Positions 1-37,835 of a DNA stretch of 37,835 nucleotides are shown here, in pieces. The notes below the pieces were generated by a model. That model was not told where the DNA came from, ran no database searches, and was given only the letters and a program-made list of their open reading frames with translations. The DNA is from an uncultured Verrucomicrobiota bacterium (lineage in GTDB: Bacteria > Verrucomicrobiota > Verrucomicrobiia > Limisphaerales > JADLHS01). Positions within the stretch are counted from its first letter, which is position 1. Every line of letters starts with the position of its first letter. The position numbers and the translations under genes were made by a program. The stretch is from the NCBI GenBank assembly GCA_903828255.1, contig CAIKLQ010000929.1, positions 1 through 37,835 of the forward strand. The letters run 5' to 3'.

Positions 1-318
1 CGCTTCGCCACCGGCTTCAGCCAACCGCTCCTCCCGCTGCCTGCGCGCGGTTCGCAGCCCGGCAAATCGCCGCTGCTCCGCCTCAGTTCCGACAACGTGC
101 TCCTCACAGGCCTGAAGCCCAGCGACGACGGGCGAGCCGTGATCGTGCGGTTATTCGGTGCATCCGGCAAAACCGAATCCGTGAAATTGAATTGGGGCGC
201 GTGGAAGCCGAAAGCCGTCTTCGCCACCGACACGAGCGAGAAACCGGGCGCGAAGCTGGAAAGGCCCGTGACGGTTCCAGGCTACGGTCTGGTGAGTTTG
301 CGCGCCGAAGTCGAATAG
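1..318 (+). CDS. C-terminal fragment of a glycoside hydrolase, probably GH38 alpha-mannosidase (5' end outside window)
   Basis: Frame 1 is open from base 1 to the TAG at 316-318; peptide ...LLTGLKPSDDGRAVIVRLFGASGKTESVKLNWGAWKPKAVFATDTSEK... resembles the C-terminal beta domain of GH38 enzymes. Confidence 0.6.
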   Translation, partial: RFATGFSQPLLPLPARGSQPGKSPLLRLSSDNVLLTGLKPSDDGRAVIVRLFGASGKTESVKLNWGAWKPKAVFATDTSEKPGAKLERPVTVPGYGLVSLRAEVE

Positions 319-427
319 CGTCGGTGGTGACTTGCTGACGAATCCGACGGATGAACTAACGCTTGCCGGCGCCCCTGCTGGCATGCGCGTTTCGCGTTTT
401 GGTGCTCCGGTAATGACTTGCTTCAGG

Positions 428-500
428 GGCATTCAAGGCAAGGCAGAGGAGTGAAGGGCAGGTGGATGCAGCCGGGAAAAAACCATTCCCCTGCCGATTC
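428..500. repeat. Word-type imperfect hairpin (GGCAGAGGAATGAA-like words)
   Basis: GGCATTCAAGGCAA/GGCAGAGGAGTGAA/GGGCAGGTGGATG direct words followed by an inverted arm CCATTCCCCTGCCGATTC. Confidence 0.5.
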
Positions 501-786
501 GGCCGCCGCCGCACCCCCCCCCCAAGGCCCAACCCGAAGTTGGAACAGGCAACCAAAGCGCGGGTTGCTGGGTGATTCGGGGATCAATGATAATTCGGCG
601 AATCTGTCCAACTCCCACCGCAACTATAACTCGCCGGACAATCGTAACGAAAACCTCGAGTTGCGGTGTGGAATTGCTTTTGGTCTGCCGTGCGCCGGCA
701 AGCTGGCGCGAACGTCCAGAAGTTTCAGGCGCCGCCTTCAGTCAGCAGTTGCCAGCAGCCGCTCTCGCGTCGGTCGGACGGCGCGG

Positions 787-1818
787 TTACGCGCCCATGC
801 CGTCTTCAAACGAGCCGGCGGCCAGCGGGAAGCAGAGGTGATCGCGCACGTAGGCCACGCCGTTGGCGCTGGTGGCATCGAGATCGCGATAGGCGCTCTC
901 GGCTTCGACGATCAGTGGGGCGGTTTTCGTGCCCATGATTTGGCAATAGCGTTGCGGGTAACCTACGTTGATCAGCAACTCCGCGTAGCGTAACATGTTC
1001 AGGTCGCCCGAGGGGATGTCCACAAATTGCATCGCGCGGTCCGGCCAGTTCGGCGCCATGGCCCGCAACGGCAGTCCGGCGCGGACGACGTAATTTTTCA
1101 CATGACAGGCGTAGATGCGCGAGCCGACCTTGCGGAAGCGCGTTTCCCAGTCTTCACCTTCCCAGCAGTGTGACGGATCGGCATTCACCGCGAGCGTCGA
1201 GTCGCCGTCGCAAATTTTTACGAGCAGGTTGAAATCATCCGCACAACTCGCCGCCGTGCCGGGATGGATTTCATGCGCCAGATAGATTCCCAACGACTTC
1301 GCGTGCTTGCGGATCTTCGCGGTCTTTTTTACAAAACGCTCCTCGCCTTCTTTTAGCAGGTCGTAATCGCCGCCCTTCCAGAAGCCCCACGGATAACCCG
1401 TCGCCAGTTCCCAGCCGAACGCCACGCCCCAGAACATCGGCACGATCTTCACGCCCAGTTCGGCGCACAAGTCGAGCAACCGCAAAATGTAATCCTCGGC
1501 CCACTTCTCGATTTCCGCCGGAGATTGCTTCGCCACGTCGGCCGGGATGAAGGGGCGGATGGTCGGGCTTCCGGTCCAAGCCGTCGTATGGACCCAGAAA
1601 GCGCAGTGCGTGGACACGCCGTCCAAAGACATTTTGGCCTTGGCAAATGTGGCTTTGATTTCCTTGGCGGACTTGAGGCCCTGCGCGCCGTGCAACATGT
1701 AATTGGAGGGCTGCGCGCCGGTCGCCCCGGAATTTTTGGCGTAAGCGAGGAATTGAGCGAGGTTCTTCGCACCGTGTTGCGCGCCTTCGATACTGGGGTG
1801 ATAACAGTTGTTGGCCAT
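787..1818 (-). CDS. Sugar phosphate isomerase/epimerase family protein (xylose isomerase-like TIM barrel)
   Basis: 343-aa ORF; ...LCAELGVKIVPMFWGVAFGWE..., ...LAHEIHPGTAASCADDFNLLV..., ...VNADPSHCWEGED... typical of the AP-endonuclease-2/xylose isomerase fold. Confidence 0.85.
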   Translation of the reverse strand: MANNCYHPSIEGAQHGAKNLAQFLAYAKNSGATGAQPSNYMLHGAQGLKSAKEIKATFAKAKMSLDGVSTHCAFWVHTTAWTGSPTIRPFIPADVAKQSPAEIEKWAEDYILRLLDLCAELGVKIVPMFWGVAFGWELATGYPWGFWKGGDYDLLKEGEERFVKKTAKIRKHAKSLGIYLAHEIHPGTAASCADDFNLLVKICDGDSTLAVNADPSHCWEGEDWETRFRKVGSRIYACHVKNYVVRAGLPLRAMAPNWPDRAMQFVDIPSGDLNMLRYAELLINVGYPQRYCQIMGTKTAPLIVEAESAYRDLDATSANGVAYVRDHLCFPLAAGSFEDGMGA

Positions 1819-1904
1819 AGCGAGTTAAGGTTTTTGTTTCAAACTACGCTGGAAGAAATAGCCCTGCCGGTTGCGGAAATCAACTCGAATTCTTGGGGGC
1901 GAGG

Positions 1905-1986
1905 GTTCAGTATTGAGTGTTCAGCGTTCAGTGGGCGACCGGGAACGGAGTTGCGATTCTGAAAACTGAATCTGAATCCTGAATAC
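1905..1986. repeat. Word-type imperfect inverted repeat (TTCAG/CTGAA words) ending at the tatD start
   Basis: Arm 1 GTTCAGTATTGAGTGTTCAGCGTTCAG, arm 2 CTGAAAACTGAATCTGAATCCTGAATAC. Confidence 0.65.
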
Positions 1987-1991
1987 TTTTC

Positions 1992-2804
1992 ATGCCCATT
2001 TTCTACGACACGCACGCGCATCTGGATTATCCGGATTTTCACTCCGACATCGCGCAGATCCTCGAGCGCGCGCAAGCCGCTGGCATCACAAAACTCATTT
2101 CCATTGGCACGGACTTGGATAGCAGCGCAAGGGCGATCAAGCTCGCCGAAGCGCATCCGGGCATTTACGCCGTGGTGGGGTGGCATCCGAATGACGCGAC
2201 CGGCGCTCCGGCAGACTTGCGCCCGGCACTGCGGGAACTGACGAAACATCCCAAGGTGGTCGCCCTCGGCGAAACGGGCCTGGATTATTTCCGTTTGCCC
2301 TCGACCAAAGGCGGCACCGCGGCGGACGACGAGCCATGCAAGCGCCGGCAAGCGGACATTTTCCAGCAGCAACTCGAAGTCGCCGCCGAAACCGGACTGA
2401 ACTGCGTGGTGCACCAACGTGGCGACTGCTTCGAGGATACGATCCGGATTTTCGAGCCGTTCGCCAGGAAGGTGCGCGCCGTATTTCATTGCTTTGCCAG
2501 CGATGCCGCCACCATGCAGCGCGTGCTGGCGCTGGGTTCGATCGTGAGCTTTACAGGCATCGCCACGTTCAAGAACGGACAAAACGTTCGCGCCACGCTC
2601 GCTGCCACGCCGCTGGGGAGCTTTATGTTGGAGACGGATTCTCCGTTTCTCGCGCCGATTCCGTATCGAGGAAAGCGCTGTGAGCCAGCGTACGTGAAGG
2701 AAATATCGGAAGTCGTCGCACAGGTGAAGGGGTGCGGGCTGGAGGAATTGAGCCGAGCGACTTGCGCGACGGCGCACAGTTTTTTTCCCAAGTTGGCGGC
2801 GTAA
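1992..2804 (+). CDS. tatD: TatD family metal-dependent hydrolase (DNase)
   Basis: MPIFYDTHAHLDYPDF..., ALGETGLDYF, VFHCFASDAATMQRVLALG, LETDSPFLAPIPYRGKRCEPAYV: canonical TatD motifs. Confidence 0.93.
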   Translation: MPIFYDTHAHLDYPDFHSDIAQILERAQAAGITKLISIGTDLDSSARAIKLAEAHPGIYAVVGWHPNDATGAPADLRPALRELTKHPKVVALGETGLDYFRLPSTKGGTAADDEPCKRRQADIFQQQLEVAAETGLNCVVHQRGDCFEDTIRIFEPFARKVRAVFHCFASDAATMQRVLALGSIVSFTGIATFKNGQNVRATLAATPLGSFMLETDSPFLAPIPYRGKRCEPAYVKEISEVVAQVKGCGLEELSRATCATAHSFFPKLAA

Positions 2805-2861
2805 GGCCAAACGGGCTTCGGCTTGGCAGTTTCTGCTTGGGGGTGGGAGCTTGAAGTTTTC

Positions 2862-5690
2862 CTATTCCAACGCATCCGCCAACACTTCCGCCAGGTGCCG
2901 CGCGTGGATATGCGCCAGATGATCAATCTGATGCCGGCAACTCGCGCCCGATGCCACCACCAAACTGCCGTACGGCAGGGCGCGGATTTTCTCCACGAGC
3001 GGTTTTGCCACTTCGCGCGAAAGGTCGTATTTCGCCTTCATCATGCCGAACCCGCCAGCCATGCCGCAACAGCCCGTGTCGAGATAGGTGATCTTGCGTC
3101 CGGGCAGGCGCGCGGCGAGTCGGTGCATGTAGGACGCGTTGGTGACGGCCTTCGCGTGACAATGGACGTGGATCGCCACCGTCGTGGGACGCGACTGGAA
3201 TTGCAATGCCTCCGGTTCGCGGCGGAGCAGTTCGTCGAGAAATTCTTCGAGCAGGAAACAACGCGCCGCCATCCGCTCGGCCCCGGGCAGGTTTAGTTCG
3301 CGATAATCTTCGACGAACATGGAATGGCAGGACGGTTCGAGGAAAATGACCGGTGGGTTGTCCACATCCGGACCAAGCAGGGCCAGGTTATGCGCGCCCA
3401 AACGCGACGCTTCGCCCAGGTTGCCCTGACTAAACGCCGGTCGCCCGCAACATTCCCGCCCTTGGGCGAGCGCGACTTGAAAGCCAGCCAGTTCCAGGAT
3501 GCGGACCGCCGCCATGCCGATGTGCGGTTCGTGGTAACGCACGAAAGTGTCGTCCCACAGAATCACCCGACCGCGGGAGGGTGGGCGAACATCGGTTCGC
3601 CGCTCGAACCACCGATCAAAGCGTTGCCGGGTGTACTTCGGCAAGGGTCGCTCGGCGGAGATGCCAGCCATCCGCTCCAAGAATTTCCGCACGACGAACC
3701 GCCCGGTCAGCGCGTTGGCCAGCCGCGGCATGACGCAACCTAGCCGGCCCAACCGGTCCACCGAACTGAACAGGCGCTGGCTCGGCGAAGGTCCGTCGCG
3801 CCGGATGCGCGCCCACTGTAGCTCGGCTTTGAGTAGTGCCATGTTTACGCTGGATGGACACTCACTGGTGCAGGCTTTGCAGGAGAGGCAATTGCTCAAC
3901 GCGGTGTCGAGCTCCGCCGAGGCCAGCGCGTCGCCGCCGGCCACGCCGCGCAATTCCAAGGCGGCGCGGATGGCATTGGCCCGGCCGCGTGTGGACATGA
4001 TTTCTTCGCCCGTCGCCACAAATGTCGGGCACATCGTCGGCGTGTCTTTGCGACAACCGCCGCAGCCGTTGCACTGTTCGAGATGGCCGACAAACGAAGC
4101 GTCCCGCGCGGCGAATACCAACACCGGCTCGAACGGCAGCTTGAGGGTGTAGCCCGCGGCTTGTCGCAGGTTCGTGTCCAGCTTGAAGCGTCCGTCGTCA
4201 ATCAGCTTGCCCGGATTAAAAGCATTATGCGGATCAAACGACTTCTTGATCTGCCGCATGAGCAGGTGGAGATCCTCGCCCACCTGATCTTGCAAAAATT
4301 CCGTGCGCCCGATGCCCAGACCATGCTCGGACGCGAACGAGCCGTTGAACTGTTTCACCAGCGCCGCCACTTCCATCGTGATCTGCCGGAAAGTCCTCAC
4401 CCCTGCGCTGGTGTGCAGATCAATCATGGGCCGCACATGCAGCAGGCCGGAAGCGGCGTGGCCGTAGAACGACGCCTCCAGCCCGAACTTGCGCAGGAGC
4501 GCCGTGAGGCCGGCGTAATATGCCGGTAAATCCTTTGGGCGCACCGCCGCGTCCTCAATGCATGTGACTGGCTTCCTGCTGCCTTTCAGACCTGTGAGCA
4601 GCGAAAGTCCCGCTTTGCGCAACGTCCACACCTGATTGATTTGCGCGAGCGTTTGCATGACTTTCTTGCGCACGCCGAGGGGTTTCTTCTCCAGCGCCGC
4701 GAGCCGATCTTCCACGTCGCCGTAAAATTCCACGGCCAGCACGCCGGCGGTCGGAAGCGCATCCAGTTCGAGCAAATCCCGCGCACTCTGAAACTCGCGT
4801 TGCCCGCGCGTTTGATCGAGCAGCAGGCGATCCAGCAATTCGATGGCGGCGGGCTTCAGCTCCAACAACTCCACCGTGGCCTGCATCGCCTCCGCGAGGT
4901 CGTCGAAGAAAATCAGGCCCAACCCGATTTCGTCCGGCGTGGGCAGTACTTTGACCACCGCTGAGGTGATGGCGGCCAGCGTGCCTTCGCTGCCGGCGAT
5001 TACGTTGAGGAGGTTGCCCGGTTCGCGCAGGACCCGGTCCAGTCCGTAACCCGGCCACCGTTTCACCATTCCCGGCCCGAAGCGTTCGGCGATTTGCAGC
5101 CCGTTTAACATCGCCAGGTCTTCGAGTAAATCGCGCTGCGGCTTCAACGTGTCGTGGTCGCCCCCCACCTGAAACACGCGCCCATCGGCGAGGACAATTT
5201 CCAATTCCACCAAATGATCCGCCGTCGTGCCGTAAAGCGGCGCCCGTGCTCCGGAAGAATTGTTAGCGATCATTCCGCCGAGCGTCGCGCGCGAACTCGT
5301 CGCCACGTCCGGCCCGAAACAAAATCCGCTGGGCCGAAGATACTGATTGAGTTGATCCAGCACCACGCCGGCACCGACGCGCACGGTTCGCTGTTCTGGA
5401 TCGAAGTCGCTGATCCACCGGTTGTGGCGGGAGAAATCAATCACCAAGCCGTCGCCGATCGCGCCGCCGACCAAGCCCGTACCGGCGCCGCGCGGGATCA
5501 ACGGCACGCCGGCGTGGCCCGCCGCTTGGATGACGGAGCTGGCTTGCGTCGCATCGCGTGGGAACGCCACGGCGAACGGTTCGATCTGGTAATGCGACGC
5601 GTCGGTGGCGTAGATCTGCCGCGTGAGATTGTCATAAGCGACCTGACAACTCGCGGTGGCGAGCGTGGCGTGTTGTTGCGTCGGTGTCAT
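2862..5690 (-). CDS. FAD-binding and (Fe-S)-binding oxidoreductase (GlcD/GlpC-type fusion, D-2-hydroxyacid dehydrogenase-like)
   Basis: FAD_binding_4 motifs (PRGAGTGLVGGAIGDGLVIDFSRH, NNSSGARAPLYG), FAD-oxidase C domain, two Cys motifs (CNGCGGCRKDTPTMCP, CLSCKACTSECPSSVN) and CCG repeats (CCGRPAFSQG, CCGMAGGFG). Start placed at MTPTQQHATL (ATG at 5690); the ORF extension to 6173 looks non-coding. Confidence 0.88.
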   Translation of the reverse strand: MTPTQQHATLATASCQVAYDNLTRQIYATDASHYQIEPFAVAFPRDATQASSVIQAAGHAGVPLIPRGAGTGLVGGAIGDGLVIDFSRHNRWISDFDPEQRTVRVGAGVVLDQLNQYLRPSGFCFGPDVATSSRATLGGMIANNSSGARAPLYGTTADHLVELEIVLADGRVFQVGGDHDTLKPQRDLLEDLAMLNGLQIAERFGPGMVKRWPGYGLDRVLREPGNLLNVIAGSEGTLAAITSAVVKVLPTPDEIGLGLIFFDDLAEAMQATVELLELKPAAIELLDRLLLDQTRGQREFQSARDLLELDALPTAGVLAVEFYGDVEDRLAALEKKPLGVRKKVMQTLAQINQVWTLRKAGLSLLTGLKGSRKPVTCIEDAAVRPKDLPAYYAGLTALLRKFGLEASFYGHAASGLLHVRPMIDLHTSAGVRTFRQITMEVAALVKQFNGSFASEHGLGIGRTEFLQDQVGEDLHLLMRQIKKSFDPHNAFNPGKLIDDGRFKLDTNLRQAAGYTLKLPFEPVLVFAARDASFVGHLEQCNGCGGCRKDTPTMCPTFVATGEEIMSTRGRANAIRAALELRGVAGGDALASAELDTALSNCLSCKACTSECPSSVNMALLKAELQWARIRRDGPSPSQRLFSSVDRLGRLGCVMPRLANALTGRFVVRKFLERMAGISAERPLPKYTRQRFDRWFERRTDVRPPSRGRVILWDDTFVRYHEPHIGMAAVRILELAGFQVALAQGRECCGRPAFSQGNLGEASRLGAHNLALLGPDVDNPPVIFLEPSCHSMFVEDYRELNLPGAERMAARCFLLEEFLDELLRREPEALQFQSRPTTVAIHVHCHAKAVTNASYMHRLAARLPGRKITYLDTGCCGMAGGFGMMKAKYDLSREVAKPLVEKIRALPYGSLVVASGASCRHQIDHLAHIHARHLAEVLADALE

Positions 5691-5710
5691 CTGTTCCGGC
5701 CAGCGGCGAA

Positions 5711-5758
5711 GTAGTGGGGCAGCCGTCCCGGTCGCAGACGTGACGTCCGCGCCACTAC
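5711..5758. repeat. 48-bp palindromic element upstream of the oxidase
   Basis: GTAGTGGGGC...GCGCCACTAC terminal inverted repeat (9/10) with internal GACGTGACGTC palindrome. Confidence 0.6.
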
Positions 5759-5834
5759 CGTTCGTCGGCGGCAGCTTAAGCCTGGCCCGCACGATTGACA
5801 ACGGCGAACCCGACAGGTAAACGACAGGTGGAAT

Positions 5835-6107
5835 ATGACACGCCAGCAAGTTCTCGATCACTACTTCCTCGACGCCCGCAGCCGGCTGATTGATATCGCC
5901 GCGTTCCTGGACCGCGTCGAGCGCGCCGCCGGCCAGGATGATTTCCGCATCAAGGCCTTTCGCGCCGCGCTCAACGATTTGAATGGCCGCGGCAGACAGA
6001 AGACCAAACGGGTGCTGCTGGCGTTCAGCGATCCAACCACGGAACCAATTCCCGCCGCGACCACCAAGGCCGCGTGCGGCGCGTGGCCGGGCGGAAATAG
6101 CCGATAG
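5835..6107 (+). CDS. Conserved 90-aa hypothetical protein preceding the EboB-like hydrolase
   Basis: ORF with protein-like composition ([49 protein letters not shown]...[25 protein letters not shown]), same strand, 113 bp upstream of the TatD-like gene. Confidence 0.7.
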
Positions 6108-6220
6108 CCAGAAGCGAAGCGCCGGTAGTTCACGCAAACCGCAAACCGCATCACGCGCCCGAATTAAGATCAAGAGGAAGATTAAGATTAAGAAACCGAC
6201 TGCCAGCAGACCTCGAATTC

Positions 6221-7030
6221 ATGAAATACATCGAACCCCACGCCCACATGGTCAGCCGCGTCACGGATGATTACCAACGCATGGCGCTGGCCGGCTGCGC
6301 GGCGATTTGCGAGCCGGCGTTCTGGGCCGGCTTCGACCGCAGTTCGCCCGCCGGCTTCTACGATTACTTTTGCCAGTTGACCGAGCACGAGCCGAAGCGC
6401 GCGGCGAAGTTCGGCATCGCCCATTTCTGTTGGCTGTGCATCAACCCCAAGGAATCGGAAGACGTGAAGTTCGCCCAGGAAGTTATCGCGCTCATTCCCC
6501 AGTTTCTGGATCAGCCAAACGTGCTCGGCATCGGCGAGATCGGGTTGAACAAGAATTCCCGCAACGAACTCCGCGTGCTGGAAATGCATGTGGACCTCGC
6601 CGCCCGCCACAACCAACTCATCCTCGTCCACACGCCGCACCTTGAAGACAAGCTCAAGGGCACGCGCCTGATTCTCGACGTTTTAAAGAGTGACCGGCGG
6701 ATCAAGCCGGAGCGCGTGATCATTGACCACGTTGAAGAACACACGGTGAAGCTGGTGCTGGATCGTGGCCATTGGGCGGGCATGACGCTTTACCCGGAAA
6801 CCAAATGCACGCCGGCGCGGGCCGTGGACATCCTGGAAACCTACGGCAGCGAACGCCTCTGGATGAACAGCGCCTGCGATTGGGGCGTGAGCGATCCACT
6901 CGCCGTGCCGAAGACTGTCTTGGAAATGCAACGGCGCGGCCATTGCGCCAAAGCCATCGAGCGCGTCGTGTGGCAGAATCCCCGCAGGTTCCTCGGCCAA
7001 TCTCCGAAGTTCAAGTTGCCGCCGACATGA
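6221..7030 (+). CDS. TatD family hydrolase of the EboB type
   Basis: [42 protein letters not shown]..., [71 protein letters not shown] as recalled for EboB/TatD-like proteins. Confidence 0.85.
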
Positions 7031-7116
7031 CCCAGCGATCCGCTCGGGAAATCGGTTGAAGGCAGTTGGGCCGCCGACTTTATGCCGCTTCATCTCATGC
7101 ACCTTTCCGAGGCCGT

Positions 7117-7154
7117 CTGCGAATCTTTGTCCCAGGTGGGACAAGGATTTGCAG
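7117..7154 (+). repeat. 18-bp stem hairpin in intergenic DNA
   Basis: CTGCGAATCTTTGTCCCA-GG-TGGGACAAGGATTTGCAG; all 18 positions pair on the + strand RNA if two G-U pairs are allowed. Confidence 0.75.
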
Positions 7155-7285
7155 TGTCAGGTCTATCGGTGGTGAGCAGGTCAAAAAGGAACCGGGAGCT
7201 ACCTATGAGCCGGGTAGTGGCACTCCAAGCCGCTGCCGCGCTTCAGCCTCCACCAGTGCGATACTGTGTGGTTCAGGGGTTCAAG

Positions 7286-7302
7286 GCGCGAAACTTTCGC
7301 GC
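7286..7302. repeat. Short palindrome GCGCGAAA-C-TTTCGCGC
   Basis: Perfect 8-bp inverted repeat around one base. Confidence 0.55.
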
Positions 7303-7422
7303 GGCAGATTCACGGCTCCCGCCACGTTCCTTCTGCGGGGCAGTGGGAGAAGCACTCTGCCCCACCGCAATTCGCTATTTCCACGCGCAGGCTTTTCTGT
7401 CTGAATGTCGGGCAGGATCATT

Positions 7423-8526
7423 ATGAGCAAAACCAAAGTCGCCCTGCTGGGGGCCGGATTCATTGCGGACATTCACCTCGAGTCCTATCGCCGCTTCGTG
7501 CCGGACGCGGAAGTCGTGGCGGTCTTCGCGCGCAATCCTCAAAAAGCCGAGGCGTTCGCGTGCAAGCATCACATCCCGCGCTGGTTTTCGGACCTCGATC
7601 GGGCCCTCACGGAGTCGGGTTGCGACGTGGTGGACATCTGCCTGCCGAACTTCCTCCATCACCGGGCTGCCCTGGCGGCGGCCAAAGCGGGTAAGCATAT
7701 CATCATCGAGAAGCCGCTGAGCGTCACGCTGGAGGAGGCGGATGAAATAATTGCGGCCAGCAAGACCGCGAATCGAAAGCTGATGTATGCCGAGGAACTG
7801 TGCTTCGCGCCGAAGTACGAGCGTGTGCGCCAACTCGCCACCGAAGGCGCGTTTGGAAAAATCTACATGCTCAAGCAGGCGGAGAAACACAGCGGCCCGC
7901 ACAGCGACTGGTTTTATGACATCGCCCAATCCGGCGGCGGCGTCATCATGGACATGGGCTGCCACGGGTTGGCGTGGTTTCGCTGGATGCTCGGCGGGCG
8001 GCCCCGCGCCGTCAGCGTGCTGGCGCACATGCAGACTGGGCTGATCCACAAGGGCCGCACGCGTGGCGAGGAAAATTCGGTGGTGATCGTCGAGTTCGAA
8101 GGCGGCGTGATCGGCGTCGTGGAAAACAGTTGGGCCAAGCTCGGCGGCATGGATGACCGCGCGGAAGTTCATGGCACCGGCGGCGTCTGTTACGCCGACC
8201 TCTTCCAGGGCAACTCCGCCCTCACTTATAGCGAACCGGGCTACGGCTACGCGATGGAGAAAGCTGGCTCGACAAAGGGCTGGACCTTTACCGGCTTCGA
8301 GGAAGCGTTCAACCAAGGCTATCCGCAGGAGTTGAAGCACTTCATCGAATGTGTGCGCGAGGACAAAGAACCGGTCGTCACGGGCGAGGACGGTCGAGCC
8401 GTGCTCGAATTGATTTACGCTGCGTATTGCTCGGCGGGCACGGGGCAGAAAGTCAGCCTGCCGTTCCACGCCAAGGTGGCGAAACCCGTTGATCTATGGC
8501 TGGGCGTGGGGGAGGGAAGGGATTGA
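7423..8526 (+). CDS. Gfo/Idh/MocA family oxidoreductase
   Basis: MSKTKVALLGAGFIADIHLESYRRF (Rossmann), VDICLPNFLHHRAALAAAKAGKHIIIEKPLSVTLEEADEI, GGGVIMDMGCHGLAWFRWMLG. Confidence 0.93.
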   Translation: MSKTKVALLGAGFIADIHLESYRRFVPDAEVVAVFARNPQKAEAFACKHHIPRWFSDLDRALTESGCDVVDICLPNFLHHRAALAAAKAGKHIIIEKPLSVTLEEADEIIAASKTANRKLMYAEELCFAPKYERVRQLATEGAFGKIYMLKQAEKHSGPHSDWFYDIAQSGGGVIMDMGCHGLAWFRWMLGGRPRAVSVLAHMQTGLIHKGRTRGEENSVVIVEFEGGVIGVVENSWAKLGGMDDRAEVHGTGGVCYADLFQGNSALTYSEPGYGYAMEKAGSTKGWTFTGFEEAFNQGYPQELKHFIECVREDKEPVVTGEDGRAVLELIYAAYCSAGTGQKVSLPFHAKVAKPVDLWLGVGEGRD

Positions 8527-8606
8527 TGGAGTAGTGGATTGATGGGGGAACTCCGCGTTTTCAACCCTCCAAAATCCATCATCCAGTAATCCACCCTTTC
8601 CCCTCC
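8510..8606. repeat. Word-type imperfect hairpin spanning the gfo stop to nagB spacer (GGATTGATGG words)
   Basis: GGGAGGGAAGGGATTGATGGAGTAGTGGATTGATGGGGG versus reverse complement GGAGGGGAAAGGGTGGATTACTGGATGATGGATTTTGGAGGG. Confidence 0.65.
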
Positions 8607-8627
8607 GTCACTTCAGTTTTCGCTCCT

Positions 8628-9344
8628 ATGCACCTGCTGAAATTTGATTCTGAGTCCGCCTGGGCGGATTGCCTCGCGAGCTTGTGGCGCGACCGGCTGC
8701 GCACGAACCCGCGTCTGCGCCTATGTCTGCCAGCCGGCCACACGCCAGTGGGCGTTTTTGCTGCGCTGGCGAAATCCGTTCAGCATGGCGAGGTAACGTT
8801 CCGCGAGGCCGAGGTGTTCTTGCTGGATGAATTTGGCGATCTTCCCGCGAACGATGCCGGGCGTTGCGTCCAACAGCTTCGCCGCACGTTGCTGGATCAA
8901 ATTGATTTGCCACCGGAGCGCTTTCATTTCATTCGCACTGACGCGCCCGACCTGGAGTTGGAGTGGCGCCACTACGACCAAGGGATTGGCCGCGGCTTCG
9001 ACCTGACGCTGCTCGGCTTGGGTTTGAACGGCCATTTGGGCATGAACGAACCCGGCACGCCCGCCGACAGTACGACCCACCGCGTGGAATTGCATGACAG
9101 CACCGTTGCCGCGTCCCGGCGTTACCTGACGCACGCGCAGACGCCGACCTGGGGGGCCACGGTGGGGCTGAAACATCTGCTGGGATCAAGTGAGGTCTGG
9201 CTGCTGGCTTGCGGCGTGAACAAAGCGGAAATCGTCCGCCGGACGGTGGTTGGCGAAATCACCACCGAGGTTCCCGCTTCGTTGTTGCGGCCGCACCCGA
9301 ACAGTTTTCTTTTTGTGGACGCCGCAGCGGGAGCGGGCTTGTAA
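8628..9344 (+). CDS. Glucosamine-6-phosphate deaminase/6-phosphogluconolactonase family protein (NagB-like)
   Basis: LCLPAGHTPVGVFAALA, VFLLDEFGDLP, FDLTLLGLGLNGHLGMNEPGTP, LLACGVNKAEIVRRTVVGEITTEVPASLLRPHPN. Confidence 0.88.
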   Translation: MHLLKFDSESAWADCLASLWRDRLRTNPRLRLCLPAGHTPVGVFAALAKSVQHGEVTFREAEVFLLDEFGDLPANDAGRCVQQLRRTLLDQIDLPPERFHFIRTDAPDLELEWRHYDQGIGRGFDLTLLGLGLNGHLGMNEPGTPADSTTHRVELHDSTVAASRRYLTHAQTPTWGATVGLKHLLGSSEVWLLACGVNKAEIVRRTVVGEITTEVPASLLRPHPNSFLFVDAAAGAGL

Positions 9345-9509
9345 TTCCCGCCCTTGCCATTGGCGTGGTCGCGCGCGGGGCGACCCCGGAAGCGGACGCA
9401 ATGACGCGGGCCTCTGGGACGATTTGCTTTCGCCGTGTTACGCGGGCTAGGGTTCATTCAGCTACCAGCCGGGGGTGCCGGAGAACAATTTTTCAAGAAC
9501 CAGTTTGAC

Positions 9510-9767
9510 ATGGAAATGATCGCGAAATCCGAATCCGGACAATGCCAGGAAACCATCCAGCGGCGTGCTTATCTGATCTGGGAACAAGCGGGGAAGCCCG
9601 CGGGCCGGGCGCTCGAACATTGGGTGCGAGCCGAAGCCCAATTGCTCGCGGCGGTTCGTCGCGGAACTGAGCCAAGCGAAGCCGTAACCCAAGCTGGGGC
9701 GGGTTCAAATCTGGCGCCGCGGGGTCAGCGTTACGGTCTGGTCCTCGCGCAGAAACACGCCGGGTAA
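9510..9767 (+). CDS. DUF2934 domain-containing small protein
   Basis: ETIQRRAYLIWEQAGKPAGRALEHWVRAEAQL matches the DUF2934 pattern (RAYeiWE..G.P.Gr..eHWlrAE.eL); start at ATG 9510. Confidence 0.7.
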   Translation: MEMIAKSESGQCQETIQRRAYLIWEQAGKPAGRALEHWVRAEAQLLAAVRRGTEPSEAVTQAGAGSNLAPRGQRYGLVLAQKHAG

Positions 9768-9777
9768 GTTTTGGCTT

Positions 9778-12564
9778 TCAGCGCAGTCGTAATCCGATGG
9801 GCAAGGTGTCGCCCAACGCTCGGGCCTCATCGGCGGTTTCGAGGGCCGCCACTTCGCTGAGCATCCGCAGCCAAGTTTCCGGGGCGCCCGCGGCCTTGAG
9901 CGCAGCCACCGCGCGTAGGCGAATGTCGTCGTCCAGATCGCGGGTGCGATCACCGGTCAGACGCGCCAACTGCGCGGCGGCGAACGCCGTGCCGTCAATG
10001 CGCCGCAGCCCCGCGTCCAGTAGCAGGGATAACCACCGCGTGGCTTGCTCCGCGTCCACGGTCTTGTGACTGCTCCCGTAGAGCGGCTGGCGCGCGCCCA
10101 GGCGGCCCAACGCCCAGGCCCACGGACCGGCCGCAGTCTCAGGGTTCTTCAGACACTCCACGACCCAGTTGCCGAGAACCACTTTGTCGGCCGGATCAAG
10201 ATGTTCCAATGACGCCGCGACGCGCACCATTTCGTCCAGACCTTCCGGCTGGATGCCTTTCAACTTGGCGCTTTCTTTCAATGGTGCGGATGAGAGGCGG
10301 CGGGCCAGATGCGGCTTGAGATAGTTCCACAACTCTTGTTGTTGGACCTCGCTCAGTCCCCCGGCGAGGCGACGCCACATGACCCAGAACTCGCTCCAGA
10401 CGGGTTGCTCGGCGTGGAATTTCACGCTCGGACCAAACAACCGGAACGTCTGCTCGCAACGCCACTCGTCCAGGGGATAACCAAATCCAGGTCGCAAGCT
10501 GTAGCCGGCGAGTTGGAAAAACACCCGCTCGTGATCGGCGGACCGGAGGCGGCGGCTCGCGCCCGCGTAAAGCGTGCCCCACAATTCGCGCAACACCGGT
10601 AGCCGCCACGACTCGCGCGGGCCGAGATCCTTTTCCAGCGTGCGATTGAGTTGCTTCACTTCCTTGGCAGCGACCGGCATCGGCTGGTTGCCGAAGACAC
10701 GTTCCACCACCACGCGCGCTTCCGCAAACCGCGCCGGCATGGATTCCGTCACCGTGGCGGCGCTGGTCGTCGTAGCGCCGCGCAGTTCGAACTCGAGTCG
10801 CCAGCGCTGGTGGTCCGCGTTGGACACGCACCATAACTCCAGGGTGCCCAGTTCCGTCAGCGCGGCTTGGAGGTAAACTGACACCATCCTTGTCCCGGTG
10901 GTCGCACCTTTGAAGAGGGTGTGAATGGGCGGCAGCGCGCGAAATTCCTCGCCGATTTCCACCACGTCGCCCGGCCGGTCAATCCGATCCGAGGTGGTCG
11001 AGAACAAGGGGAATTGCACCGGCCGTCCGAGCATCAACTCGAACGGCCGCGCTTTGAGATCCACCGGCTGACCTTCTTCGTGACCGCGGGGAATCAGGCA
11101 AATCGCGCGGGGCGGGGTCGTTTGCGATTCGGCAGCCAACCCGACGTAAAGCGCGTGCGCCGATCCGCCGCTGATGCGCCGGCCCAGACCACGTCGGGCG
11201 AGACCGTAGCACGCCGCGCCGCGCGCGACGGCAAATTCAAGCGACTGGTGCGGCAACCGGCGAATCGGCGGCGCCTCCGGCCACCACGAGGAAACGACTT
11301 CGATCAGTCTTTGGCAAATCTTGGGGGAGTTGAAGACTCCGCCGTTGAACAGAATCGCATCCGGTCGCGCCAGGGCCTTTCCCTCGGGCGACGCATTCAG
11401 CGCCGTGAAACTAGCGGCGGCGTGCTGGCGCAGAAAGGCGGCGAGATGCCGCGTGATGGTGGGATCTTGCGCGTAGGGCAGCCCCAATTCCTGCAACGCC
11501 GTGCGAGCCGCGCGGCGCGGAGTTTCGTCAGGGGCGCAGGCGGGAAGGAAGCCTTCGAGAATCAAACGCTCCGCTTCGTCGCGCTGAATTTCCGCCGAAA
11601 GCGTGCCGCTCAACAACCGGCTGCCTTCGGCCACCACGGCGATGCGGTGGCGCTCGGGCGCGTCGTTGCCGAGCAGCGATTCCTTTGCCGTGCGGGTGGC
11701 TTGCACGAGTTGGGTCCATTGCGTGGCGCTGAGTTTCCGGCCACTGGCCAACAGCCGCTCCTCGACGTGCCGCGCCAACGCGGCGTCCATGTTGTCGCCG
11801 CCGAGCATCAGATGATCGCCCACCGCGACGCGCCGCAACGCCGGGCCGTCGTCCGCCACGCCGGTTTGAATCAGCGTGAAATCCGTCGTGCCGCCGCCCA
11901 CATCCACCACCAGCACCAGCCGGACGTCGTGCAACGCATCCGCCAAATCGTGGCGATGATGCGCGGTGAAATCGTAGAACGCGGCCTGCGGTTCTTCGAC
12001 GAGTGTGAATTTTTCCAACCCGGCCTGACGCGCGGCATTTACGGTCAAGGCCCGCGCGACTTCATCGAAAGAGGCGGGCACGGTGATGACGACTTCTTGC
12101 TGCGCCAGCGGGGCGTCGGGATGTGCGGCATTCCACGCCGCCGAGATGTGCGCGAGCAACCGCGCCGAAGCCTCCACCGGCGAAACCTTGGCGACGTCGG
12201 CCGGCGCACCCCACGGCAGAATCGGCGCGGAGCGATCCACGCCCGCATGGCACAGCCAGCTTTTCGCGGAGGCCACCAACCGTCCCGGAACGCGTGCTCC
12301 CTGCCACCGCGCGAACGCGCCCACGATCAGCCTGGGCGACTCGCCCCACGGCAACTGGGTCGAACCGGGCGGCAATTCGTGATCGCCGGCAACGTAGAGG
12401 CACGCCGGCAGCAGGGGCAGCGCGGCGACCTCGCCCGGCCGCTGCAACTGCGGAATGGGGAAGTCAACGACCGGGGCGTCAGCTCCTTGCGCCGGGTCCA
12501 CGAACGCCACGGCGCAGTTCGTGGTACCCAGGTCAATCCCGATGATGTAGGCCGGCGCAGTCAT
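9778..12564 (-). CDS. Hsp70 family protein with long C-terminal extension (DUF3731-like)
   Basis: MTAPAYIIGIDLGTTNCAVAFVD, LVVDVGGGTTDFTLI, LGGDNMDAALARHV; about 928 aa with a non-canonical C-terminus. Confidence 0.88.
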   Translation of the reverse strand: MTAPAYIIGIDLGTTNCAVAFVDPAQGADAPVVDFPIPQLQRPGEVAALPLLPACLYVAGDHELPPGSTQLPWGESPRLIVGAFARWQGARVPGRLVASAKSWLCHAGVDRSAPILPWGAPADVAKVSPVEASARLLAHISAAWNAAHPDAPLAQQEVVITVPASFDEVARALTVNAARQAGLEKFTLVEEPQAAFYDFTAHHRHDLADALHDVRLVLVVDVGGGTTDFTLIQTGVADDGPALRRVAVGDHLMLGGDNMDAALARHVEERLLASGRKLSATQWTQLVQATRTAKESLLGNDAPERHRIAVVAEGSRLLSGTLSAEIQRDEAERLILEGFLPACAPDETPRRAARTALQELGLPYAQDPTITRHLAAFLRQHAAASFTALNASPEGKALARPDAILFNGGVFNSPKICQRLIEVVSSWWPEAPPIRRLPHQSLEFAVARGAACYGLARRGLGRRISGGSAHALYVGLAAESQTTPPRAICLIPRGHEEGQPVDLKARPFELMLGRPVQFPLFSTTSDRIDRPGDVVEIGEEFRALPPIHTLFKGATTGTRMVSVYLQAALTELGTLELWCVSNADHQRWRLEFELRGATTTSAATVTESMPARFAEARVVVERVFGNQPMPVAAKEVKQLNRTLEKDLGPRESWRLPVLRELWGTLYAGASRRLRSADHERVFFQLAGYSLRPGFGYPLDEWRCEQTFRLFGPSVKFHAEQPVWSEFWVMWRRLAGGLSEVQQQELWNYLKPHLARRLSSAPLKESAKLKGIQPEGLDEMVRVAASLEHLDPADKVVLGNWVVECLKNPETAAGPWAWALGRLGARQPLYGSSHKTVDAEQATRWLSLLLDAGLRRIDGTAFAAAQLARLTGDRTRDLDDDIRLRAVAALKAAGAPETWLRMLSEVAALETADEARALGDTLPIGLRLR

Positions 12565-12633
12565 GAGGGAATCGGGTGAAGCCGTTGACTGCCAGGTCCT
12601 AGATTCACGCTCCGCCAACTCGTCACGGCAGTG

Positions 12634-14472
12634 CTACTCCTTCATCCGCACATTCAGTTCGAGCTTCCACTTGCCCGGGCCGCCTTTCTCCAGGCAGCGC
12701 AGTTCGAGTGTCCCGATTTCCGTGACCACGGCCTGCAAATTGACGGGCACGAGTTTGCCTTCGTTGTCATGCTGGGCCGGCAGCGTGGTTTCGATGGGCG
12801 CGACTTCTTCGAGTTCGTCGTTGCCGGCGACGTCCTCCAGCATCACCCCGACGCGGTCATCGCGGCGCAGCGAACTGGCGAAGAAACGAAAGCGTGTGGG
12901 TTCGCCCACGACGAGACCAAACTCCTGCGGCGGCACATCGGCCTGCGTGCCTTCCTCCATGCCGAAGGGCGCGACGCACAGGGCTTTGACCGGCGGCTCC
13001 ATGCCGGGCACGGCGGGCATCGCCGTCTCGACGCCAACATAGTAGGCGCGGGCGGTACCGCCGCGAATCCGCAGACCGTGGCCGTGCCGCACCCAACCGT
13101 AGTAGGCGGCGCCGCGCGCGACGGCGAGGTCGAGTTCGGCACCGGCCAGTTCCTTGGCGGGTTGGCCGCCGTCCGCGGCGAGCCAGGCGTTGAGAACTTC
13201 AAGCACGCGGTCTTTGAGCGGCGTGGCTTTGAACGCGCCGCCGTTGAACAGCACGGCGGTCGGATGCACGAAGGTCTTGCCCTCCACCTTCACCGGCGCG
13301 TCGTGAGCGGTCGCCATCGCGCGGGCCTGGCGGGTCAGAAACGCAGCGAGGTGGCGCGTCACGCCGGCATCCTGGGCGTAGGGCAGGGCCATTTGCGCGA
13401 GGCCGGTGCGCCGCGCGCTTTGCGGCAACTCGGTGACGGCGGACTTCGGAAAAAATCCATCGGTCAGAACTCTCGTGAGTTCGTCGCGATTCAACTCGGC
13501 TTTGATCGTGCCGCCCACCAACGATGAGCCCCGACCGGGGACCACGACCGGAGCGTTATGGAGTGTGGCCTCGGCGAACAAATGCTCCTTGGCCTGGCGG
13601 CAGGCGAAGGTCAAGGCGTTGAATTGCCACAGGTCGAGCTTCTTGCCCTCGGCGGCGAGCCGTTGATTGACCGTGTGGGCGAGCGCCAGATCCATGTTGT
13701 CGCCGCCAAGCAGGATGTGGTCGCCGACGGCCACGCGCGTGAGCGCCACGTCGCCGTCTTTGGAGGTCACCGCAATGAGCGAAAAGTCGGTGGTGCCGCC
13801 GCCGACATCCACGACCAACACCACATCGCCGGGCTGGACCTGTTTGCGAAAGCCTTCGCCCATCTGCTCGAGCCACGCGTAGAACGCCGCCTGCGGCTCT
13901 TCGATCAACGTGATGTTGGGCAGGCCGGCCTGTTGCGCGGCTTTGAGCGTCAGGTCGCGGGCAGCGGCGTCGAAGGACGCAGGCACGGTCAGGACGACAT
14001 CCTGTTTGGCCAGGAGATCCTCTGGGAACTGGTGATCCCACGTTTCGCGCAGATGGGCCAGATAGTGTGCCGCCGCATCCAGCGGCGAAATGCGCGGCAC
14101 GTCTGCCGGCGCCTGCCACGGCAGAATCGCGCTCAACCGATCCACGCCGGCGTGACACAGCCAGCTTTTGGCCGAGGCCACCAGCCGCATGGGAACTTTG
14201 CTGCCGTGCGCCCGCGCGAATTCGCCGACAACCCGTTCCTTCCGCTGCTTGTCCCACGGCAACGCGAGACTGCCCGCGGGAAATTCCTGTTCGTTGGGCA
14301 GGTAGAGAAACGAGGGCAGCAGCAGCTTTTCCTCGACCGTGCCCACGGACGTAAGCTGCGGAATGCCGAGCATGGTCTGCGCGCCGCCGCGCGCCTCGGC
14401 CTCCGCGAGTTTGAAATAGGACACCGCGCTGTTCGTGGTGCCGAGGTCAATACCGATGGCGTAAGTGGACAT
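12634..14472 (-). CDS. Hsp70 family protein (short form)
   Basis: MSTYAIGIDLGTTNSAVSYFKL, LVVDVGGGTTDFSLIAV, LGGDNMDLALAHTV; 612 aa, no EEVD-like tail. Confidence 0.9.
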   Translation of the reverse strand: MSTYAIGIDLGTTNSAVSYFKLAEAEARGGAQTMLGIPQLTSVGTVEEKLLLPSFLYLPNEQEFPAGSLALPWDKQRKERVVGEFARAHGSKVPMRLVASAKSWLCHAGVDRLSAILPWQAPADVPRISPLDAAAHYLAHLRETWDHQFPEDLLAKQDVVLTVPASFDAAARDLTLKAAQQAGLPNITLIEEPQAAFYAWLEQMGEGFRKQVQPGDVVLVVDVGGGTTDFSLIAVTSKDGDVALTRVAVGDHILLGGDNMDLALAHTVNQRLAAEGKKLDLWQFNALTFACRQAKEHLFAEATLHNAPVVVPGRGSSLVGGTIKAELNRDELTRVLTDGFFPKSAVTELPQSARRTGLAQMALPYAQDAGVTRHLAAFLTRQARAMATAHDAPVKVEGKTFVHPTAVLFNGGAFKATPLKDRVLEVLNAWLAADGGQPAKELAGAELDLAVARGAAYYGWVRHGHGLRIRGGTARAYYVGVETAMPAVPGMEPPVKALCVAPFGMEEGTQADVPPQEFGLVVGEPTRFRFFASSLRRDDRVGVMLEDVAGNDELEEVAPIETTLPAQHDNEGKLVPVNLQAVVTEIGTLELRCLEKGGPGKWKLELNVRMKE

Positions 14473-14523
14473 GTAAAATCGTGATGCGTGATGCGTGAGT
14501 CCGGGTTGGGAGGGGATGGCAAA

Positions 14524-15072
14524 TTACAGTTCGACTTCGGCGGCGGCGATCACGCGCGGATCCAGCGCCTCCGAAACGGTGGGCAACTTCACCGCGGTGG
14601 CCACCCAGCCGTGATGTTTAAGCGTGCCGCGAAACGGCGGCTGGCCCGCGACATTGCCGGTCAAGCGGATGCGTTGCGCGTCGAAGCCGGCGGGCACAGT
14701 GATCGTCGCCCCCTCGGCATCTTTGAGCGCCGGTTCGAGGGTGAAGTTTTCCGCGAACGCTTTGCGGCAGCCGGCATGGACGACCCGCGCGGCGGCGCCG
14801 ATTTCGGCGTCTGAAAACGCCGCCATGTCCTCCTGGAGAAAATCAATGAGCCGGCCTTCGCGCTGGAGCAGGGACAGCACGGCGAGACCGGAAGCCTGAA
14901 GGCGTTCCGGCGGCAACGCGACGGGGTTGGGTTGTGCCGGCGCTTGTGCCGGGCGCAAGAGTGCGGCGACCCGGCGGCAAAAGTCAGGACTGGCGAGGGC
15001 GCCAGTGAAGCACGATAGCGCCGTGCGCAGCCGCGCCAGGAAAGAGGTTTCTGATGGCATGGGTTGCTCCAT
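14524..15072 (-). CDS. DUF2760 domain-containing protein
   Basis: LSLLQREGRLIDFLQEDMAAFSDAEIGAAARVVHAGCRKAFAENFTLEPALKDAEGATITVPAGFDAQRIRLTGNVAGQPPFRGTLKHHGW matches recalled DUF2760; directly upstream of the two Hsp70 genes. Confidence 0.85.
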   Translation of the reverse strand: MEQPMPSETSFLARLRTALSCFTGALASPDFCRRVAALLRPAQAPAQPNPVALPPERLQASGLAVLSLLQREGRLIDFLQEDMAAFSDAEIGAAARVVHAGCRKAFAENFTLEPALKDAEGATITVPAGFDAQRIRLTGNVAGQPPFRGTLKHHGWVATAVKLPTVSEALDPRVIAAAEVEL

Positions 15073-15265
15073 AAGTATGTGATTGAGGGTGACGAATTGG
15101 AAAGAAAGGTCAAACGTGAAATCTCGCTGGGACGTCTCGGGCTAAAAGGCTGTGCCAATGACGCCTGCCGTTGATCCCGCGCCGCATCCTCTGTTATCAC
15201 CCCACGGGCCAACAGTCTGCCCTAACCGCCCAACCTGATCCCAAGGCCAAACCTCATATTCTGAT

Positions 15266-15293
15266 AGATCGCCGATTCGTAAATCGGCGATCT
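15266..15293. repeat. Perfect 12-bp-stem palindrome
   Basis: AGATCGCCGATT-CGTA-AATCGGCGATCT. Confidence 0.85.
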
Positions 15294-15338
15294 AACAGGT
15301 TGGGAAACTTGCGCTAAACTGCGCCCCGCCATTGGCAG

Positions 15339-15364
15339 GAGCGCGGACTCGGAGGTCCGCGCTC
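15339..15364. repeat. Perfect 10-bp-stem palindrome near the 3' end of the outer-membrane protein gene
   Basis: GAGCGCGGAC-TCGGAG-GTCCGCGCTC, 36 bp downstream of the stop at 15400; no U-tract, so a REP-like element is as likely as a terminator. Confidence 0.85.
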
Positions 15365-15399
15365 GGTGCGATGGTTTATGGCCCGGAAGAAACCCGCGC

Positions 15400-16281
15400 T
15401 CAGAACCGGCGGGTAAGCGTCAGCGTGATGGTGTTGCCTTGGGGGCGATCCTCAGCGCCGAATTCATACGCATAACGCAGCGACGTGAACAAACCGAGCT
15501 TGGGACAGAACGCTACGATTTCCGGGCCGACGCCGATAACTTGATCGCGATTCGAAGAGGCATGGGTGCCGGAATCCTCTGTCGTTTGCAATTGGTAATA
15601 ACCGATCACGCCCAGCTCGATCGTTTTCGTCACGCTCTTGCTCAGACCCCATTCGAGAGTCCAAATCTGGCCGGGTGTGATGCCGGTATCTTTGTATTCG
15701 GTGTTGAACTCGTAGCGGTTGAGGGCGGAGAGCGACCAGGTTTTTTCTTTGTCGAAGTAAACCGTCGCGCCCAAGGTGAGCATGTGGGTCCAGAAGCCCT
15801 TTCCAGCATCTGCCATCTTCCCCGAAGGAGCGGTTGGTGCGAAGAAGGAATACCCAAATGCCGCGTCGAACTGTTGGCCGTGCCATGAAAGCGTGAGCGG
15901 CTCGAAGTATAAATCGGCTATCTGAAACTTGGATTCGCCGAGGCCATTGACCGTTACATCTGTGTACTGCAGCGGCACGATCATGTCCATGCCGACGCTG
16001 GCACCCAGAATCTTCCAGTCGGTGATCCAGATCGGGCGGATCAGATTCGCATACACAAAGGCATCAAAATCCATGGGCAACTTGTGGCCGTTGGAGTCGT
16101 TCAACTGGTTGGCGAAATAGAACACGTTGTAGTCGCGCACATAGAATCCCGGCGGCGGCAGGGAGGAGCCTTTGATGCCTTCGACCCCCGGCACATAATG
16201 ACCCGTGAATTGGGCGAAGAGCAGTGAGGGGGTGGCGAGTAGTGCCACAATGAACACGGTAATTTTTAAACGAGTTTTCAT
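15400..16281 (-). CDS. Outer-membrane protein of the phenol degradation MetA pathway (Phenol_MetA_deg/SphA-like) family
   Basis: Signal peptide MKTRLKITVFIVALLATPSLLFAQ; GHYVPGVEGIKGSSLPPPGFYVRDYNVFYFANQLNDSNG..., beta-rich, C-terminal aromatic residue (..TLTRRF). Confidence 0.82.
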   Translation of the reverse strand: MKTRLKITVFIVALLATPSLLFAQFTGHYVPGVEGIKGSSLPPPGFYVRDYNVFYFANQLNDSNGHKLPMDFDAFVYANLIRPIWITDWKILGASVGMDMIVPLQYTDVTVNGLGESKFQIADLYFEPLTLSWHGQQFDAAFGYSFFAPTAPSGKMADAGKGFWTHMLTLGATVYFDKEKTWSLSALNRYEFNTEYKDTGITPGQIWTLEWGLSKSVTKTIELGVIGYYQLQTTEDSGTHASSNRDQVIGVGPEIVAFCPKLGLFTSLRYAYEFGAEDRPQGNTITLTLTRRF

Positions 16282-16306
16282 GATGAGTTGGTTTGGTTGT
16301 TTTGGG

Positions 16307-17608
16307 TTATACGTCTTGCAATTTTCCGGTGAGATAGGTTTCGTAGGCGCTCAAGTCGAGTAGGCCATGACCGGAAAGGTTAAAAAGGATCACGCGTTTC
16401 TGGCCGGACTCGCGGGCCTGATTGGCCTCCTTCACCACGCCCGCGATGGCGTGGGCGGATTCTGGCGCGGGCACGATGCCCTCGGTGCGCGCAAAGAGGG
16501 TGGCTGCCTCGAAGACTTTCGTCTGGTGATACGCCTCGGCTTCAATCAATCCCAGTTTCAACGCATGGCTGACCATCGGCGACATGCCGTGATAGCGCAG
16601 CCCGCCGGCGTGAATGGAGGGGGGCATGAAGTTATGGCCCAGCGTGTACATCATCATCAGCGGCGTGGTTTCCGCTGTGTCGCCGAAGTCGTAACGTAAT
16701 TCACCTTCGGTCAACGTCGGACAGGCGGACGGTTCGACGCCCACCAGGCGGTATTTTTTCTTTCCCTCCAGCATCCGCCGGATGAACGGGAACGCGAGGC
16801 CCGCGAAATTACTTCCGCCGCCGCAGCAGCCGAAGATCACGTCGGGTTCTTCGCCCGCCAGTTCCATCTGCCGGATCGATTCCTCGCCGATGACCGTTTG
16901 ATGCAGGCAAACATGATTCAACACGCTGCCTAGCGAGTATTTGGTATTGGGAGTTTTGACCGTGTCCTCGATGGCTTCACTGATCGCGATGCCGAGACTC
17001 CCCGCGCAATGCGGGTCTTGGGCCAGCATCTTCCGGCCATACTCGGTCTGATCGCTCGGGCTCGGATGCACCGTGGCCCCCCAAGTGTGCATCAACATGC
17101 GGCGATACGGCTTCTGCTGATAACTCACCTTGACCATGTAAACATTGCACTCGAGGCCGAAGAGCTTGCACGCCAGTGCGAGCGACGAACCCCACTGCCC
17201 CGCGCCGGTTTCGCTGGCCAGTCGTTTCGTGCCGGCCTGCTTGTTGTAGTACGCTTGCGGAACAGCGGTGTTGACCTTGTGACTCCCGGCGGGACTGGCG
17301 CCTTCGTATTTGTAGTAGATGTGCGCGGGCGTTTGCAGCGCTTGCTCGAAGCGGACGGCGCGCATCAGCGGCGTGGGCCGCCACAGCGCGTAAATGTCGC
17401 GCACGGGTTCGGGGATTTCAATCCAGCGTTCCGGACTCATCTCCTGCTGAATGAGATTTTTCGGAAAGATGGCCTCCAGCGCTTCGGGCGGCAGCGGCTC
17501 CTTGGTGCCGGGATGGAGCGGCGGCGGCAACGGTTGGGGAAAGTCGGGGAGCAGGTTGTACCATTGTTTCGGAATGTCCGCTTGCGTCAGATCAAATCGC
17601 GTTTGCAT
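16307..17608 (-). CDS. TrpB-like PLP-dependent enzyme (TrpB2 type tryptophan synthase beta chain)
   Basis: [94 protein letters not shown]. Confidence 0.93.
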
Positions 17609-17760
17609 GAGTTGTAATTTCGTTGCTTAACGCCGGAAACACTGCCGCACCCTGGCGAAGGCGTCACGGCAATTCTTGCCAAACCTTGCGCGGGAATTGA
17701 CATCGGCGGCGTGGCGGAATCGAAAAGTTCCGAATCGCCGTAGCAAGTTTGACAGCGGCG

Positions 17761-17780
17761 TGCGCCCGTCCTCGGGCGCA
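17761..17780. repeat. Perfect 8-bp hairpin, part of a dispersed 17-mer also found near 25858
   Basis: TGCGCCCG-TCCT-CGGGCGCA. Confidence 0.75.
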
Positions 17781-17867
17781 GCAACATCGGAAAGGCTGGG
17801 GGCGTGGTCCTTTCGAATGCACTGGAAATGCTCGTCCTGCTGCGCCGCCGGCGTTGTCAAACCGGCT

Positions 17868-18677
17868 CTACGCCGCGGTCCCCGCCATCCAAACCAGCCG
17901 CAACCCTTCCAGCGTCAAATTCGGTGCGACGGCCGAAATCTCCGGCAGCCGGGCCGCGATCAGCTTCGCGTAACTGCCGGTGGCCACGACCGGCAAACGC
18001 GGTGACTTGAGTTCGTGCTTCAACTCGGCGATCAACTCGCGCACGAGGCCGCGATAACCATGCACGGCCCCGATCAGCATCGCCTGTTCAGTGGACTTGC
18101 CGATGGCGGAATTCACGGCGCGAATTTTGATGCGCGGGAGCAGCGCCGTTTTCTCGTGCAGATAATCCGTCATCGCTGCCAGTCCGGGCGCGATGACCCC
18201 GCCCACATAATTGCCGCACTGGTCCACCACGTCGAAAGTCACCGCCGTGCCGAAATCCACCACCACCACCGGCGTGCCAAAGCGATGCCGCGCCGCCACC
18301 GCGTTCGCCAGCCGATCCGGACCGATCGTGTCCGGCTTGGGATAATCAATTCCTACTCCGCGCAATGTTTTGGGTGTGAGTTCCAGCGGAGCGCGGAGCT
18401 CTAGCTCGGCGCGTTGGTGAGGCTTGTTCCGCGTCGGGCCGGGGCCCAGCGTTCCGAGTTCCGCAATGGCCTGACGCACGAGCGGGGTAATGTCCGGCAC
18501 CACGCTGCAAAGCGCCACGCCGTCCAGCTTCGCTGCGGCGACAAATTTCCGCACGCAAGCGGTCGCTGTTCCGTCGAGCCACGCGGCGGTGGGAACGTCG
18601 GTTTGTTTCACCACGCGCCGCCCATTCGCCAGCCCGAGGTGCGTATTCGTGTTGCCGATGTCGAAAAGCAAAATCAT
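17868..18677 (-). CDS. coaX: Type III pantothenate kinase
   Basis: MILLFDIGNTNTHLGLANG, GVGIDYPKPDTIGPDRLANAVAARH, VVVDFGTAVTFDVVDQCGNYVGGVIAPGL. Confidence 0.93.
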   Translation of the reverse strand: MILLFDIGNTNTHLGLANGRRVVKQTDVPTAAWLDGTATACVRKFVAAAKLDGVALCSVVPDITPLVRQAIAELGTLGPGPTRNKPHQRAELELRAPLELTPKTLRGVGIDYPKPDTIGPDRLANAVAARHRFGTPVVVVDFGTAVTFDVVDQCGNYVGGVIAPGLAAMTDYLHEKTALLPRIKIRAVNSAIGKSTEQAMLIGAVHGYRGLVRELIAELKHELKSPRLPVVATGSYAKLIAARLPEISAVAPNLTLEGLRLVWMAGTAA

Positions 18678-18680
18678 TGG

Positions 18681-18792
18681 GTAAATGACGAATGATAATT
18701 GACGCAGGGTGGAATCCAGAGCCAAAGGCAAGTTCCTTCGCCAGTTACCCGCCCGAAATGCAATTCGTGATTCGTCATTCGCAATTTCATTT
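18681..18792. repeat. Word-type imperfect hairpin filling the birA-coaX spacer (ATGACGAAT/AATTG words)
   Basis: Arm 1 GTAAATGACGAATGATAATTGACG; arm 2 AAATGCAATTCGTGATTCGTCATTCGCAATTTCATTT overlaps the birA stop codon. Confidence 0.6.
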
Positions 18793-19767
18793 CTCCACCG
18801 TCACATCCCCGCCGATGATGCGCTCCAAGTGCCCGTGCTCGGTGCGCACCAGCAGCGCGCCGTCGTCGTCCAGCGATTCGGCGTGACCGCGGATTTGGCG
18901 CTCGCCGATGGAAATCGTGACTGGCTGACCGATGGTCGTGCAGCGCTCTTCCCACTCATCCGCCAGTTCCGCGAAGTGCCCGCCGCACACCCGGGCATAG
19001 TCGCGATCTAGTTCGCGCAGAATCGCCGTTGCGAGTTCGGCACGCAGAAGGGGCCGGCCCAGTTCGGCGCGGAGCGAGGTCGCGAGCTTCCGCACCTCGG
19101 GCGGGAATTCATTCGCGGCCTGATTCACGTCCACGCCGACGCCGAGGATGAGGTATTTGACGCGGTCGAGTTCGGCGTTCATTTCCGTGAGAATGCCCGC
19201 GACTTTTTTCCCGCGAAACAAAATATCGTTGGGCCACTTGATTTCGGCGTGCAGTCCCGTCTCGGCGTGGATCGCGCGCCACAGTGCCGTGGCGGCGGCG
19301 ACGGTGAGTTGCGTGGCTTCCTGCGGACGCAGTTCCGGCCGCAGGAGAATGGAAAACCAAAGCCCTTTGCCCGCTGGCGAAATCCACTTGCGCCCGAGCC
19401 GTCCCCGGCCTCGCGTTTGCGATTCCGCGAATACCACCACGCCCTCCTTCACGCCGTCGCGCGCGAGCTTTTCGACGACGTCGTTGGTCGAAGTCGTCTC
19501 CTGAAACACGCGGATGTCGCGGCCGATGATCTGGGTTTTGCCGAGACGGGCGACCAAGTCGTCGGCGTGTAACACATCGGGATCGTTGGTCAGGCGGTAG
19601 CCGAGATGCGGGCTGGCTTCGATTTCGTAACCGAGTTTACGCAATTCCTCGATGCGCGCCCAGATGGCGGCGCGGCTGATGCCGAGTTTCAGGGAAAGCT
19701 CCGCGCCGGAAACGCCGCTGTTCTCCGCCGCGCGGAGAGCTGAAAGGATTTGTGCGTCAGTGGTCAT
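18787..19767 (-). CDS. birA: Bifunctional biotin-[acetyl-CoA-carboxylase] ligase/biotin operon repressor
   Basis: N-terminal HTH (GVSGAELSLKLGISRAAIWARIEELRKLGYEI), TTSTNDVVEKLA, ESQTRGRGRLGRKWISPAGKGLWFS, IKWPNDILFRGKKVAGILTE. Confidence 0.95.
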   Translation of the reverse strand: MTTDAQILSALRAAENSGVSGAELSLKLGISRAAIWARIEELRKLGYEIEASPHLGYRLTNDPDVLHADDLVARLGKTQIIGRDIRVFQETTSTNDVVEKLARDGVKEGVVVFAESQTRGRGRLGRKWISPAGKGLWFSILLRPELRPQEATQLTVAAATALWRAIHAETGLHAEIKWPNDILFRGKKVAGILTEMNAELDRVKYLILGVGVDVNQAANEFPPEVRKLATSLRAELGRPLLRAELATAILRELDRDYARVCGGHFAELADEWEERCTTIGQPVTISIGERQIRGHAESLDDDGALLVRTEHGHLERIIGGDVTVEK

Positions 19768-19768
19768 A

Positions 19769-19857
19769 AAATTCGTCCTCGTCATCCTGCTCGGCCTCGT
19801 TCTCGAATTTCTTTCGGTTCGATTTTCGGATCAAGGACGAGTTGATATCGGAGTCGG
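19769..19857. repeat. Word-type imperfect hairpin immediately upstream of birA (CTCGTCC words)
   Basis: AAATTCGTCCTCGTCATCCTGCTCGGCCTCGTTCTCGAATTT versus reverse complement of CGGTTCGATTTTCGGATCAAGGACGAGTTGATATCGGAGTCGG. Confidence 0.5.
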
Positions 19858-20099
19858 CTGGCGGCCCCGCTTGGGGCTAACTTCCAACCGATTGAATACG
19901 ATACCCACCACTAAACCCAACCCAACCGCCAATGTAAAACTGATTAAGTTGTCGGCGGACGCCCCTCGGGGCGACGGCAAGATGTATCGCCAGTGCGCCG
20001 ATCAAAATCTCCAACGGCAAGGTGCGCCGTCCCAGCGAAGTGGCGAAGGACAAGTTGGTGAACAAAAAGTTTCGTTTGCGAATCGCGCCGCGCCGTCAT

Positions 20100-21701
20100 C
20101 TACCAGTCGGTCGGCTGGTAATCCTTGAGAAATTTTCCCCACACATGCTGGCCGGTGTTGAAGCCGGCGATGATCGGGTCCACGATTCGTGCCGCGCCGT
20201 CCACAGTGTCCAGCGGCGGATGGAAGCGATGCTCCTGCACCTTCCGCTCGGCGATTTTCACCGGGTCTTCGTCTGTGACCCAGCCCGTATCCACGGCGTT
20301 CATGTGGATGCCATCCGCCTGATAATCCGCCGCTGACGTGCGCGTCATCATGTTGAGCGCGGCCTTGGCCATGTTTGTGTGCGGATGCCGCGTGGTCTTG
20401 AACTTCCGGTAAAACTGACCCTCGACGGCCGAGACGTTGACGATGTGCTTGTCGCGCTCCGGCGTGCGGAGCAGCAGTGGTTTGAGGCGTGCGTTGAGAA
20501 TGAACGGCGCGACGGCGTTGACGAGGTGGACTTCCAGCAACTCGACCGACGGCACTTCCGCCATCGTCAGCCGCCAGGAGTTGCGCTCGCGCAAATCCAC
20601 TTGCTGCAAATCTTGATCGAGCTGGCCTTCGGGAAACAATCCTTGCTGCGCCGCCAATTCGTCCGGCAGCAGCGGCACTTGCGAGAGTTCAGCGGCGTGC
20701 GTGAGGCCGGCGACCCCTGACAGGCGGTGGCTTGAAGTCCCGCTCTTCGGCGGCACTGCGGCCAATCCGCCTGCAGTCGGGGTTTCAAACGCGGGCAGAG
20801 TGCCGCCTTCCGGCAACATGTGATAACCCCGCAAGCCCTCATACGCGCCGAGCAGTTTGCGCGCGTTCTCCGGCATTTCGTGCAGCGAGGCCGTTTCGCG
20901 CTCCATCATGTGCTGATAAAAATCTGGCGGCCGGCGCACGGTCTGGCAGGCGTTGTTGATGATAAAATCCAAACGCGGCCGCGTTGCGAGCAGATGACGG
21001 CAAAAGGCCTCCACGCTGGGCGTATGGCGCAAATCCAATCCGAAAATCTCCAGCCGATGTCCCCAGTCGGCGAAGTCCGGTTCAGCGGCGTAGCGCCGGG
21101 TGGAGTCGCGCGGAAAGCGGGTGCTCACGATGAGTTGCGCGCCGGCCCGCAGCAATTTGATGCCGGCCTGGTAGCCAATCTTCACGCGCCCACCGGTGAG
21201 GAGCGCCACCCGCCCCCGCAAATCCGCCGACTCGGTGCGCTTGTGGAAATTCAACTCCGCGCACGTTGGGCAAAGCTGGTCGTAGAAATGGTGGATGGTC
21301 GAATAATCGCGTTTGCAGATGTAGCAATTCTGCGGCTCGACGACTTCTCGGAAACCGGGATCGTCGGTGACTTCCTGCTGCTCGCAGTCCGGCGGGGGAA
21401 GGACGTTGGGAGTGGTGAACACCGGCTTTTGCCGCAGCTTGCGGATGCCGGTTTCGCTGAGCTTGGACTGGTCACGGTGAAGTTTCTCCGCCTTGCGCTG
21501 GCGCACGCGGGCTTTGACGAGCTGCCGGCGCGCGCTCACCTCGGGGCAGTAAATATCTCCCGCAGCTTTTAGCAAGCGCGTGCGGTCTTCGACGGACAAA
21601 CTAGCGAGCAACGCGCGATTACCGGCGACTTGTTCGAGCAGTTCGGCGGCGGCCTTCAACTGGGCGGTGAGTTCGCCGATATGATTTGGTCGGGCTGACA
21701 T
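20100..21701 (-). CDS. SDR family oxidoreductase with N-terminal helical region and CxxC...CxxC (putative zinc-binding) motif
   Basis: [102 protein letters not shown]. Confidence 0.85.
20749..20807. repeat. 59-bp palindromic element inside the SDR coding sequence
   Basis: Perfect 9-bp terminal inverted repeat GGCGGCACT...AGTGCCGCC; encodes part of [20 protein letters not shown], a proline/glycine/threonine-rich linker-like stretch. Confidence 0.6.
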
Positions 21702-21767
21702 TTAAGAAATTCGGCGAGCAGCATAACCAGCCGGCGGGTGGCGGGCGACTCAATAGTAGGTTTGAAT

Positions 21768-21797
21768 AGCGGCGCAAGCCGCGAGGCTTGTGCCGCT
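21768..21797. repeat. 13-bp stem hairpin with GCGA loop between the M28 peptidase and SDR genes
   Basis: AGCGGCGCAAGCC-GCGA-GGCTTGTGCCGCT; 12 Watson-Crick pairs plus one G-T. Confidence 0.75.
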
Positions 21798-21869
21798 AAC
21801 GCGATCCGGCGCTCGCTGATTCCGTCCGACGATCTGGCCGGCAATAGTTCGAAGCGCTGAAAAGATGGG

Positions 21870-24869
21870 TTACTTTCTCGCTTCGGGCGTCACGGTCAGC
21901 GTGACCCGCTCGTTGTTCCGAAGCACCACGACCGCCACGGGTTTTCCGATTTTCACGGCGTCCATCGCGTAGGTGTAATCATAGACGTTGGCGATCTTTG
22001 TTCCGGCGAACTCCACGATCACGTCGCCGCCTTTGAGGCCCGCTTTGTCCGCCGGGCCACCTGTGCGCACGCCGCTGAGTTTCACGCCCTGAACTTCCGC
22101 GGCGTAATCGGGGATGGTGCCGAGGTAGGCGCGGAGCGTTTCCCGACCGCCGCCGCCGGAATCTTTCCGCGCGACCTGGGCGTAGGCGGGCCGTTCGGAT
22201 TTTTCGAGATCGAGCAAAATGCCCCGGGCCAGTTTCGCGATGCGTTCCGTGCCCTCGTAGTTCAACGTGTCGGGCTTGTCGGTCGGGCGATGGTAATCGT
22301 CGTGGCCACCGGTGAAGAACGCGAGCACGGGAACGCCCTTCGGATAGAGCGCCGTGGTGTCGGTCGGCAGATACGGATCTTCTTGGAGCGTCAGTTGAAA
22401 ACCCGCCGCCACGTTGCGCTTCTCGATCAGCTTCGTCCAAACCGGCGACGAACCGATGCCCTGCAATGTCAGCTTGTTTTCGCGTAACCGTCCGACCATG
22501 TCGAAGTTCAAGTAAGCCGCGATATTCGTGAGCGGTACCAGCGGCTGCTCGGCAAAGCGCGACGAACCAATGAGGCCAATTTCCTCGCCCGCCCACGCCG
22601 CAAAGATCAGCCCGCGCGGAAAGGCCGTGGGGTTTTTCGCCCGCTCGCTGGCGAGCGCGGCGGCCAATTCGAGCAGGGTGGCGACCCCGGAGGCGTTGTC
22701 GTCCGCGCCGCAATGAATCATCCCTTCCTCGCCCTTGCGATTCATCGCGCCGGTTTCGCCGTGGCCTAGATGATCGTAATGGGCGCCGACCATGACATAT
22801 TCCGCAGTGCGGGCGCTGGCGGCGGTCACTGCGGGCGGAATCATGCCGAGGACATTGCGATCGTTTTTCCGGATGTGTTCGATGCCGGTGGTCAGTCGCA
22901 CGCGGACATTCGTCAGCCCCATGCCGCTTTCGGCGTGCGGGTTTTCAATGTCGAGCGCCGCTTGAAGTTGGGCCAGGTCCTTGCCCGAACCGGCGAATAG
23001 CGCGGCGACGACGTTGCTGCTGGCGCAGGCGATGGGGATGGCTGACCCGGCAAGGCTGCTGTCCGAAGTCATCCTGAGCAACTCCCCGGCGTTGGGCGAA
23101 CTTGGGCCGGTGATGAAGATCACGCCCTTCGCGCCGTGTTCGCGCGCGTGCATGGCCTTGTAGCGGACGCCGGCGTAACGGTTCAACTCGGCGCGGCGCT
23201 TGGCCTCCACCTGTTCCGGCACGTAGCGGAGCACGAGCGCGATGCGGTTCGAGACGTCCAAGCCGGCGTAGGAATCGTAGCCTTCGCCGGGCTTGCCGGG
23301 CACGGAGAGGCCGTAACCGACGAAGATCACCTGGCCTTCCACCTCGGCGCTTGCGGAGAAGGCGAGCGGGCGGAAATCTTTTTCGACCGTGAACTCCACC
23401 GGCGTTCCGTTCGTGGGCGTGACGGTGAGGCGGTTGTCGTTGGTCAGGACCCGCGCGCCCGCGTTGAAATCGTAATTCTGGAAATAGGTTTCGTTCGTGC
23501 CGACGGGCTGGAGTCCGATGCGTTTCATCTGCGCCGCGATGTATTCGGACGCGAGTTCGGCCCCGCGCGAACCGGAGAGACGGCCTTCCAATTCATCGGA
23601 AGCGAGGTGGGCGACGATGGCGTGAAGATCGTTAGTTGTGATTTCGGGAGTGAATCGCGATGCGGGATCCGTGAGGGGAGTTCTGCTGGCGGAATGGGCG
23701 TTGGTTTGCTCGTGAGACCGCGCCCCGGTCGCGGCTCCGGCAACGGAACTCCGGTTGGCGGAGGTTTCGCGCGGTGGAGCGGCTTCCAAGACTTCGAGCG
23801 CGGCGGTGTGATTCCAGTCGGCCAGGAAGATTTGCGATTTGCCTTCCGCCGTGCGGCTGGAAGTCCAGGTCAGTTTTGTTCCGTCGGGCGAGAACACGGG
23901 CAGCCCGTCGAAGCCGTCGGTGAACGTCACGCGCACGGGCTCGCGTGTGCCCGCTGCGTCCACGAGAAACAATTCAAAATTCGCGAACCCGAGTTTGTTC
24001 GCCGTGAAAATGACGTAGCGCGCGGACGGATGGAAATACGGGGCCCAAGACATGGCGCCGAAATCCGTGAGCCGCCGCTGATCAGAGCCGTCAATCTTCA
24101 TGGTGAACACATCCGCCGTATCGCCTTTCTCGGTGAAGTGCCGCCAGATAATGCGCTGACCGTCCGGCGAGAAAAACGGGCCGCCATCGTAGCCGGGCGA
24201 TTGCGTGAGCCGTCGGACATTCGAGCCGTCGGCATTCATCAGGTAGATTTCGCCGAATCCGGCGGGGTCGGTTTCGAGGCGTTGACGATCCGACGCGGAA
24301 AGCTGGTTGGTGGGATACGCGTCGCGTAACGAACAGAAGGCGATCAGCTTTCCATCTGGCGAGAAGGAAGCTTCGGCGTCGTAGCCTTGAACGCGGGTGA
24401 GTTGCCGCACATTCGAGCCGTCGCGGTGGGCGACAAAGATGTCCATCTGTTCGTCGTAGTCCCAAGAGTAACGTCGCTCCTTGCCGGCGGCGCGGAACGC
24501 AAGCTCGGCGTTCTGCTTCGCGCCGGCTTGAGGGTCTAAATGGGTTGAAGCGAAGAGGACGTCGGCGCTGCCGGGGCGGAAAAAGGCGCACGTCGTCTTG
24601 CCTGTGCCGGGGGAGACGCGGTGGCTGTCGCCGCTTTCCAGATCGAGCGTGTAGATTTGGTAGAACGGATTCGCCGGTTCGCGTTCGCTTTGGAAGACCA
24701 GCACTTTGCCGTCCGGCGAGAAGTAACCCTCGCCGCTGCGCTTGCCTTCAAAAATGAGTTGGCGGGTGTGGAAAAGCAGCCGCGCCTCGCTTGCCGGGCC
24801 GGATTCCGCGGCCCCGGCGTTGGCGAGTAATGCAATCCAAGTTAGGGCGAAGCCAAGATAACGATTCAT
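21870..24869 (-). CDS. Secreted multidomain M28 family aminopeptidase (TolB-like PD40 propeller, PA-like domain, M28, C-terminal PDZ)
   Basis: Signal peptide; repeated FSPDGxxxxF/W PD40 motifs; VGAHYDHLGHG, HCGADDNASGVATLLELAAAL, AWAGEEIGLIGS; C-terminal PDZ (GVRTGGPADKAGLKGGDVIVEFAGTKI). Confidence 0.92.
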   Translation of the reverse strand: MNRYLGFALTWIALLANAGAAESGPASEARLLFHTRQLIFEGKRSGEGYFSPDGKVLVFQSEREPANPFYQIYTLDLESGDSHRVSPGTGKTTCAFFRPGSADVLFASTHLDPQAGAKQNAELAFRAAGKERRYSWDYDEQMDIFVAHRDGSNVRQLTRVQGYDAEASFSPDGKLIAFCSLRDAYPTNQLSASDRQRLETDPAGFGEIYLMNADGSNVRRLTQSPGYDGGPFFSPDGQRIIWRHFTEKGDTADVFTMKIDGSDQRRLTDFGAMSWAPYFHPSARYVIFTANKLGFANFELFLVDAAGTREPVRVTFTDGFDGLPVFSPDGTKLTWTSSRTAEGKSQIFLADWNHTAALEVLEAAPPRETSANRSSVAGAATGARSHEQTNAHSASRTPLTDPASRFTPEITTNDLHAIVAHLASDELEGRLSGSRGAELASEYIAAQMKRIGLQPVGTNETYFQNYDFNAGARVLTNDNRLTVTPTNGTPVEFTVEKDFRPLAFSASAEVEGQVIFVGYGLSVPGKPGEGYDSYAGLDVSNRIALVLRYVPEQVEAKRRAELNRYAGVRYKAMHAREHGAKGVIFITGPSSPNAGELLRMTSDSSLAGSAIPIACASSNVVAALFAGSGKDLAQLQAALDIENPHAESGMGLTNVRVRLTTGIEHIRKNDRNVLGMIPPAVTAASARTAEYVMVGAHYDHLGHGETGAMNRKGEEGMIHCGADDNASGVATLLELAAALASERAKNPTAFPRGLIFAAWAGEEIGLIGSSRFAEQPLVPLTNIAAYLNFDMVGRLRENKLTLQGIGSSPVWTKLIEKRNVAAGFQLTLQEDPYLPTDTTALYPKGVPVLAFFTGGHDDYHRPTDKPDTLNYEGTERIAKLARGILLDLEKSERPAYAQVARKDSGGGGRETLRAYLGTIPDYAAEVQGVKLSGVRTGGPADKAGLKGGDVIVEFAGTKIANVYDYTYAMDAVKIGKPVAVVVLRNNERVTLTVTPEARK
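23677..23752. repeat. Imperfect palindromic segment inside the M28 peptidase gene (interdomain linker)
   Basis: GGAGTTCTGCTGGCGG ... CCGGCAACGGAACTCC (13/16 complementary). Confidence 0.45.
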
Positions 24870-24955
24870 GGGCGCGGATTCTCTGACGGAAACAAGGAGT
24901 GGAGCAATGGAAAATCGCCGTGAAGTTGAGGGGCGGAGTCCCCGACGAGCAACCG

Positions 24956-25279
24956 CTATCGCGGCGAAGTGGCGTTCGTGGTCGCGGCTTCGAAATGCAC
25001 CACGGTTTCGCCGGGTTTGGCGAAACCGAGTTGCTCGCGGGCGAGCCGTTCGACGGCTTTGGGGTCGTTGCGCAAGGCGTCAATGGAGGCTTTCAACTGG
25101 CGCGCGGATTCATTTTCTTTCTGCGTTTGGGTGTCGAGTCGCTGGACTTCCTGGCGCATGCGCTCGTTTTGGCGGATCAACGGAAGATACCAGCCGGCGA
25201 TGGCCAGCAGCACCGCGATGACTAGGAGCGCAATCACCAGCCGGGTGAGCTTGTTCCAGATGTCGAAATCCACTTTCAT
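24956..25279 (-). CDS. Septum formation initiator family protein (FtsB/DivIC)
   Basis: Short single-TM coiled-coil protein: LTRLVIALLVIAVLLAIAGWYLPLIRQNERMRQEVQRLDTQTQKENESARQLKASIDALRNDPKAVERLAREQLGFAKPGETVVHF. Confidence 0.85.
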   Translation of the reverse strand: MKVDFDIWNKLTRLVIALLVIAVLLAIAGWYLPLIRQNERMRQEVQRLDTQTQKENESARQLKASIDALRNDPKAVERLAREQLGFAKPGETVVHFEAATTNATSPR

Positions 25280-25321
25280 CGCGCTTAGTTAAACAGGCAG
25301 GAAAAAAATCGGAAGCGGAAA

Positions 25322-25687
25322 TTACCGGATCAGTTTTTTCCAAGTTAGCAACCGTCCGTCTGGTCCAAAAGTCAGTCGCAGGAAATAGTCTGGCGAGTAG
25401 GTGTCCACAACGGGCGGCGGGTACGCCATGGCCCCGTAAGGCGAACCATAAAAGCCGCCGGTGGCATAGACCTGACGATAGCCCCGGCGGGTGAGCCACT
25501 CGGCGACGAGGGTGTCGTCGGTCAGTTTCGCCTGCTTGTCCGGCGGGCCAATTTCGACAACCGCTTGGTCAAAAGTGTAAGTGCCAACCCGGGCGCTCCA
25601 GTCAATTTTCCGGGTGGCGCAACCGCCCAGCAGCCCGGCTAGCAGCAGGAGGGCCACCCCAGCGGTTGGGAAACGCGAAATAATCAT
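25322..25687 (-). CDS. Predicted lipoprotein, function unknown
   Basis: 121 aa with lipobox LLAGLLGGC after a hydrophobic N-terminus. Confidence 0.7.
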   Translation of the reverse strand: MIISRFPTAGVALLLLAGLLGGCATRKIDWSARVGTYTFDQAVVEIGPPDKQAKLTDDTLVAEWLTRRGYRQVYATGGFYGSPYGAMAYPPPVVDTYSPDYFLRLTFGPDGRLLTWKKLIR

Positions 25688-25835
25688 GGGGCTAGTGTAG
25701 CCGACGTGGCTTGGGGTGCAACCCGGCAGGCGCAGCTACCAACGATCAGGGCGTGATTAGAAGTGGATGCGGCCCGGAGCGTGGCGTCCTCGGCCCCAGC
25801 AAGGTAGACCGGACGGAAGCGTGCTGACCTTCCCA

Positions 25836-25883
25836 AACCGCGGAGCGTAGGTGGCTGGCTGCGCCCGAGGACGGCCCGCGGTT
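25836..25883. repeat. 48-bp palindromic element in the lipoprotein/YIP1 divergent spacer
   Basis: AACCGCGG...CCGCGGTT perfect 8-bp ends; contains GCTGCGCCCGAGGACGG, which is shared with 17766-17782 (opposite strand). Confidence 0.6.
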
Positions 25884-25976
25884 CGGGTTTAGTGTCCAGG
25901 GGCACGCCGCCGGGCCAGTTGCCGCACGGTATTTGATTGTCATTCGGTTGTTTAGCCGATATGTCTTGGCCGTCGA

Positions 25977-26621
25977 ATGATAAAGGCTTTCTTGCTGATT
26001 TTTGAACCGGTTCAGAGCTGGGACGTGGTGGCTCGTTCCCAACGCAGTCTCGCGTTCATTTTCGTGACGTTCCTGCTGCCGATGGTCTTGCTTTCGTCCG
26101 CCGTGGAAGGTTTTGGGCTGGTGCATTGGGGGAAATTTCGCGCCGATGTGGATGTCCAGTCCGCCAAGAAATTCACCCCGTCGGAGGCGGTGGTTTATGA
26201 AACCGGGCAGGTGGTGCTTTACCTCACGGTGGTATTCGTCGCTGCCGGAATCCTCAAGTCCCTCGGGGAGACGTTTCATGGCCGGCATACCCACACTCAG
26301 TCGTTCAAGACCATCGCCTACGGTTTAAGTCCGTTGTTTGTGTTGCGGTTGTTCGACGCGCTTCCGGCGGTGAGTCCCTGGATGGGTTGGTGGGCTACTT
26401 GGAGCATTGGGGTGGTGCTTTGCGTGGTCGTGCTTTACCAGGGGCTGCCGCGAGTGATGATGCCTGACCCACCGCATGCGTTTGGGCTTTATTTGATGAC
26501 TTCGCTGCTGGTGGCGCTGATTACCGGCATGCAGCGGGGTCTCACCGGCGGGTACCTCCACGGCGACTTCAAACCCATCGAGCAATTCATCTCCGCCGCA
26601 GCCGAGCGACTGCCTTTTTGA
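25977..26621 (+). CDS. YIP1 family-like integral membrane protein
   Basis: 214 aa, several hydrophobic helices; MIKAFLLIFEPVQSWDVVARSQRS... N-terminus typical of bacterial YIP1-domain proteins. Confidence 0.7.
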   Translation: MIKAFLLIFEPVQSWDVVARSQRSLAFIFVTFLLPMVLLSSAVEGFGLVHWGKFRADVDVQSAKKFTPSEAVVYETGQVVLYLTVVFVAAGILKSLGETFHGRHTHTQSFKTIAYGLSPLFVLRLFDALPAVSPWMGWWATWSIGVVLCVVVLYQGLPRVMMPDPPHAFGLYLMTSLLVALITGMQRGLTGGYLHGDFKPIEQFISAAAERLPF

Positions 26622-28566
26622 TCACGCCACCGCAGGCTAGCAGCGTTGTTTGGGCGAGAGCGTAATCTGCGCCGGTCAACTCCTGCACAATCCGGGTCGC
26701 ACGGTCGCGCAACTTTACGTTCGTCGGCACGACGTCCACCATCAGGTTGCTGGAAACTTTTCCCAACTGCACCATCGCCAGGGTGGTCAGGAGGTTCAGC
26801 ACCAGTTTGGTCGCCGCGCCGGCTTTCAAACGCGTGGAACCGGTCAAAACTTCCGGCCCGTGTTTCGGAATGATGCAGACGTCCGGGCGCATCGCGTGGG
26901 GAATGTTCAGGAACGGATTAAACGCGAGCAACACGGTTTTGGCCCGGCGCGCTTTGGCGGCCTGTAATGCGCCCCAAACGAACGGGGTGGTGCCGCTCGC
27001 CGCAATGCCGAACACGACGTCGCGCGCGGTCACGCCGCGAATTGCCACGGCGGTGGCTCCGGCGGGCGCGTCGTCCTCCGCGCCCTCGACGGGCTTCAAT
27101 AGCGCCGTCGGTCCACCTGCGAGGATGGCTTGCACCATGTCGGGCGAGGTGCGGAAAGTCACCGGACATTCGCTGGCATCGAGCACGCCGAGGCGTCCGC
27201 TTGTACCAGCGCCGACGTAGAAAAGGCGACCGCCTTGGCGGAAGGAGTTCACGATGAGCCGCAACGCGCGCTCGATTGGTCGTCGTTCCGCGAGTAGTGC
27301 GCTGTGAATTCGCGCGTCCTCTCGGATCATCAGTGTGATCCCATCCGCCAGCGATAGTTTGTCGAGGCGCAGCGAGCGCGGGTTGCGCTGCTCTGTGGGC
27401 GAGAGGCGGGTGGAGCGCACTGGCAGCACAGGTGGAGTGCCGAGCCCCGTCGCGGCTAGGCTGGCTTCTGTTTTGGAAACTTGCCGAGACGGTGCTCGCC
27501 GCTCCGGTTGCGGGGATGGTTCAGCGGTCTGGCGGGCCAACTCCACCGCGCCCCAAACGCTCTCGCGCTGAAGTGGTGTGACGCGGGCGGTGGGCCATTC
27601 CTGGCGGAGTCGCCTGGCCAGCAAGCGGGCGAAGCGCGGTTGCTTGAGCAGGACGCTGCCGGCCAGAACAAATTGGATGGGCGTCCCGTGTTTTGCCCGA
27701 CGATGTGCGCAAGTGAGAGCGTTCTCGGCTAGCGCACCGATGGCCGTGTCGAGAATTGTCGCTGCCAGGGAATCGCCTTTCGCCCACGCCGCGAAAACGT
27801 CGAGGGCGAGTTGCGCGACTTCTGGCTTGCTGGCGGCTTGCGCCCAGTTGATCAACTCCGTGGGCTCATTGAGTTGGAGTGCGTGCAACAGTTGGGCCCC
27901 CAGTTTCGGCCAGCTTCCTTTGCGGTCGAAATGAGCGACGATTGCTTTCAAAGCATCCAACCCGATCTGGTAGGCGCTGCCGTGGTCGCTGAGGACATGT
28001 CCCCAGCCGCCGATGAGCAGATCGTGGCCCCGGGTGGTTTTGGTGTAAACGCAAGAACCGGTACCGCTGACGATCAAGACCTGAGCGCCAGCGGGCAGGC
28101 GTTTTGGAGCTCGCGACTGTTGCGCGGGCAACTGCGCGGCGAGCAATGCGATTTCCAAATCGTTCGTGGCGTGGCACGAAACGCCCGGCCAGACGATGGC
28201 GGCGAGTTCGCGGACGCGTTGCGCGTCGGACTTGGCCCACGCGCCCGCCAGGCCGATGCCGAGGACGGTGGGTTTGGGCAATGCCTGCGCAAGGCTCTGA
28301 AACTGCGCGATGAGTTCCGCGTCCGACAGCAATTTCACATTCGACGGGCCGGACTCGATTCGGCGTATAAGTTCACCGCCAGCGTTGGCGGCCACGGCGA
28401 TGGTGTGCGTGCCGCCGCCATCAATGCCGAGATAAATGGCCGCTGAAGCAGGATCTGCCGAATTGTGTTTCACCGCGCGCAAAATGGGTGCCGGGCGCAG
28501 AGGCGTCAAGCGTGTCGTGCGAAACGGCTTGGTTGCCCGGGAAAATTTGACTATTTCTCTGCACAA
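26587..28566 (-). CDS. Fusion of BadF/BadG-type N-acetylhexosamine kinase (N-terminal) with N-acetylmuramic acid 6-phosphate etherase MurQ (C-terminal); true start may be downstream, e.g. GTG near 28473
   Basis: YLGIDGGGTHTIAVAANAGGELIRRIESGPSN, IVSGTGSCVYTKTTRGHDLLIGGWGHVLSDHGSAYQIG (kinase); LSPTEQRNPRSLRLDKLS, FYVGAGTSGRLGVLDASECPVTFRTSPDMVQAILAGG, FGIAASGTTPFVWGAL (MurQ). Confidence 0.9.
   Translation of the reverse strand: MCREIVKFSRATKPFRTTRLTPLRPAPILRAVKHNSADPASAAIYLGIDGGGTHTIAVAANAGGELIRRIESGPSNVKLLSDAELIAQFQSLAQALPKPTVLGIGLAGAWAKSDAQRVRELAAIVWPGVSCHATNDLEIALLAAQLPAQQSRAPKRLPAGAQVLIVSGTGSCVYTKTTRGHDLLIGGWGHVLSDHGSAYQIGLDALKAIVAHFDRKGSWPKLGAQLLHALQLNEPTELINWAQAASKPEVAQLALDVFAAWAKGDSLAATILDTAIGALAENALTCAHRRAKHGTPIQFVLAGSVLLKQPRFARLLARRLRQEWPTARVTPLQRESVWGAVELARQTAEPSPQPERRAPSRQVSKTEASLAATGLGTPPVLPVRSTRLSPTEQRNPRSLRLDKLSLADGITLMIREDARIHSALLAERRPIERALRLIVNSFRQGGRLFYVGAGTSGRLGVLDASECPVTFRTSPDMVQAILAGGPTALLKPVEGAEDDAPAGATAVAIRGVTARDVVFGIAASGTTPFVWGALQAAKARRAKTVLLAFNPFLNIPHAMRPDVCIIPKHGPEVLTGSTRLKAGAATKLVLNLLTTLAMVQLGKVSSNLMVDVVPTNVKLRDRATRIVQELTGADYALAQTTLLACGGVIKKAVARLRRR
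27434..27505 (-). repeat. 72-bp in-frame palindromic element, copy 2 (linker of the nagK-murQ fusion)
   Basis: On the coding strand GGAGCGGCGAGCACCGTCTCGGCAAGTTTC...GGCTCGGCACTCC; first 30 nt match the mnmE copy at 27/30, same total length, same reading frame. Confidence 0.85.
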
Positions 28567-28568
28567 AC

Positions 28569-28814
28569 ATGAATCAAACCGAACAGGAAATTTTGCAGAC
28601 GTTCATTGAATTGGACGCCTCGGTCAAAGGCCTGGCCAGCATTCAGCCCAAGCCGAATCTGTTGCCGCTGTTCGCCCGGCTCGATGAGTTAGCCGCTCAG
28701 CTTCCGCGCTCGACCGACCCGGAATTGCTGCATTTCCTCCAGCACAAGAGTTACGAGAAGGCCCGCGCTAAACTCGAAGGTCAACAAGCGGCGCACGGCT
28801 CGTGCAGGCGCTGA
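28569..28814 (+). CDS. Conserved small hypothetical protein upstream of mnmE
   Basis: 81-aa ORF, MNQTEQEILQTFIELDASVKGLASIQPKPNLLPLFARLDELAAQLPRSTDPELLHFLQHKSYEKARAKLEG; no competing ORF, co-directional with mnmE. Confidence 0.65.
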   Translation: MNQTEQEILQTFIELDASVKGLASIQPKPNLLPLFARLDELAAQLPRSTDPELLHFLQHKSYEKARAKLEGQQAAHGSCRR

Positions 28815-28841
28815 CAACTCCTCGCACCTGGCCCTTTCCGC

Positions 28842-30272
28842 ATGTTCGACGACACCATTGCCGCGATGGCCACGCCCCTGGGCGAAGGCGGGTTGGCCGT
28901 AATTCGCCTTTCCGGCACGCAGGCGCTGACGGTGGCGGATCGGTGCTTCACGCCGGTCGGGAAGAACTCCCGCAAACCCAGCGAAGCCGCAAGCCACACG
29001 ATCCAGTACGGAAAAATCATGCGCGCCGGGCGGCAGGTGGACGAAGTGTTGTGCGCTGTAATGCGCGCCCCGCGGACCTACACGCGCGAAGATGTGGTGG
29101 AGATTAATTGTCACGGCGGCATCCTCTGCTCCAAGACGGTGCTCGATACTGTGATCGAGAATGGCGCGCGACTCGCTGCGCCCGGCGAGTTCACCCAGCG
29201 CGCCTTCCTCAACGGCCGGCTCGACCTCACGCAGGCGGAGGCGGTGCTGGACCTGATTCATTCGCGCACCGAACTCGCGCTGGCCGCAGCGAATGAACAA
29301 CTCGCGGGAAAACTGGGCCAGCGCATTAACGATTTGCGCGACGACCTCATGGCAACGCTCGCGCACCTCGAGGCCTACCTTGATTTCCCGGACGAGGACA
29401 TCCCGCCAGCCACGCGGGAGGAACTGGAAGAAAAGTTAGAGCGCGGCATCGCGTTCATGGACGAATTGCTGCGCACGGCGAACGAGGGGCAGATTTTGCG
29501 GCGCGGCATCCGGGCGGCGATTGTGGGTCGGCCGAACGCGGGGAAGTCCAGTTTGCTCAACCAATTGCTCGGCCACAATCGCGCCATCGTCTCCGCCATC
29601 CCCGGCACGACGCGCGATACGATTGAAGAAACGGCAAACATCCGCGGCCTGCCGGTGGTGTTCATTGACACGGCGGGATTGCGCGAAGCGCATGACGAAC
29701 TGGAACTGGAAGGGATCCGCCGCAGTCGCGAATCGCTGGCGCGGGCGGAATTTGTTTTGCAGGTGCTGGATGCTTCCGAACCGCTGACGGCGGCGGATGA
29801 ACAGTATCTGGCGGAGTTCGGCGGCAAGAAACGGATCTTCGTGCGGAACAAAGTGGATTTGCCTCAGCAGTGGAGCGCGCAGGAATTGGAGCGCCGAGCA
29901 CCGTCTCGGCCCGTTTCTGGTAACGAACCCCAACGCGCGGATTCAGAGGTCGGCGCTCCGAGCATTGACGTTTGTTGCACGACGGGGCAGGGGATCGAAG
30001 CTCTCAAGGATGCCATCAAGGCGCTCGTGTGGTCCGGCGAGATCAAGTCCGAGATGTTGCAGGTGATGATCAACTCGCGCCATCAAGATGCGTTGCGGCG
30101 GGCGCGTGAAGCCGGCGTTATCGCGCTGGAGGCGTTGCGCGCGGATTTGGCCCTCGACCTGGTCGCCTCGGATTTGCACATAGCGGTGAATGCCGTGGGC
30201 GAAGTCGTGGGCAAGACGGCGACGGAGGATTTGCTGGATTCAATCTTCCGCCAGTTCTGCATTGGGAAATGA
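28842..30272 (+). CDS. mnmE: tRNA uridine-5-carboxymethylaminomethyl(34) synthesis GTPase MnmE
   Basis: MFDDTIAAMATPLGEGGLAVIRLSG, GRPNAGKSSLLNQLLGHNRAIVSAIPGTTRDTIEE, DTAGLRE, NKVDL, C-terminal FCIGK. Confidence 0.97.
   Translation: MFDDTIAAMATPLGEGGLAVIRLSGTQALTVADRCFTPVGKNSRKPSEAASHTIQYGKIMRAGRQVDEVLCAVMRAPRTYTREDVVEINCHGGILCSKTVLDTVIENGARLAAPGEFTQRAFLNGRLDLTQAEAVLDLIHSRTELALAAANEQLAGKLGQRINDLRDDLMATLAHLEAYLDFPDEDIPPATREELEEKLERGIAFMDELLRTANEGQILRRGIRAAIVGRPNAGKSSLLNQLLGHNRAIVSAIPGTTRDTIEETANIRGLPVVFIDTAGLREAHDELELEGIRRSRESLARAEFVLQVLDASEPLTAADEQYLAEFGGKKRIFVRNKVDLPQQWSAQELERRAPSRPVSGNEPQRADSEVGAPSIDVCCTTGQGIEALKDAIKALVWSGEIKSEMLQVMINSRHQDALRRAREAGVIALEALRADLALDLVASDLHIAVNAVGEVVGKTATEDLLDSIFRQFCIGK
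29888..29959 (+). repeat. 72-bp in-frame palindromic element, copy 1 (inside the mnmE G domain)
   Basis: GGAGCGCCGA...TCGGCGCTCC perfect 10-bp terminal inverted repeat; encodes ERRAPSRPVSGNEPQRADSEVGAP between the NKVDL (G4) motif and the G5 region. Confidence 0.88.
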
Positions 30273-30342
30273 GTTGGAGTTCAAGCTTTAGCTTGTCGCG
30301 GGAAGATGGTTTTGTGGAACGATCTGAAGCTTGAACTCCAAC
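30273..30342 (+). repeat. 19-bp-arm hairpin immediately after the mnmE stop
   Basis: GTTGGAGTTCAAGCTTTAG ... CTGAAGCTTGAACTCCAAC; 18 Watson-Crick plus one U-G pair on + strand RNA. Confidence 0.8.
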
Positions 30343-30343
30343 G

Positions 30344-30375
30344 AAAAAACGCCCCGAGCCGAAGCCCGGGGCGTT
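30344..30375 (-). terminator. Rho-independent terminator for the mre-rod-rng operon
   Basis: Minus strand AACGCCCCGGGC-TTCG-GCTCGGGGCGTTTTTT: 12-bp stem, UUCG tetraloop and T-tract, just after the rng stop. Confidence 0.92.
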
Positions 30376-30393
30376 GGATATTTCAAACCGATC

Positions 30394-32364
30394 TCAACTG
30401 CCAACGCTCGCCAGCTCTTCGTTGGTCGTCACGTTTTGAATCTTGAACTGCTCGGCGTGCATGGCCGGGTCGGCGCGGAAGGAGAGTTTGCCGAAGTAGC
30501 GTTTCTCCATTGCAATGAGGTGCTTTTCATCCTCGGTGCGGAGCCGTTCCAGCACGTTCGGGTGAACCACGATGCGGAGCTCGAAGTCGTTCTCATCGCG
30601 CTGGCGTTTCTTGAGGATTTCCTGGAGCTTGCGCTGAATCTCGACGCTCATGGTGAGGGAACTCTTCACCTTGGCGCGGCCCTGGCAATACGGGCAATCG
30701 TCATACACCGCGGCGCGCACGCTTTCGGTGTGACGCTGGCGGGTCATTTCCATCAGGCCGAGTTGGGAGATCGGCAGGATGTGGGTCTTGGCCTTGTCGC
30801 GGCGCAGACCTTCCTTGACGCGGGTGTAAACCTGCTGCTGGTCGCGGCGGGATTTCATGTCAATGAAGTCGAGCACGATCAAACCGCCCATGTTGCGGAG
30901 GCGCAACTGCCGGCAGATTTCGTCGCCGGCTTCGAGGTTGACCTTGAGGATGGATTGCTCCTGATCTTTGCCGCCTTTGTGGCGGCCAGTGTTCACGTCA
31001 ATCGCCACGAGGGCCTCCGTTTCGTCAATCACGATGTAGCCCCCGCTCTTGAGATGCACCTGGCGCGCGAAGGCGTTCTCCAGTTGTTTCGAGATGCTGA
31101 ACCGGTCGAAGATCGGCTGGGCATCGGTGTAATACTTGATTTTGCTGACGGAACGCTTGGAGATTTTGGAAATCATCTCGCGCATGCGGTCGTAGGCTTT
31201 TTGACTGTCCACGACGATGCGCTCCACGTCTTCGGTGAGGAAGTCGCGCACCGTTCGCTCGATGAGGTCCGGCTCCTGGAAGACACAGGTGGCCATGCCC
31301 TGGGATTTGATGCGTTCCTGGATGCCGTGCCATTCTTCCAGCAACAAGGCGAGGTCGCGCACGAAGTAACGCTTTTGCTGGCCCTCGCCGGCGGTGCGCA
31401 TGATGACGCCCATACCGTCGGGGAGCGAAAGTTCCCGGAGAATTTTTTTCAAGTTCTTCCGCTCCTCCTGACTCTCGATCTTGCGCGAAATACCGCTTTG
31501 ATCCGAGTTCGGTAGCAGCACGAGGTAGCGGCCGGGTAGCACGACGTTGGTCGTGATGCGCGGGCCTTTGGTGCTGATGGGACCTTTGGTGACCTGCACG
31601 ATGATATCGCTGCCGGGCGGATAGACGCGCGGGATGTCCTTTTGCGTGATCTTCGGACGGTCGCGGCGTTTGGCGCCTTCGCGCTCGACGATTTCCACGC
31701 CGCTGTCGAACTGGTTGGGAATGATGTCCCAGTAATGCAGGAAGGCATTTTTCTCGAAGCCGATGTCCACGAAGGCGGCTTTCAAACCGTCTTCGAGATT
31801 GCGCACGCGGCCCTTGAAGATGCTGCCCACGAGGCGTTCCTCGGTGGTGCGCTCGATGTTGAATTCCTCCAACTTGCCGTCTTCGAGCACGCCGACGCGC
31901 GTTTCGAGCGTCTCGGCGTTGATGATGACTTCCTTGTGGAGTTTCTTGACCGGGCGGATGAGGCGTTGCACGCGTTTGACGAGATTGCTGGCGGCGACTT
32001 TGATTGTTTCCACGAGGCCCTTGGGCTGTTCGGGCACGGTGACGGGCTTGAATGTTTTTTCCTCCTCCACTTGGGCGGGGGTTTGCAGGTTGGGTTCGCG
32101 AAACTCGCGTTTCGCTTCCGGTGTGGCGGGCGCGGCTTCTGGCTGGCCTTCCGCCGGCAAACCGGCGGCGATGTTTTCGGCGCGTTCGATCTCGCTCTGG
32201 TGGCGGCGCTCGAATAATCGCTCGGGGCCACCGACCGTCTGGCCGATGACCTCGGCCCGGGCTTGGGTAGCGTCGTGGTCCGCTTTTTGCGGACCTTGAC
32301 CGAGACCTCCGCTGGGGCGGAAGCGCATGCCGCGGCGGCGGCGGCCAAAGTTTCTGTCACTCAT
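30394..32364 (-). CDS. rng: Rne/Rng family ribonuclease
   Basis: EVIINAETLETRVGVLEDGKLEEFNIERTTEERLVGSIFKGRVRNLEDGLKAAFVDIGFEKNAFLHYWDI (S1-like), IVIDETEALVAIDVNTGRHKGGKDQEQSILKVNLEA, GGLIVLDFIDMKSRRDQ. Confidence 0.93.
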   Translation of the reverse strand: MSDRNFGRRRRGMRFRPSGGLGQGPQKADHDATQARAEVIGQTVGGPERLFERRHQSEIERAENIAAGLPAEGQPEAAPATPEAKREFREPNLQTPAQVEEEKTFKPVTVPEQPKGLVETIKVAASNLVKRVQRLIRPVKKLHKEVIINAETLETRVGVLEDGKLEEFNIERTTEERLVGSIFKGRVRNLEDGLKAAFVDIGFEKNAFLHYWDIIPNQFDSGVEIVEREGAKRRDRPKITQKDIPRVYPPGSDIIVQVTKGPISTKGPRITTNVVLPGRYLVLLPNSDQSGISRKIESQEERKNLKKILRELSLPDGMGVIMRTAGEGQQKRYFVRDLALLLEEWHGIQERIKSQGMATCVFQEPDLIERTVRDFLTEDVERIVVDSQKAYDRMREMISKISKRSVSKIKYYTDAQPIFDRFSISKQLENAFARQVHLKSGGYIVIDETEALVAIDVNTGRHKGGKDQEQSILKVNLEAGDEICRQLRLRNMGGLIVLDFIDMKSRRDQQQVYTRVKEGLRRDKAKTHILPISQLGLMEMTRQRHTESVRAAVYDDCPYCQGRAKVKSSLTMSVEIQRKLQEILKKRQRDENDFELRIVVHPNVLERLRTEDEKHLIAMEKRYFGKLSFRADPAMHAEQFKIQNVTTNEELASVGS

Positions 32365-32368
32365 ATAT

Positions 32369-33583
32369 TTAGTATCCTCTTCGATTCAGGTGAATGTTTT
32401 GTAACCAGCCCATGGCGATCAACGAGCCTAGCACTGAAGACCCGCCGTAAGATAACAGCGGCAGTGGCACGCCCGTCACAGGCATTAACCGGATGTTCAT
32501 GCCGATATTGATGAACACGTGACTGAACAGGAGCGTGACTACGCCCACCGCCAGCACTTTCCCCAGGCGATCGCGCGCCTGGCCGGCGATCCTCAGTCCG
32601 GTGAAGAGGACCACCGCATACAGCGTGAGCACCGCCACGCTGCCAACGAACCCCTTCTCCTCGGCAATGACAGAGAATATGAAGTCGTTGTGCGCCACAG
32701 AACGGGGCAGGAAACCCAGAGACTTCTGGGTGCCTTCGCCCCAACCTTTCCCGGTCAGGCCTCCGGAGCCGACCGAGATCAACGCCTGCCGGACGTTCAT
32801 GGAATCGTCCATTTGTTTTAGCCGCAGGCGTTTCAGCTCCTCCTTCGTGGCATTGGGCGGAGCAAAATTGGTGTAGTCGCGACCGAAATAAACCAGCAAG
32901 CGGTCGCGTTGATAGGAATGAAGGGGAATTCGCCAGTGGTCATTCTTCACAAACAAAATGTTCGCGAGACACAAGGCGGCCACCACCCCGCCCAGGCCGA
33001 GCAAGCGCAACAGATACTTTCGCGGCGTGCCGGCGACAAACATCATGGCAAAGCCCGTCGGGACCAGCACGAGCGCCGAACCGAGATCGGGTTCTTTCAT
33101 GATGAGCAGAAACGGCAGCACCAGCATCCCGAGCGGTTTCCAGAAATTGATGCCGAGGCGCAGTTCGTCGGCAGGACGGCTGAGAAAACTGCCGAGCGCC
33201 AAAATGAAACCGAGCTTGGCGAACTCCGACGGTTGCAGGCTGAAGAATCCCAAATCAAACCAGCGGCGCGCGTTGTATCGCACCGTGCCGAACAGGAGCA
33301 CCAGCACCAGCAGCACGATCGTTACCCAGTAAATCACAAACGCCCAGCGCGTGATGGTGTGGTAGTCCACAAAGCAGAGCGCCGCCGCCGCCCCCAAGCC
33401 ACAGCTATACCAGAAAGCCTGTCGCAACCAGAGTTGCTTGAGCGCTGGCACGAGGGCGGCGGATTCGCTCGCGAATGTGGCGCTGTGAACGAACGCGATC
33501 CCCATGAGCATCAGGCCCCCGATGGCGACTATCTGCAACCGATCCAGCCGGGGCGCGTTTTCGTTGAGGTTGACGGCGTTCAT
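32369..33583 (-). CDS. rodA: Rod shape-determining protein RodA (FtsW/RodA/SpoVE family)
   Basis: Polytopic SEDS protein: NARRWFDLGFFSLQPSEFAKLGFILALGSFL, LVLVPTGFAMMFVAGTPRKYL, VPLPLLSYGGSSVLGSLIAMGWLQNI; start at MNAVNLNENAP, ATGA overlap with mrdA. Confidence 0.93.
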   Translation of the reverse strand: MNAVNLNENAPRLDRLQIVAIGGLMLMGIAFVHSATFASESAALVPALKQLWLRQAFWYSCGLGAAAALCFVDYHTITRWAFVIYWVTIVLLVLVLLFGTVRYNARRWFDLGFFSLQPSEFAKLGFILALGSFLSRPADELRLGINFWKPLGMLVLPFLLIMKEPDLGSALVLVPTGFAMMFVAGTPRKYLLRLLGLGGVVAALCLANILFVKNDHWRIPLHSYQRDRLLVYFGRDYTNFAPPNATKEELKRLRLKQMDDSMNVRQALISVGSGGLTGKGWGEGTQKSLGFLPRSVAHNDFIFSVIAEEKGFVGSVAVLTLYAVVLFTGLRIAGQARDRLGKVLAVGVVTLLFSHVFINIGMNIRLMPVTGVPLPLLSYGGSSVLGSLIAMGWLQNIHLNRRGY

Positions 33584-35598
33584 TGCGTGGAGGTCAACGC
33601 GGGGCGACCGCCGCCGGGTTGGCCCAAGTTGAAAAGCTCCTGGTAAATCTCGCGCGCAACCGGCGCGCAAGTGCCGCCGCCTGACGCGCCATCTTCGACC
33701 ATGACCACCACGGCGTAGCGCGCTGGCGCCTCGTAGGGCGCAAAGGAAATAAACCAGGTGGTGTTGTGCTTCGTGCCATGCACCATGCGGGCCGCCGTGC
33801 CGGTCTTGCCGCAGATGCGCAAGCCTTCGACGCGTGCATGTTTGCCCGTGCCTTCATTCACATCCTCGGTTTCGGCCACCATCGCGTCGCGCAAGGTTTG
33901 CAGATGGCGCGGGTTGACGCCCAGATGGTCGCGCACCCGGCTGGCGGGAAAAAGCGTCGGCGCCTCGGTGCTCATCGAATCCTGCGGTTCCAGCCGGCTG
34001 ACGAGTCGAGGCCACAAAACTTTTCCGCCGTTGGCGAGCGCGCTGGTGAGCACCGCCATTTGCAGCGGCGTCACGTCCACTTTGCCCTGACCGATGCTGA
34101 TGAGGGCGGTATCGCCTCCCTTCCAGCCTGCTCGGAGAGTTGCGGTATCGGGGAAGTGGCCGGTGCCTTCCTGCCGCAATGGAAGTTCGGTCGGTTCGCC
34201 GAGGTGCAAGCGATGGGCGAGCTCCACCACCCGCGGAAAAACTCCCGGACGCAAGCCGGTGTGAATGAAATAGGAGTTGCTGGAACGCACGATGGCGCGG
34301 CGCAAGTCGTACGGGCCGGCGTCAGCGGTGTCGCGGAACTTCTGGTTGCCGACGAAATACGCGCCTTTCGGCGCCGCCGCGGGATCGGGTTCGACCTGAA
34401 AGGTTTCATGCGGGTTCAAGCCGTTTTCCAACGCGGCGAGCGCGACCACGGTTTTGAAGGTCGAGCCGGGCTGATACACCTCGCGCGTGGCGCGATTTTT
34501 CTGCAAGCCGGAGGTTTCATCCGTCCATTTTGCGTATTCGCCCGGCGGAAATCCCGTGATGAAATAACTCGGGTCAGATGCCGGGGAGGAAGCGAGCGCC
34601 AGGATGTCGCCCGACTCGACTTCCATGACGACCGCCGCGCCGAAACGTCCCGGGCCGATTTTCTGGCGCAACGCCACTTCAGCCCGGCGTTGAATCCTCA
34701 GATCCAAAGTGAGCACGACGTTGTGGCCAGCTTCGGCAGGGCTGGTGATGCTTTCCGTTTGGCGGTAGCCACGGTTGTTGACGATCACCGATTTCGTGCC
34801 GGCTCGTCCGCAGAGATCTTCATCGAACCCGGCTTCGATCCCTACGACGCCGCGAAAATCCGGCAGGCGATAGGAAAACGTCGCGTCTTCACCGTCCGAG
34901 AAACGATCGTCGTCGCGTCGCAAGTAACCGAGCACGTGCGCCGCCGTGTTGCTGAAGGGATAGTAGCGCGTGGACTGGATTTCCAAGTCGGCGGCGATGT
35001 TGCCGGAGAGCTTCTCTTGAAAGCGAGCCATGTCCGTCATGGAAGCGTTCTTGAGGATTGGGTAGGGCAGGGCGAGGCGGTTGGTGTAGTGGCGGATGAA
35101 GTCATTCGTGTCAAACGGCAACCGGGGCAGGTCCAGGCCGCGCGCGAGTTCCTGGACCAGGTTGTTCATGACCGAGAAGCGAGCCTGCCATTCGATGGGG
35201 CGGTATTCTTCGGGCTTGAGCTTGACGGGTTTTACTGAGGCGCTCAAACCGAGCCAGCGCTTCCAGAAGGGCGCCGCAGTGGCCACGGTGTTGGTGGGCC
35301 GGATGCGCAGGTATTCCTTCTTGAACGAGTCGCTCAAGTCTTCGAGATAAACGCTGATGTTGAACTTGGCGCGGTTTTCGGCGAGCACCGCGCCGTTCCG
35401 GTCTAGAATTTTCCCGCGCACGGACGGCAAGCGCAGGGTGCGGGAGGATTGCGTTTCCGAACTCGTGCGGTAGTCACGGGCACGGACCACTTGCACCCAC
35501 CACAACCCCGCCGACAACAGCGCCAGCCCGGAAAAAATGACGATCGCCAGCAACTGGAGTTGCGCGTCGTTCTTTTTCAGTTGGTCGAAAACGAGCAT
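33580..35598 (-). CDS. mrdA: Penicillin-binding protein 2 (peptidoglycan DD-transpeptidase)
   Basis: NRGYRQTESITSPAEAGHNVVLTLD, QPGSTFKTVVALAALE, RSSNSYFIHTGLRPG, CGKTGTAARMVHGTKHNTTWFISFAPYEAPARYAVVVMVEDG. Confidence 0.93.
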   Translation of the reverse strand: MLVFDQLKKNDAQLQLLAIVIFSGLALLSAGLWWVQVVRARDYRTSSETQSSRTLRLPSVRGKILDRNGAVLAENRAKFNISVYLEDLSDSFKKEYLRIRPTNTVATAAPFWKRWLGLSASVKPVKLKPEEYRPIEWQARFSVMNNLVQELARGLDLPRLPFDTNDFIRHYTNRLALPYPILKNASMTDMARFQEKLSGNIAADLEIQSTRYYPFSNTAAHVLGYLRRDDDRFSDGEDATFSYRLPDFRGVVGIEAGFDEDLCGRAGTKSVIVNNRGYRQTESITSPAEAGHNVVLTLDLRIQRRAEVALRQKIGPGRFGAAVVMEVESGDILALASSPASDPSYFITGFPPGEYAKWTDETSGLQKNRATREVYQPGSTFKTVVALAALENGLNPHETFQVEPDPAAAPKGAYFVGNQKFRDTADAGPYDLRRAIVRSSNSYFIHTGLRPGVFPRVVELAHRLHLGEPTELPLRQEGTGHFPDTATLRAGWKGGDTALISIGQGKVDVTPLQMAVLTSALANGGKVLWPRLVSRLEPQDSMSTEAPTLFPASRVRDHLGVNPRHLQTLRDAMVAETEDVNEGTGKHARVEGLRICGKTGTAARMVHGTKHNTTWFISFAPYEAPARYAVVVMVEDGASGGGTCAPVAREIYQELFNLGQPGGGRPALTSTQ

Positions 35599-35599
35599 G

Positions 35600-35690
35600 T
35601 CAGTCGCGGGACTGGTGTCTGGAGTGTAAAGTCGTGAGCGCGCCGAACCGGTTCAGCGACTCCAGACTCCAGGCTTTAGGCTTTAGACTC
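35600..35690. repeat. Word-type imperfect hairpin filling the mreD-mrdA spacer
   Basis: Arm 1 CAGTCGCGGGACTGGTGTCTGGAGTGTAAAGTCG; arm 2 CGACTCCAGACTCCAGGCTTTAGGCTTTAGACTC. Confidence 0.7.
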
Positions 35691-35693
35691 ATT

Positions 35694-36245
35694 TTATTTT
35701 CTTCCGCGCCTGATTTCCCGGTCCTGGCGAAAACTAGTTTCGGTTACGCGGCGATAGCTGAGGGTTTGGTCGCACCAGTCGAACCCCAAAAAGAAGATCG
35801 GTGTAGCGAGCCCGCCGCCGAGGCTCATTACGAGCCATTGCCAAAGCGAACCCCAGCCGAGCAGGGGGGAATGACCGCCGGTGAGCAGGAGCAAAACCGT
35901 CAGCAGTGGTGCGACGGCGCTGGCGGCAAAGCCCAGCACAAATTGCGCGTAAGGTTGATCGCGCAGGATCAAATCCCGCCGAAGATAAATCGCAAAGCCG
36001 ACGGCGAACAATGGCAGCAGGCTTACGCCGAACGGATTGGCCGAAAGCGAATCGAAGCACAGTCCGCCCCACACGGCCAGCAGCACGATCAGGGAAGGTC
36101 CTCCCCGCAGGCTGGCATAAACCATCAAAGCCGGAAGCAAGTCTATCTCGGTCTTGAGCCACTGCGAAGTGCCCGGAAACGCGGCAGCCCAGAACACCGC
36201 GAGGAAGGCGGCGAGCAAAACCAACATGGTGCGCATGGGGGTCAT
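35694..36245 (-). CDS. mreD: Rod shape-determining protein MreD-like membrane protein
   Basis: 183-aa polytopic protein between mreC and mrdA; VLLAAFLAVFWAAAFPGTSQWLKTEIDLLPALMVYASLRGG. Confidence 0.8.
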   Translation of the reverse strand: MTPMRTMLVLLAAFLAVFWAAAFPGTSQWLKTEIDLLPALMVYASLRGGPSLIVLLAVWGGLCFDSLSANPFGVSLLPLFAVGFAIYLRRDLILRDQPYAQFVLGFAASAVAPLLTVLLLLTGGHSPLLGWGSLWQWLVMSLGGGLATPIFFLGFDWCDQTLSYRRVTETSFRQDREIRRGRK

Positions 36246-36248
36246 AAC

Positions 36249-36350
36249 GGTCTGGAGTCCGCAGTCTCGCGGCTAAAGTCCTGCGTTCGCACAGCCACTC
36301 GATGGTCAAGCATGTGAACTTCAGGCTTTAGACTCCAGACGCGAGACTCT
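36249..36350. repeat. Word-type imperfect hairpin filling the mreC-mreD spacer, same word set as 35600-35690
   Basis: CGGTCTGGAGTCCGCAGTCTCGCGGCTAAAGTCC ... TTCAGGCTTTAGACTCCAGACGCGAGACTC. Confidence 0.7.
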
Positions 36351-36351
36351 T

Positions 36352-37161
36352 TCATGGCAGGATCACCCATACTTCCTCAAGTCCGGAGAGGTTGGCGCTG
36401 AGTTTGACGCGTGCTTCGGTGTAGAGCCCAAATTCCGCCGGGCGTGAATCCACGATCCGGCCGATGGGAATGCCCTTGGGGAAGATTCCGCCGTCCCCGC
36501 TGGTCACGACTTCATGGCCCGGCTTGAGGTTCGCACGGGATGGGAGAAAGCTCATTGCCACCAGGGAACTGTCGAATGGCCCGCCCGTCCCGACGATGCC
36601 AGCGTCGCGGGTCTCGTTTTGCACGCGCGCCGCGACGTTGCATTTGGGGTCGCCAACGAGCACCACCTGGGAGTGGTCAAAACTCACCGAGTTAATGCGG
36701 CCAACCAAACCTTCTGCCGTCAGCACGGGACGGTTCGTGGTGATGCCGTCACCACTGCCGAGGTCAATCTGTACGGTGCGCCACCAGTTGGCCGGATCGC
36801 GCATCACGACGTGGGCGAACCTTAGCTTCCATTGGGGACGACTTTTCTGCCAGCCGATGAGTTGACGAAGCCGGTCGTTCTCGCGGGCGAGTTCGGTATC
36901 TTGGAGGCTTAGGATGCGGAGTTGTTGGTTCTCACGTCGGAGAGCCTCGTTCAGCCTTTCCAGTTCGCGGCGCGGGACGAGGGTATCGCTGGCCTTGGCG
37001 ACCGCTTGCTGCGAAGCGCCGACCAACCCGAAGAGCGGGAGAAAAAGACTGCCGAAAGCGAGCTTGAGACGCGCCGCCGTCCGGCCCGGCAAGTTGAAAA
37101 CAACCAGTGCGAGCAAGGCCACCAAACCCAGAGTTATGTAATGCGAACGTTTTAACATCAC
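36352..37161 (-). CDS. mreC: Rod shape-determining protein MreC
   Basis: Single TM, coiled coil ELERLNEALRRENQQLRILSLQDTELARENDRLRQLI, then VVMRDPANWWRTVQIDLGSGDGITTNRPVLTAEGLVGRI. Confidence 0.93.
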   Translation of the reverse strand: MMLKRSHYITLGLVALLALVVFNLPGRTAARLKLAFGSLFLPLFGLVGASQQAVAKASDTLVPRRELERLNEALRRENQQLRILSLQDTELARENDRLRQLIGWQKSRPQWKLRFAHVVMRDPANWWRTVQIDLGSGDGITTNRPVLTAEGLVGRINSVSFDHSQVVLVGDPKCNVAARVQNETRDAGIVGTGGPFDSSLVAMSFLPSRANLKPGHEVVTSGDGGIFPKGIPIGRIVDSRPAEFGLYTEARVKLSANLSGLEEVWVILP

Positions 37162-37245
37162 TGCACTTCACTCGGCCTCAGCCGCAGTGCAGGCAAACGC
37201 ACCCGCCGTCGCTCCCGGAGAGCTTTGGCGGGCAGGGGGCGGGAA

Positions 37246-37835
37246 TTACTTGTTGGCGACGCGTTTCAGGAATTGCAATTCCTGCAACACGCGTCCGGTG
37301 CCTTCGGCCACTGCGCTCAACGGATCGTCAGCGACGTGGACAGGCAGACCGGTTTCCTCCGCGACGAGGCGGTCAATGCCGCGTAGCAATGCGCCGCCGC
37401 CCGCCATCACAATCCCGCGATCTACGAGATCGGAGGAGAGTTCAGGGGGGCAACGTTCCAGCGTCAGTCGGATGGATTCCAGAATGCTCGAAAGCGGTTC
37501 CTGAAGGGCCTCACGAATTTCTTCCGAGCGAATGGTCAACGTCTTCGGCAGACCTGCGCTCAAATCCCGGCCCTTCACTTCCATGGTTAATTCCTGCTCC
37601 AGCGGAAAAGCGGATCCGACCCGGATCTTGATCTCTTCTGCCGTGCGTTCACCGATCATCAAGTTGTAGGCCCGTTTCATGTGCGCCACGATCGTTTCAT
37701 CGAACTCGTCCCCGCCCACCCGCAGGCTGCGGCTAAAGACGATGCCGGCCAGGGAGATGATTGCGATTTCGCAAGTCCCGCCGCCTATGTCCACGATCAT
37801 GTTGCCCGCCGGCTCGTGAACGGGCAGTCCTACCC
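37246..37835 (-). CDS. mreB: Rod shape-determining protein MreB, C-terminal part (5' end outside window)
   Basis: MIVDIGGGTCEIAIISLAGIVFSRSLRVGGDEFDETIVAHMKRAYNLMIGERTAEEIKI, GIVMAGGGALLRGIDRLVAEETGLPVHVADDPLSAVAEGTGRVL. Confidence 0.97.
   Translation of the reverse strand, partial: VGLPVHEPAGNMIVDIGGGTCEIAIISLAGIVFSRSLRVGGDEFDETIVAHMKRAYNLMIGERTAEEIKIRVGSAFPLEQELTMEVKGRDLSAGLPKTLTIRSEEIREALQEPLSSILESIRLTLERCPPELSSDLVDRGIVMAGGGALLRGIDRLVAEETGLPVHVADDPLSAVAEGTGRVLQELQFLKRVANK

Follow-up and report, generated by a model that had tools for sequence, protein, structure and literature searches.

The two spacers that separate mreC from mreD and mreD from pbp2 (mrdA) in the window, the stretch of 37,835 nucleotides of an uncultured Verrucomicrobiota bacterium analysed here, are built of heptamer words repeated in tandem and then repeated again in inverted form, and each of them holds an open frame running from the stop codon of the upstream gene to the start codon of the downstream gene. 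Inverted arrays are present or absent at the orthologous junctions of related genomes, their words are replaced from one lineage to another, and bridging frames occur in such inserts in excess over shuffled sequences. The reading preferred here, to which a probability of about 0.6 is given on the grounds of sequence comparison, is that arrays of inverted heptamers originate at junctions where genes overlap and survive where the coupling of termination and reinitiation is kept.

The operon lies on the minus strand in the order mreB-mreC-mreD-pbp2(mrdA)-rodA-RNase E/G, and its gene calls hold, as profile matches showed (Table 1). The RNase E/G shares 54-63% identity with those of three genomes that are named as Verrucomicrobiota or belong to groups placed in that phylum here, and no more than 42% with those of other phyla, which points to a member of the Verrucomicrobiota. 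On the mRNA strand both mre spacers start with a run of degenerate TCTRRAG words (TCTGGAG, TCTAAAG and CCTGAAG, with TCGCGTC in register), pass through a loop and end with the inverted form, the common family being degenerate TCTRRAG/CTYYAGA. Since the partner of each array is the same family inverted past the loop, a hairpin can form in the transcript.

Table 1. Genes, array spacers and bridge frames of the window
Feature	Positions	Strand	Description
mreC	36352..37161	-	TIGR00219, PF04085
mreD	35694..36245	-	TIGR03426, 8.8e-08, just below cut-off; also position and presence in relatives
pbp2 / mrdA	33580..35598	-	TIGR03423, PF00905
mreC-mreD spacer	36246..36351	-	106 nt; two inverted TCTRRAG-type heptamer arrays with a 36-nt loop between them
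mreC-mreD spacer, 5' arm	36317..36351	-	five heptamers as read in the sequence: AAGAGTC TCGCGTC TGGAGTC TAAAGCC TGAAGTT
mreC-mreD spacer, 3' arm	36246..36280	-	five inverted heptamers as read in the sequence: GACTTTA GCCGCGA GACTGCG GACTCCA GACCGTT
mreD-pbp2 (mrdA) spacer	35599..35693	-	95 nt; inverted arrays of the same TCTRRAG heptamer family as in mreC-mreD
bridge ORF, mreC-mreD	36242..36355	-	37 codons (MKESRVWSLKPEVHMLDHRVAVRTQDFSRETADSRPL); ATGA overlaps with mreC stop and mreD start
bridge ORF, mreD-pbp2	35600..35692	-	30 codons (MSLKPKAWSLESLNRFGALTTLHSRHQSRD)
birA-coaX spacer	18678..18786	-	inverted GAATGAC-type heptamer arrays; periodic and inverted, p about 0.01
bridge ORF, birA-coaX	18674..18790	-	38 codons; ATGA overlap on both sides
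spacer	8527..8627	+	inverted TGGATTGA / ATCCATC-type words (ATCCATC/TGGATTG); inverted p 0.02, periodic p 0.07
divergent spacer	1819..1991	.	inverted TTCAGT-type 7/8-mers
short spacer	14473..14523	-	single CGCATCA array, without inverted partner; period p 0.01

Compared with dinucleotide shuffles, the fold of the mreC-mreD spacer had a z-score of -3.13 and, on repeat, of -3.77, and that of the mreD-pbp2 spacer of -2.16 and, on repeat, of -2.31. Against the same type of shuffles inverted 5-mers were in excess in the mreC-mreD spacer (p 0.015), and the mreD-pbp2 spacer showed both a period of 7 and inverted 5-mers (p 0.005 each). Single words are weak when taken alone within the window (7 matches against 3.85 expected), and the signal in the mre spacers is the array rather than the individual words. 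The original prediction, that both spacers are hairpin-forming inverted repeats, was thus confirmed, their self-complementarity not being reproduced by the shuffled control. Its description of the spacers as permuted words was correct in that the order differs between the arms and between the two spacers, and is to be amended in that the words are variants of one heptamer forming two inverted arrays. The arms do extend from the upstream stop to the downstream start codon, as had been observed, and they do so because the two genes are joined by the spacer as an open frame; that each mre spacer is a complete open frame had been missed.

At the end of mreC the sequence CCATGA supplies the start of the bridge frame, and the same position is the mreD start in relatives that have no gap. 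The bridge ORF between mreD and pbp2 opens 1 nt past the mreD stop and closes with a TGA 1 nt ahead of the pbp2 ATG. In each mre spacer the sole word with TRR in frame reads TGG, the only TRR that is not a stop codon. The sequence itself has the layout of a coupled junction: the upstream stop carries a start codon, the frame that follows is open, and it closes where the downstream gene starts.

MreD was found in 26 of the 28 genomes searched, and more than half of 25 mreD loci have a 4-nt overlap of mreC with mreD; in many relatives the spacer is missing from the mre junction and just the ATGA overlap is present, and the distance between mreD and pbp2 is often 1-7 nt only. The sister species G001 lacks the gap at both mre junctions. 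Where gaps are present they are mostly of 90-160 nt, and the majority consist again of two inverted arrays made of other words: AAAGGCT and GAATGAC in G004, TTCAACA in G003, AAAGYCC in G008, AGTCCAC in G002, and GTTGCATG and TTGGAGTG in G016. Clear arrays were absent from the mre-junction gaps of G017, G006 and G005. The birA-coaX junction repeats this picture, with a 4-nt overlap in four relatives, AAAAGGC arrays in G013 and GGAGT 8-mers in G004. Both the source genome (G000) and its sister G001 carry GAATGAC arrays there with unequal unit numbers (109 and 115 nt), the lengths differing by 6 and both frames being open and in register; the units have thus changed while the frame was kept, which makes this junction a good site for the study of array turnover.

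The periodicity was summed as exact 5-mer repeats over 22 spacers picked by position at the three junctions mreC-mreD, mreD-pbp2 and birA-coaX. Repeats at a distance of 7 numbered 121 against 3.5 expected, at 8 they were 39 against 3.9, and at 14 they were 74 against 3.7; there were none at a distance of 6 (3.9 expected) and 7 at a distance of 9 (3.5 expected).

A bridge frame was present in 19 of the 26 inserts of 30-300 nt found at the three position-chosen junctions, compared with a mean of 3.7 and a maximum of 9 in 1000 trials with shuffled inserts, and with a mean of 6.0 and a maximum of 12 when the first 6 nt were kept; as the 26 inserts stem from related genomes and are not fully independent, the p-values from these shuffles overstate the evidence. 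Some bridging inserts are without clear arrays, namely those at birA-coaX in G002 (L356; 286 nt, 97 codons) and at mreD-pbp2 in G005 (L211; 232 nt, 78 codons), and array inserts without a bridge occur at birA-coaX in G004, G008, G010 and G013. The mreD-pbp2 insert of G004, which was scored as non-bridging, contains two chained mini-ORFs overlapping by ATGA with each other and with the pbp2 start.

Among sampled spacers of 70-140 nt, a count which pools source-genome contigs picked for holding the word with others, bridges were found in 11 of 23 arrays and in 15 of 121 other spacers (p 3e-4), and the same 23 array spacers when reverse-complemented gave 3. An ATGA at the left edge was seen in 10/33 array spacers versus 24/179 others (p 0.02). 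Spacers with this left edge had a bridge in 8/10 arrays and 13/27 others (p 0.085); since the two groups are not significantly different, bridging seems to belong to the junction and not to the repeat. Runs of TCTRRAG, in a small sample of 14, were open in 10 cases against 9.5 expected from permutation of the word order, and a hand count of intergenic co-directional runs, which is suggestive only, gave an open frame in 7/7 on the sense and 0/3 on the antisense strand. The starts were taken from homology and from a caller of our own, and a part of the bridges could therefore be small genes or gene starts called wrongly.

The source assembly is fragmented (8.9 Mb, 1053 contigs, 6.33% contamination), and the genome-wide counts are based on pattern searches and contig samples in draft assemblies, with genes in the samples called by a simple codon-based caller. 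The pattern TCTRRAGTCTRRAGTC, which describes TCTRRAG arrays, matched 16 times in the source assembly versus once for the reversed control. Of 12 genomes searched from its own family, the source among them, 10 had such arrays, compared with 1 of the 45 searched from other families in the order. A 14-base word scanned across genome contigs gave apparent chance matches in unrelated taxa. The families of the source genome are TCTRRAG, CGTGATG, GTGTTGC, TTCAGT and GAATGAC; those of G016 are the 8-mers GGAGTNWT and GTTGMATG. Arrays of GGAGTNWT occur in 26/146 genomes of the order, with 0 control matches in every genome, the highest count being 159 in G016 against 0 in the control. The word families are genome-wide and are replaced between lineages.

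When a spacer was counted as an array if it was periodic (7/8) and inverted, each with p <= 0.05, arrays made up 6 of the 43 co-directional spacers of the source genome on sampled contigs not picked for the word, 5/53 in G004 and 7/57 in G016, and only 1/91 in samples of four other genomes. In the sampled DNA the array spacers peak at 85-120 nt and are commoner between co-directional genes than between convergent or divergent ones.

Most spacers of the window are without arrays, and those that have them outside the mre operon use other families (GAATGAC, ATCCATC/TGGATTG, TTCAGT and CGCATCA), as the original prediction had stated; a bridge ORF was looked for in the spacer 8527..8627 and none was found. 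The idea of a spacer-filling, hairpin-forming class of short words that differs between spacers is likewise supported, and the comparison of orthologous spacers showed that these, where present, are mostly of the same design. The word sets are not locus-specific, as had been supposed: each genome has a few 7/8-mer families, and each family is dispersed across many loci.

Several other loci may be recorded here. The convergent spacer 30273-30393 of the window contains two strong stem-loops (GTTGGAGTTCAAGCTT... and CGCCCCGAGCC...) and no tandem words; these are probably ordinary terminators. In the spacer L138:12849-12981 a TCTRRAG array stands before an inverted GTGTTGC/GCAACCC element, both within one 48-codon bridge frame, and the element bears an edge, GCGTCAAG, that recurs in L133 and L190. 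Very long 8-mer arrays of GGAGTGAT/GGAGTGTT were found at G016:C19:42227-42404 and G134:C286:15761-15852 and are candidates for recent expansion. A spacer of G021 (L250:17813-18020) holds a putative small signal recognition particle RNA (CAGGGCCGGAAGGCAGCAACGGTA) and then GATTTGC-type arrays.

According to the preferred reading, the ancestral junctions would have been overlaps or near-overlaps that couple translation, by ATGA between mreC and mreD and by TGACATG between mreD and pbp2, and the two mre spacers would be insertions of inverted short-tandem-repeat arrays at such junctions, grown by slippage of 7/8 nt together with inverted copying. An insert of this type would retain a start codon where the upstream gene stops and a stop codon where the downstream gene starts, with one open frame in between. 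A ribosome that finishes mreC could then re-initiate on the bridge frame, translate about 30-37 meaningless codons, stop at the mreD start and re-initiate there, and the coupling of the operon would be kept. The excess of bridging frames would be the result of selection for coupling; inserts that do not bridge would be lost, or be found where coupling does not matter. The hairpin may have a role of its own; close relatives do without it.

The hairpin might instead be the reason for the persistence of the arrays, setting stability, processing or attenuation between mreC, mreD and pbp2 in the polycistronic mRNA. This explanation, which is considered unlikely, draws on the fold z-scores, which are below -2 in 13 of the 22 position-chosen spacers, on the preference of the arrays for co-directional spacers, and on the pairing of the arms, which persists through change, because in most species both arms share one word family though the families switch between species. 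Inverted copying, however, accounts for the pairing without selection, the close relative G001 has no hairpin at the same junction, and several periodic inserts hardly fold (G010 and G011 at birA-coaX). A search for intrinsic terminators, that is a stem-loop with a T run, gave no candidate inside either mre spacer, and the Rfam covariance models gave no match, the best hit reaching 14 bits where the cut-off is 50; the terminator, promoter and Rfam readings of the mre spacers were rejected. An even less probable origin is a miniature mobile element of the REPIN/MITE type, some 100 nt long, whose ends are inverted and whose loop varies, moved in trans and landing at ATGA. The length peak, the inverted arms, the variable loops, the dispersed families, the varying presence at orthologous junctions and the more frequent left-edge ATGA would all suit such an element, and Y1 transposases are present in most of these genomes. 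Against it, no full-length consensus is conserved, just words being shared and unit numbers being variable; the words were found in the flanks of 0/14 Y1 transposase loci, which represent part of the copies; and the Y1 copy number does not track the arrays. About 30 Y1 transposase matches, many of them ending at profile position 62, were counted in G024, whose sample has almost no arrays. A duplication of the target site ATG(A) at the two ends was set aside as a candidate, as it is indistinguishable from selection for the start codon at each end.

That the frames are real small-protein genes between the mre genes is very improbable, even if they run completely from start to stop and are coupled to their neighbours. 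The peptides at the same place vary by species and track the DNA word (MKESRVWSLK, MRKAEVQRLK, MKKNERSTFNIQ, MNGFVTWSSG), and many relatives have no frame there; as the peptides are not conserved, the bridge frames are not ordinary small-protein genes. The peptide motifs encoded by the arrays are presumably familiar from annotations; they were not found in the open-licence literature searched. Chance or an assembly artefact, for which the fragmentation and contamination of the source assembly and the near-chance frequency of single words in the window could be invoked, is practically negligible in view of the period-7 repeats, at 35 times expectation across relatives, and of the genome searches with their controls (16 versus 1 in the source assembly; GGAGTNWT arrays in 26/146 genomes, control matches 0).

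The persistence of the arrays under coupling would supply a testable rule, namely that inserts at overlapping junctions are seemingly tolerated mainly when they restore the succession of starts and stops; with this rule the importance of translational coupling in uncultured bacteria could be examined on the scale of genomes. It would also describe how non-coding repeats turn into open frames and so may bring spurious or new small proteins into annotations. The pattern of intervals (7 and 8, not 6) is a handle on the mode of array growth. A wider proposal, which the sequences might suggest and which is regarded as rather doubtful, is that in one order a process hitherto unrecognised writes inverted arrays with a 7- or 8-nt step and lineage-specific words into overlapping junctions, where they would be kept as translated bridge frames doubling as hairpins. 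If this were true, many operon spacers would be built and rewritten by an array-writing process under the constraint of coupling.

The original prediction could name no described repeat class that behaves in this manner; the intergenic heptameric repeats of Xanthomonas (PMC4692102) come close. That source reports 70 and 75 inverted pairs of GGGAATC arrays in two genomes, intergenic and mostly between co-directional genes, scarce in divergent gaps, with the same gene neighbours in sister species, variable length and sequence, and no known role. The arrays described here share with them the intergenic position, the closely paired inverted arrangement, the co-directional bias and the variation between sister species. 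Tandem 7-nt intergenic units were likewise found (excess at periods 7 and 14, and at 8 too), in families dispersed beyond chance (16 versus 1; 159 versus 0 in G016). The Xanthomonas work dealt with a single G-rich, quadruplex-forming word in each genome, whereas several 7-/8-mer families without G-runs occur here; the G-runs of the Xanthomonas/Nostoc sub-type were not found in TCTRRAG, GAATGAC, TTCAACA or AAAGGCT, all of which lack GGG. Moreover, the inserts here are open frames joining overlapping genes, a bridging not mentioned for Xanthomonas in the parts of PMC4692102 consulted, nor found described in the partly accessible open-licence literature searched.

Other heptamers resemble the arrays in fewer respects. 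The STRR heptanucleotide repeats of heterocystous cyanobacteria (Vioque 1997, cited in PMC7593598) are also short, tandem and dispersed, with several families per genome, and the accessible description of them does not include the inverted pairing and stop-to-start bridging seen here; three tandem heptanucleotides of Calothrix are mentioned in PMC4692102. The TAACTGA heptamers of Beggiatoaceae (PMC4679880) are likewise intergenic arrays near start codons and patchy over taxa, but are direct repeats of a single word with one inverted case in about 170 sets. The same paper cites intergenic heptamers as the most abundant longer simple-repeat class in many bacteria, and an earlier proposal, reported in PMC4679880 and PMC4692102, is that heptamers are favoured by the DNA length contacting the polymerase.

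REPINs or REP doublets (PMC3116915, PMC3733652) have in common with the arrays an inverted pair with a variable spacer, a length of about 70-110 bp, and an extragenic, hairpin-forming and dispersed nature, and two inverted arms with a variable spacer in 70-110 nt were indeed found here. REPs are characterised by a conserved short sequence that ends in GTAG or CGTC and by the RAYT genes linked to them, whereas the arrays are tandem 7/8-mers of no fixed sequence with no linked transposase found. No conserved arm ending in GTAG/GTGG or CGTC was detected, the arms differing in units and order; no shared terminal tetranucleotide was seen by eye in the listed array spacers; and no REP-associated tyrosine transposase was linked to them in the flanks of the 14 Y1 loci, part of the copies. 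Like the palindromic elements of Rickettsia (PMC3733652), which tolerate in-frame translation, the arrays are palindromic repeats that would tolerate it; the Rickettsia elements lie within genes and have a conserved sequence, and those described here form mini-ORFs of their own in the gaps from gene to gene. The present findings extend inverted heptamer arrays from Xanthomonas and Nostoc to several families in one Verrucomicrobiota order and to many words, and the arrays of this order match the Xanthomonas design but with many words per genome, no G-runs and bridging frames.
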